NCBI GenBank assembly: GCA_036339585.1
Contig: JAYZAS010000001.1
Span: 62,001 to 126,000, forward strand
Source: Pseudomonadota bacterium
GTDB taxonomy: Bacteria; Pseudomonadota; Alphaproteobacteria; UBA8366
Direction of reading: 5' to 3'
DNA length: 64,000 bases
The notes below the pieces were generated by a model. That model was not told the DNA's origin, did no database searches, and was given only the letters and a program-made list of their open reading frames with translations. A program made the translations under genes and the position numbers. This document shows positions 1-64,000 of this stretch, piece by piece. Every line of letters begins with the position of its first letter. The first letter of the stretch is position 1.

Positions 1-907
1 AATCATCGAATGTGCCATTTGCACAGGAACCAACAAAGCATTGATCAAGCCTAGTGCCAGCAACATCTTGCACATTCGCAGAATTGTTAACGACACTATC
101 GGGTAGCGCCACTAACGGCCTTACTTCACTCAAATTTATTTCCCGTTTATCAAGATAATCAGCGTCAGGATCAGGCATTTGAGGCTCGAAAGGGATATTT
201 GTCCGCCCTTTGACGTAATCAATAAGAATGTCGTCCGGTTCAAACGTGGCAAATTCTGCAGATAACTCTGCTCCCATTGTTGCCATGGTTCTACGCGCGT
301 CAATTGGCAGGGTCCCAAGCGCCGGGCCGCCAAATTCTACGTTCTGAGATACGTGTCCACCATATTCACCAGCTATCTTGAAAAATACATCTTTCATAAA
401 TGCATAGTGGGGAAGTTGACCGATTAATTCATACCTTATGGTTTCGCCTACACGAAACCAAGTTTCTCCTTTGCAGACTGCATAGAACATGTCCGGCGAA
501 CCGACACCACGCGCAGCGCAGTTCAAAGCACCAGCACTACAAGTATGAGAGTCGCTACAGAGAAGAACTGCACCCGGCCTAGCATAACCATGCTCGGCCA
601 TGAGCACATGGCAAATACCCTGATCGTATCCAATATCGTGAAAATGCTTGATGCCAAATTTCTCAACAAAGGCCCGGGCTGTAGCATGCGCCTGCGCGCT
701 CCCCACGTGAGCCGCCGGTGCGCGATGGTCGATAACAACGACTACTTTGGAAGGATCGTCCACATGCAAAATATCACGCCAGACACTAGCCATAAAATTA
801 TTATCAAATAAGCAAGCAATATCGACCTTTACGGTAGCAAGGTCACCAGGCTTAACCGGAACACCTCCCGCCTTCGTAAGTATTTTTTCAATAATGGTCA
901 TTCCCAT
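1..907 (-). CDS. Aconitase/LeuC-family hydratase large subunit (3' end outside window)
   Basis: 302 codons are readable without a stop, and the gene runs off the left edge. The family adds or removes water on hydroxy-di/tricarboxylates using a [4Fe-4S] cluster. Visible signatures are SDSHTCSAGA (residues 118-127) and GSCAN (293-297), whose Cys295 matches the first cluster ligand; the other two ligands would lie outside. The start at 907 has GGGAG 8 nt upstream; an in-frame ATG at 901 is an alternative. It lies 14 nt downstream of the lyase gene ending at 922, so the two are probably co-transcribed. LeuC, homoaconitase and dimethylmaleate hydratase DmdA are all possible by family. A leucine-pathway role is less likely because no leu genes are nearby. 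The small subunit is probably just outside the window. Confidence 0.85.
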   Translation of the reverse strand, partial: MGMTIIEKILTKAGGVPVKPGDLATVKVDIACLFDNNFMASVWRDILHVDDPSKVVVVIDHRAPAAHVGSAQAHATARAFVEKFGIKHFHDIGYDQGICHVLMAEHGYARPGAVLLCSDSHTCSAGALNCAARGVGSPDMFYAVCKGETWFRVGETIRYELIGQLPHYAFMKDVFFKIAGEYGGHVSQNVEFGGPALGTLPIDARRTMATMGAELSAEFATFEPDDILIDYVKGRTNIPFEPQMPDPDADYLDKREINLSEVRPLVALPDSVVNNSANVQDVAGTRLDQCFVGSCANGTFDD

Positions 908-921
908 CAAAAGATCTCCCG

Positions 922-1836
922 TCAGACGGCTTTTTCAGGTCCGACTGCATACCTCTCTTCGAGTTCATCGAGGAATTCAACTTCCATCATACTGTTGAGT
1001 TCTTCAAAGTTGACACATAGATCTTCTCGGTCTGAAGGTTCATTTTTCTGCACCATTTCCTCGAACGCATCAAAACCATTAATCATTCCGCGTACGGCAG
1101 ATGTCGTCAGTAAACGTGGATAGGAAACTGCAGAAACACCCAAGTCCTCTAATTTTTTTGGTGGTATTAACGGTGTTGTTGACCGCGCTCTTATACCGAG
1201 TCCCATATTGACTGTTAATGGCTTATCAACATTAGCAGCAACAGTTCGAATATCCTCCTCAGATAATAATGCGTCTGCAAACAATAAGTCAGCACCAGCC
1301 TCTGCATAAAGATTTAGCCGCCGTATAGCCTCATCAAGACCTAAGGGACCTCGTGCATCAGTTCGGGCTTTGATAACGAAATCCGGATCTTTTTTGGCAT
1401 CGCAGGCTGCGTGTATCTTTTCAATCATTTCTTCAGCAGCGATAACTGATTTTCCAACCATATGACCACAACGTTTAGGCCATGTCTGATCTTCAAACAT
1501 AACTGCCGCTACTCCTGATTTCTCAAAAGCCTGCGTGACGAAGAAAACATTTACTGCGTTCCCGTAACCCGTATCTGCGTCAGCATGGAGCAATAGATTG
1601 CTACAATCAGCAATCTTACGGCAACACGAAAGGTTTTCATCTAGACCCATTAAGCCTCGATCGGGGTAGCCTAAGTGACATTCAGAAAGGCCTGCACCTG
1701 ATATTGCTCCGCTCTTGTAGCCGCGACTTTCAACCAACCGCGCACTATACCCGTCAAAAATGCCTGGCGAAATTAAAATCTCAGGCGCCTCAATGAGGTC
1801 TTTCAATAAACGGCCTTTGCTTTTTGCTTCTCTCAT
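922..1836 (-). CDS. PEP mutase/isocitrate lyase superfamily C-C lyase (methylisocitrate or dimethylmalate lyase-like)
   Basis: 304 aa, one (beta/alpha)8 domain. DADTGYG at residues 86-92 and RTDA at 158-161 are the usual Mg2+ and substrate-binding signatures. KRCGH at 121-125 carries the catalytic Cys typical of isocitrate/methylisocitrate lyases and absent from PEP mutase, so cleavage of a 2-hydroxy-acid C-C bond (giving pyruvate or glyoxylate plus a carboxylic acid) is more likely than phosphonate chemistry. It is transcribed ahead of the LeuC-like hydratase, the arrangement expected for a hydratase/lyase pair acting on a branched dicarboxylate. The exact substrate cannot be read from sequence. 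The region just before the ATG is a run of ten G (see the repeat at 1839-1848), and an in-frame TGA precedes it, so no longer start exists. Confidence 0.85.
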   Translation of the reverse strand: MREAKSKGRLLKDLIEAPEILISPGIFDGYSARLVESRGYKSGAISGAGLSECHLGYPDRGLMGLDENLSCCRKIADCSNLLLHADADTGYGNAVNVFFVTQAFEKSGVAAVMFEDQTWPKRCGHMVGKSVIAAEEMIEKIHAACDAKKDPDFVIKARTDARGPLGLDEAIRRLNLYAEAGADLLFADALLSEEDIRTVAANVDKPLTVNMGLGIRARSTTPLIPPKKLEDLGVSAVSYPRLLTTSAVRGMINGFDAFEEMVQKNEPSDREDLCVNFEELNSMMEVEFLDELEERYAVGPEKAV

Positions 1837-1838
1837 TT

Positions 1839-1848
1839 CCCCCCCCCC
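1839..1848 (-). repeat. Ten-base poly-G tract in the ribosome-binding region of the lyase gene
   Basis: Ten consecutive C on the plus strand, i.e. G10 on the coding strand, 2 nt before the ATG at 1836. It replaces a normal Shine-Dalgarno sequence. Homopolymers of this length are prone to slipped-strand length change, which here would alter the strength and spacing of the ribosome-binding site. Confidence 0.8.
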
Positions 1849-2040
1849 GTCTGGATATTGTTTGTATCAAGGCATAAACACAAGCAATTTTGCGATAAAT
1901 TTCTGAACATGGTAATATGAATTCTTGACCATTAACATAAGTATTTCATAGCACTCTTGCCAAATGCCCTTCTGCATTAATTAATTAAAATAGGGTTCAT
2001 TTAATACTCTGCAAATGCGCACGGAATAAGGAATGCACTT
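1849..2040. other. Divergent intergenic region between the lyase and the MmgE/PrpD operon
   Basis: AT-rich spacer that must hold both promoters. A TTGACC hexamer at 1925-1930 could be a -35 element for the plus-strand operon, but no convincing -10 is seen at the right spacing. AAGGA at 2028-2032 is the ribosome-binding site for the TTG start at 2041. Confidence 0.4.
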
Positions 2041-3411
2041 TTGGACCAGACTGCCAATAAGCTGGTAACATTTTCCAGAAAACTACAGTTCGAGGATTTA
2101 AGCCGGCGTGCGATTGTGAATGCTAAAGCAAGGCTAATCAATTGCCTTGGTGTAAGTATTGGAGCGCATAATGCTCCTACAGTAAAAATAATACGCAAGC
2201 TTGCCTACCCGAGCGCAGCTGGCCCTTTAGCGCGTACCTTCACAACACTAACCCCAACGACACCCGATCTCGCTGCTTTTGTGAATTCCGCGATGACCCG
2301 ATACCTTGATATGGCTGACACCTATATAAGAGAGTCTGTAAGTCATCCAGCCGATGCTTTGCCGGGGTTGCTCGCAATTGCTGAAGCAGAGAATTGTTCT
2401 GGTAAAGACTTTCTGCTCTCCCTGATCATAGCCTACGAGATTCAGTGCCGGTATGTAGATGTAGTGCCAGTCAATCAACTTGGTTGGGATCAAACTCCAA
2501 TCGTCGCTATGGGAACAGCACTCGGTGCAGGCCGACTTTTAAACTTAGACAAAGCTCAAATGCTAAATGCTCTGTCACTTGCATTAGTTCCTAATGTCTC
2601 CTTAAATCAAACAAGAACCGGCCGTATTTCAATGTGGAAAGGAATGGCTGGTCCAGCAGGCGCAAGACAAGGAGTGTTTGCTGCACTACTAGCACGAGAG
2701 GGTATAAGTGGACCGGACCAGCCATTTGACGGTGATTACGGCGTTTGGAAACAAATGTTCGGAGAGCAATACCAAATTCCCATACCAACTAGGTTCACCA
2801 AGCACACCTTCGCTGTTGAGGAGACTATCATTAAATCCTTTCCAATTCGCTTCAATTGTCATGTACCAACTTTAGCCGCACTTGAATTACGAAAAAAAGT
2901 CAAGGCGCGCGACATAAAGCATTTAGAGATCGAAAGTATCCGTCAAGCTTTTGGACGTTGGATTGATCTGCCAGAATTCTGGAAGCCAACTACCCGGGAA
3001 AGCGCAGACCATTCTTTACCGTTTTGTGTTTCAGTCGCAATGCTTGACGGTAAGATTGTCCCAGAGACATTCGGCGCAGAAAGGTACAAGGATAGAGACG
3101 TTCTATCGCTTATGAAAAAATGTTCGGTGGCACTACCAAACGAATATGCTGAACTTGCATATGAAGTTCGCTGTTGTCGGTTAACTGCAACAACAAAAAC
3201 GGGGAAAAATATCAGCGTTGAAATCAAGATGACACCAAAAGATGACGCGCGCGGGATGCCTAAGAATACCCTCGAGAAAAAATTTAATGATCTCACAAAA
3301 CCTTTTTTAAAATCAACTGCCCGAAAAAAAATCCTTGGTCTTTGCTGGCGCATTAACAAAATGAAATCTGTCGGAAACTTAGTGACCCTTACGGGCGTTG
3401 AAAACACATAA
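2041..3411 (+). CDS. MmgE/PrpD family protein, paralogue 1
   Basis: 456 aa. The family includes 2-methylcitrate dehydratase PrpD, cis-aconitate decarboxylase and iminodisuccinate epimerase. The start is TTG, chosen because AAGGA lies 8 nt upstream and the N-terminus MDQTANKL matches MDRTANKL of the next gene. Likely active-site positions by eye are Asp90/Asp93, His102 (SHPAD), Lys200 (MWKG) and His324 (ADHSLPFC). At 150-151 it has Asp-Gln where PrpD proteins have Asp-His. It is the first gene of the plus-strand run, 8 nt before its closest paralogue. The substrate is unknown; hydratase, decarboxylase and epimerase chemistry are all possible. Confidence 0.9.
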   Translation: MDQTANKLVTFSRKLQFEDLSRRAIVNAKARLINCLGVSIGAHNAPTVKIIRKLAYPSAAGPLARTFTTLTPTTPDLAAFVNSAMTRYLDMADTYIRESVSHPADALPGLLAIAEAENCSGKDFLLSLIIAYEIQCRYVDVVPVNQLGWDQTPIVAMGTALGAGRLLNLDKAQMLNALSLALVPNVSLNQTRTGRISMWKGMAGPAGARQGVFAALLAREGISGPDQPFDGDYGVWKQMFGEQYQIPIPTRFTKHTFAVEETIIKSFPIRFNCHVPTLAALELRKKVKARDIKHLEIESIRQAFGRWIDLPEFWKPTTRESADHSLPFCVSVAMLDGKIVPETFGAERYKDRDVLSLMKKCSVALPNEYAELAYEVRCCRLTATTKTGKNISVEIKMTPKDDARGMPKNTLEKKFNDLTKPFLKSTARKKILGLCWRINKMKSVGNLVTLTGVENT

Positions 3412-3419
3412 GAAGTATA

Positions 3420-4787
3420 ATGGATAGAACCGCCAACAAACTTGTCAACTTTGCAACAAAAGTCTCCTTTTCTAAGCTGCCCCATAGCGCAATTGATTCT
3501 GCAAAGGAACGTATATTGGATTCAATAGGGGTAGCGATGGCAGCGTTCTTTGCCGAGCCAGTACGGATATCGCGTCGATTAGCAAATCCGATATCCGGAG
3601 GGCCAACAGCAAGGCTTTTTGGTACGCTAACTCCAACCTCCCCAGAACGCGCAACTTTTGTAAATAGTGCCATGATACGTTACCTTGATATGAATGATGC
3701 ATATGTCAAAGCTGGGGTGAGCCATCCATCCGACGTCATTGCTGGACTAATCTCAACAGCGGAAGCTGAGAAAAAAAGTGGAAAAGATCTCCTAGCAGCT
3801 ATCACCACTGCCTATGAAATCCAATGCCGCCTCGCAGATGTAGTACCAAATGATAAATTTGGATGGGATCAACCATTTCAGGTTGTTCAAGGTGCCGCTC
3901 TTGGTGCAGGCCGTTTGCTAGAACTTTCAAAAGATGAAATGCATCATGCACTATCATTAGCTCTCATCCCAAATATGGCGCTTAATCAAACTCGAACTGG
4001 CACTCTATCTATGTGGAAGGGATTATCTGGTGCGAATGCTGCGCGACAAGGTGTATTTGCTGCTTACCTTGCGCGCGCTGGCATGACTTGCGCTGAGGAC
4101 CCTTTTGAGGGTGAAATGGGTGTCTGGAACCAACTCATGAAAGGTACGCGATATGATGTGCCTATCCCAAAGACGTTGGCCAATCACAAATTTGGTGTCC
4201 AGCAAAGCGATATCAAGACCTTTCCTGTCCGATACGGCTGCCTTGTCCCGGTATCCACAGCACTGGATATGCGCGAAAAAATTGATGATGCCTTGAACAT
4301 TGAATTTCTTAAGATCGATACCTACGACCAAGCCTTTGGACGATGGATCGGGGTCCCTGAGTTTTGGAAACCCTTGACACGTGAATCCGCGAATCATTCG
4401 CTTCCTTTTTGCACCGCGGTTGCACTTATAGACGGGGATATCACCCCTGCGACTTTTGAAAAAAAGAGGTTCCTTGACCCTGATGTCAACGCATTAATGA
4501 GTAAAATTACAATTGAGCTGAACCCAGGATTTACTGCCGCAGCGCCAGAAGATAGAAATTGCCGTATGGCAGCAAGGTTACCGTCTGCAAGGGAAATTGT
4601 GACCGAAAGATGTCAGACTCAAGCTCTTTCCGAGCGAGGATTACCAAGACGGCATCTTGAGAAGAAATTCAACAAAATGAGTAGCGGTATCCTTAATGAA
4701 GCAAGCCGTCGAAAACTGGCAGATGCCATATGGCACCTTGAGGAGATGGACCGAGTTGAGGAATTGGTCAGCTTAACGGGCGTGTAG
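3420..4787 (+). CDS. MmgE/PrpD family protein, paralogue 2
   Basis: 455 aa, aligning in register with the preceding gene for the first 240 residues (SHPSD at 101-105, DQ at 150-151, MWKG at 198-201). The His motif is ANHSLPFC (His326), with Asn instead of the Asp found in the other paralogues. The tandem order and 8-nt gap indicate a local duplication with co-translation. Two non-identical but similar proteins might form a heteromer or act on successive or stereoisomeric substrates; this is inference. The C-terminal stretch around residues 380-410 differs more from paralogue 1 than the rest does. Confidence 0.9.
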   Translation: MDRTANKLVNFATKVSFSKLPHSAIDSAKERILDSIGVAMAAFFAEPVRISRRLANPISGGPTARLFGTLTPTSPERATFVNSAMIRYLDMNDAYVKAGVSHPSDVIAGLISTAEAEKKSGKDLLAAITTAYEIQCRLADVVPNDKFGWDQPFQVVQGAALGAGRLLELSKDEMHHALSLALIPNMALNQTRTGTLSMWKGLSGANAARQGVFAAYLARAGMTCAEDPFEGEMGVWNQLMKGTRYDVPIPKTLANHKFGVQQSDIKTFPVRYGCLVPVSTALDMREKIDDALNIEFLKIDTYDQAFGRWIGVPEFWKPLTRESANHSLPFCTAVALIDGDITPATFEKKRFLDPDVNALMSKITIELNPGFTAAAPEDRNCRMAARLPSAREIVTERCQTQALSERGLPRRHLEKKFNKMSSGILNEASRRKLADAIWHLEEMDRVEELVSLTGV

Positions 4788-4813
4788 TAGAATGTTGAGG
4801 GAAGGGGGCAAGG

Positions 4814-5653
4814 ATGACTAGCAGGGCCAATACAAAGATATTCCCAGAAGCAATAGAAGCGCCATTAATGTATTACATTGATGATGGGACACCAGCGGAG
4901 AACCTTACGGGAGACGAGACCGATTCTACACGTATATATCAAGGTAATTACGAACATCGAAAAGTACGGATTCAGAACGCAAGGCCAAGGCAAGAACAAT
5001 TTGCATTAGATATTCATGGTTTCGAGTTTCTCAACCAAAAGACCAAAGTAAAAGATTTTTATAATTCCAAACAAATGCGGGAAGTCTATTACGATGAGAC
5101 AGCAAAACTTGTTCAGTTAGTGTCTGGGGCAACTCGGGTTCATGTTTTTGATCATACGCTGCGCTCTGGTAATAAAGCCGCACGAGAGGGGCAACCGATC
5201 CGCGAGCCGGTGCGGCGTGTTCACAACGACTACACTGAGTGGTCTGGCCCTCAGCGGGTCCATGATTTGCTCCCAAATGAAGCAGACAAGCTTCTAAAAA
5301 ATCGTTTTGCAATTATTCAAGTTTGGAGGGCAATTAATAAGCCGATAAAATCTGATCCACTTTGCATTTGTGACGCGCGTTGTATTGATAAAAAAGAGCT
5401 CTTTCCATCGAGACGGATTTACCCCGATAGGATTGGAGAAACATACGTAGTCACCTATGGTGCCAAGCATAAATGGCTATATTTTCCTGAAATGACGCGC
5501 GATGAAGTGCTCATTTTCAAAGTGTACGACTCAGCAATAGATGGGAAAGCAAGGTGGACAGCACACTCATCATTTCCTCTGCCAAATCAAGATAGTAATA
5601 AACATCCGCGGGAGAGCTGTGAAATGCGAGCATTAGTATTTTTTAGCAAGTGA
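4814..5653 (+). CDS. CmcJ/NvfI-type (AsaB-like) non-haem iron oxygenase family protein
   Basis: 279 aa. The family is best known from fungal and actinobacterial secondary metabolism (CmcJ of cephamycin, NvfI, AsaB), where the characterised members are Fe(II)/2-oxoglutarate hydroxylases or desaturases. Family signatures seen: RRVHNDYT (134-141), an NRFAIIQVWR segment (163-172), WLYFPEM (221-227), EVLIFKVYDS (231-240), ARWTAHSSF (246-254) and RESCEMRALVFF near the C-terminus. His137-x-Asp139 and His251 would make the iron-binding triad. It follows paralogue 2 by 26 nt with a strong GA-rich ribosome-binding region, so it belongs to the same run. A tailoring or oxidising step on the pathway intermediate is the simplest reading. 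Confidence 0.8.
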   Translation: MTSRANTKIFPEAIEAPLMYYIDDGTPAENLTGDETDSTRIYQGNYEHRKVRIQNARPRQEQFALDIHGFEFLNQKTKVKDFYNSKQMREVYYDETAKLVQLVSGATRVHVFDHTLRSGNKAAREGQPIREPVRRVHNDYTEWSGPQRVHDLLPNEADKLLKNRFAIIQVWRAINKPIKSDPLCICDARCIDKKELFPSRRIYPDRIGETYVVTYGAKHKWLYFPEMTRDEVLIFKVYDSAIDGKARWTAHSSFPLPNQDSNKHPRESCEMRALVFFSK

Positions 5654-5721
5654 TAAAACAGCATCATTCACTTACCTCTAGATCATGGTAAATAATCTTA
5701 CCAACTTAAAAGGAAATCCCC

Positions 5722-7362
5722 ATGACCAATATGACCGGTGGTCAAGCTATCATCCAAACACTGATAAACCATGATGTTAATACAATCTTTGGCCTGCCAG
5801 GCGTTCAACTCGACAATACCTTCGATGCGCTTTTTGAAGCTCGCAATACCCTTCGGACAATCCATACCCGCCACGAGCAAGGCGCCGCATATATGGCTCT
5901 TGGATATGCTCAGGCGAGTGGCAAAATTGGCGCTTGCATCGTTGGGCCCGGGCCCGGATTATTAAATGCTAGTGCTGCTCTTTGCACTGCATATGGTTCA
6001 AACGTTCCCGTGATATGTATCGCAGGTCAAATTCCCTCCCATCAAATAGGCATTGGCCTTGGAGCAACTCATGAGATTATCGATCAAACAAATGCCATGA
6101 GAGGCGTTGTAAAATGGGTTGGTCGTGCAGATACCCCAGCCGATGCTCCTTCAGTTCTTCACGAGGCTTTTAGTCAAATGCTTAGGGGACGTAAGCAGCC
6201 AGTCGTTTTTGAAATGGCTCCCGATATCATGGGGAAAAAGAGCGATGTTTCTTTGCTTGACGCTGAGAATTATGAAATCGAAACAGATGTGGAAGAGGAC
6301 ATACTTGAAGCTGCGGCAAAGATGCTCGGAGAGGCAGATAAACCTATTATACTCGTCGGTTCGGGTATATTCGGTGCAGAAACAGAATTAAAGAATCTAG
6401 CCGAAATGCTGGAGGCACCAGTCATTATGAGCCGTACAGGCCGCGGCGCACTGACTGATCGCCATTACCTTGCTCAGACCATGATAACAGGCCAAAAATT
6501 GTGGGAAGAGGCAGATGTAGCACTGGTCGTGGGAACACGATTTTCATCGCCCGGATTAGCATGGGGGCGTGAAAAAGAAGTTAAATTAATACGCATTGAT
6601 CCTGACAAGAATCAAGCGAAACTTCCACGTGAGGCCAATATTACTATGGTCACGACTGCAAAAAAAGCGCTGCCATTATTGGAAAGTAGGGTGGGACTTT
6701 ATAACAGAGTTCGTGAAAGCAGAACCACAGAATTAAATGCTGCTAAAAAAGATACCTTAACAAAACTCGAAGCTCTCGAGCCTCAATATGGATTTGGTAA
6801 AGTATTACGTGACACACTTCCAGAGGATGGCATACTTGTTACAGACGTCACTCAGATGGCCACGTTTATGCAAAATTGGTGTCCGATTTATCATCCACGC
6901 ACACTCATTACTCCCGGGTACCAGGCTACCCTCGGGTATGGATATCCTACTGCTCTTGGGGCAAAAGTTGCGTTACCAGATAAAAAGGTCGTTTGTATCT
7001 GTGGTGATGGTGGTTTCATGTTTAATGTGCAAGAGCTTTCATCCGCTGTGGCTCATGGGATCGATGTCGTATGCGTTGTTTTTGCTGACAATGCATACGG
7101 TAATGTAAAGCGTTTCCAAAAAGAGGGATATGGTGGACGTCACATAGGAGTAGATTTACACAATCCAGACTTCGCAAAAATGGCGGAAACATTTGGAATG
7201 GCGGGCTTATATGCAAAAGGACCAGATGCCCTTCGAGCAGCACTTGATGAAAGCATGAATTCGCCCGGGCCAACACTTATTGAGGTGCCTATTGGCGAGG
7301 TGCCTAACACATGGTCCTTAGTCAAGCGACCCTCAAGCGCTGGTAATAAAAGTGATGGATGA
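5722..7362 (+). CDS. Thiamine-diphosphate-dependent enzyme (acetolactate synthase/decarboxylase family)
   Basis: 546 aa with the full three-domain layout: N-terminal pyrimidine-binding domain with the catalytic Glu52 (HTRHEQGAAY), a central domain, and a C-terminal diphosphate-binding domain starting GDGGFMFN at about 428. The family joins or decarboxylates 2-oxo acids. Divergence from IlvB and the absence of a small regulatory subunit gene nearby argue against branched-chain amino acid synthesis. AAGGAAA lies 7 nt before the ATG. The 68-nt gap from the oxygenase gene shows no terminator. Its stop overlaps the start of paralogue 3, suggesting translational coupling. In context it would act on a 2-oxo acid made or used by the neighbouring hydratases and lyase. 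Confidence 0.88.
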   Translation: MTNMTGGQAIIQTLINHDVNTIFGLPGVQLDNTFDALFEARNTLRTIHTRHEQGAAYMALGYAQASGKIGACIVGPGPGLLNASAALCTAYGSNVPVICIAGQIPSHQIGIGLGATHEIIDQTNAMRGVVKWVGRADTPADAPSVLHEAFSQMLRGRKQPVVFEMAPDIMGKKSDVSLLDAENYEIETDVEEDILEAAAKMLGEADKPIILVGSGIFGAETELKNLAEMLEAPVIMSRTGRGALTDRHYLAQTMITGQKLWEEADVALVVGTRFSSPGLAWGREKEVKLIRIDPDKNQAKLPREANITMVTTAKKALPLLESRVGLYNRVRESRTTELNAAKKDTLTKLEALEPQYGFGKVLRDTLPEDGILVTDVTQMATFMQNWCPIYHPRTLITPGYQATLGYGYPTALGAKVALPDKKVVCICGDGGFMFNVQELSSAVAHGIDVVCVVFADNAYGNVKRFQKEGYGGRHIGVDLHNPDFAKMAETFGMAGLYAKGPDALRAALDESMNSPGPTLIEVPIGEVPNTWSLVKRPSSAGNKSDG

Positions 7363-8734
7363 GACAGAAAAAAGGCTTATTAACTTCACCAATAGCATTA
7401 CCTACGATGACCTTTCCCCGGACGTCATCAAGGCAACTAAAATTCGTTTGATTGACTCTTTTGGTTGTGCACTTGGAGCTATAAATGCTCCAACGGCGAA
7501 AGCAGCTGAGAACATCTCGGCGCTGGTAAAAGAAGGGAGAAGCGCTCGCATATTTGGAACACTTAAAAGAGTTTCGGTGGAGCATGCAACCCTAGTTAAT
7601 AGCGCAATGGTGCGCTACCTAGATTTAAGCGACGCCTATTTAATGCGTTCAACAGCACACCCCTCAGATAATATTCCCGGCATCTTAGCAATTGGGGAAT
7701 CTATTAACGCGTCACCTCAAGACATTCTTACAGCAATAATCATTAGTTATGAAGTTCAGATTCGTCTTTGCGATACAGCCCCCTTCAACGCAGAGGGTTA
7801 TGACCAACCCGTGTGCTCTGCTAGCGCAATGGCATTAGCTTCTGCCCACTTACTCAACCTTAACACAGAACAAATGAGGCATGCAGTGGCGATTGCTGCC
7901 ACCGCCAATATTGCGCTTAATCAGACCCGGCGCGGCAACCTATCAATGTGGAAAGGAATGGCCGGCCCGAATGCGGCACGCGAGGGTGTTTTTGCAGCAT
8001 TGTTAGCTGAGCACGGAATGAGCGGACCCGAAGATCCATTTGAAGGGCTTCATGGTCTTTATGCAAAAACAGTCGGCACCTTCGACCGAATCCAAATTCC
8101 TAGTACGTTCAAGCAAAGCACAGTATTTGCACTGCAAAAAACTAATGTTAAAAAATTTCCGGTGCGAGATGCCATTCAAGTCCCCATCGTTGCTGCTTTA
8201 AAGCTCTTTAAGGACATTAATGCTTCTGAAATAAAAAACCTAAAAATATACACTTACCGGCATGGGTTTTATAAATGGATTGATCAAGATGCGACTTGGG
8301 CACCGAAGACCCGCGAAACCGCAGACCATTCACTACCATTCTGCGTTGCTGCCACTTTATTAGATGGAACTTTGAATGCCATGAGCTTCGAAAATAGTCG
8401 TTACCTTCGAAAAGATGTGCGCACACTCATTAGTAAAACCGAAATTATTTTTGATGACGCATTTGATGAAGTTGCCCCAGAAACACGTTCTTGTCGACTC
8501 GAAGCAACTCTAAAAACTGGCGAAAGTTTTAAGGCAGAGTATACCCAGACCCCAGAAGATATTCTCCGGGGTCCCGACGTTAAGTGTGTAGAGACTAAAT
8601 TTCGAACTCTAACAGAAGGGGTAATTAAAAAACCACAACAAGACAAAATTTTGGATGCACTCTGGAATTTCGAGAAATTAGAAAGCATTCAAAGCCTCAT
8701 TAGTTTGACACGTGCAAGTTTTAACTCGTTTTAG
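7355..8734 (+). CDS. MmgE/PrpD family protein, paralogue 3
   Basis: 459 aa. The ATG at 7355 was chosen over a GTG at 7352 because it yields MDETEKRL, parallel to the other two paralogues. It overlaps the thiamine-diphosphate gene by 8 nt. Conserved positions sit in the same register as paralogues 1 and 2: Asp90, Asp93, His102 (AHPSD), Asp150-Gln151, Lys200 (MWKG) and a DHSLPFC motif. It is more diverged from paralogues 1 and 2 than they are from each other, so the duplication that produced it is older. It ends 14 nt inside the convergent aldo/keto reductase gene. Confidence 0.9.
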   Translation: MDETEKRLINFTNSITYDDLSPDVIKATKIRLIDSFGCALGAINAPTAKAAENISALVKEGRSARIFGTLKRVSVEHATLVNSAMVRYLDLSDAYLMRSTAHPSDNIPGILAIGESINASPQDILTAIIISYEVQIRLCDTAPFNAEGYDQPVCSASAMALASAHLLNLNTEQMRHAVAIAATANIALNQTRRGNLSMWKGMAGPNAAREGVFAALLAEHGMSGPEDPFEGLHGLYAKTVGTFDRIQIPSTFKQSTVFALQKTNVKKFPVRDAIQVPIVAALKLFKDINASEIKNLKIYTYRHGFYKWIDQDATWAPKTRETADHSLPFCVAATLLDGTLNAMSFENSRYLRKDVRTLISKTEIIFDDAFDEVAPETRSCRLEATLKTGESFKAEYTQTPEDILRGPDVKCVETKFRTLTEGVIKKPQQDKILDALWNFEKLESIQSLISLTRASFNSF

Positions 8735-9731
8735 CAAAGCGCCCCGTTGGCGGATATCTTGGGTCAAGGAAATTGAAGGAAGTTGCATACCCACTTGCGC
8801 ACAATGAATTCACAAGAGCTTCATCTTCTGCTGTAAATTCTTTCCCCAAAAAACCGCAGTAGCTTTCCAAATGCACCGAAGTGCGTGGGCCCACAACAAC
8901 ACTCGTCACTAGTTTATTGTTAAACAACCACAGCATAGCAAAGTCGATTAATGTCATATCTCGATTCTTTATGTGAGCATTTACAGCATCAACAAATTGA
9001 AAATTTGTTTTTCTAAAATCACGCTCAAGAATGCTTTTATCGCCGCGAGCAGCTCGTGAGTCCGGGATTGGTCTTTTCCCGTACTGATACTTTCCTGTAA
9101 GCACGCCGCGCGCGAGTGGCGAGAAAGGCGCCACAGCGATATTGTAATACTCGCAGGCTGGAAGCACGTCATGCTCAGGAATTCGCATCATCGCATTGTA
9201 ATGCGGTTGACACACGATTGGATAAGGTACGCCTATTGTGTCACAGATTCGCATTAACTCTCCAACCTGCCATCCTCGATGATTTGAAAAACCCCAGTGA
9301 AGTGCTTTGCCTGCAGCTATGATATCGCCCATCGCATGGACACTTTCCTTGAGGGGCGTTTCCCAATCGATATGATGCATGTAAAAAATATCGACATAGT
9401 CAGTTTGAAGCCGCCGCAAGCTGTGATCAATTGCTTCAAACATCCATTTCCGGGACAAACCTTTTTTGCGTTTATCGGTGCCGGCCGCCTGTCCAACTTT
9501 TGTAGCCAAGATCCATTCGTCTCGTTCAGAATTAATCAGTTTGCCGATAATTTTTTCAGACGCACCATTAGAATAACCATCAGCTGTGTCAATAAAATTG
9601 ACCCCTAACTGCTTTGCTTTTTCAAGAATGGCCGTTGCCTGACTAAAATCGGTGGTATCCCCAAAATTCATGGTTCCGAGGCAAATCTGGCTAATTTTAA
9701 TTCCACTATTTCCTAACAACTGATATTCCAT
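8721..9731 (-). CDS. Aldo/keto reductase
   Basis: 336 aa TIM-barrel NAD(P)H-dependent oxidoreductase. The catalytic tetrad is visible: Asp48 (FIDTAD), Tyr53 (GYSNG), Lys78 (ATKVG) and His119 or His120 (YMHHID). The ATG at 9731 is preferred to an upstream TTG (9749) because GGAGG lies 7 nt before it. It is convergent with, and overlaps, the third MmgE/PrpD gene, so it is not in that transcript, though it may serve the same pathway by reducing a carbonyl intermediate. Sub-family members range from general detoxification to ketoacid reduction; the substrate is not assignable. Confidence 0.9.
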   Translation of the reverse strand: MEYQLLGNSGIKISQICLGTMNFGDTTDFSQATAILEKAKQLGVNFIDTADGYSNGASEKIIGKLINSERDEWILATKVGQAAGTDKRKKGLSRKWMFEAIDHSLRRLQTDYVDIFYMHHIDWETPLKESVHAMGDIIAAGKALHWGFSNHRGWQVGELMRICDTIGVPYPIVCQPHYNAMMRIPEHDVLPACEYYNIAVAPFSPLARGVLTGKYQYGKRPIPDSRAARGDKSILERDFRKTNFQFVDAVNAHIKNRDMTLIDFAMLWLFNNKLVTSVVVGPRTSVHLESYCGFLGKEFTAEDEALVNSLCASGYATSFNFLDPRYPPTGRFAKTS

Positions 9732-9797
9732 GTTTTTACCTCCCGGCAATATGACACCTCATTAATGGATATGATCAGTACCATCCAAAAACGACAA

Positions 9798-11297
9798 TTA
9801 GAAGATGCCCGATCCCCCACGTTTTAGGACACCGATATCAGCAATGGGATTAATTCCAAACACCTGGTCTGATTTTATATTCGCGAGCTGCTCCATACAA
9901 TCGATGAAGCGGTGTTGTTCATGATCACTTACAACACCAGCTGAAAGCGTCAAAAACTTGGCAATATAATCCTCACGTTTGAATGGCTTTGCACCTTGAG
10001 GGTGCGCGTCGGCAAAAAGAATTTCATCTTCAATAACCCTACCATCTTTGAGTGAAATTCGAACGGCACCGCCAAATGCCTTTTCCTTAGGATCAAGTGA
10101 TAAATAACGTCGCTCCCAAAGATCGTCTTCTTCTGTTTTAATTTTTTTCCAAAGTATTTGTGTCTCGGGGCGATGCGCTCGCTCTTCAGAATATGAGGCT
10201 TCATGATGCCACGCTCCATCTTCAAGTGCTACCGCGAAAATATATGGTAGTGAATGGTCAAGAGTTTCTCGCGAAGCATCCGGCGAATATTTCTGAGGAT
10301 CAGCGGATCCTGATCCAATAACATTGTGGCTATGCTTATTTGTCGTTATCGTGATTTCGGATATGAGCGCTAGGTTTTCGATGCGGCCACGCATTTTGAA
10401 AGCGAGATCAATAAATGCCTGCCCTTGATATTCAGCTGAATGCGCTTTTGTCCATGTTTGAAGTATTGAGTTCCTTGACTCTCCGATATCTGGCAAGTCT
10501 ATTTGATATTCTGTCTTAGCTCCATCAAGAAGCCATGCAATAACACTATCCTCACCCTCATAGATCGGAGAAGGAGCACTCTCGCCACGCATCGCACGGT
10601 CAACAGCCTCAATAGCGAGCTTGGAGGAATGTGCCGGCGCAGCTGATTTCCATGTCGAGATTAATCCTTTTCTTGACTGACGCGTCGAACAACACACATG
10701 CAAGGTCTGATTAATAGCTTGATAAATAACCTCTGGTTCTAATCTTAATAATGCTCCAATGCCTGCGGCCGCAGCCACTCCAGTATGTGCTACATGGTCT
10801 ATTCTATGACTATGCAATTGAATTGATCGCATGAGACATACATGCACTTCGTATGCTGTAACTACTCCTCTAATTATATCGGCCCCAGTTCTGTGCATCT
10901 GTTGGGCGACTGCTAATAGTGGACAGATATTGTCACCTGGGTGACCAAACTCCAAATGCAAGAAGGTATCATGAAAATCAAGCTCACGCACGGCTGTACC
11001 ATTTGCCCATGCTGCCCACTCAGCATGCACCCGGAAATCACTTGATGTCCCGAAAAGCGTTGCCCCATTTGAACGGCGGTGGGATAAAGCCTGGTCACGA
11101 GCTGTTATGACTGGGGAACGATTCAGCGAAGCCATAGCGACTGCCGCATTATCGATGATACGATTGATTACCATCGATTCCACATTTTTTTCGACCGGCA
11201 CCTCATCAGAAGCAAGCAAAGCAAGCTTCCATGCTAGCTCCTCCTCCCGTTTGTGCTTATCCGCTGATGCCCAAACACGAATAATATGATTTTGCAT
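9798..11297 (-). CDS. MmgE/PrpD family protein, 2-methylcitrate dehydratase-like (paralogue 4)
   Basis: 499 aa, longer than the three plus-strand paralogues and of classical PrpD length. It keeps the PrpD-type motifs: an Asp-rich stretch then EFGHPGDN (116-123), Asp167-His168 (RIDHV), Lys217 (STWKSAA) and LDHSLPY (His348). The ATG at 11297 has GGAG 7 nt upstream; a longer reading frame starting at 11336 has no such site and would overlap the divergent SRAP gene. With the Cys-bearing lyase at 922-1836 it could make a methylcitrate-cycle-like dehydratase/lyase pair, but no methylcitrate synthase is in the window. Confidence 0.88.
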   Translation of the reverse strand: MQNHIIRVWASADKHKREEELAWKLALLASDEVPVEKNVESMVINRIIDNAAVAMASLNRSPVITARDQALSHRRSNGATLFGTSSDFRVHAEWAAWANGTAVRELDFHDTFLHLEFGHPGDNICPLLAVAQQMHRTGADIIRGVVTAYEVHVCLMRSIQLHSHRIDHVAHTGVAAAAGIGALLRLEPEVIYQAINQTLHVCCSTRQSRKGLISTWKSAAPAHSSKLAIEAVDRAMRGESAPSPIYEGEDSVIAWLLDGAKTEYQIDLPDIGESRNSILQTWTKAHSAEYQGQAFIDLAFKMRGRIENLALISEITITTNKHSHNVIGSGSADPQKYSPDASRETLDHSLPYIFAVALEDGAWHHEASYSEERAHRPETQILWKKIKTEEDDLWERRYLSLDPKEKAFGGAVRISLKDGRVIEDEILFADAHPQGAKPFKREDYIAKFLTLSAGVVSDHEQHRFIDCMEQLANIKSDQVFGINPIADIGVLKRGGSGIF

Positions 11298-11334
11298 GGT
11301 GAATCTCCGTGATTTTTTTGTCATTATGCATGGC

Positions 11335-12033
11335 ATGTGCGGACGTTATACTATCTCATCCTCTTTGGTGGAAATCAGAGACCTATTCCATATTGATAGC
11401 GGTATATCGAACATTATCAATATTGAACCACGATACAACGTTGCACCAACACAACTTGTGCCAGTTGTTCATGTGTCCAACAAACGTAATGAACTGATGT
11501 CTTCGTGTTGGGGACTAAATACGCCTTGGTCTCATTCTAACAAAAAGACTGGCAAACTAATTAACGCAAGGTCAGAAACTTTACACCGCAAAACAGCATT
11601 TCGAGAAGCCGTCAAGTACCGGCGCTGCCTAATTCCAGCAGACGGATACTACGAATGGACAGCAGAAGACGGCAGAAAGAAACAGCCTTGGCTTATACAT
11701 CCCCAGCACGAAAAACTCTTCGCCTTCGCAGGAATTTGGGAACCTTATACTAACATGGATGGTAAAATTTCTACTGCTTTCGCTATCGTAACAACCAAGG
11801 CATCACCATTAATTGCGCATATTCATCACCGAATGCCTGTGATTGTAAACATCAAAGATTACGCCACTTGGCTTTCTGCTCCAGCCACGGAACTCTTCTC
11901 AATTTTAAAACCCTACTCCAAACCTATTTGTCTACACAGAGTCTCCAACAGGGTTAATAACGTAAGAAATGATGACAAAAATCTGCTAGCACCGATTTCT
12001 CAAAAAATACCCGAACAGTTGAGCCTCCTCTAG
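11335..12033 (+). CDS. SOS response-associated peptidase (SRAP/HMCES/YedK family)
   Basis: 232 aa. SRAP proteins bind abasic sites in single-stranded DNA and form a covalent thiazolidine bond through Cys2, which becomes N-terminal after Met removal. The start was set at MCGRYTI (11335) for that reason, not at the upstream frame-open GTG/ATG codons. Conserved NARSET, GYYEW (catalytic Glu) and HHRMPVI (His) are all present, so the protein should be active. Only 37 bp separate it from the divergent PrpD-like gene. It converges with the TrmJ-like gene by a 4-nt overlap. Confidence 0.93.
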   Translation: MCGRYTISSSLVEIRDLFHIDSGISNIINIEPRYNVAPTQLVPVVHVSNKRNELMSSCWGLNTPWSHSNKKTGKLINARSETLHRKTAFREAVKYRRCLIPADGYYEWTAEDGRKKQPWLIHPQHEKLFAFAGIWEPYTNMDGKISTAFAIVTTKASPLIAHIHHRMPVIVNIKDYATWLSAPATELFSILKPYSKPICLHRVSNRVNNVRNDDKNLLAPISQKIPEQLSLL

Positions 12034-12746
12034 CTATCACGCCTAGATAAACTTGTAATTATACCCTGCAATGTGTTTACTTCTTGCTCAGTCAAGCTAC
12101 TCCTCTGAAAGATATTACGAATGTTGCGAACCATAGAGGGTCGTTTTTCATTAACGTGGAAAAAGCCGCTGTCATCCAAGGCTGTCTCAAGTCGGTTGAA
12201 AAAATATAATAATTTTTCCTTGGATGCTAAGTTACTAAAACTTCTAATCTCCGAGCCGGCTTCCCCATCCGCCATTTGCCATTCGTAAGCGATCAATAAA
12301 ACCGCTTGTGGTAAGCTAAATGAATTAAATTCGGAATTAATTGGAATCTCAATAACAGCATCGGCCAATGCCACTGCATCGTTATCTAAGCCTGATCGTT
12401 CCGGGCCGAATAGTATCCCAGTTTGGACATCACCTCGAATAGTCTTAACCTCTGCTGCCGCGACTCGTGGCGAGAGAATACGCTTGATTTGCTCTCGCCG
12501 GCGTGCTGTAGCCGCGAAAAGCTTATGACAATCACTGATAGCATCGTAACGACAGTCAAAAACTTTGGCACACTCGATGACGCTACCGGCTCCGGCAGCA
12601 GCAGCTAGCGCCGCTGGATTTGGCCAACCGTCCCGTGGCGAAATTAGACGCAGTTCCTTCAACCCACAATTGAGCATTGCACGAGCGGCAAATCCTATAT
12701 TTTCACCAAGTTGGGGGCTATCAAGTATTACGATAGGCGGGGTCAT
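12030..12746 (-). CDS. SpoU-family RNA methyltransferase, TrmJ-like
   Basis: 238 aa SPOUT-fold 2'-O-methyltransferase. The three knot motifs are seen: NIGFAARAM near the N-terminus, ILFGPERSGLDND in the middle and IPINSEFNSFSLPQA towards the end. TrmJ methylates the ribose at position 32 of certain tRNAs; the length and the C-terminal extension fit that group better than TrmL or RlmB. Its ATG overlaps the stop of the upstream TPR-sulfotransferase gene by 4 nt, so the two are translated together. Confidence 0.9.
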   Translation of the reverse strand: MTPPIVILDSPQLGENIGFAARAMLNCGLKELRLISPRDGWPNPAALAAAAGAGSVIECAKVFDCRYDAISDCHKLFAATARRREQIKRILSPRVAAAEVKTIRGDVQTGILFGPERSGLDNDAVALADAVIEIPINSEFNSFSLPQAVLLIAYEWQMADGEAGSEIRSFSNLASKEKLLYFFNRLETALDDSGFFHVNEKRPSMVRNIRNIFQRSSLTEQEVNTLQGIITSLSRRDS

Positions 12747-14659
12747 TCTATTATTTTTTCAGGCGAACACGTGGCGCTATACCCATAGTATTCCATGAAC
12801 GGCTCTAATATTGGCAAAACCATTTCCATTTCCCTCGAGTACCGCCGCCAGCGTTCTTTCGAACTATCGTAAATGGGCTGGGTCACCTGCGAGTATGATG
12901 GTGTCATAACAGTCCGCCCTCCGGCATGCTTATCATAAGCTAGCACTGCCTCATCCCAATCCACGCCAACAAATTTTAGCACCTCCAATACAGTTTCCTC
13001 AAAACTCTCCACCAAGCTTTCATATTTGAAAGTATGCAATCGCAGGGGAAGGAGCTCCGAATAGTGCTGCCATAAACCGACTACCAAAGCATAGAATTCT
13101 GCTGTTGATTGCAACGAAGTGAAGTGCGTCATTGCTCTATTCAACGTGAAATGCTGCATAAAACAGCTTAGACAAGCGTCACATGGATGCCGTGCAGTAA
13201 AAATAAACTTAGCATCAGGAAAAATTTTATAAATAAAGCCGGCGTGCACCATATTTAATGGCATCTTACAGGCAAGTATTCTTTCTTTTTTTATTTCCAT
13301 GTGTTGGCTAATTGCATTGTAAAAATGCTCTCTTATTTGATTTATGTAAATACCATCAATTTTATTAATACATTGTGGATATTTGCCAATATTATTTTTA
13401 AAGTAATTAATTGTTTCTTCAACGACAGGTTTTTCATCTAAAACATCTATTTTTGGGTGAGAGTCTAGTATTTGCTCTAACAATGTTGTTCCTGACCTTG
13501 GAAAACCAACTATAAATACCGGATTATTTTTTTCCTCGAATTTATTATTTATCAAATAGTCTTTTTTATGATTCTTTATATGCTCAATATTTGTCTTTAT
13601 TTCATCTAGATAATCAATTCTGTCAACCCCTACACACACAGCTTTCTCTTCAATTAGACTATTCCCAAGCATGTAATGCTTAAAAGCACTTGCAGTATCG
13701 TTCAAACGGTCATGTAAGTGGCCAGCCTCAAAATGGGCACGACAAAGAATGTTAGGTGAGTAAAGTGAGGGAATGCCGGCCTCTATCTCACGGATACCCA
13801 ATTCATAGTTTTTGTCTCTTCCGGCAATTATTCCATTCATAACCTGAATTTCTGGATTTTTTGGCGCCAGAACTTTCGCTTTCGCTATTTGCTCTCGAGC
13901 TTTATCAAGATGGTTAAGCCGCTCATTGAGAGTTGCGAGTTTTGCATAAGCAAAAGCATTAGAAGGATCTGATTCTATAGCACGCTCGAGCGTCGATATG
14001 GCCTCTTCAATTCGATTAACGCCATTTAATGCATTCCCAAGATTTGCCAGCACCGCACTGTTATCGGGTGAGTGCTCCAACGCTCGCTCAAAACATTCAA
14101 TAGCCTCTTCAAAGCGATCTAAATCGGCAAAAACTGCACCCAAATTGCAACTTGCTTCTACAAACCGCGGATCAAGTTCAAGTGCTTTTTGAAAAACTGA
14201 AATTGCATCCTCGGTGCGCCCACTATGGTGTAATGCAATCCCAAAATTATTATGAACGAGGGGAACATCTTGCGCCTCCTTCACGGCACGTTCAAATAAT
14301 TCAATTGCTTCCGGATATTTTCGCTCGGATCGGAGTATGTTTCCTAAATTAACGAGTGAAGGCGCGTGGCCTGGCGTAGATTCAATAGCAGCACGATAAT
14401 GCTGTTTGGCCGTAATTAGATCGCCCCCTTGCTCAACCAGCACACCCAGTCCAAATAGAGCTTCTGCGTGTGTAGGGTTCATTGCTATTACACGTTCAAA
14501 AGATGACTGCGCTCCCCTTACATCTCCTGCTTCATACAACCTAGCTGCCTCAGCCATTAAACCGTCAATATCACTCGCCGGTACATCTGTTAGTGCCGAT
14601 GCTCCCTGCCTTCTCTGGCTGTTGTTCCTTTTTGCTCTCCGCCTCTCGCGTCGATTCAC
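12743..14659 (-). CDS. TPR-repeat protein fused to a sulfotransferase domain
   Basis: 638 aa. After a very basic N-terminus (NRRERRRAKR) come roughly eight tetratricopeptide repeats covering the first half. The second half has the PAPS-binding loop FIVGFPRSGTTLLEQILDSH of the sulfotransferase family. The start was set at GTG 14659 because GGGGG lies 8 nt upstream; the frame also opens at a TTG (14683). TPR-sulfotransferases are common in alphaproteobacteria and are thought to sulfate proteins or polysaccharides, but few have been tested. Sat (55651-56823) in the same window could supply APS for PAPS synthesis; this link is inference. Confidence 0.9.
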   Translation of the reverse strand: MNRRERRRAKRNNSQRRQGASALTDVPASDIDGLMAEAARLYEAGDVRGAQSSFERVIAMNPTHAEALFGLGVLVEQGGDLITAKQHYRAAIESTPGHAPSLVNLGNILRSERKYPEAIELFERAVKEAQDVPLVHNNFGIALHHSGRTEDAISVFQKALELDPRFVEASCNLGAVFADLDRFEEAIECFERALEHSPDNSAVLANLGNALNGVNRIEEAISTLERAIESDPSNAFAYAKLATLNERLNHLDKAREQIAKAKVLAPKNPEIQVMNGIIAGRDKNYELGIREIEAGIPSLYSPNILCRAHFEAGHLHDRLNDTASAFKHYMLGNSLIEEKAVCVGVDRIDYLDEIKTNIEHIKNHKKDYLINNKFEEKNNPVFIVGFPRSGTTLLEQILDSHPKIDVLDEKPVVEETINYFKNNIGKYPQCINKIDGIYINQIREHFYNAISQHMEIKKERILACKMPLNMVHAGFIYKIFPDAKFIFTARHPCDACLSCFMQHFTLNRAMTHFTSLQSTAEFYALVVGLWQHYSELLPLRLHTFKYESLVESFEETVLEVLKFVGVDWDEAVLAYDKHAGGRTVMTPSYSQVTQPIYDSSKERWRRYSREMEMVLPILEPFMEYYGYSATCSPEKIIE

Positions 14660-14689
14660 AATTCCGACCCCCTGCTTTTGCAATAATAC

Positions 14690-16345
14690 CTAAAGAATAT
14701 TACGGAAAGAATTAGTAATAGGATAACGTCGATCACGACCAAACGCACGGCTGGTTATTTTGACACCTGGCGGCGCCTGTCGACGCTTGTACTCTGCTCC
14801 GTCAAGCATCCGCCACACCCGCTGAACTGTTTCCGGCTCATGCCCGCGCGAAACAATCTCGTCTATTCCCATCTCACCTTCAATAAGGCAGCCCAAGATG
14901 TCATCCAGATCGTCGTAAGGTGGCAGCGTGTCCTGATCGGTCTGATCTGGCTTCAATTCTGCTGACGGCGGCTTGGTTATTATCCGTTCCGGAATAACAC
15001 GCCCATTCGGTCCCAAAAACTCGTCACGACAATTATCATTTCGCCAATGGCAAGCCCTAAAAACATCTGTTTTGTAAACATCTTTCAGCACCGAATAACC
15101 GCCACTCATATCGCCGTAAAGGGTTGAGTAACCAACTGCCATTTCAGATTTATTTCCAGTTGTAAGTAACATGTCACCAAATTTATTTGAAATGCTCATC
15201 AGCAACAGTCCTCGACTACGCGATTGAATATTCTCCTCGGTCACGTCCGCTTTACGATTTGCAAATATTGGCGAAAGCATGTGATCAAAGGCTGCCATCG
15301 CGGGCTCGATCGATACTGTATCATAGCGAATACCCAGTAGTGACGCAGCTTCGGATGCATCTTCCAGACTTTCCTTGCTGGTAAAGGGTGACGGCATCAT
15401 TACGCAGCGAACTCTATCAGGGCCTAGCGCGTCTACCGCAACGGCCGCACTTAACGCCGAATCAACACCTCCTGAAAGACCTAATAATACACCAGGGAAA
15501 CCCGCCTTATTAACATAATCCCGCAAGCCGAGCACCATCGCCTGATATATTGCTGCGACACCACCATCTGGTGGCATACACGTACCGGGGATACAATGCC
15601 ACGCATCTCCCTTACGGATCCATTCTGTCAAGACCACGGCCTCTTGCCAGGAAGGAAGTTGCAACGCCATCTCGGTGTTATGATTGAGTACGAAACTTGC
15701 CCCATCAAATACGAGCTCATCCTGACCACCAACCTGGTTCACATAAATCAGCGGAAGACCACTTTCGTTCACTCTAGCAACAGTATGGTTAAGGCGACGG
15801 TCTACTTTGTCACCCTCAAAGGGCGAGCCATTTGGAACTAGTAATATTTCAGCACCAGATTCCTCAAGGCATTCCACAACATCTGGCGTCCAGATATCCT
15901 CGCAAATGGGAACCCCTAAGCGCACGCCACGAAAGTTTATGGGGCCTGGCATAGGGCCTGGAGTAAAAACACGCTTTTCATCAAATACACCATAATTTGG
16001 AAGCTCGTGCTTGGAGCGAACCGCTTTAACCTCTCCTTCATCCACCAATAAAACAGAATTGTGAAGGACGCCATCTACACGCCATGGCACTGGAAGGAGT
16101 ATTGCTGGGCCACCGCCCACTGTTTCCGCAGCAAGGCTAAATACTGCCTCCTGCACCTTGTCTTGAAAAAAAGGCTTTAAAACCAAATCCTCTGGCGAGT
16201 AACCAGATACCACCAATTCAGAAAACAATACCAAGTCGGCGCCATTTGAGCTCTTAAGCGCATCCTGAATAAGCTCCAGATTGCCTTTAACATCGCCTAC
16301 CGTTGGATTGAGTTGCGCCAATGCGATGGTGAGTTGATCGGTCAT
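14690..16345 (-). CDS. nadE: Glutamine-dependent NAD+ synthetase
   Basis: 551 aa in two domains. The N-terminal nitrilase-type glutaminase has Glu43 (SELVVSGY), a Lys in the segment after HELPNYGVFDEKR and the nucleophile Cys in PICEDIW. The C-terminal synthetase has the ATP-pyrophosphatase loop LSGGVDSA. It makes NAD+ from deamido-NAD+, ATP and glutamine in the cytoplasm. MTDQL at 16345 was chosen over the longer frame from 16390 because the extra residues (rich in Lys and Asn) match nothing in the family. It lies 30 nt upstream of the TPR-sulfotransferase gene, on the same strand. Confidence 0.95.
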   Translation of the reverse strand: MTDQLTIALAQLNPTVGDVKGNLELIQDALKSSNGADLVLFSELVVSGYSPEDLVLKPFFQDKVQEAVFSLAAETVGGGPAILLPVPWRVDGVLHNSVLLVDEGEVKAVRSKHELPNYGVFDEKRVFTPGPMPGPINFRGVRLGVPICEDIWTPDVVECLEESGAEILLVPNGSPFEGDKVDRRLNHTVARVNESGLPLIYVNQVGGQDELVFDGASFVLNHNTEMALQLPSWQEAVVLTEWIRKGDAWHCIPGTCMPPDGGVAAIYQAMVLGLRDYVNKAGFPGVLLGLSGGVDSALSAAVAVDALGPDRVRCVMMPSPFTSKESLEDASEAASLLGIRYDTVSIEPAMAAFDHMLSPIFANRKADVTEENIQSRSRGLLLMSISNKFGDMLLTTGNKSEMAVGYSTLYGDMSGGYSVLKDVYKTDVFRACHWRNDNCRDEFLGPNGRVIPERIITKPPSAELKPDQTDQDTLPPYDDLDDILGCLIEGEMGIDEIVSRGHEPETVQRVWRMLDGAEYKRRQAPPGVKITSRAFGRDRRYPITNSFRNIL

Positions 16346-16768
16346 TATATTATTTTCATTCCTTTTTTTTCCGCTGTATGTGCGAAGCACAGTTATCGTA
16401 AGTCCGAATAAAAAATCAAGTTTTTACACACAGTTAATAACAATGCTTTAATAGCTTGCAAAATTGATAAAAGGACCAGAGAAACTCGCGCAAAAAACAA
16501 ATAAATTTGAGCACTTATTTTAGCTAAGATATTTTACAAAAGTATCAAGGATGTATAGTAAAGATAATGATTATGAGAAAAACAGAAAAATTGATTTGAA
16601 GGGAAATTATTTTTTCAAGCAAGGCATCATTATTTAATTAAATATAAGTAATGGTATTTTTATTATTATCGTTTGTAATGATATATGTGAAGTTTTACTA
16701 ATGGATTATTTACATTGCTGAATTTTATATCGATTAACTTTTGTGATTGATAATTTACTGCTATCAAA
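16346..16768. other. AT-rich intergenic region, no gene seen
   Basis: About 420 bp of strongly AT-rich sequence between the NAD synthetase start and the DAHP synthase stop. No open frame, tRNA or GC-rich hairpin is evident. It should contain the nadE promoter. Confidence 0.6.
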
Positions 16769-18133
16769 TCATTTTTTACACTCGGTTCTTAGCACCTTCA
16801 ACTCTTCAGCCAACAAAAAGGCCATTTCTAATGCCTGTGAAGCATTAAGTCGCGGATCACATTGGGTATGATATCGTTGAGAAAGGCTATCATCATCTAT
16901 CGCCTGCGCCCCGCCCAAGCATTCGGTAACGTTTTGGCCGGTCATTTCAACGTGTATACCGCCTGCATACGAGCCTTCACCCTGATGTATAGCAAATACC
17001 TGCCGCACTTCGGAGAGTATATGATCGAATGGGCGCGTCTTATATCCGCTGGTAGATTTAATGGTATTACCATGCATCGGATCGGACGACCAAACAACTT
17101 TAGCCCCTTCACGCTGCACTGCACGTATTAATTTAGGCAAATGCTTCTCTACGAGTTCGTGCCCCATACGGGATATTAGGGTAATACGCCCCGCGTCATT
17201 GGTAGGATTGAGAACATCTAAAAGTGATAAGAGGGTGTCAGGATCACTGGTGGGACCACACTTGATACCAATAGGGTTGTGGATGCCCCTCATGTATTCA
17301 ACATGCGCCTCCTTCGGGTCTCGCGTCCTATCGCCTATCCAAACCATATGTGCGGAAGTATCAAACCAATCACCAGTAAGGCTATCCTGCCGTGTTAGCG
17401 CCTCCTCATAACAAAGAAGTAATGCTTCATGGCTGGTGTAGAAATCAGTCTCGCGCATCTGTTGCACAGCATCACCAGTGATTCCACAGGCCTTTAAGAA
17501 ACCTAAGGCCTCATCAATACGTTGAGCAAGTGCCTCATATTGATCACTAGCTGGGTTATCGGCAACAAAGTCTAGGTTCCACTGATGCACTTGATGAAGG
17601 TCGGCGAAACCACCCTGGGCAAAAGCTCGAATTAGATTTAAGGTCGATGCAGACTGATTATATGCCCTAATCATACGATTTGGGTCAGGATCCCTGTCAG
17701 GCGCTTCAAAATTAATGCCGTTGATAATATCGCCACGGTAACTAGGTAATTCAATATCGCCTTTGACCTCTACCGGTTCTGACCGAGGCTTGGCAAATTG
17801 TCCTGCCATGCGTCCGACCTTAACAACTGGACAGGAAGCTCCAAAAGTAAGTACCACAGCCATTTGAAGCAATACTTTGAAACTGTCACGAATACTATTC
17901 GCACTGAAATCTGAAAAACTTTCCGCACAATCCCCACCTTGTAAAAGGAAAGCTTTTCCATCGGCTACATCTGCTAATTGTTGACGCAAACGCCGAGCTT
18001 CTCCTGCAAACACCAAAGGCGGCAAAGCACACAATTCAGCCTCAACCGACGATAGTTTATCGTGATTCGGATACTCTGGGACCTGCCGAATAGGATAACC
18101 ACGCCAGCTATCGGGCTTCCACAGATTTGCCAT
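16769..18133 (-). CDS. 3-deoxy-7-phosphoheptulonate synthase, class II
   Basis: 454 aa, the usual length for the plant-like class II enzyme. It joins PEP and erythrose 4-phosphate in the first step of the shikimate pathway. QGGDCAESF near residue 70 and FAKPRSEP near 117 are class II signatures; both metal and PEP-binding regions appear intact. The start at 18133 ([10 protein letters not shown]) has GGAGG 5 nt upstream, which rules out the longer frame from 18151. It stands alone as a transcription unit with long spacers on both sides. Confidence 0.95.
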
Positions 18134-18571
18134 GCTGTCCTCCAATCTCATTAACGGTAGAATAAAATGAGTCTATACGTGGCCACACCATATCGTGATA
18201 TTCAAGGCCGAAAGGTTTACGCTTTTCACGCTAGGATTTCCAGCAAAAATCCCCTAGTTGCTTGATTAATAATCCTGGGCCTTACGGGGTCGTGGTGAAA
18301 TGCGCTATAAATACTCACATATGTAGATGTCTTTGAAAAAGCACCAAACCACCAACGTATGTATACCTGATAGAATTAAAAAAATGCACTTTAGCGCGGT
18401 CGATAAGAAAATAAGGGTTAATAAAAATGCGATTAACTAAACACCTAATCGTCCAATCAACACGCCTTGCTGAGAAGAAATCAGTATCCTTTTTGTTGAG
18501 ACAAGTGCTACTGGGAACACCATAACTCCCCTGAGATTTTGATATTCATAAGTTACAATAACAGAAAACAA
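18134..18571. other. Intergenic region between divergent DAHP synthase and sirtuin genes
   Basis: About 440 bp. Must include both promoters. I see no leader peptide rich in aromatic residues, no attenuator-like hairpin and no other gene. Confidence 0.5.
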
Positions 18572-19330
18572 ATGAAAAATTCTGAAGAAAGTATGGCACG
18601 ACTTGCAAAGCTATTAAAAAATAGTGAGCGAATTGTTTTTTTTACAGGTGCGGGCATCTCAACCGAGTCAGGCATCCCAGACTTTCGTTCAAAGGGGGGG
18701 CTCTGGGAAAAATTCAAACCGGTGATGTTCCAAGATTTCATTGAGAGTGCGGATTGCCGCAATGAATATTGGCGGCAGCGTTTCTTCCGGCATGATGACA
18801 TGATTAATGCCGAACCCAACCGTGGCCACAGAGCTGTTAGCAGTTTGATACAAAGGGGTAAAGCGTCAGCAGTCATTACCCAAAATACCGATGGCCTTCA
18901 TCAAAAATCCGGCGTGCCAGAGAAGGATATTATAGAACTTCACGGCAACTCTACTTACGCAACTTGCCTCAACTGCAATATTAGGCACGAACTAGAGTGG
19001 ATAAGAAAGATGTATTTAAAGGATGGATTAGCCCCAAATTGTCCGGACTGCGGCGGAATTATAAAAACAGCAACAGTCTCTTTTGGGCAGCCAATGCCAA
19101 AAGAAAAAATGCACGCAGCTCAAATAGAAACACTTGCTTGCGACCTCATGATAGCAGTTGGCTCTTCATTAAAAGTATTCCCAGCTGCCACGTTTCCCAT
19201 CACTGCCCGACAGAATGGCGCGCAACTAGTCATACTCAATCGAGATCCAACCGATTTCGATAAATATGCCAATTTGGTATTGAATGAAGAAATAGGTGCT
19301 ACCTTGGGTGACGTAGTAGGGGTGAACTAG
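18572..19330 (+). CDS. NAD-dependent protein deacylase, sirtuin family
   Basis: 252 aa. GAGISTESGIPDFRS (26-40), TQNTDGLH (103-110), the catalytic His124 (ELHG) and the zinc ligands Cys132, Cys135, Cys157 and Cys160 are all present. The enzyme removes acyl groups from lysine with NAD+ as co-substrate. The ATG at 18572 was chosen; ATG 18593 (MARLAKLL) is a realistic alternative since neither has a strong ribosome-binding site, and the TTG at 18539 is unlikely. Confidence 0.92.
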   Translation: MKNSEESMARLAKLLKNSERIVFFTGAGISTESGIPDFRSKGGLWEKFKPVMFQDFIESADCRNEYWRQRFFRHDDMINAEPNRGHRAVSSLIQRGKASAVITQNTDGLHQKSGVPEKDIIELHGNSTYATCLNCNIRHELEWIRKMYLKDGLAPNCPDCGGIIKTATVSFGQPMPKEKMHAAQIETLACDLMIAVGSSLKVFPAATFPITARQNGAQLVILNRDPTDFDKYANLVLNEEIGATLGDVVGVN

Positions 19331-19373
19331 TCCTCAGACAACGCACATAATGGCGGAAAACTAAGAATAGATC

Positions 19374-20375
19374 TCAATTTGAGGCGATAATCAAACCCCA
19401 TAAATATAAAAGTTTTTCAGTTGAATCTCGCCTATGTGATTGGAGTTTTATAGACACGTCATACTGTTCCTGAATTTCTATTGACCAGAGTGGATCAATT
19501 TTATTGGGAATCATAGAGTATCGAATATCAATAATGCGCGCGGGCATTGCCGGATCAACTGCCAAATAACCATTTGTAAGACGTTCAAATCGTCTAACAT
19601 CTTTTGCCTGCCGAGAATTCCTATTTAACCGAGGGAAGTCTCGAGCCAAGTTGAGCATACGAACTGACTCTCCATTTATAACAAAGCCTTCTGTACCGGC
19701 ACGAACAGCGTCCACAAAAAAGTGACCATTCGCCTCATAAATAACTTTCCAGACTAATATGTTCCCAAAACTTGGTTTAACGAGAAGTCTACTCGGTGAG
19801 TGACCTCGACCTTCAGCAATTTGATACCCGATATTGGTCACACGTTCGCGCTGCATTAAACCAACACTCAAATATACTGTCGCCCACACTAAAGCTGCCG
19901 CACTATATCTTTTTTGGCTACGGAACACCCCCAAGCAAAGAAGTAAGCAAACGGGGATTGTAAATAATGGATCAACTATTGACACTATGTTCAGCGCAAC
20001 GCGCTCGTCATTGAATGGCCACCACAACATTGTTCCGTACGAGGTAAATGAGTCCAAGCACCCATGAGTTCCAAAGCCAAGGGTACAAAAAATCCACGAT
20101 GCTCCGAAGGAGAATTGAGTTTTCTTTCGAAATAGAAAATGGAGAATGACAGCAATTAGAAGTCCGCCAATCGGAATAAAAATAATTGAGTGTGTAAATT
20201 GGCGGTGATATTCCAGAAACAGAAGGGGATCCGAAGAACTGCGTATCAACACATCCAAATCAGGCGCCATTCCGGCGATAAGGCCAAAACACCCGGCCCA
20301 AGTAATTGATCGACATTTAGATGTCAATAATTGCGGTGCACTTGCGCCTATGAGCCCTTGTGTAAGCGGATCCAT
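19374..20375 (-). CDS. DUF457-type membrane-bound metal-dependent hydrolase
   Basis: 333 aa. The N-terminal half holds several membrane segments and the family's His/Asp pattern: MAPDLDVL (residues about 35-42), HRQFTHS and GTHGCLDSFTSYGT. These residues are thought to bind metal. The C-terminal third is soluble and rich in beta structure. It resembles YdjM-type proteins, whose precise activity is not settled. The start MDPLTQGLIGA is typical of the family. It is convergent with the sirtuin gene and is followed upstream by glutathione reductase on the same strand. Confidence 0.82.
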   Translation of the reverse strand: MDPLTQGLIGASAPQLLTSKCRSITWAGCFGLIAGMAPDLDVLIRSSSDPLLFLEYHRQFTHSIIFIPIGGLLIAVILHFLFRKKTQFSFGASWIFCTLGFGTHGCLDSFTSYGTMLWWPFNDERVALNIVSIVDPLFTIPVCLLLCLGVFRSQKRYSAAALVWATVYLSVGLMQRERVTNIGYQIAEGRGHSPSRLLVKPSFGNILVWKVIYEANGHFFVDAVRAGTEGFVINGESVRMLNLARDFPRLNRNSRQAKDVRRFERLTNGYLAVDPAMPARIIDIRYSMIPNKIDPLWSIEIQEQYDVSIKLQSHRRDSTEKLLYLWGLIIASN

Positions 20376-20418
20376 CTAACATCTCTTTATTTTAGGGGAG
20401 TAGTCTGTGCCTGAAACT

Positions 20419-21789
20419 CTATTCTCTCTCTTCCCGCATCGTTACCAGCTCTTCTGCGCTAGTGGGGTGGATCCCGATCGTGGCATCAAATTGGGCCTTA
20501 GTGGCGCCAGCTTTGATGGCAACACCCACTCCTTGCATTATTTCACCAGCTTCCGGGCCAACCATATGAACTCCAACTACTCTATCTGAGCCATCATCAA
20601 CGATGATCTTCATAAATGATTTCTCATCCATCCCGGACAACGTATGCTTCATTGGAGTAAAACGAGAGGTATAGACGCGAATCTTTTGGAATTTATTTGT
20701 TGCCTCATCCTCGGTAAAACCAACTGTGCCAATATTCGGGTTACTGAAGACCGCTGTGGGGATATAGTCGTAGTCCATGGAAACGGGTTCTTTATCGAAG
20801 AGTAATTTTGATAGGGCCGTGCCCTCAGCCAATGCTACAGGTGTCAAGGCTACTCTGTCTATTACATCTCCTAACGCGTAAATTGAATCAATAGAAGTCT
20901 TAAAGTCATCGTCAACCACTATTGCCCCGCTTTGTGAGAGCTCAACACCAACCTCTTCAAGCCCCATCCCACGACTAAGCGGCTTGCGACCGGTACAGTA
21001 CATAACCATTTGTGTTTTAATTTTCTCTCCAGATTTTACCTGGGCGTGCAGGCCAGAACCGTGCCTTTCTATCGAAAGAATATCTTCGTTAAAGCGGAGA
21101 TCAATGCCTTTTTTCACCATCTCTAATGCCAGATGCTGCCGCACCTCTTCGTCGAAACCGCGTAAAAACATAGGCCCGCGATAAAGTTGGATAACATCGG
21201 CACCGAGACCATGCATAATACCCGCGAACTCAACAGCAATATATCCACCTCCTACGATAACAATATTCTTTGGAAATGATTCGTTGTGAAACATTTCATT
21301 TGATGTGATGACATGCTCATTACCAGGGAAGCTTGGTACGGAAGGCCACCCACCAGTGGCTATTACGATGAACTTAGAACTGAACTCCTGACTTCCAACA
21401 CGTACCCGGTGCGGATCAACAACAATAGCCCTGTCAAAAAATGTGTCACAGCCAGCATTTTGCAGAAGTTTTCCGTAAATACCATTAAGCCGTGTTATCT
21501 CACTATCTTTATTTTCCCGCAGCGTCGGCCAATCAAAACCGGGCTTATCCACGTACCAGCCAAAACCTTTCGCAGCTTTTACATCTTCAGAAAAATGAGA
21601 GGCATAGGTAAATAACTTCTTCGGCACACACCCAACATTTACACAAGTACCCCCCCAATAATTCTCTTCGGCAATGCCGACACGAGCTCCTTTTTGTGCG
21701 GAAAATCTGGCACAGCGCACACCGCCAGAGCCACCGCCTATCACAAATAAATCATAGTCAAATTCGGAGCATGCTATTTCTTTCATCAT
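20419..21789 (-). CDS. gor: Glutathione-disulfide reductase
   Basis: 456 aa flavoprotein disulfide reductase. FVIGGGSGGVRCAR is the FAD-binding loop, GGTCVNVGCVPKK the redox-active Cys pair, and IGIHPTSAEE near the C-terminus carries the catalytic His-Glu. GGGYIAVEFAG marks the NADPH domain. These fit glutathione reductase rather than lipoamide or mercuric reductase. Start at ATG 21789; a GTG at 21798 and a second ATG at 21786 are also in frame. Keeps cytoplasmic glutathione reduced. Confidence 0.93.
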   Translation of the reverse strand: MMKEIACSEFDYDLFVIGGGSGGVRCARFSAQKGARVGIAEENYWGGTCVNVGCVPKKLFTYASHFSEDVKAAKGFGWYVDKPGFDWPTLRENKDSEITRLNGIYGKLLQNAGCDTFFDRAIVVDPHRVRVGSQEFSSKFIVIATGGWPSVPSFPGNEHVITSNEMFHNESFPKNIVIVGGGYIAVEFAGIMHGLGADVIQLYRGPMFLRGFDEEVRQHLALEMVKKGIDLRFNEDILSIERHGSGLHAQVKSGEKIKTQMVMYCTGRKPLSRGMGLEEVGVELSQSGAIVVDDDFKTSIDSIYALGDVIDRVALTPVALAEGTALSKLLFDKEPVSMDYDYIPTAVFSNPNIGTVGFTEDEATNKFQKIRVYTSRFTPMKHTLSGMDEKSFMKIIVDDGSDRVVGVHMVGPEAGEIMQGVGVAIKAGATKAQFDATIGIHPTSAEELVTMREERE

Positions 21790-21926
21790 GTGAGACACTT
21801 TCCACTAAAATCCATCCTGAGTTTTTGTATCAAAGATCTATTTTTATGACGGTGTTTCATGGAAAGCCGAATGGCTGCCATAACCCCTGCTTTAGATTCT
21901 ACAACATTTAGTCATGGCTGCATTCA

Positions 21927-23384
21927 TTATGTTTCTATGCCACCCATACAAATATATTTTACCTCAAGATACTCTTCTATTCCTTGGTAAGATCCTTCAC
22001 GGCCAATACCGGATTCTTTCATTCCCCCAAAAGGTGCCACCTCAGTTGATATGACACCAGCATTCACCCCCACTAGGCCGAATTCTAAACCCTCTGAGAC
22101 GCGCCAAATGCGCCCAACGTCCCGGCTATAAAAATAGCCGGCTAAACCAAATTCAGTGTCGTTGGCCATTTCAATCGCTTGAGGCTCATTTTTAAAACGG
22201 AATAATGGCGCTACTGGCCCGAAAGTTTCCTCATGAGCAATACGCATTTCAGGTGTAACATCTGCTAATACTGTTGGCTCGTAAAATGTGCCGCCAAGCG
22301 CATGACGCTTACCTCCCGTTATTACTCGAGCACCCCTAGTCACGGCATCTTGAACATGTTCTTCAACCTTTTCCACAGCCGCCATATCAATCATTGGTCC
22401 CTGACTGACACCGTCTTCTGCACCATTTCCAACTTTCATTCCACTAACGGCTTGCGTCAATTTTGCAGCAAACTCATCGTAAACCTCGTCTTGGACCAAA
22501 ATCCTATTGGCACAAACACAGGTTTGTCCGGTATTCCGGAACTTCGATGCCATCGCGCCGTCAACAGCCGCGTCTAAGTCTGCGTCATCAAATACAATGA
22601 ATGGGGCGTTACCACCTAGTTCCAAACTAATCTTTTTAACTGTACTGGCTGACTGTTCCATAAGCAGTTTGCCAATTTCTGTGGAACCCGTGAAAGTCAA
22701 CTTACGGACTATCTTGCTATGGGTCAGTTCTTTCCCCATCTCAGTAGATGAACCGGTTATAACGCTAAACACGCCCTTCGGAATGCCTGCACGCGCCCCT
22801 AATTCAGCCATGGCCAGGGCAGAGAATGGGGTTTGAGATGCTGGACGAGCAACCATAGTACAACCGGCAGCGAGAGCTGGCCCAACTTTCCGGGCAATCA
22901 TAGCATTAGGAAAATTCCAGGGCGTTATAGCCGCACAAACACCGATGGGTTCTTTTGACACCACAATCCGCCAATCATTGTTGGGTTGTGGTATTGTGTC
23001 ACCGTACGTTCGCTTACCCTCCTCCGCAAACCAGTCAATAAAAGCGGCCCCATACAAAACTTCGCCTCTGGCTTCCGGAAGAGGTTTTCCTTGTTCGGAG
23101 GTCATCAGCAGGGCCAGATCTTCTTGATGTTGAAGCATCAGTTCGTACCATCTGCGTAATATCGCACCCCGCTCTTTCGCTGTAAGAGCACGCCAGGCAG
23201 GATAGGCATCGCTTGCAAATTGCACTGCGCGCCGTGTCTCATCTGCACCCATTTTAGGCACGGACCCCAACCTTTGATTGGTGGCAGGATTATTTACATC
23301 AAATGTTACCCCACTATCAGCATCCACCCACTCGCCATTAATATAGCATTGCTCACGAAAAAGCCCCTTGTCCTTCAGCTGCAT
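21927..23384 (-). CDS. gabD: Succinate-semialdehyde dehydrogenase (GabD-type aldehyde dehydrogenase)
   Basis: 485 aa. Oxidises succinate semialdehyde to succinate. ITPWNFPNAM, FTGSTEIGK, LELGGNAPFIVFDDADLD and GQTCVCANR (catalytic Cys in the GQTC motif, with the double-Cys pattern of GabD) are all as expected. The coenzyme-site motif reads MVARPASQTP, with Arg in place of the Lys of E. coli GabD; this may affect NADP versus NAD preference. AGGAG lies 8 nt before the ATG. No gabT or gab regulator is adjacent. Confidence 0.92.
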   Translation of the reverse strand: MQLKDKGLFREQCYINGEWVDADSGVTFDVNNPATNQRLGSVPKMGADETRRAVQFASDAYPAWRALTAKERGAILRRWYELMLQHQEDLALLMTSEQGKPLPEARGEVLYGAAFIDWFAEEGKRTYGDTIPQPNNDWRIVVSKEPIGVCAAITPWNFPNAMIARKVGPALAAGCTMVARPASQTPFSALAMAELGARAGIPKGVFSVITGSSTEMGKELTHSKIVRKLTFTGSTEIGKLLMEQSASTVKKISLELGGNAPFIVFDDADLDAAVDGAMASKFRNTGQTCVCANRILVQDEVYDEFAAKLTQAVSGMKVGNGAEDGVSQGPMIDMAAVEKVEEHVQDAVTRGARVITGGKRHALGGTFYEPTVLADVTPEMRIAHEETFGPVAPLFRFKNEPQAIEMANDTEFGLAGYFYSRDVGRIWRVSEGLEFGLVGVNAGVISTEVAPFGGMKESGIGREGSYQGIEEYLEVKYICMGGIET

Positions 23385-23803
23385 ACCATACTCTCCTACC
23401 CATATTAATCTTGATCAGGTTGCTGCAGTATAAGAGTCAAGTACGAGCCTCGGAAGAGATAAAAATTATCTTTTATTAGCGTGTAAACAACTTAAACGTA
23501 TGGCAATGCCACTGGCTACAAATGCGTTATTATCGGTTCACAACGGGTAATTCTTTATCGTTATAAATTTTATTTGAACCGTTCTGATATCCTATTTTTC
23601 GTAAACCTTACAGGAGGGTAAATCGTTTTGTGAGCGATATTTTTCTTGCCGGCGTGTAAGGAACGAAAATATGACTGTAGCGTATCAAAATTTTAGAAGG
23701 ATCAAAGGTTAGAACTTGATAATCTCTTTTCAATGTGGACGATTGATCTGCCAAGGTATAACCCGGAAAAGCCATTCCACATAAATCGTTTTGGAAAAAT
23801 ATA
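23385..23803. other. Intergenic region with a spaced inverted repeat
   Basis: About 420 bp between divergent genes. CGGTTCA (23534-23540) is matched by TGAACCG (23575-23581), a 7-bp inverted repeat with a 34-nt AT-rich centre that could be an operator. No gene is seen. Confidence 0.35.
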
Positions 23804-24715
23804 ATGAAATTCAGCATCAGTTTGACTTCAGGCACCGATGAACCAGTATCAGCCGCTGCAATACAGGCCTTCGCAAAAAGCACTGAAGCACTTGGATTCC
23901 ACGGTATTTATGTCACCGATCACTTCTATCACAATTATCCTAATTTTCATTCCGTCAGCGCCGCAGCAGTATTATGCGCTGCCACGAAACACCTACAAAT
24001 TGGGTTTTCTGCTTATCAGGTTCCATTGCGTCACCCCATAGTGGTTGCAAAAGAATTTGCCATGCTGGATGCATTATCTGAAGGCCGTTTAGTCACAGCC
24101 TTTGCTACAGGTTCTTATGAAAAGGAGTTTGAAGCTCTGGGCATTCCATTCAACCAACGAGGTAAAATGCTGGATGAGGGAATTCGTGCCATAAGGCAGC
24201 TCTGGGAAAATGACGTGGTATCTTTTTGGGGAGATTTCTGGTCATTTGAAAACGTCAGCGTTACGCCTAAGCCGGTCCAAAAGCCAAGGATGCCAATTTG
24301 GATTGCAAGTTGGAGCGGCGGTGGTCGGCCAGCAGCTAGAGTTGCAGAATTTGGAGACGGCTGGCAAGCATCAGGGCTGCACACCCCTATTGAACAATTA
24401 TCTACTGGGTGGTCCCACATAATGGCTGAATGCGAGCGAATTAAACGCGATCCTGCTACTATAAAACGCGCTTACGTAAATACGGTAGTTCACTTTGGTT
24501 CTTCTCCAGAATCCGCCTGGAAAGATTTTATTAGTCAATCCAATAAAAATAGTAAACGCCACCGTGAATTGTGTCTAATGGGCAATGAAGAGCAAATCTG
24601 TACAGGAATAGACGAATTGCAAGGGTCAGGTATGGAGGAAATTTCCTTCTTACTTGGCGTAGGTGAAGCGGACAAGGCTGGTATTATAGCGGCGGACATT
24701 ATTCCAAAATTCTAA
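23804..24715 (+). CDS. LLM-class flavin-dependent oxidoreductase (luciferase-like)
   Basis: 303 aa single TIM barrel. YVTDHFYHNYPNF near 35-48, GFSAYQVPLRHP near 87-98 and a PVQKPRMPIWIAS segment are typical of the F420/FMN luciferase-like monooxygenase and reductase group. The family oxidises or reduces diverse small molecules; whether this one uses FMN or F420 cannot be told here. No other F420 gene is in the window, which mildly favours FMN. Single gene, convergent with the helicase. Confidence 0.85.
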   Translation: MKFSISLTSGTDEPVSAAAIQAFAKSTEALGFHGIYVTDHFYHNYPNFHSVSAAAVLCAATKHLQIGFSAYQVPLRHPIVVAKEFAMLDALSEGRLVTAFATGSYEKEFEALGIPFNQRGKMLDEGIRAIRQLWENDVVSFWGDFWSFENVSVTPKPVQKPRMPIWIASWSGGGRPAARVAEFGDGWQASGLHTPIEQLSTGWSHIMAECERIKRDPATIKRAYVNTVVHFGSSPESAWKDFISQSNKNSKRHRELCLMGNEEQICTGIDELQGSGMEEISFLLGVGEADKAGIIAADIIPKF

Positions 24716-24835
24716 ACTCGGAGAAACCATTTTCAGCAGACAACGCTCTCAAAATTTAGATTATTGAGCGCCAATAAAACTTGGGAACCTCTTTAACAAA
24801 GGATTTCCCTGCTACCGTGGTATTGCAAGCTTTGT

Positions 24836-26671
24836 TTATTTTTTGGAAAGATGGTCAGCGGCGTTGAAATACGGCAGATTATCTTTTGAAGAACATCCCA
24901 TTACTGCAAGACGTTCAGCAACTTTCAATGCTTTCTGGTATTTGCGTTCACTTTCAACCACCGAGTGTGTCTCAAACACCTCACCACAAAGAGAAATACC
25001 GTAGTGAGCCTGGAGGGTTCTAATTTCCTTCCCGGCTAACATACCATCAGCAATTAGAGATAGCTCAAAGTTTTCTTGCTTTTTGAGCTGCAATTTATTT
25101 TCAACAAGGTAGCCTCTAATGTTAGCTTCCACCTCCAATGCGACGTCCCAAAAGTGCGACTCCGAATTGGTTGCTTCGCCAGAAACCTCTCCAAAAGCCT
25201 TGCAGAATGACAGAAAAATTTGCTCCTTAGCATTAGCTGTTTTCCAGGCCGTGCCTCCAAGACTGGCCCAAACCGACAAGTCCATTTCCTCATAGACTTT
25301 AGCCACACGATCAAAAAACAACCGGTGAAGACCTATTTCATTAAGTGTGCTGTCAAGATTTTGTTCTTTATGAATATCGATAGCTGCATATGACCCACAA
25401 ACCGGACAGGTGTCATCACTGTAAGTATTCTTTTTATAAATATGGGAACAGCGAAATTTGCTTGGTAATTGGTTCTCACAGAGCATGAAGGTATCGTCAC
25501 TGTCTTCACCATGCTGCTGCTGACCAATCCAATTAAACCGGTTCATGTACTGCATGTATGAACGTCGGTGGCTCCACAAACTCCACTGCAATTTCTCAAC
25601 TGGACCAAACGTGCTCCAATTTGAGCTAACATCAATGACTACGCATTTTTCTTTACCAGGTGCCGACCGCAAACCCCGTCCAACTGACTGCCCCCACAAG
25701 ACCTTCGATAATGTTGGTCGCATATGAACGATAATATTACATTGTGGATTGTCCCAACCCTCCGCCAAAACCCCAACCGAAACCATTGCCTCGATCTCGC
25801 CCATTTCATGACTCTTCAGAAGCTTCATGCGTTCACCAATAGGGGTTTGTGCAGTCACAAGAGCTGTTTCGATACCAAATAGCCGGATACTCTCAACCGT
25901 AGCCTCAGCCACCGTTACATCAGGACAAAACCATGCTGAGATTGGCTTTGGCGATACGTTTTCCCGCTCTTCTCGGTAAATAGTAAGCGCATAATCAATC
26001 ATTGAAGACTTAACAATTGCCGGCGCAAGTTTAGAAACTGGAAAATCGCCAGAGCTGATATCGATCCCGGTAAGATCAAGGTCATGAATAAAGTGTGGAC
26101 GATAAGTAGGCGGAACCAGAATACCTTCCTCAATCAATGTTTCGATGTCTGCGCAATCAATTATAGTATCAAATGCCAAATGTAATTGATCCCGTTGATC
26201 CCCAGTACGACGCTCCGGAGATGCCGTCAGCCCCATGAAACAAGCCTCTTTCTTTCCTCGCTTCTCGAAGTCATCGATAATCCGCTTGTAACCCTTACCG
26301 TTCGGAGAAACGCGATGGGCCTCATCAACAATGATTAAATCCGCCTTAGGTATTGCATCCTCAAGCACGTCTTTTGCTCGCATATTAGTAGAGAGGAGAA
26401 TTTCATAACCATCAAAAGCCGGCCCTTCATCGGATACCGATAGCTTCTTTACCCGATGTTTCTTGCTGAGAGCTTTTTCTAATTGCTCCAACAAAACTAG
26501 GCGGTGGCATAAAACAATAATGTTCTTGCCTTTATAGAACCTCTCTACAATCTCGCTGGCGAGTACAGTTTTGCCCGCACCGGTGGGCGCTTTTAGAATA
26601 AAGCGGCGATGCTGGCGTATTATCACCGGAAACTGATCGATGATCTCTTTTTGCCAATTTCTAAGTTGCAT
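24836..26671 (-). CDS. DEAD/DEAH-box superfamily 2 helicase with C-terminal accessory domain
   Basis: 611 aa. Helicase motifs are complete: APTGAGKT (Walker A, about 28-35), VDEAH (motif II), GLTASPERR (motif III region) and QSVGRGLRS (motif VI), giving an SSL2/RecQ-like core. After residue 400 there is a CSHIY...CPVCG pattern (about 407-424) that may bind zinc, then an alpha-helical C-terminal region I cannot assign. The protein resembles the helicase subunit of type I/III restriction or Rad25-like enzymes, but no nuclease or methyltransferase gene is adjacent. The likely role is DNA repair or nucleic-acid remodelling. Confidence 0.85.
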   Translation of the reverse strand: MQLRNWQKEIIDQFPVIIRQHRRFILKAPTGAGKTVLASEIVERFYKGKNIIVLCHRLVLLEQLEKALSKKHRVKKLSVSDEGPAFDGYEILLSTNMRAKDVLEDAIPKADLIIVDEAHRVSPNGKGYKRIIDDFEKRGKKEACFMGLTASPERRTGDQRDQLHLAFDTIIDCADIETLIEEGILVPPTYRPHFIHDLDLTGIDISSGDFPVSKLAPAIVKSSMIDYALTIYREERENVSPKPISAWFCPDVTVAEATVESIRLFGIETALVTAQTPIGERMKLLKSHEMGEIEAMVSVGVLAEGWDNPQCNIIVHMRPTLSKVLWGQSVGRGLRSAPGKEKCVVIDVSSNWSTFGPVEKLQWSLWSHRRSYMQYMNRFNWIGQQQHGEDSDDTFMLCENQLPSKFRCSHIYKKNTYSDDTCPVCGSYAAIDIHKEQNLDSTLNEIGLHRLFFDRVAKVYEEMDLSVWASLGGTAWKTANAKEQIFLSFCKAFGEVSGEATNSESHFWDVALEVEANIRGYLVENKLQLKKQENFELSLIADGMLAGKEIRTLQAHYGISLCGEVFETHSVVESERKYQKALKVAERLAVMGCSSKDNLPYFNAADHLSKK

Positions 26672-26925
26672 TGAAGTCCGTTCACAAATTTACAGGTATA
26701 AGCTTTGCACCAAAAGTAAAACAGAAACGCTTTTATACAGGTTCAATATTTAATAGCAATTACATGTATAGGCTAAACTTTATTATCTAATACCAATTAG
26801 ACCGCACGTCTAGAATTAGAACCCGCCCCGTAGCCAATTGTCGCCGTGTCCAGAATCAATGAGAAAAGAAAACAGTTCAAGCCGCATTTGGATTTGTAAT
26901 GTCATCTTTGTTGTACAGCCAAGTA

Positions 26926-27927
26926 TTAAAGTCCTATATCCTGATCCAACTTGAGAATATCAACAACCGAAAAAATCAGGTTCATTTCTTTCAATAGAGC
27001 CTTTGCATCATCAATGAAATCTTCGCGTTTAAAAATAGAGCCCGCCTCAAATAAATCTTTGTTGCTTGGGATGGTAATTAATAGTGTTTTCTCATAAAAA
27101 CTACATTGAACTCCTTTTCCCTTAAAAATGTCATTTAAATCCAAGAGGCGCTCCATAAAGGAGGTGGTTAACAAATATCGAGCCTCGACTTGATCATTTG
27201 TGAAAACCTCGAAAATCTTTTCAAATTTGGGATCCTCTAGACCTGCTTTCTCTAACGAGGTTCCAAACTTTGATTTAAAAAAATTTCCCACTAAGCCCCG
27301 ATCTCGCAAAACTATAGTATGTCCTTCGAATGATTTTTTAACGGACAGACTGATGACCACACCATCGAAAATTGTTTTATAGGACCGCGTCTTACTAGTC
27401 CGTTGTCTGACCTCCAACTCCGTCTCAAAAAATTCAATATTAACCCCTTTGTAAGTGCCGGTCGTCAAATCCTCACTAGTTTCTCGATCATAACTGGGAG
27501 TGATCTGAGAGCTTGCAAATCTTTCCATTTGATTGCCAGGCTCCGCATCAAAACTATATTCGCCGAGGAAAGAGATAATACGCGGGAATATCTCCTGCTT
27601 GATAGAACCTTTGTAGGTTCCAATTGAGGAATAAACGAAACCCACAACCGCAAAGATGAAAAAAAGAACCCCCCAAAAATAAATTTCACTCCAGAAAGAA
27701 TCCGGATCGGTATCAAGTACCTCAAAAACACAAATAAAAGAGAGGACTAAAGAAATTGGTACTCCAAGGATGGAAAGCACCAATCTTTTTTTAAATTTTT
27801 TTACCGCTTCCTGCCTGCGACTTTCAAAATCGTTAACAAGTGGTTTAAGGTGTTCATCGTAGTGACTTCCAAAACCAACTTCGTAGGGTTCTGTTTCTAT
27901 AAATGACGTTTCCTCATTTTCAACCAT
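26926..27927 (-). CDS. DUF3137 family membrane protein
   Basis: 333 aa. Two membrane segments close together at about 48-68 and 83-104 are followed by a long soluble domain. The YDRETSEDLTTGTYKGVNIEFFE region (split here: YDRETSEDL, then TGTYKGVNIEFFE) and GHTIVLRDRG match DUF3137. Function is unknown in the family. It follows the helicase gene by about 250 nt on the same strand, so a shared transcript is possible but unproven. Confidence 0.8.
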   Translation of the reverse strand: MVENEETSFIETEPYEVGFGSHYDEHLKPLVNDFESRRQEAVKKFKKRLVLSILGVPISLVLSFICVFEVLDTDPDSFWSEIYFWGVLFFIFAVVGFVYSSIGTYKGSIKQEIFPRIISFLGEYSFDAEPGNQMERFASSQITPSYDRETSEDLTTGTYKGVNIEFFETELEVRQRTSKTRSYKTIFDGVVISLSVKKSFEGHTIVLRDRGLVGNFFKSKFGTSLEKAGLEDPKFEKIFEVFTNDQVEARYLLTTSFMERLLDLNDIFKGKGVQCSFYEKTLLITIPSNKDLFEAGSIFKREDFIDDAKALLKEMNLIFSVVDILKLDQDIGL

Positions 27928-28009
27928 TCTTTTGCCCCGCTTTTAAAATTAGTTATGCTGTTATTATCTGTTTCTCAAAATTTTTAGGTGAAGTTAGCAA
28001 ACACAAAAG

Positions 28010-28312
28010 TCAGATGACCACATCAAAACCCTCGAAAACTGGATGCCCGATATACAAATCACTATTCTTTCCCGCGTTCTTATGTGCTTGTCTAAATGCT
28101 TCAGACTTTGTCCAGTTTAAGAAATCGGCTTTTGATGACCATGTGCTATGCGAGGCGTAAAGCGTAGAAGTATCTTGTTTCTCTCCTCTCACAAGATGGA
28201 AATCCAAAAATCCCGGCACTTGCTCCAAGTGCGTCTCCCGGTCTTGCCATAGTTTTTCAAATTCGGCTTCCCGCCCCGGAACGATACTAAACCTATTCAT
28301 CGCTATATACAT
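28010..28312 (-). CDS. Antibiotic biosynthesis monooxygenase-fold protein (haem-degrading HmoA-like)
   Basis: 100 aa ferredoxin-like ABM domain. MNRFSIVPGREAEFEKLWQ and the central VPGFLDFHLVRG segment, with a terminal FLNWTKSEAFRQAHK helix, are characteristic of the IsdG/HmoA group. These small dimers degrade haem or act as small-molecule monooxygenases. ATG 28312 has AAGGTG just upstream; the frame is open for 30 more codons without a good start. Stand-alone gene. Confidence 0.8.
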   Translation of the reverse strand: MYIAMNRFSIVPGREAEFEKLWQDRETHLEQVPGFLDFHLVRGEKQDTSTLYASHSTWSSKADFLNWTKSEAFRQAHKNAGKNSDLYIGHPVFEGFDVVI

Positions 28313-28679
28313 GTTCACCTTACACAAATTAATAATCCGAATGATCGCTTTTAATTGTCTGAAACATTGTAAAGGATGGAGCCATCTATCAACAAGGCAC
28401 ACGCAGCATTTTGAAACAAAATCATAAACCTAGCCGTAAATGAGATCTCATTTCAACACCGCATAAGACCACCTTAGATCTGTAACACTATATTAAATCG
28501 GTTTATCGTCTTTTCTGTAGACCTAGATGCTACCGATGTTTTCTATTTGAGACGTTAAGTTGATTCTTTGCACTTCAATTAAATATGGGAACGCGTGCGG
28601 GCATTTTGTCGCACAGACTTTCAAACTAGACATGCAATCCCGATATCTCAAATAATCACCAATCGCTTGAGGTATAGTT
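28313..28679. other. Intergenic region, no gene seen
   Basis: About 370 bp between divergent genes. Contains an AT-rich stretch that could carry both promoters; no RNA gene or repeat is evident. Confidence 0.5.
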
Positions 28680-29114
28680 ATGTCACGTCTGATAGGTCTA
28701 CTGTTTACCGTCTGTCTTAGCTTCTCTGCTAATGCTGCTGAAATAAGTATTGATATGTTAAATAAACAAGGTCGCGACCGAAATGTTTATTCAAACCAAA
28801 TTGCGTATGTGTCCATTGGCGATACCGTTATTTGGAAGTCAAAAAGTAAGGGTCATAACGTCGAATTTATATTGAAAAACGGTGTTCCTGACGGCGTTAA
28901 AAAATTCAAATCAAGGCTGTCGAAAGATGCCAAGTACACATTCAAAGTTCCCGGCATTTATGCTTATTGGTGTACACCCCACAAAGCTATGGGCATGATA
29001 GGGTTTGTTGTGGTTGGTAAGGACAAATCCAACCTTGCGAAAATTAAAAAGGTTAAATTTGTAGGCAAATCGAAAAAATTAGCTAAAAAGCTGATAGCCA
29101 AATTAGAAAATTAA
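28680..29114 (+). CDS. Pseudoazurin-type blue copper protein 1
   Basis: 144 aa with a Sec signal peptide (cleavage after about SANA-A, residue 19-20). Copper ligands appear as His59 (GHNVEF), Cys98, His101 and Met106 in WCTPHKAMGM, the pseudoazurin spacing. A type 1 copper site in the periplasm carries one electron, commonly to nitrite or nitrous oxide reductase or peroxidases. The C-terminal 35 residues are a lysine-rich helical tail, as in pseudoazurins. No denitrification gene is in the window. Confidence 0.9.
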   Translation: MSRLIGLLFTVCLSFSANAAEISIDMLNKQGRDRNVYSNQIAYVSIGDTVIWKSKSKGHNVEFILKNGVPDGVKKFKSRLSKDAKYTFKVPGIYAYWCTPHKAMGMIGFVVVGKDKSNLAKIKKVKFVGKSKKLAKKLIAKLEN

Positions 29115-29135
29115 TAACGGTTGTTCATTAGGTAT

Positions 29136-29165
29136 TCTGTGCAGGCAAAACGAAGTCTGCACAGA
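29136..29165 (+). terminator. Hairpin downstream of pseudoazurin 1
   Basis: TCTGTGCAG (29136-29144) pairs perfectly with CTGCACAGA (29157-29165) around a 12-nt loop, 22 nt after the pseudoazurin stop. There is no T-run after it, so it may be a processing or stability hairpin rather than a simple intrinsic terminator. Confidence 0.5.
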
Positions 29166-29551
29166 TCCTTGGTCGTTTAAAAACTGCAACATTTTTTAGC
29201 CAGCTTATACGAAGAAAATGCCCCATGGTATGTGTTAGGCAATTCGACCCCTTCCCCTATAAACAATCGATATCAGATTAAGCAGCTAAAAAACTTGTAA
29301 GGCGGCTATCATATATTGTTCCTTCGAGAGGCAGCCGCTTTGTCTCGCCCCACACTCTTTTCCATTATGGCTACACGGCAAGTGTTGAGACCATTTATAA
29401 GTTTAGCCAGCCGGTAATTTTAGTTGTATTGCTACATTGGTCTATTTATTCAACATTTTACGCTCGGACGGTTTGCACAACCTACCAGTGCCAAAACAAT
29501 ATTGCCGCAAGCGTGAACGTACCGATACCCATGCGAGATATTCGTAAATAG
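29166..29551. other. Intergenic region, no gene seen
   Basis: About 390 bp between the hairpin and the converging phosphatase gene. Several stops in all frames; no RNA gene recognised. Confidence 0.5.
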
Positions 29552-29597
29552 AAAAATAGCCCCAATAGTAACAAGATTTTTCATACTTGAGGCTATT
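29552..29597 (-). terminator. Possible intrinsic terminator of the histidine phosphatase gene
   Basis: On the minus strand AATAGCC (29597-29591), which includes the stop codon, pairs with GGCTATT (29561-29555) and is followed by a short T-run. The loop is long (29 nt), so the call is moderate. Confidence 0.4.
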
Positions 29598-30168
29598 CTA
29601 GTGTTTGAATACTGCCAATTACAGAAAGTGATCCGTCAACTAATCTGTTCACGAAAATAATTTCTCCTGATTCAGGAGAAACGTCCGTCAAAGCCGCTAT
29701 GTTTACCTGATGGCTTACAAGGACTGTCGGTTTCTTGAGCGGCGCACTTCTCAACCATTTTAGTAACGCTTCGGTCTGGGTTCGCTCCCTATCCGGGTTT
29801 TCAAAAAATGAGTTGAGAGCAGGTAATTCCGCTACCTTTCCAAGATTAAACAATCTTGAAGTTTCTAAGCATCTACACCACTGGCTAGAATGTAGTATCG
29901 CCGTATCTATTTCATTTGCACGAAAAAGGCGTCCGATATTCTCCGCCTGCTGGCGACCCTCGTCACTTAGGTTACGCTGCGTTTTACAATCTTCCACGTC
30001 AAAGTCACTAGGATCACTAAAACCCGGTGCAAGAGCGTGCCGAATTAGAACGAAGTGATCGCCAGACTTTAGTTTGCTCCAAAGTGTATCCGCATATCCA
30101 ATATTATTACAGGCAAACAGGAAACATGCGGAAAGAAAAAATATTATGGATGGTTTCTTTATACACAT
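29593..30168 (-). CDS. Secreted histidine phosphatase superfamily protein
   Basis: 191 aa if started at ATG 30168, which gives a signal peptide (MCIKKPSIIFFLSACFLFAC); LFAC could be a lipobox, otherwise cleavage is after GYA. The frame extends to a GTG at 30249 with no ribosome-binding site. Catalytic pattern: VLIRHALAPG (phosphorylated His), SSQWCRCLETSR and LVSHQVNI (second His). Related periplasmic proteins act as broad phosphatases or in sugar-phosphate turnover; this one's substrate is unknown. Confidence 0.82.
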   Translation of the reverse strand: MCIKKPSIIFFLSACFLFACNNIGYADTLWSKLKSGDHFVLIRHALAPGFSDPSDFDVEDCKTQRNLSDEGRQQAENIGRLFRANEIDTAILHSSQWCRCLETSRLFNLGKVAELPALNSFFENPDRERTQTEALLKWLRSAPLKKPTVLVSHQVNIAALTDVSPESGEIIFVNRLVDGSLSVIGSIQTLE

Positions 30169-30290
30169 CAATTCAATAACTTGTTGATTAAAGTCTGTGA
30201 AAATTTCAAGTAGAGATTTTTTCCGTGAACCGTTTTGATTTATACTCACGTTAAAAAGGTTGGTTAGGTATGGTTAGAACTGTTCCTTAC

Positions 30291-31169
30291 TCAGGCACTC
30301 ATCGCATTTTTTGCTTCTTCTAGTCGCGATAGGGGCTTCTCCGAACCACCGATAATGCGGAATAAAGTTCGCGTCTCACTCAATTTGTAGTCTCGATAGG
30401 ATTGGTGCATGCTCTGCCTATTATCCCAAATTAACATGTCACCCAACTGCCATTGATGGCGATAAATAAACTCCGGCTTTAGCGTTAGCTCAAAAACTTT
30501 TGATATTAATTCTTGGCTCTCTTTTCCTTGCATTCCCAAAAAGTTTTTTAGCTTACCTTGGTGTAAATATATTGCCAGTTTTCCTGTATCGGGATGCCGC
30601 CTGACCAGGTCGTGGGTTACAGGTAAGTCTTCTATTAGTTTTTGAGATACCCCCAACTTGTGAGATACGGCTGTTGTTGATGAACCTTTAAAACCGTGGA
30701 TGCCTCTCAGTGACTTTAATTTTTTTTGCCACTCAGCTGATAATGATTCAAAGGCTGCAGCAGTATTGAAGACACCCGTGTCGCCACCTCCGCTTACCGG
30801 CATTTCAAGTGCATAAAGCGCAGTATACTTCGGTGGTTCTTGGCGGTTAACATGATCGCTATGCCAATAGGTAGAGTGATACACTCTTTTCCCCTCAGCA
30901 CTTTTAAACGTATTTGAGACGTAAGAAACCAATGGCTGTTCTTTACAGGCAAACTTAGTAAAGTTTTGTCGAGTAGGTTTTCCAAAGACACAAGCCGCAT
31001 TCACAAACATATCTGCGTCAAAATTTTGATTTTTTATAACTAAAGCCACATTTTCGGCTAAGGCGTTATTGAGGGTATTTTTCACCTCTCTATCCACCGG
31101 CTTTGAAAAATCTATACCACTTACTTCAGCGCCAATGTATTCAGATAATTTTTGTATCTTTATACCCAA
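30291..31169 (-). CDS. TauD/TfdA-family Fe(II)/2-oxoglutarate dioxygenase
   Basis: 292 aa. His103 and Asp105 (WHSDHVN) plus a distal His in IWDNRQSMHQS form the iron triad, and an Arg in RTLFRI would bind 2-oxoglutarate. The family hydroxylates taurine, alkylsulfonates, phenoxyacetates or sulfate esters. TTG is the start: GGAGG sits 7 nt upstream, and the protein begins MGIKIQKLSE as is normal. In this genome sulfite released from a sulfonate could feed the Apr/Sat route at 52-57 kb, but TauD membership alone does not prove the substrate. Confidence 0.88.
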   Translation of the reverse strand: MGIKIQKLSEYIGAEVSGIDFSKPVDREVKNTLNNALAENVALVIKNQNFDADMFVNAACVFGKPTRQNFTKFACKEQPLVSYVSNTFKSAEGKRVYHSTYWHSDHVNRQEPPKYTALYALEMPVSGGGDTGVFNTAAAFESLSAEWQKKLKSLRGIHGFKGSSTTAVSHKLGVSQKLIEDLPVTHDLVRRHPDTGKLAIYLHQGKLKNFLGMQGKESQELISKVFELTLKPEFIYRHQWQLGDMLIWDNRQSMHQSYRDYKLSETRTLFRIIGGSEKPLSRLEEAKNAMSA

Positions 31170-31309
31170 TTAAATACCTCCGTTCATGCCTCCCCGTTTC
31201 TTGCAGCGAGAAGGATCAGATATCAGGTCAAGGTGTCATCTTTTAAAATCAAAGCTTGGCATTCTAAGTTTTGGTTCCGACTGTTCTTATTCTTCTTCGA
31301 TTTGTACTG

Positions 31310-31717
31310 CTAAGACGAGGAAACGTGTTTACAAATCGATTTTAAAACTATCTCCATTAAGGATACGGGGGGTGGATACCTCCACTTCGGGTTTGCAGGC
31401 TTGGTACTTCGCCCGGTATCACGGCCCATTGGCTTTATGTAGTGTACATACCTTAAATTCTGCACTCGAAATAAGTTACAATCACCCTTGATATATGCTT
31501 TAGAGGACAAAATCCCTTGTCCCGTTGGCCTTAGATAATCGACCAAAGACCAGAAATAAACGTATCCATCCTTTTCCCTAATTCTTTCAAAATCCACATA
31601 TGCCGTCCCCTTAGAGTTTTCAAAAGTCCTCGTCCATTTTGCAGATGAAGCAGATGCACATATACCTGTTATTGAAAAGGTGAAGGTAAGGATGAGTGTG
31701 AGTATGATATTTTGCAT
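31310..31717 (-). CDS. Small secreted protein, adhesin E-like, intact paralogue
   Basis: 135 aa with signal peptide (cleavage near SASSA). The core pattern KWTRTF...GTAYVDFERIREKDGYVYFWSL...GDCNLFR...YVHYIKPMG...WRYPPP ends with a short Cys-containing helix (KSICK). It resembles small exported proteins often called surface-adhesin protein E-like; function unknown. A second copy at 35725-36109 has the same architecture but is frameshifted. Confidence 0.72.
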   Translation of the reverse strand: MQNIILTLILTFTFSITGICASASSAKWTRTFENSKGTAYVDFERIREKDGYVYFWSLVDYLRPTGQGILSSKAYIKGDCNLFRVQNLRYVHYIKPMGRDTGRSTKPANPKWRYPPPVSLMEIVLKSICKHVSSS

Positions 31718-31921
31718 GGACTACATTCTAGACACAAACCTGAAAAAAACCAAAGCACCCCAGTGACAATGTTTTACGAATACCGACATCTATCGCACTA
31801 TGTTTTAAAAGTCTCCTATTGAAAAAGGATAAATCTATGATGCGTGCGCCAAAACATTTGTATAAATTAAACATTCTCATTATTTAACCCGTGATTGTTT
31901 TTGCACTTTTTGGATCGTACG

Positions 31922-32779
31922 ATGAAAGTAAATTTTAAGCTAGTTTGCGTTGCCCTAGTAGGTGTATTCACTGTTGGCCCAGCTAATGCTGACATAATTT
32001 CAACAACACTTTCGTGCCAGCAGGCTAGCACCCGTGTGGGGACCTATCGACTTACTTGGAATGCTGAGTATAAAATCGATAAATCGCGCAAGATAGTCTT
32101 AGGGATGCGGAATTTCAATTTCAGCGACGGACGCCCAGACGGGCGTTATATAGAAGTTCGAGGGAATTCGAGGGTTACATTTTTCAAAAATGGAACGTTG
32201 AAGTATCTAAAATACGAACGATACAACGATATGAATCGGTTAAATCGATTTGAATTTTACGAAATGATGTACCAATTGCAGAAGGATGGAAAATTATTTG
32301 CTAAATGTAGCATCAAAGGTACTCGCATATTGAGCCGAAAAACGGTTTCGAATCCGCCTTCCAATCCCGCGCCTTTGAAATTTTCTGGCGAATTTATACC
32401 GCAAAAGCCTAAGCCCCTCAAAACAACGTCCAATGATACTGCTCGTTACATATCAAAAACATGGCAATCTGAATGGACAAACCCTAATGGAAGTAAGAGT
32501 ACGACAAATATTGTATTACACAACATCCCAGGAACCGATGGCCGGGTTGGTAGCTATGATTGGAGTAATGGCCGTTTCATAGGAGCCTACGAAAATAATG
32601 GAACGCGGTTTGCGGGACAATGGGTCCAAGACAAGAGCAGTCAGCGTTGCCAGAATAGCGTAAATGGAAGTTTTTATCATGGGAAAGTTTGGTTCCAAGT
32701 TGAAGGATCGAGGACATTTTTTGGGAAATGGGGGTATTGCAACGATACGCCGGGGTTGGACTGGCAGGGATGGCGTTAA
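31922..32779 (+). CDS. Secreted protein of unknown function
   Basis: 285 aa with a clear signal peptide (MKVNFKLVCVALVGVFTVG, cleavage after PANA). The ATG at 31922 is preferred to a frame-open ATG at 31895 because it starts the signal peptide and has GGA 7 nt upstream. Middle region is low in recognisable motifs with a proline-rich linker near 155-180. The C-terminal 100 residues contain aromatic-Gly repeats (NGRFIGAYENNG, FAGQWVQD, GSFYHGKVWF) reminiscent of MORN-like beta hairpins and end with a Cys pair. Not recognised. Confidence 0.65.
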   Translation: MKVNFKLVCVALVGVFTVGPANADIISTTLSCQQASTRVGTYRLTWNAEYKIDKSRKIVLGMRNFNFSDGRPDGRYIEVRGNSRVTFFKNGTLKYLKYERYNDMNRLNRFEFYEMMYQLQKDGKLFAKCSIKGTRILSRKTVSNPPSNPAPLKFSGEFIPQKPKPLKTTSNDTARYISKTWQSEWTNPNGSKSTTNIVLHNIPGTDGRVGSYDWSNGRFIGAYENNGTRFAGQWVQDKSSQRCQNSVNGSFYHGKVWFQVEGSRTFFGKWGYCNDTPGLDWQGWR

Positions 32780-33126
32780 TATTCAGACACCCTCATCATT
32801 CCTTAGACTTAGAGCGCCCAGTAGTTATGTAAATCCTCCCGCATCTAATGCGCGGTTAGTCTTTAACGGTTATAGATTTCAATAAACTGGCTTCGAGGGA
32901 ATTGTCCTAGTCGGTGAGTTACGGCGGGTAGCACATTTAATTTGACCTAGATCGCAATCGAATAATTATTATATACAGCCCGGGAGTAACCTAACTAAGG
33001 GAAATCTCTGCCCTATTGAACTGCCAATATGAAAGGTCTCAACGGACTTATAGAGAACCAAAACCCCATCAAACTCCAATGAAATATATAAGTGTAGGTT
33101 GAATTCGTGGAAATTTTATTTTTGTA
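32780..33126. other. Intergenic region, no gene seen
   Basis: About 350 bp between two plus-strand genes. No RNA gene, repeat or convincing terminator. Confidence 0.5.
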
Positions 33127-33576
33127 ATGGTTAAAGTGTATGTTGATGCTGATGCCTGTCCTGTGAAAGAAGAGGTAGAACGTGTAACAACACGGCACCA
33201 ACTTGAAACTTGTCTGGTGTGCGATGGCGGAATACGCCCATCTCTGAATCCTCTTGTTCAGCTTGTTGTTGTTACACAGGGTGCAGACGCCGCCGATGAT
33301 TGGATTGCTAACCACATCGGTGAACGAGACATATGCGTGACCAATGATATTCCCCTCGCCGCGCGATGCCTCAAACACGGTGCCTTCGCAATAAGACCTA
33401 ACGGTAATGTTTTCACGGATGATAATATCGGTACGGCACTTGCTACGCGGGCAATTAAGGAAGGAATACGCGAAACTGGCGAAATGACTGGTGGCCCCCG
33501 CCCTTTTAGCAAGGCGGATCGGTCTAAATTTCTAGAACGAATGGAAATGATTGTTCAAAAAGCCGTAAAGCTCTAG
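33127..33576 (+). CDS. YaiI/YqxD family protein (DUF188)
   Basis: 149 aa. MVKVYVDADACPVK at the N-terminus, DIPLAARCLKHGA in the middle and GGPRPFSKADRS near the end are the family signatures. The fold is PIN-like with conserved acidic residues; nuclease activity is suspected, not proven. Full length. Confidence 0.92.
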   Translation: MVKVYVDADACPVKEEVERVTTRHQLETCLVCDGGIRPSLNPLVQLVVVTQGADAADDWIANHIGERDICVTNDIPLAARCLKHGAFAIRPNGNVFTDDNIGTALATRAIKEGIRETGEMTGGPRPFSKADRSKFLERMEMIVQKAVKL

Positions 33577-33754
33577 CCCCACGGGTTTTCTCGACAGGAA
33601 CAGATTTTATTCTGACGCCCGTCATTGACGTTTTGACTTTTTATTATTTTATTACTTGCTCACTCTTTTTCTCTTACCTATTAATTTAACACAAAATTTC
33701 CTAAATGCGCACTCCGAGCCAACTTAGTCTTATCCCGTCCACAACCGAGTATTT

Positions 33755-34159
33755 CTATATGCCGGCCTTTTGTGCCTTGGCCCGAAGGCGTTCTGCTGAT
33801 TTGGATGCATCTGTAATGAAGCGCTCATGGGTTCCAATACCAACTTCATCAAATTCGTCTCTTACAAAAATATCAAAAGTGATACGACGACGGTGGATTG
33901 ATTTAACGGTAGCAGTCACGTCTACTGACATGTCTTTTAAAGTAGCTCCTATGTGAGAAATATTAACCTGTGTTCCGACTGAGTCCTCACCTTCCTCGGC
34001 AAACTCAAGTATATACAATTTACAAGTTTGCTCGATGTCTCGAATCATTTCCGGCGTGGCGTAGACGTCAAATTCCCCTCCAGCGACTGTTATGGTACGT
34101 TCTTTGTTCACAATGATACGCCGGGTGGTGGTATTCCCTTCTTTAAAATTGGATTTCAT
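33755..34159 (-). CDS. Hotdog-fold thioesterase, FlK-like
   Basis: 134 aa. The EFDVYATPEMIRDIEQTCKL helix, GTQVNISHIGATLKDM strand-turn and VRDEFDEVGIGTHERF ending are the pattern of the fluoroacetyl-CoA thioesterase-like hotdog group. It most likely hydrolyses an acyl-CoA as a housekeeping enzyme; nothing indicates fluoroacetate metabolism. Start MKSNFKEGN is supported by GAGAGGG upstream. Stand-alone. Confidence 0.85.
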   Translation of the reverse strand: MKSNFKEGNTTTRRIIVNKERTITVAGGEFDVYATPEMIRDIEQTCKLYILEFAEEGEDSVGTQVNISHIGATLKDMSVDVTATVKSIHRRRITFDIFVRDEFDEVGIGTHERFITDASKSAERLRAKAQKAGI

Positions 34160-34478
34160 ACAAATCCCTCTCTCGAAACAAATGATTGGGTGCGTTCCAT
34201 CTCAAGTTATTTTTCAGGTAAAATTTTTTTGATATTAAACATTTTCTCTTCAGCTTGAAAACAACTCTTCAAAAGAAACAGCTTTGTCCGTCAATGGAGT
34301 GTTAGCATGACAGGAATGAAGGATTCGTTTGCCTTTGGAGGAACAGATGAGGACTGAATTGAAGGCCCAAGAAAATACTGATAATAGGATATGAGGCTGT
34401 GGTCCAATAAACTAAAACCTAACGGGTCTAATAATATTAAAATATAGGTAAGGAGATATCGATTTATTAAAAATGAGA
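34160..34478. other. Intergenic region, no gene seen
   Basis: About 320 bp, AT-rich. Holds the thioesterase promoter and the 3' end region of pseudoazurin 2; nothing else recognised. Confidence 0.45.
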
Positions 34479-34910
34479 TTAGTTAGAACCAGGCTGCGCC
34501 ATTCTAACCAATCGTTTCAGAACCGAAGACGCAACACGAGACAATTGAGTTTCTTTTATTTTCTCAATATTATCAAAATTATTTCCAACCACGATTAACC
34601 CCAGCATTCCCATATTTGCATGGGGCGTGCAACCGTACAAATAAACTCCAGGCGTTCCAAAAGTTATGGTGTGAACTGCATCTATTTCTGATGTTTTTGG
34701 AAGCGGGTGCATTTTTGGGCCCGCAAAAAACTCTACATTATGCCCCTCATTCTCTGGCAACCATTCGATGGTATCTCCAACATTAATTCGAGCAATCTCA
34801 ATACTATACGAATCATCTTCCGTGAACTTGATTTTCAAGACTTCCCCAAAACTGTTGGAGGATAAAATCAGCATACATACGACTGTGGAAATGGTGAGCA
34901 GTATTTTCAT
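34479..34910 (-). CDS. Pseudoazurin-type blue copper protein 2
   Basis: 143 aa with signal peptide (cleavage near SFG-E, residue 22-23). Ligands His57 (GHNVEF), Cys94, His97 and Met102 in YGCTPHANMGM are complete. It differs from copy 1 mainly in the region between the His and Cys ligands and in its less basic C-terminal tail, which suggests a different redox partner. Confidence 0.88.
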   Translation of the reverse strand: MKILLTISTVVCMLILSSNSFGEVLKIKFTEDDSYSIEIARINVGDTIEWLPENEGHNVEFFAGPKMHPLPKTSEIDAVHTITFGTPGVYLYGCTPHANMGMLGLIVVGNNFDNIEKIKETQLSRVASSVLKRLVRMAQPGSN

Positions 34911-35241
34911 TTTGGCCTTCGAAAAGGATTAGTGAGTCAAAGAAAGAATCCACGCGTATCAAATACTAGGGATTATGCACCTGCTCTCTGCAAATGGATA
35001 CCACTTGCAAAACAGGAGACTGTCACTAGCTTACACCATTTTAGTTTATTGTATGGGAATGAATAACGCATCCGGATGTAAATCCTTCAACCTTTGAATT
35101 TGCTGCCCTCATCGTTCAACGTTACGTTCTTATTCATTATTGAATTGGATAATATCCTGGGCTTATTTTATCTGTTTGTTCGCGGTGGATTTTTTTGAAG
35201 AATGCCCTTGAATGACATACACATCCGAGGAGTTATATCTA
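34911..35241. other. Divergent intergenic region
   Basis: About 330 bp between pseudoazurin 2 (minus) and a small membrane protein (plus). No gene seen; GAGGAG at 35227-35232 is the ribosome-binding site for the GTG at 35242. Confidence 0.45.
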
Positions 35242-35475
35242 GTGACACTGAAACGCTTCTTTTTTGGAATTTGGCTTACTCTTTCCGTTGTATGGGTCTG
35301 TGGAATCGCCGCTGCTACATATGATGGAATAGAAGACATCACTTTCGTCGCAGATGAACTGGGTCCATTATACTACCTCTTTCCCGTTGCTTTGATTATA
35401 CTTCCACCTTTAATCTTAGGCGCAATTTTAAAGTTTATTGCTTGGATTGTTGAGGGATTAAACCTTTACAAATAA
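35242..35475 (+). CDS. Small two-pass membrane protein, unknown
   Basis: 77 aa with two membrane segments (about 6-26 and 44-66) and a short charged loop (DGIEDITFVADE). The GTG start was chosen for its strong GAGGAG site 9 nt upstream; an ATG at 35212 gives 10 more residues. No family recognised. Confidence 0.6.
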   Translation: MTLKRFFFGIWLTLSVVWVCGIAAATYDGIEDITFVADELGPLYYLFPVALIILPPLILGAILKFIAWIVEGLNLYK

Positions 35476-35488
35476 ATTCCGCTTTCTA

Positions 35489-35656
35489 TTGGATGATGGA
35501 ACTGAATTGAAACAACAAGCTAAAGGTAGTTTAAGGAAGCTCGATTTTGAGAGAATCGACTGCTCTGATCTTCTCCACGGTGACCGAATAGTTCGGACGA
35601 TTGATTATAATGGGTTGCTGCCCTTACTCGGCTTATTTTGGTTCTGGAACGCGTAG
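35489..35656 (+). CDS. Possible short ORF or gene remnant
   Basis: 55 codons from a TTG, with protein-like composition (LDDGTELKQQ..., SDLLHGDRIVRTIDYNG, ending LGLFWFWNA). There is no clear ribosome-binding site. It could be a small gene translated with the preceding one, or a decayed fragment. Confidence 0.2.
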   Translation: MDDGTELKQQAKGSLRKLDFERIDCSDLLHGDRIVRTIDYNGLLPLLGLFWFWNA

Positions 35657-35724
35657 AATAGAGAATAAGCTTTTATCTGTTTATCAAAAAATCATACCAA
35701 CCCTAATGTTGTAAGTAAAAGGGG

Positions 35725-36109
35725 TTATTGTGCGCAGACTGCTTTGAGGATGGTTTCATTCACAGAGTTAGGAGGAGGATATTGCCATTCTGGGTTTTTA
35801 GGATTGCTTGCTTCACCAACATCCCTACCCATAGGTTGTGTGATGAACGTAATTCAAAATCTTAATCCGAAATAATTTACAGTCACCTTGGTTATATGCT
35901 TTGCCAGACAACAACCCATATTTGTTTGGTTTCAATAAATCCTTCAAATCCCACCAATAAACATACCCATCAACTTTCCGTATTCTCTCAAGGTCGATAT
36001 AGTAGGTGTTTCCATTCGTATCCTTTATCACCTTCGTCCATTTCGCATAAGACGGGGATGAAAGTGCCACTATGAACATCAGTGACAGTATGAGAACCAG
36101 TTTCTTCAT
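35725..36109 (-). pseudogene. Frameshifted adhesin E-like secreted protein, paralogue of 31310-31717
   Basis: The open frame from ATG 36109 stops after 94 codons at 35825 (ending YVHHTTYG). In the next frame the sequence continues QPMGRDVGEASNP, then WQYPPP, and ends AVCAQ at 35725, exactly the part of the intact paralogue that is missing. The shift lies at a CA dinucleotide run (TGTGTG at 35837-35842 on the plus strand), and adding two bases would restore the frame and the paralogue's spacing. Signal peptide MKKLVLILSLMF... is almost identical to that of the adjacent MORN protein. Either a slippage mutation or an assembly error. Confidence 0.7.
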
Positions 36110-36112
36110 TAC

Positions 36113-36640
36113 CTATTTGGCCTTCACACCGTTCTTGAAGGTGCCGGTATATTTCTCCCACGCACTTCCGTCTTTCCAGTAGTAGACCCATGGACCTTCT
36201 TCCTTACCGTCCTTGTAGTTTCCTTTGCTCCATAGTTGTCCGTTTTCGTAGAACCTGACCCAAGGACCTTCTTCCTCATCGTTCTTGAGAGTTCCTTTGG
36301 ACCATAACTGTCCGTTTTTGTGGTAAGTGACCCAAGGACCATCCCACTTGCCGTCCTTGTAGTTTGTTTTAAGGAATAACTGTCCGTTTTTGTAGTAACG
36401 TATATAAGGACCGTCTTTCTTACCGTTCTTAAATGTCCCCTGCGTTTTCCCCGTGGTCTTACCTGTGAAAGGAACATCGGTGCGTTTCCTATAATAAAGA
36501 CCTCCCCGTTTCACCAAATCCTTTTCATCAATTACAGGACAATTCCATCCGGTGAATTTACATATCAACCCTTCTGCATAAGACGGGGATGACAACATCA
36601 CAGTGAAAATCAGTGACAGTATGAGAATAGGTTTCCGCAT
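36113..36640 (-). CDS. Secreted MORN/YwqK-type repeat protein
   Basis: 175 aa with a signal peptide (cleavage after PSYA). It contains consecutive units of about 24 residues with the pattern GPW-x-x-Y-x-x-NGQL, i.e. MORN-like beta hairpins as found in YwqK-type proteins. Such repeats mediate protein or lipid contact; no enzymatic role is implied. Its stop is 3 nt before the ATG of the frameshifted gene, and both share nearly the same signal-peptide DNA. Confidence 0.78.
   Translation of the reverse strand: MRKPILILSLIFTVMLSSPSYAEGLICKFTGWNCPVIDEKDLVKRGGLYYRKRTDVPFTGKTTGKTQGTFKNGKKDGPYIRYYKNGQLFLKTNYKDGKWDGPWVTYHKNGQLWSKGTLKNDEEEGPWVRFYENGQLWSKGNYKDGKEEGPWVYYWKDGSAWEKYTGTFKNGVKAK
36131..36440 (-). 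repeat. 72-nt tandem coding repeats
   Basis: The TGTCCG core recurs at 36237, 36309 and 36381, exactly 72 nt apart, with degenerate flanking copies. Each unit encodes 24 residues of the MORN protein. Confidence 0.7.
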
Positions 36641-36950
36641 TTAAATCACCTGTTTCGGAACAACTGGAATACTAACCCTTATAAATAGTTTTATGGAAGA
36701 CATACTTACTCCCAGAAACGTCTCTCGCAGACAACAAAAACTAACAGAAACTTCGTCAGTCTCAACAGTCCCAAACGGATAGTAAACGGGTTAATGTTGA
36801 TCCTGTTGCAAGGGTCAAAATTTCACTAAATGATCACAATGGAAAATCCAAAGTACCCCTAAAAAAACTATTCCACGGTTACCGACCGCTTCGGAACGGT
36901 GATCATATATGTTCCTAACTTAACACCCTTTGTATTTCTTACGGATACAT
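36641..36950. other. Intergenic region, no firm gene
   Basis: About 310 bp. A minus-strand 68-codon frame (36868-37074) with protein-like C-terminus extends into it but overlaps the DUF2784 gene; not called. Confidence 0.35.
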
Positions 36951-37340
36951 TCAAGGACGAGATCTTTTTGGTGGGAAGATCCACCACATAAGTAATGTCC
37001 ATCCCAAGAAAATACAGTACAAAATGAAAAATATATGTGTTGGCAAGTCCCAATAGATTAATCGGTGGATCCAATGCCCAATGAATGACTCAGGTTGAGT
37101 GATCCCACGTAGAATATTTTCAAGATAGGTAAGTGGGCAGGTCGTTCCTAATATAGTTTCAAGCGTTACAAACATCATCATCCCACAGTGAGATATTCTA
37201 AATTTCACGTTTGAAGTCCAACCCCAATTGGCAGTGTAACCAATCGGTATTAGAAAAAAACCAGAGGTGATAAAAATTACAATGCAAAAATGAACTGCCA
37301 GAACAATGTCGGCAAAAAATACAATCACCGTTTTTCCCAT
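36951..37340 (-). CDS. DUF2784 family membrane protein
   Basis: 129 aa from ATG 37340 (MGKTVIVFFADIVLAVHF). DIVLAVHFCIVIF at the N-terminus, TCPLTYLEN in the middle, and FIGHWIHRLIYWDLP are the DUF2784 pattern. Three to four membrane segments. The frame is open upstream to 37622, but that part overlaps the opposite-strand secreted protein and has no similarity to the family. Function unknown. Confidence 0.78.
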   Translation of the reverse strand: MGKTVIVFFADIVLAVHFCIVIFITSGFFLIPIGYTANWGWTSNVKFRISHCGMMMFVTLETILGTTCPLTYLENILRGITQPESFIGHWIHRLIYWDLPTHIFFILYCIFLGWTLLMWWIFPPKRSRP

Positions 37341-37488
37341 GCAACATTTTCCAAGGTTGGCCCAAAGTAGGAAAATAGTATGACAGAGAATATTTGGAAC
37401 GGGTATAGCAAATAGGATGTGGGTGTAGGCACCTTTGGTCCTCGCCCCTCCCTTACTCAAAAATTTAAAATCCGCTATAGTCATACCT

Positions 37489-37989
37489 ATGAGAAATCTG
37501 ACCGTAACACTCTGTCTGATACTATGCGCCTGTTTCTTTGTGACCAGTGCGGTTGCAGACTTTGCACCTGCAGAGGAAATCGCGATGATTTGCACCCTCG
37601 ACAATGACGGTAAGACACACACACGAATTCACAAATATTCAAATCCTCGGTTTTTGAAGAAATGGAGGACGAGACAGATTTATCAAAGGTTAGATGGAAA
37701 GTGGGAGCAGTGGTGCAGACCTGATGAAGTCTACTACAAACCTTGTGAACTAATAGTCTCAGATAAGGGTGCGGTAGGAACCTTTTATTTTAAGGATACC
37801 TTGACAAAATCGTACAAAAGAAGACCCGCCGGGTCTAGATTTGTAAAGGTCGCCATAATTACACTTGATTTTGAATTTCTCAAAAGACGAGTAGGTATTC
37901 ATTATGAAACACTGTCTGGTCGTAGAATCTGGAGAGACGATGAGTCCTTGCAAAGATGGTCCTGCAAACTGCGCTCAAAAGAAGAGTAG
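37489..37989 (+). CDS. Secreted protein of unknown function
   Basis: 166 aa with signal peptide (MRNLTVTLCLILCACFF, cleavage after AVA). Four Cys residues (near 33, 74, 84 and 159) could form two disulfides in the periplasm. The C-terminal half is basic and Tyr-rich, ending with a DDESLQRWSCKL segment typical of small exported proteins in marine alphaproteobacteria that lack a name. Start at 37489 because the signal peptide begins there. Confidence 0.6.
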   Translation: MRNLTVTLCLILCACFFVTSAVADFAPAEEIAMICTLDNDGKTHTRIHKYSNPRFLKKWRTRQIYQRLDGKWEQWCRPDEVYYKPCELIVSDKGAVGTFYFKDTLTKSYKRRPAGSRFVKVAIITLDFEFLKRRVGIHYETLSGRRIWRDDESLQRWSCKLRSKEE

Positions 37990-38054
37990 TATAAATCATC
38001 AAGTAGAGCTTATAGTTCACAATCAGGACGATGTGTTATTTCACCGGTAGAGAA

Positions 38055-38079
38055 AACTGGGGATGCTATTTCACCAGTT
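38055..38079 (-). terminator. Possible terminator downstream of glmS
   Basis: On the minus strand AACTGG (38079-38074) pairs with CCAGTT (38060-38055), followed by a short T-run, 5 nt after the glmS stop. Confidence 0.35.
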
Positions 38080-38083
38080 AAAA

Positions 38084-39916
38084 CTACTCCACCGTGACAC
38101 TTTTGGCCAAATTACGTGGCTGATCAACATCAGTGCCTTTAAGGATAGCTGTGTGATAGGCGAGAAGTTGCACTGGGATAGAATACAGAATTGGCGCAAC
38201 GAAGGGATCGACCGTTGGTAAAATAATTGTTGCGTAAGGAGAGGCATGCCCTTGCAAGCGAGAGGCACCCTCTTTGTCAGAAATAAGTATTACTTTACCA
38301 CCTCGCGCAATAACCTCCTGCATATTCGATGCTGTTTTTTCAAATAAAAGATCATTCCCTGGCGCTATAACTATAACTGGAACATCTTCATCAATAAGAG
38401 CTATCGGCCCATGCTTCATTTCTCCGGCGGCATACCCTTCGGCATGAATATAGGAAATTTCCTTCAATTTAAGAGCACCCTCAAGAGCGATCGCATATGA
38501 CGTGCCCCTACCCAAATAAAGAACATCATGCGCGTCAACTAGTGTCTCGGCTATTTCAGCGATTGTTTCATCGTTTTTTAGTACCTCAGCCACCCGGCCC
38601 GGCACTTCAGAAAGTGCAAGTGACAGCTCAGCTTCATCTGTTTTATTCAATGTGCCACGAGCTCGACCACAACCAATGGCAAGGCAAGCAATTACTGTTA
38701 ATTGCGTAGTGAAAGCTTTTGTAGAAGCCACTCCAATCTCAGGTCCGGCTAGGGTTCTTAATGCCGCATCTGATGCACGCGCGATGGAACTTTCATCAAC
38801 ATTGATAATCGATACAATTTTTTGTTTTTGCTGCGCCGCATATTGAAGCGCTGACAGGGTATCCATTGTCTCGCCTGATTGGCTTATAAATAAAGACAAG
38901 CCGTCGTTTTCCATTGGAACTTCGCGATACCTGAACTCAGAAGCTACATCAAGTTCAACGGGCAAACGTCCCAGTCGTTCAATCCAATACTTGCCTACTA
39001 GGCCGGCATAATACGCAGTACCACATGCGCTTATCGAAATACGTGAGATATTTTTAAAATCTATAGGCATTGGAGGTAGTGTAATAGTTCGAGTTACCGG
39101 ATTGAGCATTGTATTAAGCGTTTCTCCAATAACGGTCGGCTGTTCATAAATTTCTTTCAACATAAAGTGTCTGAAATCTCCTTTACCGATCATGGCACCG
39201 GACATCGCAGTCTGAACTACTGGGCGCAGAATTGGATTGTCATTGTTATCGAATATCTCAGGTCCATCACGCCTGATTACAGCCCAGTCACCATCTTCCA
39301 AGTAGCAGAGTTTCTGGGTTAACGGGGCTAAAGCTAGGGCGTCGGAGCCGATATACATCTCGCCATCGCCAAAACCAATAGCCAGGGGACTACCAAGTCG
39401 TGCTCCGATCATTAGATCTTGCTCACCTGCGAATATCAGTACTATAGCAAAAGCACCTTCAAGCCGGGGCAGGCTCAGCGCTACCGCCTCTTTAGGATTG
39501 GCACCCTTATTGAGATAATGGCTAACTAAATGAACAATTACCTCAGTATCAGTGTCAGTTACAAATTGACTACCGTGTTCAGTGAGTTCTTCACGTAACT
39601 TTTGGAAATTCTCTATGATTCCATTGTGCACTACTGCAACTCTAGAAGTTGCATGAGGGTGCGCATTCGTCTCAGACGGCACACCATGCGTGGCCCACCG
39701 CGTATGACCGATACCAATATTTCCCTTTACTGGGAAAGCATCTAATCGAGATTCCAGATTACTAATTTTACCCTCTGACCGACGCCTTTCAATAGATCCG
39801 TCGCGAAGTGTAGCAATCCCCGCAGAATCGTAACCGCGATATTCCAAACGCCTCAGTCCCTCCATAAGCAGTGGCGCTACCGGCTGATTTCCTATGATGC
39901 CGACAATCCCGCACAT
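38084..39916 (-). CDS. glmS: Glutamine-fructose-6-phosphate aminotransferase (isomerizing)
   Basis: 610 aa, standard length. Makes glucosamine 6-phosphate for peptidoglycan and LPS. Nucleophile Cys2 (MCGIVGIIG) starts the glutaminase domain; two SIS isomerase domains follow, with SQSGETMDTL and STKAFTTQ motifs, and the family ending DQPRNLAKSVTVE. It lies 2 nt downstream of glmU, so the two form an operon. No glmS ribozyme-like region is expected in this lineage and none is seen. Confidence 0.97.
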   Translation of the reverse strand: MCGIVGIIGNQPVAPLLMEGLRRLEYRGYDSAGIATLRDGSIERRRSEGKISNLESRLDAFPVKGNIGIGHTRWATHGVPSETNAHPHATSRVAVVHNGIIENFQKLREELTEHGSQFVTDTDTEVIVHLVSHYLNKGANPKEAVALSLPRLEGAFAIVLIFAGEQDLMIGARLGSPLAIGFGDGEMYIGSDALALAPLTQKLCYLEDGDWAVIRRDGPEIFDNNDNPILRPVVQTAMSGAMIGKGDFRHFMLKEIYEQPTVIGETLNTMLNPVTRTITLPPMPIDFKNISRISISACGTAYYAGLVGKYWIERLGRLPVELDVASEFRYREVPMENDGLSLFISQSGETMDTLSALQYAAQQKQKIVSIINVDESSIARASDAALRTLAGPEIGVASTKAFTTQLTVIACLAIGCGRARGTLNKTDEAELSLALSEVPGRVAEVLKNDETIAEIAETLVDAHDVLYLGRGTSYAIALEGALKLKEISYIHAEGYAAGEMKHGPIALIDEDVPVIVIAPGNDLLFEKTASNMQEVIARGGKVILISDKEGASRLQGHASPYATIILPTVDPFVAPILYSIPVQLLAYHTAILKGTDVDQPRNLAKSVTVE

Positions 39917-39918
39917 AA

Positions 39919-41289
39919 TTAATCTTCGCTCTTTTTTTTATGTTTTGTGGATGTCTTCTGAGTTTCTAACTTCGTGCGTAGCGCCTGAGCTCGCCCTGGA
40001 AGATTGATTTGCTTAGCACGAGAGAGCGCTAGGGCATCCTTGGGCACATCGGCCTCTATTGCACTTCCTGCTCCCACCACAGCCCCATCCCCAATATTAA
40101 TAGGCGCAACCAAAGCGGTATTGGATCCAATAAACGCACCCTTTCCTATAATACTTCGATTTTTATTAAAACCGTCGTAATTACAGGTGATTGTTCCGGC
40201 GCCTATGTTAGTTTTTTCACCTACATCAGCGTCACCGATGTATGAGAGATGGGCCGCCTTAGAGCCTTTATCGAGTATCGAATTTTTTATTTCAACAAAG
40301 TTTCCAACCATTGATCCCTTTTTCAGCACCGCTCCAGGCCTTAAACGCACAAAAGGTCCTACCGTTACATCTTCCTCGATGCACACCCCTTCAAGATGGC
40401 TAAAAGCACGAACCTCCACATTATCAGCAATAGTCACACCCGGTCCGAAGACTACATTGGGGCCAATCACCACATCTTTTCCAATATCGGTATCACTACT
40501 GAACCAAACGGAGCTAGGGTCGCAAAGCGTTACACCCTCCTGCATGGCACGAATGCGGCGAGCCGTCTGCCATGTTTGCTCCGCTTCCGCTAGAGCTACA
40601 CGGTCATCGACACCCATCAGTTCCTCTGCTGAAGCCTCTACGACGCCACACTCCATACCGCGTGAGCGCGCTAATGCCACGATATCGGTGAGATAATATT
40701 CACCCTTTGTATTATCATTGCCAACTTCAGCCAAAAGACCACCTAAGTGTGAGGCATCAACTGCCATAACCCCGGAGTTACACAATCTAATTTCTAGTTC
40801 AGCCGCGGTCGCTTCATTGGCTTCGATAATTGCTTCCAGGCAACCCTCTTTGTTGAGCTTTAATCGACCATAGCTGGCGGGATGGTCTGGCCTAAACCCT
40901 AGTACCACAAGGGTTGCCCCGGAAGAACGTGCTTGCAGCATCTTGCGTAGTGTTTCAGAACGAATAAACGGCGTATCGCCGTAAAGTATGAGGACTGTCT
41001 CGGCCGCAGTGTCAACAATCATTGGCATAGCAGTCTTTACAGCATCCGCCGTGCCGAGGCGCTCCTCTTGCAAAACAGTCTTATGGGGTTTCACAAATCT
41101 TGAAACCTCGCTCATTCCAGGGCCAACAATAACAAAAGTTTTGCTTGGATTGAGTTCCGCCGTTGCCGCCAAAACGTGGCCAATCATGGGTTGATTAGCA
41201 ACAGTGTGCATCACCTTGGGTAATTTTGACACCATCCGAGTGCCCTTGCCTGCTGCTAAAATAATAGCGATAGTTTTGTGTTCAGCCAT
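39919..41289 (-). CDS. glmU: Bifunctional GlcNAc-1-phosphate uridyltransferase / GlcN-1-phosphate acetyltransferase
   Basis: 456 aa. N-terminal nucleotidyltransferase with LAAGKGTRM near residue 12; C-terminal left-handed beta helix with hexapeptide repeats (VVIGPNVVFGPGV, NIGAGTITCNYDG). Both catalytic halves look intact, so it should supply UDP-GlcNAc. First gene of the glmU-glmS unit; promoter would lie in the 296-bp AT-rich space before 41586. Confidence 0.97.
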   Translation of the reverse strand: MAEHKTIAIILAAGKGTRMVSKLPKVMHTVANQPMIGHVLAATAELNPSKTFVIVGPGMSEVSRFVKPHKTVLQEERLGTADAVKTAMPMIVDTAAETVLILYGDTPFIRSETLRKMLQARSSGATLVVLGFRPDHPASYGRLKLNKEGCLEAIIEANEATAAELEIRLCNSGVMAVDASHLGGLLAEVGNDNTKGEYYLTDIVALARSRGMECGVVEASAEELMGVDDRVALAEAEQTWQTARRIRAMQEGVTLCDPSSVWFSSDTDIGKDVVIGPNVVFGPGVTIADNVEVRAFSHLEGVCIEEDVTVGPFVRLRPGAVLKKGSMVGNFVEIKNSILDKGSKAAHLSYIGDADVGEKTNIGAGTITCNYDGFNKNRSIIGKGAFIGSNTALVAPINIGDGAVVGAGSAIEADVPKDALALSRAKQINLPGRAQALRTKLETQKTSTKHKKKSED

Positions 41290-41585
41290 AAGAAACCAAA
41301 GAAAATATATGCTTTGAAACTACCATGAATCTGCCATAGCTCTAATTTTGCGCCAAGTCACAATTTATTTCTCTGTTTTTCAGCCAGAATTGAATAAATA
41401 AGTTAATAATTGGCACAGTGATCATGACCCAGACTATTATCCTAAAACTTCGCTATTTGTTTGAATTGTTGCTCAGAGGAAATGCTGATATCATTGTGAT
41501 TTTTTCAGAAACTCAGAATTTCGGAATAAAATATCGAAAAACTAGAACTACCCATTGAAATAATTTTACAATCAGCGGTCTTCAA

Positions 41586-43145
41586 ATGATTACACCTATT
41601 CCCTTCGACCTTACTCAAAAGGAGGCAATAACGGCGGGGTGGAGAGGCGCATTTCGCTGGCCGCTCTCGCCAACGAAGCTTTACGATATACATGCAGAGC
41701 TTTATCGAAGCATGATACTTTATGCGAATAGTTTGAAGCCCGACTCACGTGACGTCCTTCTATTGGGAAGACCAAGTGAACTTGGGGCGCTGGTCGAGGC
41801 AGCACATTTAGTTCAGGCAGAGGGAGAAAACCGTTATTTATTTGGCCCTGAAGAGCTTGAACTTTTAAGAGGTGAAAAAACACAACAAAGCACCCCGGGT
41901 GCTGGCCATCATGGTAAAATCAGTGGGTTCCACTATCGTAGGGCACGTCAGATTGTTCGAACCATGACTTGGAGCACCTATAGAACTTTAATTCCCAATC
42001 TTTTTAACCCTAAGGCAATAGCGCTCAGCCACAACAGCTTGCTCCGAGACTATGCCAAAAAGAGTGGCTCCCACGTGAAATACCGACATGGCGCTGTCTT
42101 TTTCCAAGCACTCATGGACCGGGCACCAACAACCACATTGGATGAAAAAGTCATACCGTTTGTTGACGATATTTTGGCTAACGTCATTCAGTTTACCAAT
42201 CTCGATAAAGTTTATACAGCGAGGCTAAAACGCGTAATTAAACCTTTTTTGGTTGATAGCATCAGCCGAGCTTCAATTACTTTGAGAAAACTACAAAACG
42301 TAACTGACCTTCCTTCTTCGATTTGGACAGGAACTGGGGCTGCGTATCCGGGCCGCGCTCTGGGACTTGAAGTGCTCAGACGCGGCGGCGAAGTCTGGAG
42401 ATTCGATCACGGTGGGACAACGGCACTTTCGCAAGCTTATATGCAATTCTCTTTCAACGAACTAGCTGCCTCGAGCCACTACATAATGCCCACTCAAATG
42501 AGTGCGATGTCTGAAATGATTAATAATGCAGTTACACTGACGCAGAACATACGTAAGGTCGAGGTGCGTGGTCATGATGGTGACCCCGGACTTGATGTGG
42601 GTAATGCTGCCTTTCGCCGCAGTAAACCAGCACGCCGGCGCGTCCTTTATGTATCAACAGCATTTTATGGATTCTATCAGACCTCAACACCTATATTGCC
42701 GGGTGTTCCCTATTTGGAGTGGCAACTTCGATTGGTGGAAGCATTGAAAATTCTCCCAGTTACCCTCACATGCAAACCTCACCCAGAAGGCCTCCTGCGT
42801 GGAAAAATTCCGCCTATCGAACGTTTAGCAAATGTCTCTAATATCAGTTTCGAGCAAGCACTGAATGACAATGACGTTTTAATAATGGACATCCCGGCAT
42901 CAACAACTTTTTCAATAGCCCTCACAACTGACCGGCCAATTGTTTTTTTTAATTTTGGTCTTTTGCGCTTTAATATGAACATCCAGAAAGAATTAACCAA
43001 GCGATGTCGCATTCTTACTCCTACATACAACGAGCGAAACCAGCCTTTGATTAATCAATCCCTTCTGGAAGATGCCGTGTGCGGTGGCGAAGATACCGCC
43101 GACCCAAGTTTCTTTCGCAAGCTTTTACTAGGGTCCTCATACTAA
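41586..43145 (+). CDS. Probable GT-B-fold surface polysaccharide protein
   Basis: 519 aa, not firmly recognised. The C-terminal third has LTCKPHPEG (about 396-404) followed by NDNDVLIMDIPASTTFSIAL (about 432-451), the arrangement seen in GT-B transferases of the CDP-glycerol transferase and capsule synthesis type, where the pocket binds the nucleotide. The N-terminal half (LLLGRPSELGALVEAAHL and a charged helical region) has no match I know. No membrane segment or signal is visible. Stand-alone between glmU and gph. Confidence 0.55.
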   Translation: MITPIPFDLTQKEAITAGWRGAFRWPLSPTKLYDIHAELYRSMILYANSLKPDSRDVLLLGRPSELGALVEAAHLVQAEGENRYLFGPEELELLRGEKTQQSTPGAGHHGKISGFHYRRARQIVRTMTWSTYRTLIPNLFNPKAIALSHNSLLRDYAKKSGSHVKYRHGAVFFQALMDRAPTTTLDEKVIPFVDDILANVIQFTNLDKVYTARLKRVIKPFLVDSISRASITLRKLQNVTDLPSSIWTGTGAAYPGRALGLEVLRRGGEVWRFDHGGTTALSQAYMQFSFNELAASSHYIMPTQMSAMSEMINNAVTLTQNIRKVEVRGHDGDPGLDVGNAAFRRSKPARRRVLYVSTAFYGFYQTSTPILPGVPYLEWQLRLVEALKILPVTLTCKPHPEGLLRGKIPPIERLANVSNISFEQALNDNDVLIMDIPASTTFSIALTTDRPIVFFNFGLLRFNMNIQKELTKRCRILTPTYNERNQPLINQSLLEDAVCGGEDTADPSFFRKLLLGSSY

Positions 43146-43209
43146 AATCTCTTGGACGGGTCATATCTACAATCTAAGATACGACAGATATGGGAGATAG
43201 GAAGAATAT

Positions 43210-43881
43210 ATGGTGAAATCATTCCCTTTTGTGGTTTTCGATTTTGATGGAACATTAGTTGAAAGCGCCATCGGTATGACCACTTGTATAAATCAGATGT
43301 TAGGCGAGTTAGATCGGCCAGCATTGGAGGTAAATGAAGTTGAGGCCATGGTGGGGGAAGGGATAAACGTTACGATTGAAAAAGCTATGAGGAAAACGGG
43401 CACTGTCCCCCAAGATCTAAGTAAATACGTGGATCGCTTTAAGACACTTTATTATCAACAACCTGTAAAAGAAACGCCTCTGTATCCAAACGCTTTGTCC
43501 ACTCTAGAAAAACTTACATCTAATGGGCACGTCGTAGCCCTGTGCACCAACAAAGCTTACGACGCGACTGTGCGGCTCTGTAAGGGGCTCAACATCGCAC
43601 ACTTTTTTACAGCTATCGCCGGCGGGGACAGTTATTCGGTACGCAAACCTAATCCGGAGCACCTATTACGAGTACTTAATGAGATTGGAGGCACGACAGA
43701 CCGAGCAGTTATGATAGGCGACAGCATTAATGATATTGCATGTGCAAATGCAGCCCAAGTTTGTTCAATTGCTGTAACCTACGGGTATACAAAAACTCCT
43801 CCGAATGAACTTGGGGCAACCTATTTGGTCGACGGGTTAGATGAAATTCCGGACGCGCTTGTCAACTTGGCTAGTCAATAA
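43210..43881 (+). CDS. gph: Phosphoglycolate phosphatase, HAD superfamily
   Basis: 223 aa. VFDFDGTLVES (motif I nucleophile Asp), LCTNKAYDAT (motif II), RKPNPEHLL (motif III Lys) and MIGDSINDIACANAA (motif IV) are intact; the small helical cap between motifs I and II matches Gph. Removes phosphate from 2-phosphoglycolate made during DNA repair. A broader HAD phosphatase role cannot be excluded. Confidence 0.88.
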   Translation: MVKSFPFVVFDFDGTLVESAIGMTTCINQMLGELDRPALEVNEVEAMVGEGINVTIEKAMRKTGTVPQDLSKYVDRFKTLYYQQPVKETPLYPNALSTLEKLTSNGHVVALCTNKAYDATVRLCKGLNIAHFFTAIAGGDSYSVRKPNPEHLLRVLNEIGGTTDRAVMIGDSINDIACANAAQVCSIAVTYGYTKTPPNELGATYLVDGLDEIPDALVNLASQ

Positions 43882-43885
43882 CCAA

Positions 43886-44680
43886 TTAATCTAATGTCCT
43901 TATTATCGAGCCCGTCTTAAAAGCAGTTAGGTATATGCGTATTACACCAAATCGATAATTAGCTTCAAACTTCACTGGTACCATTGGCAATTCTTTCGCC
44001 AGCCTGCCCAACCAGATCCGTGGCGGCCCCTTTGTTTCCGTAATAATTTCACTTTCTTTCCAAAAGCCGGCGATCCGCTTAATGGACATTGCACAGCTTC
44101 GCGTGATTTCACCAAGTATAGTTGGTGCCTTTTTTTCAAGCCCTTTTCCTATTGCCTCACTGAAACTAAGATCGTAACGCCTGCGTCCATCAAAAACCCG
44201 GATTTTACCGGGGCATCGTTTTGCACGATCCATTTTAATCATTAACTTCACAGCCATTGACAATGGATCAATTGTCTCTGACGTAAGCCCGGTTTGTACT
44301 GAGGTGTTCTCCACCATGGTTGATGGTGGTGTTATCTTTTTTATCTCCGGATACAAATTACCAAATAGAAGTTCCACATCGCGCTCACGATGATTCCATT
44401 TTGCCTTCATTTGGAAGTTTTTGGGATCTATTTCACCATTAATAATCATGCCAACAGAAACTGATTCATTTCTCCATGGAAAGAACCATGCCCCAAAACC
44501 CTCGGTCGTGCTTGTAGTTTTAACCTCGTATGAGACGGCAGAGAGGTTGAGTTCGACAACACCTGATATTACAAAAAGAGGGCCCAAAAAGCCTTCATAC
44601 GACAGTTGAATTCTATCGGCAAAGACGGGTCGCGAGAGAAATATAAACACTCCCACCAGCAACCAATTGGACCGCTGCAT
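43886..44680 (-). CDS. DUF3108 domain protein 1
   Basis: 264 aa with signal peptide (cleavage after VFA, residue 21). IQLSYEGFLGPLFVISG and STTEGFGAWFFPW match DUF3108, followed by a DGRRRYDLSF turn. A periplasmic or outer-membrane-facing beta-rich protein of unknown role. It converges with gph (4-nt gap) and is followed upstream by a paralogue. Confidence 0.85.
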   Translation of the reverse strand: MQRSNWLLVGVFIFLSRPVFADRIQLSYEGFLGPLFVISGVVELNLSAVSYEVKTTSTTEGFGAWFFPWRNESVSVGMIINGEIDPKNFQMKAKWNHRERDVELLFGNLYPEIKKITPPSTMVENTSVQTGLTSETIDPLSMAVKLMIKMDRAKRCPGKIRVFDGRRRYDLSFSEAIGKGLEKKAPTILGEITRSCAMSIKRIAGFWKESEIITETKGPPRIWLGRLAKELPMVPVKFEANYRFGVIRIYLTAFKTGSIIRTLD

Positions 44681-44705
44681 GACGACCTCGAAGTTATTTG
44701 TACTT

Positions 44706-45533
44706 TTAATCTTTTTCTAACTCAATCAATTCGCCACCTTTTTCAGCTCTTGTGAGATAAATGCGGAAAACACCAAAACTAGACCTGGCCTCAAATTTAA
44801 CGGGGACCGGTAATCCGTTTTCAAAAGGACGTGCCACCCAGAGTATTGGCGATAGGAGAGGCTTGCCAGTTGATGATTTCTTTTTATAAAAACCACCCAA
44901 TCGCTCTATCTCAAGGGCACAGCTTTGCGCATCTCCGGTAAAAACTGAAGAAGAAGTAGCTTGTAATTCTGAAGTGATGCCGGGTGTTAGTACCATGTTG
45001 TAACGTCGTCTACCGTCAAATACTTTATGCGCGCCCACGCACAATTGCTCTTTAGAGACCCTCGTGAGAATCCGTAACGTCATGGTTAACGGATCTATGG
45101 TTTGAGGCCACATTTCTGATGGTACGGCAAGGCGATGTATCCCGTCTGGCGCTGGCACGAGCTCCTTAAGTACCGGCTGACCTTTAATGTATCGAAGTTT
45201 CACCCGATGGGGCTGGTCGTCAACGTAAGAGTTTACCGAATGATAAAGGGGAATTAATCGGCCATTGCGTACTTGCCCTTCCGTCATGCCCTTTGAATTC
45301 CAGGAAGAAAACCAAGCAGCAAACCCCTCCGTCTTACTTTGTGTTTCAATGCGATACCGGTCACCCTCCAAAGACAACGAAACACGAGCGGACATCACGT
45401 ACAAAGGACCGGCGTAAGCGTCGTAAGAAAGTTTGACCGAAGCAGCTCTAAGGTCATCTAATGTAAAAAATAATAAGGTGAATGCCAATATAGACGGCAG
45501 TTTTAATAGATTAACCTTTTGTGTAACGAACAT
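44706..45533 (-). CDS. DUF3108 domain protein 2
   Basis: 275 aa, paralogue of the neighbouring gene: VKLSYDAYAGPLYVMSA, SKTEGFAAWFSSW and DGRRRYNMVL correspond motif by motif. Signal peptide ends near LRA-A. The tandem pair is 25 nt apart and probably one transcript. The family's role is unknown; frequent association with envelope genes is noted. Confidence 0.85.
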   Translation of the reverse strand: MFVTQKVNLLKLPSILAFTLLFFTLDDLRAASVKLSYDAYAGPLYVMSARVSLSLEGDRYRIETQSKTEGFAAWFSSWNSKGMTEGQVRNGRLIPLYHSVNSYVDDQPHRVKLRYIKGQPVLKELVPAPDGIHRLAVPSEMWPQTIDPLTMTLRILTRVSKEQLCVGAHKVFDGRRRYNMVLTPGITSELQATSSSVFTGDAQSCALEIERLGGFYKKKSSTGKPLLSPILWVARPFENGLPVPVKFEARSSFGVFRIYLTRAEKGGELIELEKD

Positions 45534-45707
45534 TATTTGAAAATACGTTTAAAAGCCTACAAATCAAGCTTCCGTATATGAAAAAATAATCACGACAAGA
45601 TGTATCCTGAAACATTTACAGGTTCCTTCGTTAAGAAGAAAATAACAAACCTTGACAGACAAAGGTGCCATTCTTACTAAGAATTGGCGAAAGTGCAATG
45701 GCATCCA

Positions 45708-45782
45708 GGGCGCGTAGCTCAGCGGGAGAGCACCGTCTTCACACGGCGGGGGTCGCTGGTTCGATCCCAGCCGCGCCCACCA
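45708..45782 (+). tRNA. tRNA-Val (anticodon CAC)
   Basis: Acceptor GGGCGCG (45708-45714) pairs with CGCGCCC (45772-45778). D arm GCTC...GAGC, anticodon stem CCGTC/GGCGG with loop TTCACAC (anticodon CAC, one U-G pair in the stem) and T arm with TTCGATC are complete. CCA is encoded at the 3' end. Reads GUG codons. Confidence 0.95.
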
Positions 45783-45899
45783 ACTCAATAGAGTTAGCCC
45801 TAAGCAATGCATGCTTGGTACATATTTACTCGGTCATTGGAATAAAAATTGCTTCCCTGTCAAGTTTATACAAAGCTATGTGTGAGAGGCGAATTTAAA

Positions 45900-46904
45900 A
45901 TGCAAAATAATCTAGTAGTAACAGGCGGAGCTGGATACTGCGGGAGCCGCCTTGTTCCGCAGTTGCTAGATAAGGGATACAATATCACTGTATACGATGT
46001 AATGTATTTTGGATCGGATATTCTACCGACTGAGCATCCCAACCTGACAGTGATTGAAGGAGATATCCGCGACACACAAAAAATTGCTGCCGCCTTTTTG
46101 GACTGCGATACCGTTATTCATCTCGCCTGTATTTCTAACGACGCAAGCTTTGAACTCGATGAAGGTTTAAGTACCACGATCAATTTCGAGGCGTTTGAAC
46201 CAATGGTATTGGCAGCGAAAAATGCAGGCGTCCAGCGATTTATTTATGCCTCCTCAAGTTCTGTGTATGGCGTTTCCGACAAAAAACATGTAACTGAGGA
46301 TCACCCGTTAGTTCCTCTCACGCTTTACAATAAATATAAAGGAATGTGTGAACCGATTTTACACACTCACGCAGATGACCATTTCACCGGTGTCATCTTT
46401 CGTCCGGCAACAGTTTGCGGTTACGCACCAAGGCAACGGCTAGACCTATCTGTTAACATCTTAACTAATCACGCTATTACAAACGGAAAAATTCGCGTGT
46501 TCGGGGGAAGTCAACTTCGGCCTAACTTGCATATCCAAGATTACTGCGATCTTGTTTCACTACTGATTGAGGCGCCAAAAGATCGGGTACAAGGTGAAAT
46601 CTTCAATTGTGGCTACCAAAATATGAGCATCATGGAAATCGCACAATTGGTGAAAAACGTTGTGGAAGAAATGCTACCAGAGCGAAAACCAATTGAGATA
46701 ATAACTGAACCGACCGACGATATACGCAGTTATCATATAAATTCAGAAAAAATAAAAAAATCGCTTGGCTTTACTCCGAGGCATTCAATAGAAGATGCTA
46801 TTCGTGAATTAGTTCTCGTATTCCAAGAGGAAAAATTGCCGAATAGTATGACCGATGACAAATATTACAATGTCCGTACCCTAAAAAAGCGGCGTGTCTC
46901 ATGA
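45900..46904 (+). CDS. NAD-dependent nucleotide-sugar epimerase/dehydratase 1
   Basis: 334 aa extended SDR. VVTGGAGYCGSRLV binds NAD, ASSSSVYG and YNKYKGMCE supply the catalytic Ser and Tyr-x3-Lys. Similar proteins epimerise or dehydrate UDP- or GDP-sugars. Start at 45900 (GAGAGG upstream) gives the Rossmann strand at once; the longer frame from 45849 is disfavoured. Overlaps the next epimerase by 4 nt, opening a four-gene run to 49739 that looks like surface-sugar synthesis. Confidence 0.88.
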   Translation: MQNNLVVTGGAGYCGSRLVPQLLDKGYNITVYDVMYFGSDILPTEHPNLTVIEGDIRDTQKIAAAFLDCDTVIHLACISNDASFELDEGLSTTINFEAFEPMVLAAKNAGVQRFIYASSSSVYGVSDKKHVTEDHPLVPLTLYNKYKGMCEPILHTHADDHFTGVIFRPATVCGYAPRQRLDLSVNILTNHAITNGKIRVFGGSQLRPNLHIQDYCDLVSLLIEAPKDRVQGEIFNCGYQNMSIMEIAQLVKNVVEEMLPERKPIEIITEPTDDIRSYHINSEKIKKSLGFTPRHSIEDAIRELVLVFQEEKLPNSMTDDKYYNVRTLKKRRVS

Positions 46905-47917
46905 AGAGGAAAAAGGTCGCTGTTGTAACCGGCGGCGCAGGCTTCATTGGAAGTCATATGGTAGACCTTCTCGTCGCAAAAGATTTTGAAGTCCGTATAC
47001 TTGATAATTTGATTGGAGGACGAGAGGCTAATTTTGCACAACACGCCAATAATTCTAATCTCACATTCGAAAACCGAGATATTCGAACAATAAAAAGCAA
47101 GGACCTAATTTTCAAAGACGCACAGTATGTTCTGCATTTCGCCGGCATCGGCGATATTGTTCCTTCAATTGAGGCTCCAGAGGAATACATGGACGTCAAT
47201 GTACAAGGAACAATTAAAGTTCTTGAGGCAGCTCGCTGGAACGAGGCCTCAAAGTTTGTTTACGCCGCATCTTCCTCCTGTTATGGCATTGCCACAACAC
47301 CAACAGACGAGGAACATGCGATAAATCCACAATATCCTTACGCATTGTCGAAATATATGGGCGAGCAAGTCTCTTTTCACTGGAACAAAGTTTATGGATT
47401 GCCAGTGAATTCACTTCGCATATTCAATGCCTTTGGCACGAGATCACGTACTTCAGGTGCGTATGGCGCAGTTTTTGGAGTTTTCCTACGGCAAATTCTA
47501 GCAAATACACCTTTGACAGTAGTCGGTGATGGCAACCAAAGGCGCGACTTCCTTTACGTAACAGACGTAGCACAGGCTTTTTTTGCGGCTGCAGAAACAA
47601 GGCTATCAGGGCAAATATGGAATCTTGGCGCCGGGAGCCCCAAATCAATTTTACATCTTGTAGAACTCCTAGGAGGAAAGGCAACGTTTATTCCAAAACG
47701 TCCTGGCGAACCCGACTGTACCCACGCCAATATCCGTAAAATTCGCCGTGACCTCGATTGGTCACCAAAGATCTCTTTTGAGGAAGGAGTCGCAAAAACC
47801 CTCGAAAATATTAATTATTGGAAAGAAGCACCATTGTGGGATAGTGCATCTATAGAGAACGCTACCAAAAGATGGTTCCAGTATCTCGGGCAAGATCAGG
47901 AGGATACCTCTGAGTAA
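46901..47917 (+). CDS. NAD-dependent nucleotide-sugar epimerase/dehydratase 2
   Basis: 338 aa extended SDR nearer to UDP-glucose 4-epimerase. VVTGGAGFIGSHMV (NAD), AASSSCYG and YPYALSKYMGE (Tyr-x3-Lys) are intact; RIFNAFGTRSRTSGAYG matches the sugar-binding loop of this group. Translationally coupled to epimerase 1 (ATGA overlap). Likely supplies an epimerised UDP-sugar to an unseen glycosyltransferase. Confidence 0.9.
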   Translation: MKRKKVAVVTGGAGFIGSHMVDLLVAKDFEVRILDNLIGGREANFAQHANNSNLTFENRDIRTIKSKDLIFKDAQYVLHFAGIGDIVPSIEAPEEYMDVNVQGTIKVLEAARWNEASKFVYAASSSCYGIATTPTDEEHAINPQYPYALSKYMGEQVSFHWNKVYGLPVNSLRIFNAFGTRSRTSGAYGAVFGVFLRQILANTPLTVVGDGNQRRDFLYVTDVAQAFFAAAETRLSGQIWNLGAGSPKSILHLVELLGGKATFIPKRPGEPDCTHANIRKIRRDLDWSPKISFEEGVAKTLENINYWKEAPLWDSASIENATKRWFQYLGQDQEDTSE

Positions 47918-47982
47918 CATAATGTGTAACCCAACTGCTCTGAGATAAAAATAGAATTACCGAATAACAAAAGTGATGATTG

Positions 47983-48825
47983 ATGAGACCACTTGCAAAT
48001 CCATATGATCCAAAAGCAGCTGCTTTACGATGCCTAAATTTTCGCAAGCGTATACTAGAGATATCTCAACAGGTGGGAGCCTTACACATCGGCTCAGCGT
48101 TTTCTTGTGCGGAGATTGTAGAATGCGTCTATTACGGGCTGATGCGGAATTCAGGTGAGGCAAACGCCCCGGCAGATACGTTCATAATGTCGAAGGGCCA
48201 TGGATGTATGATCCAATATGTGATTTTGGAAGCTCTGGGCATTCTAAGTAAAACGGATATGGCAGAATATTGTACACCCCAAGGACGATTAGGATGTCAC
48301 CCCGATTACGGCACTCCAGGTATCGAGGCCTCCACAGGTTCACTTGGACATGGTCTTCCAATGGCCGTCGGAATGGCAATTGCCGAGAAGCGTAAAAAAG
48401 ATCCGGGGATTATTTACGCCGTTCTTAGCGACGGCGAAATACAAGAGGGCTCAACTTGGGAGGCAATTATGATGGCATCTTCACTCGAGATTAACAACCT
48501 CGTTGTTTTTATTGATAATAATGACTTTCAAAGCTTAGGACGCACGTCTGAAACTCATCCAAGTTTCTATCCTGTTGACCAGAAACTCTGCGCTTTCGGC
48601 TGGGAAACAGTAGAGATACCGGGGCATGATTCATCAAACATCTACAGGACTATTGATGCACGTAGTGGTAAGAAACCAATGGCAGCAATATGCAAAACAA
48701 CAAAGGGCAAAGGCATCAGCTTTATGGAAAATGTGCCGATTTGGCACTACCGTTCTCCAAACCACAAAGAGTATAAGATTGCGTTAGATGAACTTAGGGC
48801 GTCACACCCAGGAGCTAATTTTTAG
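47983..48825 (+). CDS. Transketolase-like protein, N-terminal subunit
   Basis: 280 aa. The thiamine-diphosphate-binding half of a split transketolase: SKGHGCMIQY, TGSLGHGLPMAVG and LSDGEIQEGSTWEA with the metal ligand region VVFIDNN. ATG 47983 chosen over TTG 47980. The partner half starts within its stop codon. Split transketolases of this kind often sit in sugar clusters and make unusual sugars by transferring two-carbon units; the canonical pentose pathway enzyme is usually one chain. Confidence 0.9.
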   Translation: MRPLANPYDPKAAALRCLNFRKRILEISQQVGALHIGSAFSCAEIVECVYYGLMRNSGEANAPADTFIMSKGHGCMIQYVILEALGILSKTDMAEYCTPQGRLGCHPDYGTPGIEASTGSLGHGLPMAVGMAIAEKRKKDPGIIYAVLSDGEIQEGSTWEAIMMASSLEINNLVVFIDNNDFQSLGRTSETHPSFYPVDQKLCAFGWETVEIPGHDSSNIYRTIDARSGKKPMAAICKTTKGKGISFMENVPIWHYRSPNHKEYKIALDELRASHPGANF

Positions 48826-49739
48826 TGAGGAATATTTTTGCTGAGGCGCTATATAAAGCTGCAACGGCCAACCCAGATATCTTTGTTGTCGTTGCAGATA
48901 TCTCGCCAGCCGGTAGCATGGCCGATTTCAGTCGCCAATATCCAGATAGGTTCATAAACGTGGGTGTGGCGGAACAAAGTATGATAGGGATTTGTGCCGG
49001 TCTCGCACTAAAAGGGTGCCAACCCTTCGCTTACACAATTGCCTCATTTTCTTTATATCGCCCCTTCGAATTCGTTCGAGACGATCTGGGATACCAGAAC
49101 TTACCTGTTACGGTGGTTGGTATGGGAGCTGGCGTCATATATTCAACACTCGGCGGAACCCACCATACACAAGAAGATATTGCGATTGCCGGTGCTATTC
49201 CCAATATGCAAATCATTGCACCCTGTGACCCTTTAGAAGTAGTAGAGGCAGTAAAATATTGCGCCAAACAAAGAAATGGTCCGGTATATCTGCGTCTAGG
49301 TAAGTCTGGCGAACCGGAGCTTACAAAGCAAGCTATAGAGCCTTGGCAGTTTGGGCGATTGAGATACCTCATTAGGGGCACCGATATATGCATACTCTCG
49401 TATGGTGTTGTTATGAAACACGCAAACGAGGTTGCTAAAATACTTTTAAAAGGAGGAAAGTCTGTTTCATTGGTGTCAGCGCACACACTAAAACCATTAG
49501 ATCGAGAAAACATTGAAAACATATTAAATAATCACAAGAAAGTGGTTGTGATTGAGGAACATGTACCTGAAGGAGGCCTCTCCTCCCGCACTAAACAGAT
49601 TGCTTGGGATATTCATGCGAGTTGTGAATTGCATTGCTTTACTCTCAAGGACGCTTTTATCCACAGATATGGAGGACATGACGATTTGCTGGCCGCACAT
49701 GGCATTAGCGTGAAAGACATTTTACGGAAAATTGAGTAG
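48825..49739 (+). CDS. Transketolase-like protein, C-terminal subunit
   Basis: 304 aa from a GTG that shares its first base with the preceding stop. The pyrimidine-binding domain has FINVGVAEQSMIGICAGLA with the catalytic Glu, then a transketolase C domain (VIEEHVPEGGLSS). With the gene before it, it completes one enzyme. An equivalent role for a DXS-like or acetoin-type enzyme is possible but the split pattern favours transketolase. Confidence 0.9.
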   Translation: MRNIFAEALYKAATANPDIFVVVADISPAGSMADFSRQYPDRFINVGVAEQSMIGICAGLALKGCQPFAYTIASFSLYRPFEFVRDDLGYQNLPVTVVGMGAGVIYSTLGGTHHTQEDIAIAGAIPNMQIIAPCDPLEVVEAVKYCAKQRNGPVYLRLGKSGEPELTKQAIEPWQFGRLRYLIRGTDICILSYGVVMKHANEVAKILLKGGKSVSLVSAHTLKPLDRENIENILNNHKKVVVIEEHVPEGGLSSRTKQIAWDIHASCELHCFTLKDAFIHRYGGHDDLLAAHGISVKDILRKIE

Positions 49740-49858
49740 CTGTAATCCCTGACTATTGCGTTTTCCTGTTTCAGCGGTTCATGTGATCTCTTGAAAGATC
49801 TTGATCCATTGCCGTAAGATGTCTTCGTTGTGTAAATTAACAAGCCCGCGAGGAAGCA

Positions 49859-50668
49859 ATGTCTTATACCCACCTCCAGCTCGATATAAGCGATAAGATT
49901 GCCACTATTACCTTCAACCGACCTGAGGCGCGCAATGCACTCAGCGAAGAGATGAGGATTGATATTGAGCATGCATTGGCGGAGGTCAAAGCCAAAGCAG
50001 GTGAAGAAGTTAAAGCAGTCATATTAACAGGTGCCGGCGGTCATTTCTGTGCGGGCGGGGATGTTAAAGGAATGGCCGAACGGAAGATGACTCCCATGGA
50101 TCACCGCACTCGCATGCGATCTGGCCATCATAGGATATACGACATCCTGCATTTAGAATTGCCCGTTATAAGTCTGGTAGATGGCGCCGCAGCAGGCGCC
50201 GGATGCAATATTGCATTATTAGCTGATTTTGTTTTTGCTACGCCTCGTGCATTTTTCATGCAAGCATTCGCCCGCATAGGGCTCGTGCCTGACTGGGGGG
50301 GGTTTTACATATTGCCCAGACTTGTTGGTCAGCAGCGTGCAAAGGAACTCATTTACTCTGGACGCCGAGTTTACGCTGAGGAGGCAAAAGAATTGGGCAT
50401 GGTCCTTGAGGTTGTCGGACAGGAAACCGCTATGGATGAAACGCGTGAGTTCGCTAGTCGTTTTACTCATGCCTCAACAGATGCTATCGGCGCGGCCAAG
50501 AATGTGCTCAATCAGTCCTTTAATTTGGATTTTCGAACTCTTATGGAACTCGAGGTTTATGCCCAGTGCCTTGTTCGCGAAACTGATTTTCACAAAGAAG
50601 CGGTCCGACGTTTTAGGGATAAAGAACCACCACTGTATAATTGGGAAAAACTAACCGATCAGAATTAG
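49859..50668 (+). CDS. Enoyl-CoA hydratase/isomerase family protein 1
   Basis: 269 aa crotonase fold. ALTGAGGHFCAGGDVKGM-type oxyanion loop is seen as GAGGHFCAGGDVKG, and DGAAAGAGCNIALLADF forms the second oxyanion Gly. The Glu expected for hydration in the motif FARIGLVPDWGG is replaced by Asp-Trp-Gly-Gly context (LVPDWGG), common in isomerase-type members. GGAAG before the ATG. Followed after 10 nt by the PEP mutase-like gene. Confidence 0.88.
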   Translation: MSYTHLQLDISDKIATITFNRPEARNALSEEMRIDIEHALAEVKAKAGEEVKAVILTGAGGHFCAGGDVKGMAERKMTPMDHRTRMRSGHHRIYDILHLELPVISLVDGAAAGAGCNIALLADFVFATPRAFFMQAFARIGLVPDWGGFYILPRLVGQQRAKELIYSGRRVYAEEAKELGMVLEVVGQETAMDETREFASRFTHASTDAIGAAKNVLNQSFNLDFRTLMELEVYAQCLVRETDFHKEAVRRFRDKEPPLYNWEKLTDQN

Positions 50669-50678
50669 GAGCCCCAAT

Positions 50679-51629
50679 ATGCTAAGCGAACAATCGCCAG
50701 CTGCTCAACTCAAAAGCTTAATAAAGAGTGGAGAAACGATAATAATTCCAGGAGCGCATGATCCCCTAATGGGCCGCATTCTTGAGAGAATGGGATTTAA
50801 ATGCTGCCAATGCGCCGGCTGGATGACTGGTGCTCATTTGGTTACGCCAGAGCCGGTGATGACCATGACTGAACAAATTGAGGCTGCGCGAAAAGTTGCC
50901 GACCATGTCAATATCCCGGTTATATCTGATGCCGGGACCGGGTATGGTGAGCCGGTCCATATTATGCGAACCGTAAAAGAATTTCATAAAGCTGGAATTG
51001 CACGAATAAACATAGAAGACCAATTCTTTCCTAAAAGGGCCTCCTACCATCGTGGTCTCGAACACGTAGTTGGTTTTGATGAATTTATGAGGCGGATTGA
51101 ATTTGCATTAAAGTCTCGTGAAGAAAATGGTGCAGATATACTTATCTCAGGACGCACGGATGCTGGAAATGCAGTTAATGGTTCGTGGAAGGAGGCAGCA
51201 CGGCGAGCGAGGGCATTAAAGGAGATGGGAGTAGACTCGATCCAGCCTATGACTAGGACGCAAGCTTCGATGGAACAGTTTAGACAGGAATTCCCAGATA
51301 CTGATGCCACACTCTCAACGACCACTTATTTTAATGGTTTACCTATAGAAAAAATAAAGGCGTACGGATTTCAAATGATTTCCTATCCACTAGCCACAAT
51401 TCTAGCATCTGTTGCTGGCGTAATTGACCTATGGAAAGGTGTACAAGAAACTGGCGTCGCATCTTTTGATGTGGAAAAGGCCAAAGAAGTACGCGAGGAA
51501 ATCGAAGATGCTATTGGGCTTCCAGATATGTGGGAAATTGAACGCCAAACGGTTGAATATGATAATAAGCATCTCGAAGGACGGCAAGTGGCTGGTTACG
51601 AGGGTTACAATCAAACGGAGAAAAAATAA
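50679..51629 (+). CDS. PEP mutase/isocitrate lyase superfamily protein lacking the catalytic Cys
   Basis: 316 aa. DAGTGYG (about 88-94) replaces the usual DADTGYG, and the loop reads PKRASYHRG, i.e. no KKCGH Cys. So lyase activity of the isocitrate lyase type is unlikely; carboxyvinyl-carboxyphosphonate mutase-like, oxaloacetate decarboxylase-like or hydrolase functions are possible. SGRTDA is retained. Coupled with the enoyl-CoA hydratase, it may act on a dicarboxylyl-CoA-derived acid. Distinct from the Cys-containing paralogue at 922-1836. Confidence 0.85.
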   Translation: MLSEQSPAAQLKSLIKSGETIIIPGAHDPLMGRILERMGFKCCQCAGWMTGAHLVTPEPVMTMTEQIEAARKVADHVNIPVISDAGTGYGEPVHIMRTVKEFHKAGIARINIEDQFFPKRASYHRGLEHVVGFDEFMRRIEFALKSREENGADILISGRTDAGNAVNGSWKEAARRARALKEMGVDSIQPMTRTQASMEQFRQEFPDTDATLSTTTYFNGLPIEKIKAYGFQMISYPLATILASVAGVIDLWKGVQETGVASFDVEKAKEVREEIEDAIGLPDMWEIERQTVEYDNKHLEGRQVAGYEGYNQTEKK

Positions 51630-51659
51630 TTCTAAATTTTTTTCTTTTCGCGACCCTCA

Positions 51660-52079
51660 TTAAAATAGGAGCAATATAACAGCGTATCTGCCAGCCTTAC
51701 TGACGGTTACTAAAACAAGGAATAGTCCAAATCGAACGCGAAAAAAACCGGCGGCCACAGTAAGGGCGTCACCAACAACTGGAACCCAGGCAAGCAGCAG
51801 GCTCCAAACACCGTAGTGTTTGAACCACTCGGTTATTTTATCAAGACGTACCTTTGAGACCGGAAACCATTTAAATCTCTGCCAAGCGATACAAAAACGG
51901 CCTAATAGCCAATTAATAACGGCACCTAAAATATTGCCTGCACTTGCGACCAAAAAAAGGGACCAAGGATTTTTGTCCGATGCTGTCACAAACCCCACCA
52001 ACATAAGCTCCGAAGAAAACGGTACAACAGTTGCCGCGAGTAATGCGCTTAAAAATAATAGAAAGTAGCTCTCGTCCAT
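51660..52079 (-). CDS. YqaA-type VTT-domain membrane protein
   Basis: 139 aa, four to five membrane segments, with GNILGAVINWLLGR and VPVVGDALTVAAGF matching the DedA/VTT motifs. The group includes lipid scramblase-like and transporter-like proteins. It follows aprA on the same strand beyond a terminator, so it is probably expressed separately. Confidence 0.85.
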   Translation of the reverse strand: MDESYFLLFLSALLAATVVPFSSELMLVGFVTASDKNPWSLFLVASAGNILGAVINWLLGRFCIAWQRFKWFPVSKVRLDKITEWFKHYGVWSLLLAWVPVVGDALTVAAGFFRVRFGLFLVLVTVSKAGRYAVILLLF

Positions 52080-52093
52080 GAGGCGCTAATTAC

Positions 52094-52126
52094 AAAAAAA
52101 AGGCCGAGAAAAATAATATCCGGCCG
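52094..52126 (-). terminator. Intrinsic terminator downstream of aprA
   Basis: On the minus strand GGCCG (52126 side) and CGGCC (52102-52106) form a short GC stem, followed by eight T (A-run at 52094-52101 on the plus strand). A T-run on the other flank makes it potentially bidirectional. Confidence 0.65.
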
Positions 52127-52140
52127 TTTCTTTTTTTTTA

Positions 52141-53982
52141 TCAATTGACTATGTGATACACGGGCGCCTTATCCATTTGCCAGCTATCGTTTTCCTTGTC
52201 GTATTGGGACAGTGTAAGGCAATGCCAATCTTTATCATCGAGTTTTGGGTGATCACCCCTATAATAATAACCTGGCCAACGAGTTTCCTTCCGGAAAAGC
52301 GTGTGTTGGGTTACACACTCAGACGCCAATACACGATGATGTAACTCCCAAGCTCTCTGTAGCTGATGCAAATCTTCAGCTCCAAGGTGAGGAATATCCT
52401 CCTTTAGCATTTGTAAATGCTCAAGACCGCGCTCCAACATTGGCTCATTGGTAACATACCCAACTGATATACCACCAACATACTCATCCATAATCTTTTC
52501 AAGTCGCTGAAGACCCTGAATGGGCAGCATGTAACTTGGCGATACTGTCCCAGCAACAATTTCGTTGCGACCAACCCTGTAGTTTTCAAGTGGCTGGTAG
52601 ATTATTTCCTCAAGTTCCTGATATTCTTGCTCAGAAACTTCGGGTTGATCCTTTAGATCATTCACATAATTAACAGCTGCCTTGGCAGCAATACGTCCCT
52701 CAGTGAACGAACCAGATGAAAATTTGTGTGCTGTACCGCCTATTGTATCACCCGCACCAAACAACCCATCGACGGTCATCATCCTGTTATATCCCCATTG
52801 ATATTCATCAGGAGCATAATCCTCTGGGCCACTGGCCCATGCGCCAGAGCAAGTTGCATGGGAGCCCATCACATATGGTTCAGACGTAGTCAGTTCAGGA
52901 TTTGTATGCTTTGGGTCAATATTTTGTGAGGCCCAAACAACAGCCTGTCCTATGGTCATACCTAAGAAGTTTTCCCAGCCAACGGTCTCCTTATGGGGAT
53001 CTTGGAACGCTTCCTTTGTAACCATACGAATAGGCCCGCGACCGGCACGCATTTCCTCATGAAAAGCATGATTGCGCAAGCAAGTTGGTGTTGGCTCACG
53101 ATCTACGTAATCACCTACAAGCTCTTTGGTGTGTTCGTACCATGTTTTTTCATAGTTCTCACCATAGGCATTTTCTGTGTATGTTTTAAGATGCAAGAAG
53201 TAAGCACCAACCGGGCCATAGCCATCCTTGAAACGACAAAGGACAATACGGTTTTCCATTTGGGTCATCTTTGCTCCGGCTAAAATTGGCAAAGCATAAG
53301 CAGACGCACTACTCCAAGGTGCGTACCAAGTGCGTCCCATTCCCTCTCCAACGGCACGCGGTTTAAATATATGGGATGCTCCGCCTGCCGAGACTATGAC
53401 TGCCTTAGCACGGAAAACATAAAAATCACCGGTTCGGACGTTAAAACCGACCGCACCAGAAACCCTATTTCCATTATTTTTATCTTTCAGAAGGTGCGTA
53501 ACCATAATGCGGTTGTAAACCTCATCCGCAGCCTTACGGGCTGCCTCGGCAACAATTGGCTTGTAACTTTCACCATGGATCATAATCTGCCATTTACCCT
53601 CACGCTGGTAGCGTCCAGTCTCGGGGTCACGCATAATTGGCAATCCCCATTCATCAAATTTATGGACAGTTGAGTCCACATGGCGAGCAATGTCATAACT
53701 GAGGTCTTCACGGGTTAAACCCATCAAGTCGTTTCGGGCATACCGAACGAAATCTTCTGGTTGGTTCTCATCCCATTGCATTCCCATGTAGCAATTTATT
53801 GCATATAAGCCCTGAGCCACCGCACCACTACGTTCTATATTAGCCTTTTCTACCGTGACAACCTTGAGGTCACGGCCCCAAAAACGAGACTCATAAGTCG
53901 CTCCACAGCCAGCCATTCCTCCACCGATTATCAATATATCAGTATCAACAGTGATAGTTTTTCTACCTCCAAACAGCCCCAT
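52141..53982 (-). CDS. aprA: Adenylylsulfate reductase alpha subunit
   Basis: 613 aa flavoprotein. LIIGGGMAGCGATYE (FAD binding, about 18-32), an IERSGAVAQGLYAINCYMG block and the RNEIVAGTVSPSYMLPIQGL region are AprA signatures. It interconverts APS and sulfite plus AMP. The ATG at 53982 shares a base with the aprB stop and has GGAGG upstream. No dsr genes are present, and the AprM partner points to oxidation of sulfite to APS by an aerobe. Confidence 0.95.
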   Translation of the reverse strand: MGLFGGRKTITVDTDILIIGGGMAGCGATYESRFWGRDLKVVTVEKANIERSGAVAQGLYAINCYMGMQWDENQPEDFVRYARNDLMGLTREDLSYDIARHVDSTVHKFDEWGLPIMRDPETGRYQREGKWQIMIHGESYKPIVAEAARKAADEVYNRIMVTHLLKDKNNGNRVSGAVGFNVRTGDFYVFRAKAVIVSAGGASHIFKPRAVGEGMGRTWYAPWSSASAYALPILAGAKMTQMENRIVLCRFKDGYGPVGAYFLHLKTYTENAYGENYEKTWYEHTKELVGDYVDREPTPTCLRNHAFHEEMRAGRGPIRMVTKEAFQDPHKETVGWENFLGMTIGQAVVWASQNIDPKHTNPELTTSEPYVMGSHATCSGAWASGPEDYAPDEYQWGYNRMMTVDGLFGAGDTIGGTAHKFSSGSFTEGRIAAKAAVNYVNDLKDQPEVSEQEYQELEEIIYQPLENYRVGRNEIVAGTVSPSYMLPIQGLQRLEKIMDEYVGGISVGYVTNEPMLERGLEHLQMLKEDIPHLGAEDLHQLQRAWELHHRVLASECVTQHTLFRKETRWPGYYYRGDHPKLDDKDWHCLTLSQYDKENDSWQMDKAPVYHIVN

Positions 53983-54500
53983 CAAACTGCCTCCTGCTTG
54001 AATTGTTTTGATTTGGAGTTATGGCCAACGGCATTCGGCACGCTGTATTTCTCAAGCTGATCTGGCGCCAAGGCCGGCAAGCCATCTTCAAGGTTAAGCG
54101 CGTCAGGCTCATGTGATAGTTCCTGGGTTTTATATTCGTTTGATTTCGGTGCGTTGTATGTCTCCGCGGACGGGATTGAGCCCCATTCAGTTGTCCGAAT
54201 AGGAGACACAAACTCTTTTACGGTACCGTCGCGAAATTTTAATTTCCATGAAATCGTTCCTTTTTCAGGTTCGCGAAGGACGCGAACACTATGTCCCATG
54301 GGAGCAAAGTCAGCGTACCCTCGATCATCAATCGCGTTCTGCGGACAAGCCTTGACACAAGAGTAGCACTCCCAACACATATTGGGCTCAATGTTGTATG
54401 CACGTCGGTATGTTTTATCGATGTGCATGATATCCGACGGACATATATCAACACAGTGTCCACAACCATCACAGCGGGTCATATATACGAAAGTTGGCAT
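53982..54500 (-). CDS. aprB: Adenylylsulfate reductase beta subunit
   Basis: 172 aa. Two [4Fe-4S] sites: CDGCGHCVDICPSD (10-23) and CWECYSCVKACPQ (42-54). The remaining part wraps round AprA, as is typical. It passes electrons between AprA and the membrane partner encoded upstream. Overlaps aprA by 1 nt. Confidence 0.95.
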   Translation of the reverse strand: MPTFVYMTRCDGCGHCVDICPSDIMHIDKTYRRAYNIEPNMCWECYSCVKACPQNAIDDRGYADFAPMGHSVRVLREPEKGTISWKLKFRDGTVKEFVSPIRTTEWGSIPSAETYNAPKSNEYKTQELSHEPDALNLEDGLPALAPDQLEKYSVPNAVGHNSKSKQFKQEAV

Positions 54501-54537
54501 GGGTTTAACTTTCTCCTGATTGAAATAACGAGGCTAA

Positions 54538-55323
54538 TTAATAGTTTGAGGGGTGGCGTCGTGGGTCACCCAGAAGCGCTGGCTTATCAGCTGGCTCCGG
54601 AAGATTACTGCGTGATCCATCTGCAATAGCCACACGTTTTTGCAAAGCAGCCGCGGGTTTGAAGAACATATGCGCAAATTTTGTCCAGGGCACCGATCCA
54701 AAAAGAGCCGTTGTGAGGATTAAGTATAGTCCGAGAGCTACATTAGCCCATGTACTCTCTATCCCCTGCAAATAGGCCCATATCAAAGCTACCGTGCAGC
54801 TCGTCACTAAGAGAACAACAAACAAGTCTGCCCTCATCAAACGGAATGGCGAACCGCCCTCGGCCAATACATCGACACGGATGAAAAACCAAAACCAATA
54901 TCCACCAACACAAACCATAGCAGCACCTACCCACCAAAGTTGTGGAATGATTGCCGGTGTAGGAGTTGTTGGCGTCGGATACTGAAACACCATAACTGCG
55001 GTTGCCACCGCATAAACAGTAAAACCCCACATGCCTAACAAGTGGGCTATGCGACGCTTCTGATTGCAAAACTCACTGGACAGAGCAACATTTGCAACAG
55101 CGGTCCTAACAACGTGCCCCACCATTTCTCCACCGCCCAGTGCCCGAGAACTGGATTTTTTGGCTTTTACCCAATTAGAAAAGAAATACTTGGCGCTTCC
55201 ACGATGTATTGTATCGTAAATGGTCCCCAATGCGACTAAGAGAACCATTATCACAACATAACTCTGCATGACGACGGGCGCTACGGATGATGACAACGCA
55301 GCAAATGGATTTATTGAAAACAT
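54538..55323 (-). CDS. aprM: AprM-type membrane anchor for APS reductase
   Basis: 261 aa with about six membrane segments and conserved His residues that could hold b-type haem. WTKFAHMFFKPAAALQKRV near the C-terminus matches the DsrM/NarI/QmoC-like family, and it occupies the position of aprM in SAR11-type bacteria. ATG 55323 chosen because GGAGG lies just upstream; the longer frame from 55398 adds a hydrophilic non-family segment. Likely sends electrons from sulfite oxidation to quinone. Confidence 0.85.
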   Translation of the reverse strand: MFSINPFAALSSSVAPVVMQSYVVIMVLLVALGTIYDTIHRGSAKYFFSNWVKAKKSSSRALGGGEMVGHVVRTAVANVALSSEFCNQKRRIAHLLGMWGFTVYAVATAVMVFQYPTPTTPTPAIIPQLWWVGAAMVCVGGYWFWFFIRVDVLAEGGSPFRLMRADLFVVLLVTSCTVALIWAYLQGIESTWANVALGLYLILTTALFGSVPWTKFAHMFFKPAAALQKRVAIADGSRSNLPEPADKPALLGDPRRHPSNY

Positions 55324-55650
55324 ATACCCCCTCCGAACTAGATACCGCTTATCGTCGACAGCTAATTCCGGTTGACAGATGCTGGTATCGTTTTGCACTC
55401 AGAATGGCCTAGGGTCAAGGGGAGATCGCATACGGCCCCATGCTTTGATCCCCTTTAACAGTGCATTCAACTTTTTCTGGGCTTAATTTTTGCTAAATTT
55501 TTCGTTAGACCTTAGGACACTGGAGCATATTTTCCGCGCTGGATATTGATTGAGCAAAACTCCCTCCCACTAACGATAATTAAAATTTCTGGTCAGCCTG
55601 CCAAATGCTTTGCTAGAAGTGGTCGTGCATGGAAATTTTGGAGTTTGTCG
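55324..55650. promoter_or_regulatory. Divergent aprM/sat control region
   Basis: About 330 bp. An imperfect inverted repeat AAGGGG-AG-ATC (55417-55427) / GATCCCCTT (55447-55455) could bind a regulator. GGAG at 55640-55643 is the ribosome-binding site for sat at 55651. No gene seen. Confidence 0.4.
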
Positions 55651-56823
55651 ATGGTAACCTTAGTCACACCACATGGGGGTAATAGCCTAAAAGCATTACT
55701 ACTTGCTGAAAGCGATCGCAGGGCCGCGAGCAAAAGGGCAGACAATCTAATCAAAGTTCCAATGTCTAGCCGTGAAACATCCGATGTGCTCATGTTAGCG
55801 ATGGGTGCTTATACCCCATTAGAGGGCTTTATGTGTGAAGCTGATTGGTATGGAACCTGTGCCGAAATGAAACTACAAAATGGATTGTTCTGGCCAATCC
55901 CAATAACGCTGTCTGTCGACCGGAGTTTGGCAAACCAAATTAAAATCGATGAAGATGTGGCTTTATTTGATGAGAAGACTGGCAAGACTATGGCGATTAT
56001 GAATGTTTCTGAGAAATTTGAAATCGATAAGGATTTTGAAAATAGGAACATATTTGGGACTACCGATACAAACCATCCCGGTGTCAAAAAAGTCCTAGAA
56101 CAAGCTGATGTAAACTTGGGCGGATCGGTTAAAGTATTTGACGAGGGTGACATGCCCAATGATTACAAGGACCTTTATCTCAGACCTGCTGAGACAAGAG
56201 CACTTTTTAACAAATTAGGCTGGTCTAAAGTGACCGCTTTTCAAACCAGAAATCCCATGCATCGGAGCCATGAGCATCTTGTAAAAATAGCAATTGAGAT
56301 CACGGATGGGGTTCTCATACACCAAGTGCTCGGAAAACTAAAAGAAGGGGATATACCTGCTGAAACTCGAACGGAAGCAATCGCTGCAATGATCGACAAC
56401 TATTTTGTTCCTGGGACAGCCGTACAAGGCGGGTATCCAATAGAAATGCGATACGCCGGTCCACGAGAGGCCCTCTTTCACGCATTAATCCGGCAAAACT
56501 TTGGTTGTGCCTATCTCATTGTTGGGCGCGATCATGCCGGCGTCGGAGATTATTATGGACCATACGACGCGCAAAACATTTTTGATGAGCTTTGGGAAGG
56601 GGCGCTAGAAACCCAACCACTTAAAATCGACATAACCTTCTATTGTAAAAAATGCCAGGGAATGGCAACGGAGAAGACAAGTCCGAGCAAGCCAGAAGAT
56701 CGCGTTCATATTTCTGGCACCAAATTTCGTGAGATGTTGGAAAATGGTGACGATATTCCTGTCGAGTTTAGTCGCCCAGAAGTTGTAGCGGTGTTGAGAG
56801 AATATTATTCCACCTCAAAATAG
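55651..56823 (+). CDS. sat: ATP sulfurylase (sulfate adenylyltransferase), dissimilatory type
   Basis: 390 aa. QTRNPMHR (198-205) and GRDHAG (292-297) bind ATP and sulfate; a CKKC pair near 332 may bind zinc. Single-chain Sat without an APS kinase domain is the form used with AprBA: it turns APS plus pyrophosphate into ATP and sulfate. The ATG at 55651 (MVTLVTPHGG) matches the family N-terminus and has GGAG 7 nt upstream; the open frame from 55546 is not homologous. Confidence 0.95.
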   Translation: MVTLVTPHGGNSLKALLLAESDRRAASKRADNLIKVPMSSRETSDVLMLAMGAYTPLEGFMCEADWYGTCAEMKLQNGLFWPIPITLSVDRSLANQIKIDEDVALFDEKTGKTMAIMNVSEKFEIDKDFENRNIFGTTDTNHPGVKKVLEQADVNLGGSVKVFDEGDMPNDYKDLYLRPAETRALFNKLGWSKVTAFQTRNPMHRSHEHLVKIAIEITDGVLIHQVLGKLKEGDIPAETRTEAIAAMIDNYFVPGTAVQGGYPIEMRYAGPREALFHALIRQNFGCAYLIVGRDHAGVGDYYGPYDAQNIFDELWEGALETQPLKIDITFYCKKCQGMATEKTSPSKPEDRVHISGTKFREMLENGDDIPVEFSRPEVVAVLREYYSTSK

Positions 56824-56866
56824 TCAGCCATCAGAAATGCATACTTCCTCCGGTCGTAGCGATAGG

Positions 56867-57679
56867 ATGATCATAGCTCAGATATCGGACATCCATCTGC
56901 GCGACAATGGTATGCTTCTCAAACAAAAAATTAATACCGAAGTAGCTCTTGAAAAGACTATTGATCACATAAATTCTTGGGAAACACCCCCTCATGCAAT
57001 TTTAGTTACAGGTGATTTAGTTCAACGAGCTAAACGTCAAAATTATGCCAACTTACGTAAAAAACTCGACCAACTTCCCTCGCCGTATTATGTCATACCG
57101 GGTAATCATGATAATCGTACTTTAATGTGCGAGCATTTCTCTGATTTGGGGTACTTGCCCAACAGTGGAACATTTCTGCAATACTCGGTTGATACCAATC
57201 CACTGCGCCTTATCGGCATTGACACACTAATACCGGGTAAGAATGAGGGCGAAATATGTAGCGACCGCTGCGAATGGCTGCAAAATGTTCTTAATCAAAA
57301 ACCCGACCAACCTACACTTATATTCATGCATCATCCCCCGTTCAAAACGGGCGTCAACTTTCTTGACAGGCATCATTTTCAAGGAAGTGAACTCTTAGCT
57401 AATGTCATTGAACAAAATCCACAGGTTATCAGGATTGTTTGCGGTCATCTCCACCAACAACTACAGGTTACTTGGGCCGGCACAATAGCGTCCGTTTCAC
57501 CCAGCATTGCATTTCAGTTACCTATGCCGTTGGAGAAAGATGCCGAAAAGGGTTTCAGTCTCGAACCACCTGCTTGCCCGGTCTTTATCTGGCAACGTGA
57601 TATCGGGCTTATCGCTCATATGAGTTTGATCGGCGATTTTGGCGGCTTACAGCCTTTCGTCGGTGACCCTATTGTTTAA
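56867..57679 (+). CDS. Metallophosphoesterase, CpdA-like 3',5'-cyclic nucleotide phosphodiesterase
   Basis: 270 aa. IAQISDIHLR, VTGDLVQR, IPGNHDNR, MHHPPF and CGHLHQ give the five metal-binding motifs. CpdA hydrolyses cAMP; the substrate here is not proven. The start at 56867 begins directly at the family N-terminus; an ATG at 56837 adds ten Ser-rich residues. It follows sat by 43 nt on the same strand, perhaps co-transcribed by read-through. Confidence 0.88.
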   Translation: MIIAQISDIHLRDNGMLLKQKINTEVALEKTIDHINSWETPPHAILVTGDLVQRAKRQNYANLRKKLDQLPSPYYVIPGNHDNRTLMCEHFSDLGYLPNSGTFLQYSVDTNPLRLIGIDTLIPGKNEGEICSDRCEWLQNVLNQKPDQPTLIFMHHPPFKTGVNFLDRHHFQGSELLANVIEQNPQVIRIVCGHLHQQLQVTWAGTIASVSPSIAFQLPMPLEKDAEKGFSLEPPACPVFIWQRDIGLIAHMSLIGDFGGLQPFVGDPIV

Positions 57680-57799
57680 AAAACTATTAGAAAATCACTA
57701 GCTACGACTGTGCCCCGAGAATTCACGTAGTTTTTTTGGATCTCAATTATCACAAGTGCTCATTTTATGGTGTTAGTACCGTTCACTTTCCTGCGACGT

Positions 57800-58534
57800 T
57801 TAAGGAACGGGCAAAGGATCAAGGCCAAATCTGCGAGATAGAGCAACCCCGGCATATATCAGTGGCGTATCAATTGCCGCAATTAGTATTTTGAAGAGAT
57901 ACGCCGCGATAATGATTTGTATTACCAGCTGCCACTCAAGTCCCATACCCCATTTGAGAAAAATTGAATTGACAATTATCGTATCTATCAGCTGAGAGAA
58001 CATGGTTGAGGCGTTGTTCCTAAGCCATAAATGGCGTCCTGATGTAACACGCTTCCAAAAATGGTATAACCGCACATCAATAAGCTGAGCGATCAGATAT
58101 GCAGTCATGGATGCAAAAATTAAAACGCCTGGCAACGTAAAGACTGACTCATAAGCAATCTGCATTTCCCTGATGGTTCTGAAATCTTCATGACCTGATG
58201 ACCAAGCAGGGGCGCCAGGCAAGGCTAGAGCAACTTGAATAAATAATAATGTCAGTATACTAAGCCCGAAACCCGTAAAAACCATTAAGTTCGCGCGTCT
58301 TCGACCATAGACTTCACAAACAAAGTCAGTGAGAAGAAATGTCAACGGATATGTGATTAACCCAGTAGTGAGCGTTATTGGTTCACCGAAAAGTCCATTG
58401 GGCATTGCTGTCGGGAATGCTAAGAATAGTTTGACCCCAATGATGTTTGTAACGACCAACAAAACCACAAAGGTCGAAATTAAGACGCAATAAAGCGTTT
58501 CTGAGCGCAACTGTATTTTAGGTTCCATACTCAT
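57800..58534 (-). CDS. Queuosine precursor transporter, YhhQ/VUT family
   Basis: 244 aa, about six membrane segments. The TFLLTDFVCEVYGRRRA loop and FSQLIDTIIVNSIFL segment are family signatures. YhhQ imports preQ0/preQ1 for tRNA queuosine. It follows the SDR gene by 15 nt on the same strand; functional link to that operon is doubtful. Confidence 0.9.
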   Translation of the reverse strand: MSMEPKIQLRSETLYCVLISTFVVLLVVTNIIGVKLFLAFPTAMPNGLFGEPITLTTGLITYPLTFLLTDFVCEVYGRRRANLMVFTGFGLSILTLLFIQVALALPGAPAWSSGHEDFRTIREMQIAYESVFTLPGVLIFASMTAYLIAQLIDVRLYHFWKRVTSGRHLWLRNNASTMFSQLIDTIIVNSIFLKWGMGLEWQLVIQIIIAAYLFKILIAAIDTPLIYAGVALSRRFGLDPLPVP

Positions 58535-58549
58535 ACATATCCGTTGGCG

Positions 58550-59341
58550 TTAGAAATTCACGCCAACACGTCCACCATCTGCACGGAGAACAGAGCCATT
58601 AATATAACCAGCTGGCATGCCACACAGCATTGCGGCCAAAGCACCCATTTCCTCAATTTTACCATCTCGCCCCATTGGAGCATTCCTAACCATCTGCTTT
58701 CGTGCTTCGTCCGCTGAGATGCCGAGGTGTTTTCCACGCACTTCATCACCGGCCTTAACTCGCTCGGTATAAATACGCCCCGGCACCAGGCAATTAACCG
58801 TAATACCATCTTTAGCAACTTCCTTGCATAGTGCTTTTGACCAACCAACAAGTGCCATGCGCAACGAACTTGAAAGTACATTCACAACTGACGCGTTGTA
58901 GATATTGGAAGACGTCATCGTTAGGACTCGACCCCAACCTTGTTTTTGCATGCCGGGAAGCGCATAACCTGTAGCTTTAATTGCTGCCATCACTATCACA
59001 TCAAACCAGTCATGCCAGAGTTTTTCATCCGCTTCAGACGGCAACAATCTGGGCGGCCCGCCGCAATTATTAAATTGAATATCAATTCCGCCAAACTTGC
59101 TATATGCATCGTCAAGCATCGCCTCTAGCTCACCCGATTTAAGAAGGTCACAGGTGCCGAATTCGACTTGAACACCGAATTCCTTTGAAATATTTTTAGC
59201 CTGCTCAGCAAGGAGATCTCCGCTGCGCGCGGTAAGATAAATGTGTACCCCTTCCGCTGCCAAAGCCCGGGCAATGCCATTCCCCATTCCATAGCTTCCG
59301 CCCATAACTAATGCACGTTTATCTTCGATGCCAAGATCCAT
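58550..59341 (-). CDS. Short-chain dehydrogenase/reductase
   Basis: 263 aa classical SDR. MGGSYGMGNGIARAL is the cofactor loop, NNCGGPPRLL the NAG-type position. The catalytic Tyr is unclear: MTSSNIYNAS supplies Ser but the Tyr-x3-Lys block is replaced by SSSLRMALVGWSKAL, where Tyr is missing and only the Lys (WSKAL) remains. This is typical of 3-oxoacyl-ACP reductase-like homologues described as atypical SDRs and may mean altered or lost activity. AGGAA precedes ATG 59341. Follows the CoxL-type gene by 13 nt. Confidence 0.85.
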   Translation of the reverse strand: MDLGIEDKRALVMGGSYGMGNGIARALAAEGVHIYLTARSGDLLAEQAKNISKEFGVQVEFGTCDLLKSGELEAMLDDAYSKFGGIDIQFNNCGGPPRLLPSEADEKLWHDWFDVIVMAAIKATGYALPGMQKQGWGRVLTMTSSNIYNASVVNVLSSSLRMALVGWSKALCKEVAKDGITVNCLVPGRIYTERVKAGDEVRGKHLGISADEARKQMVRNAPMGRDGKIEEMGALAAMLCGMPAGYINGSVLRADGGRVGVNF

Positions 59342-59354
59342 TACGTTTCCTATT

Positions 59355-61682
59355 TTAGTGTTTACGAGCACATTCAATTAATTCCAATAGTCGAGGTGGG
59401 GTAAGGGGAGCCTCTGAAATACGAACACCAAACGGCTCTAACGCATTTTCGATGGCACCAATTATGGCCGCAATAGCTGGAATAGTACCACCCTCTCCAG
59501 CACCCTTAACACCCAGTGGATTCTGCGGTGTTGGAATTTCTTGGTGGACTTGCTGAACATCGGGCATATCGCTCGCTAACGGAAGTAAATATTCTCCATA
59601 GTTCACTGTAACGGGCTGAGCATTCTCGTCATAACGCATCCATTCAAACAAGGCATTGCCAAGCCCATGCGCAACTCCACCTAACACCTGCCCCTCGACC
59701 GTCATTGGATTGATCATCTTTCCACAATCATGTCCCGACCAATATCGCAGAACCTTTGCATAACCAGTTTCAACATCCACCTCTACCTCCGCTAAGTGCG
59801 TTCCATTAGCGTAGGCCGCCTGTTTAGGTGTAAAATAACTTAATTCCTGCAATCCCGGCTCGATGCCGACAGGCAACGTAAAGCCCGGTTTGCCATTAAC
59901 AAATTCAGCAACCTCTCCTAATGTTCTGGACATTTCGGGAACACCTTTCACAAACACAGAACCTTCAGCGAGGTCCATGTCCTCCTCAGCAGCTTCCATC
60001 ATATACGCAGCCGCTTTAATGATTTTCCGTCTAACAGCTCCAGATGCCTCGTGAACCGCATTACCCGCATTAACAATAGCTCTGCTCGCAAAGGTACCTA
60101 TTCCGTATGGGCAGCCTTGCGAGTCACCGCCGATGACCGTTATATCAGCCAAATCAACACCTAGCTGATCTGCAGCAATTTGAGCAAAGACGGTTTGATG
60201 TCCCTGCCCTTGTGCGGAGGCACCATAATGGATGGTAACTTTTCCCGATGGAGAAACCCGAATATTTGCACCCTCAAAGGGTCCTAGTCCTGTTCCTTCG
60301 ACATAAGAGGCAATTCCTATTCCTATAAATCGACCTTCTGAACGCGCCACCTTTTGCCTCTCTTTAAACCTGTCATATCCAGATAATTCGATTGCTTTAT
60401 CGTGACACGCAGGATAGTCCCCGCTGTCATAGGTTATTGGGCTCCCATCTCGGAATATAAGTCCCATTTTGTACGGCATTTGATCGGCAGGAATATAATT
60501 TTGACGGCGGAGGCTCGCAGGGTCCCGGCCTAATTCTAGGGCCGCCATATCCATCATGCGCTCCATTGTAAAAGCAGCTTGAGGACGACCGGCTCCCCTT
60601 ACAGGTGTGACGGCCACTTTATTGGTAAGAACACAGGTAACCTTCATTTCATAAGCGGGCAGAAGATACGGACCAGGCACCGTTGATGCCGCGATATACG
60701 GTGTGATAATGCCCCATGGCACGTATGCCCCAGAATCATGAAGGAGGGTTCCACGAAACCCGAGAAGTTTGCCATCATCATTAAAAGCAATTTCAGCTGT
60801 CCAAAACTGATCACGCTCATGATGAGTGGCTGTAAAATTTTCACGCCTGTCTTCCATATATTTCACCGGCCGCCGCAGCACCCTAGCAGCGGCAGCAACA
60901 GAAAAATACTCAGGATAAGTTTGCCCCTTCGCCCCAAATCCCCCACCAATATCAGGAACAATAACACGCACCTGATTGTCATCCACTCCACGTAATTTAG
61001 CATAGATTTCCCGTACACGGTGTGGCGACTGACTTGCTGCATAAAATGTCAGATGATCTGACAATTCATCATAACTAGCCATCATTGCTCGTGTTTCGAG
61101 GGGATGGGCTGCCCCACGGTGCTGAAAAAATGTATTTTTAAAAATGTGAGGAGCATTCGCAAAAACTTTATCTACATTACCAAATGACTGAACAAATTCT
61201 GCGCATATGTTATCCTCGATCTCGTGATGAGCTGTGGCAGCATTTTTCTTTACAGCCTCACGAAAGTCGCTAGCTACAGGCAATGGCTCATAATCGACTA
61301 TAACCTTTTCCAAAGCATCCTCAGCTATGTACCGATCTTCAGCCACAATCAAGGCAACAGGTTCACCAACATACCTTACATAATCCTTCGCCAACATATG
61401 AGGTGTCACGGGTTTGGTGATTAGAGGGTTTGGCACCATCAATGGCAGCTCTGTAGTCGTGTACTCAAGCGCAAGATCCGAATTTTTCAAAATAAGGTGA
61501 ACACCATCCAATTCTAGAGCTGTTGCAGTATCAATAGACTTTATACGGGCATGCGCATAAGGGCTGCGCAGCATCGCAGCAGTTAGCAAGCCCGGCAAAT
61601 GAATATCATCCGTAAACTTGCCCTCTCCCCTCAAAAGTACCGGGTCCTCTACACGTTTAGCTGAAGATCCGAATGATGACAT
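59355..61682 (-). CDS. Molybdenum hydroxylase large subunit (CoxL/xanthine dehydrogenase family)
   Basis: 775 aa. Binds the molybdopterin cofactor. IVPDIGGGFGAKGQTYPE, PVRGAGRPQAAFTMERMMD and KGAGEGGTIPA (catalytic Glu near the C-terminus) are present. It lacks the Cys-containing AYxCSFR loop of form I CO dehydrogenase, so an aldehyde, N-heterocycle or acyl-CoA hydroxylase is more likely than CO oxidation. It is encoded with a CoxS-type and a CoxM-type subunit, split by an enoyl-CoA hydratase gene. Confidence 0.92.
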   Translation of the reverse strand: MSSFGSSAKRVEDPVLLRGEGKFTDDIHLPGLLTAAMLRSPYAHARIKSIDTATALELDGVHLILKNSDLALEYTTTELPLMVPNPLITKPVTPHMLAKDYVRYVGEPVALIVAEDRYIAEDALEKVIVDYEPLPVASDFREAVKKNAATAHHEIEDNICAEFVQSFGNVDKVFANAPHIFKNTFFQHRGAAHPLETRAMMASYDELSDHLTFYAASQSPHRVREIYAKLRGVDDNQVRVIVPDIGGGFGAKGQTYPEYFSVAAAARVLRRPVKYMEDRRENFTATHHERDQFWTAEIAFNDDGKLLGFRGTLLHDSGAYVPWGIITPYIAASTVPGPYLLPAYEMKVTCVLTNKVAVTPVRGAGRPQAAFTMERMMDMAALELGRDPASLRRQNYIPADQMPYKMGLIFRDGSPITYDSGDYPACHDKAIELSGYDRFKERQKVARSEGRFIGIGIASYVEGTGLGPFEGANIRVSPSGKVTIHYGASAQGQGHQTVFAQIAADQLGVDLADITVIGGDSQGCPYGIGTFASRAIVNAGNAVHEASGAVRRKIIKAAAYMMEAAEEDMDLAEGSVFVKGVPEMSRTLGEVAEFVNGKPGFTLPVGIEPGLQELSYFTPKQAAYANGTHLAEVEVDVETGYAKVLRYWSGHDCGKMINPMTVEGQVLGGVAHGLGNALFEWMRYDENAQPVTVNYGEYLLPLASDMPDVQQVHQEIPTPQNPLGVKGAGEGGTIPAIAAIIGAIENALEPFGVRISEAPLTPPRLLELIECARKH

Positions 61683-61692
61683 GTGCGGCCTT

Positions 61693-62430
61693 TTATTTGT
61701 AAGTGCTGTGGCGAGACTTAATTGTTGCCATAGTGTATCCCGCTAAATCAGATGCGATGTCAGCTGGCAATCCAGGGGCGGCAGCAATATATTTTTTTAC
61801 GGTGGCAATATCGATTTGGTCAAAATTTCCTAGTGTTTCCAGAAATCCAGAGACCGTTTCCTCTAATTTTTCATGTAAAACAACTTGACTTATTAAGCCA
61901 GATGCTAACGCATGCTGAGCATCAATTTCCTCAGCAGAAAAGATCAAGTGCGCAACGGTTTTTGGGGCAACTTTGGTATGTGCAGAAATCGCTAGTGTAG
62001 GCGGCGTCCCATGAAGCATTTCTGGAAGCGCAAAGGTTGCCCTTTCGCTTGCAATAGCAACATCCGAGCCGGCAACAAGTGCGCACGCAAAGCCAAGCGC
62101 CTTGCCCTGCACCACAGTAATTATTGGCGAAGGGAACTTCCGGAACGATGCATATACATCCAGAATACGGCTCATAAAACGAGTTTTTGCATCATAAGCA
62201 TTTACTGGAGGGCCCTCGGATCCAATCGCCTGTTCGCGACCATGGCTAAAATCAGTGCCACTGCCCCTCAAAATAATTCCATTTAGCCCGCCATGTGCGG
62301 TTGCTTCATCGACTTTTGCAGCTAGCAAAACAAGCATATCATCAAGAAATTTGTTTCCATCGTCAGGCCTATTTATAGTTACGTGAAGGAATGGTGTTTT
62401 TTCTTCAAATATCAAATACTCATCACTCAT
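61693..62430 (-). CDS. Enoyl-CoA hydratase/isomerase family protein 2
   Basis: 245 aa crotonase fold. LRGSGTDFSHGREQ and QGKALGFACALVAGSDVAIAS give the two oxyanion loops. TFALPEMLHGTPPTLAIS holds Glu at the first catalytic site but the second is not the usual hydratase Glu. Inserted between the large and Fe-S subunit genes, only 10 nt before the large subunit, so it probably acts on the same CoA-linked or activated substrate. Confidence 0.88.
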   Translation of the reverse strand: MSDEYLIFEEKTPFLHVTINRPDDGNKFLDDMLVLLAAKVDEATAHGGLNGIILRGSGTDFSHGREQAIGSEGPPVNAYDAKTRFMSRILDVYASFRKFPSPIITVVQGKALGFACALVAGSDVAIASERATFALPEMLHGTPPTLAISAHTKVAPKTVAHLIFSAEEIDAQHALASGLISQVVLHEKLEETVSGFLETLGNFDQIDIATVKKYIAAAPGLPADIASDLAGYTMATIKSRHSTYK

Positions 62431-62451
62431 TAAACTTAGCCTCGATAAATT

Positions 62452-62928
62452 TTAACAATCTCGCTGTTCTGCAACGGCAAGAGCTGCCGCGACAATACCC
62501 TGATAGCCAGTGCATCTACAGATGTTGCCAGATATTGCGTCGCGCACATCCTGTTCTTTCGGGTGGGGGTTTTCCTGCAGTAATTCTGTTAATGTCATCA
62601 GCATGCCAGGCGTACAAAAACCACATTGTAGAGCATGATGCTCCATGAATGCCTGCTGCAAATCATTTAACTCACCATTAACTGCTAATCCTTCAACCGT
62701 GGTAATTTCAGTTTCATCTGCTTGTACTGCTAACATCAAACAACCACGTGCCGTCTTGCCGTTAACCAATACTGTACATGCTCCACAAACACCATGCTCG
62801 CAGCCAAGGTGAGTGCCTGTGAGATTAATGTGATGTCGTAGGAAGTCGGCCAGAGTCAGCCTTCCCTCAACCTCGCAGGCATAGTCTACGCCATTAACTT
62901 TTACCGTAATCTCATGCATTGCAGTCAT
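62452..62928 (-). CDS. (2Fe-2S) subunit of molybdenum hydroxylase (CoxS-type)
   Basis: 158 aa. First plant-type cluster: Cys43, Cys48, Cys51 (CEHGVCGAC) and a later Cys; second: QCGFC and CRCTGY. It passes electrons from the Mo site to FAD. Overlaps the FAD subunit gene by 4 nt. Confidence 0.94.
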   Translation of the reverse strand: MTAMHEITVKVNGVDYACEVEGRLTLADFLRHHINLTGTHLGCEHGVCGACTVLVNGKTARGCLMLAVQADETEITTVEGLAVNGELNDLQQAFMEHHALQCGFCTPGMLMTLTELLQENPHPKEQDVRDAISGNICRCTGYQGIVAAALAVAEQRDC

Positions 62929-63800
62929 GCAGCTAATGCTCTGATTTTACGCCGATTAGAAGCTTGCTCTAATGCCCGCCTTGCCATTACTACCGCCACC
63001 TTTTTGCGATATGACGCAGATGCGTGGACATCATCGATGCCAGCGACTACGGTTGCGTGCTCGGCCGCCTCACGAAACAATTCGTCGCTTGGCATCTCCC
63101 CCACCAATAAGTTTTCTGCGTCATTCATACGAACGGGACCCACTTCCACGCCCATGAGAGCTAATGCTGCACGTGATATTACGTCACCATCAAAATCGAG
63201 TAGCACTGCCGCGCCCGCCAGCGCAAAGTCACCTTTGCGACGCGCCAACTCGGCAAATCCGTATACATGCTTTGCAGGCCATGTGGCCACCGTAATATCA
63301 GTGAGCATTTCATCCTCTGCAAGATTAGGGGCCATGAAACCTTGAGACCATTCAAGTATCGGCACATCGCGCTCACCAGAGCTGCTTTGCACATGTAATG
63401 TTGCATCATAAACAGCAAGAAGAGCCGGCCATTCAGCTGATGGGTCCAAGTGAGCCATAGAGCCTCCTATGGTTCCTCGATTTCGTATCTGCGCATGGGC
63501 AACATATTCCATGCCAGCAGCAATAAGCGGGCAGTGCTCAAGGACAATTTCTGATTTCTTTGCTTGATCATGTCGAGCCATTGCACCAAAAATTATCCCG
63601 TCATGGACTCTTTTAATTTCAGCCAGCTCTTTCAACCGATTAATGTCGACAATGTGCTCCGGCATTACATAACGGAAATTCATCATTGGCATCAATGATT
63701 GCCCGCCCGCCAAAATTTTCACATTTCTTAATGTTGCTAAAAGCTCGAGTGCCTCTCTCAGACTTTCTGGTCTATGATATTCAAAAACGGGGGGCTTCAT
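62925..63800 (-). CDS. FAD-binding subunit of molybdenum hydroxylase (CoxM-type)
   Basis: 291 aa. AGGQSLMPMMNFR and NRGTIGGSMAHLDPSAEWP are the FAD-contact motifs of the family. Completes the L/M/S enzyme. Its ATG overlaps the stop of the upstream partial gene by 4 nt. Confidence 0.93.
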   Translation of the reverse strand: MKPPVFEYHRPESLREALELLATLRNVKILAGGQSLMPMMNFRYVMPEHIVDINRLKELAEIKRVHDGIIFGAMARHDQAKKSEIVLEHCPLIAAGMEYVAHAQIRNRGTIGGSMAHLDPSAEWPALLAVYDATLHVQSSSGERDVPILEWSQGFMAPNLAEDEMLTDITVATWPAKHVYGFAELARRKGDFALAGAAVLLDFDGDVISRAALALMGVEVGPVRMNDAENLLVGEMPSDELFREAAEHATVVAGIDDVHASASYRKKVAVVMARRALEQASNRRKIRALAA

Positions 63801-64000
63801 TGGGACAACCTAGCATTGAGAATTTTGGAAATCCATCGTTTCAAGGCACCGATAAATATCGTTACACCTGATGCGCTAGCATCGGTTTGCTTTGCCAATT
63901 CGACTTTTTTCCCGCTAATCACGCGCTCCTCAAGACATTTAGAAAATTGACCTACCATCTCTTCCGATACTGCCACTATTATCCCCTGACCTCTGCCGTA
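63797..64000 (-). CDS. CoxG-like SRPBCC-domain protein, C-terminal part (5' end outside window)
   Basis: About 67 codons are visible, ending at TGA 63799-63797. GQGIIVAVSEEMVGQFSKCLEE resembles the C-terminal helix of CoxG (GQGIIVAVSEEM, then VGQFSKCLEE), followed by a helical tail. CoxG proteins help assemble or attach Mo hydroxylases to the membrane. The position ahead of CoxM and the 4-nt overlap fit, but the fragment is too short to be sure. Confidence 0.5.
   Translation of the reverse strand, partial: YGRGQGIIVAVSEEMVGQFSKCLEERVISGKKVELAKQTDASASGVTIFIGALKRWISKILNARLSQ

Follow-up and report, generated by a model that had tools for sequence, protein, structure and literature searches.

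Two well-known routes serve as model schemes for the locus described here, the second half of the 2-methylcitrate pathway with its PrpD-AcnD-PrpB sequence, and the conversion by 2,3-dimethylmaleate hydratase (DmdAB) together with 2,3-dimethylmalate lyase, which belongs to nicotinate fermentation. CmcJ proper is known from cephamycin 7-methoxylation, where it works with the partner methyltransferase CmcI in a β-lactam cluster. In fungi, according to the accessible text of the reports, maleidride clusters bring together 2-methylcitrate dehydratase-like enzymes and AsaB-like oxygenases, and 44% of the known and putative clusters contain at least one AsaB-like oxygenase (PMC8851701, PMC9890510).

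The present locus lies at the start of a 64,000-nucleotide stretch of DNA from a marine alphaproteobacterium, referred to here as the window, and the cluster probably breaks down a small branched organic acid. Five genes on the plus strand form a compact run, in the order PrpDa (2041-3411), PrpDb (3420-4787), oxygenase (4814-5653), ThDP enzyme (5722-7362) and PrpDc (7352-8734), with gaps of 8, 26, 68 and −11 bp, which confirms the placement of the oxygenase between MmgE/PrpD and ThDP genes given in the preliminary description. PrpDa and PrpDb are local duplicates of the MmgE/PrpD family (Pfam search and tree), to which PrpDc also belongs (PF03972/PF19305). Across a divergent intergenic region (1837-2040, from the ORF coordinates), the minus strand carries a lyase of the PEP mutase/isocitrate lyase family (922-1836, PF13714) and a LeuC/homoaconitase-family large subunit (1-910, TIGR01343), which overruns the window and is whole at L040:9658-10911, as well as a LeuD small subunit outside the window (L040:9139-9648, minus strand). 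Downstream of the run are an aldo/keto reductase (8721-9749, minus strand, PF00248), which is syntenic in both genera that carry the cluster, and a long MmgE/PrpD protein of 512 amino acids (9798-11336, minus strand). The preliminary description had made no mention of the divergent lyase-LeuC-LeuD operon, the downstream reductase or this fourth PrpD. No transporter or regulator was found among the cluster genes scanned.

The oxygenase ORF encodes 279 amino acids from an ATG start that is preceded by a purine-rich stretch. It matches the NCBIfam model NF041278 (CmcJ_NvfI_EfuI) with 289.2 bits against a cut-off of 80 and over its full length (residues 17-277 on profile positions 3-263 of 263), and it is a new member of this already known family, as had been proposed. 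A Pfam search of the protein returned nothing at or below 0.001, and membership in PhyH was rejected since a PhyH search of the whole genome gave no match at 4814-5653. Sequence matches in the PDB were 7eus (9e-40), which is CTB9 according to the Foldseek listing and has a sister entry with pre-cercosporin as ligand, and NvfI (7de2, 6.6e-28); an open-access literature search for NF041278 or PDB 7EUS by name found nothing useful. An AlphaFold model built from 11 sequences (mean pLDDT 87.7, pTM 0.86) gave 12 Foldseek matches at E ≤ 0.001, 10 of them CTB9 (TM 0.82-0.83, 34-35% identity) or NvfI (TM 0.80-0.85, 26-28% identity), and the other two PtlH with a TM of only 0.41-0.42. The predicted fold is thus a double-stranded β-helix like those of NvfI and CTB9 (TM 0.80-0.85 at the given pLDDT). 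The metal ligands His137, Asp139 and His251 align with positions 135, 137 and 250 of NvfI, and the C-terminal Arg266 and Arg272 align with its Arg265 and Arg271; all five residues are invariant across the 11 sequences. From its family, modeled fold and metal ligands, the enzyme is predicted to be Fe(II)/2-oxoglutarate-dependent. The substrate-loop and contact residues of NvfI were also sought by alignment and are replaced in the bacterial enzyme, with S114, Y116, F127, H138 and W199 of the NvfI pocket corresponding to D113, T115, I129, Y140 and R201. The iron triad of NvfI is given as His135-His137-Asp250 in the accessible text of its report (PMC8292354), which looks like a slip in the printed order, because the aligned chain shows Asp at position 137 and His at position 250.

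The neighboring enzymes resemble those of the model schemes in type. The ThDP enzyme is acetolactate synthase- or 2-oxo acid decarboxylase-like; it scores 678.5 bits against NF006122 (PRK08266, cut-off 571), a model named 'hypothetical protein', and the solved structures closest to it are acetolactate synthases. The lyase carries a KRCGH loop, which we take to be a lyase-type motif; its closest solved structure is petal death protein (PDB 1zlp, 170.7 bits), followed by methylisocitrate lyases, and 3fa3, a 2,3-dimethylmalate lyase, is among its PDB matches. It reaches 218.9 bits with the prpB model, under the equivalog cut-off of 354.4. LeuC scores 410 bits with TIGR01343 of the homoaconitase family (cut-off 385.7), and LeuD lies above the LeuD/DmdB cut-off. 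The long PrpD is related to the actinobacterial-type 2-methylcitrate dehydratase model NF042438, yet at 728.9 bits it remains under the cut-off of 950, and PrpDa-c reach at most 166 of these 950 bits. Two assignments of the whole locus were considered and rejected. Phosphonate chemistry by a PEP mutase with a ThDP decarboxylase is contradicted by the KRCGH loop of the lyase and by a PEP mutase score below cut-off, and the methylcitrate cycle proper is contradicted by the scores of the PrpB-type lyase, PrpDa-c and long PrpD just given and by the presence of PrpB-like lyases and AcnA elsewhere. The latter, two PrpB-like lyases (252 bits, cut-off 354) that adjoin an AcnA-type aconitase in the same genome (L136:14087-18759), are likelier to carry out ordinary methylisocitrate cleavage. 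The lyase is accompanied by a standalone CinA/MoCF-domain gene, both in the syntenic loci of the three genera introduced below (L040:2296-6315; L130:15535-19466) and in another family (f108), where this gene directly adjoins a 63% identical lyase (L092, L094, L095); no LeuC or LeuD was seen near that lyase on the stretch.

The order oxygenase-ThDP-PrpDc is kept in five genomes of two genera, the genus of the window (g1) and a second one (g4). The oxygenases of the other two g1 genomes, G001 and G002, are 92-93% and 84-85% identical to that of the window, and those of the g4 genomes G005 and G009 are 65-66% identical. PrpDa and PrpDb are missing from g4, except for one truncated PrpDb beside the oxygenase in G009 (L046:10429-10848); a truncated second lyase occupies the same gap in G005 (L012:9443-9850). 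The locus gains and loses duplicates. Two genomes of a third genus, g2 (G003 and G007), have a syntenic locus with AlkP, CinA, two class II aldolases, LLM, LeuD, LeuC, lyase and PrpD, and neither the oxygenase nor the ThDP enzyme was found on this 19.5-kb stretch. In a tree of 45 PrpD proteins, a subset of those encoded by these genomes, the g2 PrpD copies (L130, L131) group with PrpDc (99/98), PrpDa and PrpDb group together (93/87), and all of these form one clade (100/100), which makes PrpDc the orthologue of the only PrpD at the g2 locus. From the g2 synteny and this tree, LeuCD-lyase-PrpDc is a shared core, and the oxygenase and ThDP pair was either added next to PrpDc in the lineage of g1 and g4 or lost in g2; since both g2 genomes have LeuD-LeuC-lyase-PrpDc without the pair, the core stands alone. 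Orthologues of the ThDP enzyme occur elsewhere in five g2 and g3 genomes (78% identical in g2, 67-69% in g3), in one case (L080) near a DctP-type gene and a carbon-nitrogen hydrolase and in another (L082) near an LLM gene. The stretches fetched around them, of which L084 ends beside the gene, contain none of the other cluster genes, so the ThDP enzyme is not bound to this pathway. Conservation of the locus is also weaker functional evidence than it looks, as the five genomes are close relatives and the whole region is syntenic.

The oxygenase is under purifying selection, with dN/dS of 0.11-0.23 in three genome pairs. Among the 11 genes compared, it shows the lowest amino-acid identity and the highest dN/dS in both g1 pairs, and in the g4 pair its dN/dS ranks fourth among the nine genes present.

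MmgE/PrpD genes are extraordinarily abundant in these bacteria. There are 27 matches to PF03972 in the 2.79-Mb genome of the window (two of which are pieces of one gene, broken by an in-frame stop at G000:C4:221010-221558), 24 in G002 (3.1 Mb) and 45 in G005 (3.7 Mb), such that at most about 13% of the first and 19% of the last genome, an upper bound given that contig ends were not trimmed, is within 10 kb of a PrpD. This resembles the expanded catabolic paralogue families reported for marine SAR202 bacteria, insofar as the accessible parts of those papers describe them, and no mention of MmgE/PrpD was found in those parts (PMC5395668 and related papers). A PrpD neighbor is weak evidence because such genes are so numerous. 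In the taxonomic family of the window (11 genomes) there are 26 oxygenase matches, and nine of the 20 stretches fetched carry a PrpD; these nine represent only three tree clades and have to be set against the genome background of 13-19%. One other oxygenase has a ThDP neighbor (L057, 39% identical), with an MFS gene between them. Stronger evidence than proximity to a PrpD is provided by the spacing of the genes, by the presence of oxygenase-ThDP-PrpDc in g4 despite the absence of PrpDa and PrpDb, and by purifying selection.

The oxygenase family is widespread among bacteria and its surroundings are varied. Matches at E ≤ 1e-40 were found in 68 of 385 sampled alphaproteobacterial genomes, including that of the window, and no other genome in a phylum sample of 398 had a match at E ≤ 1e-70. 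In the 384 other genomes of the class, no oxygenase match lies within 20 kb of a ThDP (E ≤ 1e-100) or lyase (E ≤ 1e-60) match among the best three ThDP and best six lyase candidates per genome, a check that would miss neighbors split between contigs, and many of the genomes are in many contigs. At the genome level, among these other genomes of the class, the oxygenase is more frequent where there is a lyase match at E ≤ 1e-60 (9/12 versus 58/372 genomes, Fisher p 1e-5), but also where there is the ThDP enzyme (16/28 versus 51/356, p 8e-7); both counts include the effects of kinship and of a generally catabolic lifestyle, and they are not used as evidence. The oxygenase tree contains 50 sequences after removal of rows L008-L012, L020-L039, L114 and L115, of which L010-L012 share contigs with L042, L043 and L045, while L008, L009 and L020-L039 are short stretches of genes covered elsewhere, a few of which were not fetched again; the placement of two fungal segments and L079, which are on long branches, is not used. 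The copies from the five clusters group together (100/100), with L013 and L015 as sisters (94/92); in these two a Rieske-type gene precedes the oxygenase, and the other neighbors scanned (PriA, nucleotidyltransferase) give no hint of a pathway. One step further out, a clade of 13 rows (98/97) also takes in L018, L099 and four betaproteobacterial genes, whose loci contain branched-chain-type ABC transporter and 3-hydroxyisobutyrate dehydrogenase-like genes (identified by Pfam on L017 and by similarity in the other three). A second copy in the genome of the window (47% identical) is near CoA transferase, acyl-CoA dehydrogenase, acyl-CoA synthetase, LLM and hydantoinase genes. In a table of 46 loci (L012-L019 and L040-L079 without L042 and L045, and so without the G001 copy), with labels taken from family searches on one member each, CoA-transferase III genes were found at 10, LLM monooxygenases at 10 and acyl-CoA dehydrogenases at seven. 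Hence part of the bacterial loci look catabolic from their gene content and others show no pathway. The preliminary description had left its linkage of the oxygenase to these neighbors to be decided by a family tree, and the answer is divided: inside the taxonomic family the link is conserved, and outside it the neighbors of the nearest relatives differ.

The reading we prefer, to which we assign a probability of about 0.48, is that the oxygenase is an accessory enzyme that lets further substrates into a dehydratase/hydratase/lyase pathway acting on a branched or alkylated acid of the malate or citrate type. The older catabolic module would comprise the PrpD-type dehydratase, the LeuC/LeuD hydratase and the C-C lyase of the PEP mutase/isocitrate lyase family, into which the oxygenase and the ThDP enzyme were recruited together. 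The oxygenase would hydroxylate an unactivated carbon of the branched or alkylated acid and so allow it to enter the core, PrpDc would dehydrate the hydroxy acid to a substituted maleate, and LeuCD would add water back on the other carbon. The 2-alkylmalate or isocitrate-like acid formed in this way would then be split by the lyase into a 2-oxo acid and a carboxylate; the ThDP enzyme would decarboxylate or ligate the former, and the aldehyde may be reduced by the aldo/keto reductase. What counts for this is the full-length family match and fold of the oxygenase with its invariant ligands, the gene order in two genera and its persistence in g4 without PrpDa and PrpDb, the purifying selection on the oxygenase, the KRCGH loop of the lyase, the LeuD/DmdB score, the separate g2 core and the catabolic appearance of some relatives. 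Against it count the lack of a transporter or regulator among the scanned genes, the close kinship of the genomes, the untied ThDP enzyme, the lack of class-wide proximity among the candidates scored and the fast evolution of the oxygenase in the g1 pairs. An oxidative step, which the preliminary description had deduced from the position of the gene, remains plausible in view of the catalytic residues, the compact operon and the place beside ThDP and PrpDc that is kept in the five genomes. The gene combination was not found in the open-access literature, which is a weak statement.

A less likely alternative is that the oxygenase acts alone in scavenging or detoxification, with compounds that contain sulfur or another heteroatom, such as organosulfur compounds, as possible targets, and does not share the PrpD/lyase pathway. 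Its fast evolution in the g1 pairs and the g2 core that persists without it both agree with this, as do plasmid-borne relatives. Fifteen plasmid records contain a relative, and transporter or other oxygenase genes are present in four of the five that were opened. Two are near TauD, LLM monooxygenase and ABC transporter genes, and the surroundings of one of these two also include EpsC, rhodanese, a CysB-type regulator and a cysteine desulfurase encapsulin; for a third, an aliphatic sulfonate-type ABC transporter is 4-6 kb away, and a fourth is near ABC transporter and LLM genes. These relatives are only 30-47% identical, however, and the fifth plasmid locus (L142) has no such neighbor and no visible pathway. 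At the locus itself, no sulfur gene was identified among the proteins scanned, the oxygenase is tightly packed (gaps of 26 and 68 bp), and it adjoins ThDP-PrpDc in g4 even where PrpDa and PrpDb are missing. The organosulfur-like plasmid neighborhoods, found in Variovorax (L138, NZ_LR594673), Paraburkholderia (L139, AP028202) and Caballeronia (L141, NZ_CP084288), hint at a sulfur-scavenging branch of the CmcJ/NvfI family, and an open-access search for bacterial CmcJ with sulfur starvation found nothing.

The preliminary description also raised the prospect that the pathway makes rather than degrades a small molecule, with the oxygenase presumably as a tailoring enzyme, and this we consider improbable. 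The solved relatives CTB9 and NvfI do act in fungal biosynthesis, as far as their names and titles indicate, and maleidride clusters combine the same two enzyme types in the reports cited above. Against this, PKS, NRPS, citrate synthase, CoA ligase and methyltransferase are absent from the eight window proteins scanned around the oxygenase, as is any β-lactam gene of the CmcJ-proper setting; no core synthase (PKS, NRPS, terpene or alkylcitrate synthase) was found in these and eight upstream L040 proteins, and no citrate synthase-type gene among the locus proteins scanned in the window and upstream on L040. The replacement of the substrate-contact residues of NvfI also argues against it, and the claim finds no support in a family present in 68 of 385 genomes, with many catabolic-looking neighborhoods, in a genome with 27 PrpD matches. 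Because bacterial members are common and their neighborhoods varied, the family name says little about secondary metabolism here and is not evidence for an antibiotic-like product, contrary to the weight it had been given; among 10 ORFs of at least 800 amino acids in 53 oxygenase loci, seven were scanned, six belonging to families other than PKS/NRPS and one having no match, and the other three overlap scanned or annotated genes. An NCBI label derived from secondary-metabolism enzymes and attached to a common bacterial family is a naming trap that invites a wrong inference about the direction of a pathway.

We attach similarly little probability to degradation of an alkylmaleate or alkylcitrate, with the oxygenase opening the side chain, PrpD and LeuCD moving water across the substituted maleate and the lyase splitting it. 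Such a module would run as the degradative counterpart of fungal maleidride monomer formation, where PrpD-like dehydratases and AsaB-like oxygenases serve synthesis. Least probable of all is that the PrpD and oxygenase genes are neighbors by chance, as the 27 and 45 PrpD matches, the roughly 13% and 19% of the genome near one and the PrpDs of unrelated clades near other oxygenase paralogues (L059, L060, L068, L077) might suggest, since this is opposed by the operon-like spacing and the oxygenase-ThDP-PrpDc order in two genera.

These related lineages with their dozens of MmgE/PrpD genes offer a small comparison, the same hydratase/lyase locus with and without the oxygenase-ThDP pair, and an acid that is usable by the carriers only would point to the substrate of an uncharacterized bacterial branch of the family.

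In comparison with known systems, the oxygenase shares the fold, the HxD...H ligands, the C-terminal arginines and the full-length profile match with CmcJ/NvfI/AsaB-type enzymes, but it belongs to a bacterial clade and is found in a lyase operon rather than in a polyketide, terpenoid or β-lactam cluster. As described in the accessible reports, fungal maleidride clusters likewise combine a PrpD-related dehydratase with an AsaB-like oxygenase, but they are biosynthetic and contain a PKS and an alkylcitrate synthase where the bacterial locus has a lyase and a hydratase; this pairing is at most a speculative lead on the substrate class, by analogy, and not evidence of kinship with those clusters. 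The second half of the 2-methylcitrate pathway (PrpD, AcnD or AcnB, PrpB) also places a dehydratase, an aconitase-family hydratase and a lyase side by side, whereas here the hydratase is of the LeuC/LeuD type instead of AcnD, and the lyase, PrpDa-c and the long PrpD are all under the equivalog cut-offs. The DmdAB and dimethylmalate lyase system is similar in that a LeuC/LeuD-type hydratase adjoins a lyase of the PEP mutase/isocitrate lyase family, an arrangement that does not itself show the substrate, and both the LeuD score above the LeuD/DmdB cut-off and the presence of 3fa3 among the lyase matches are in line with this. The locus described here differs in that an O2-dependent enzyme, a PrpD and a ThDP enzyme accompany the hydratase, and in that its lyase has nearer relatives in petal death protein and the methylisocitrate lyases.
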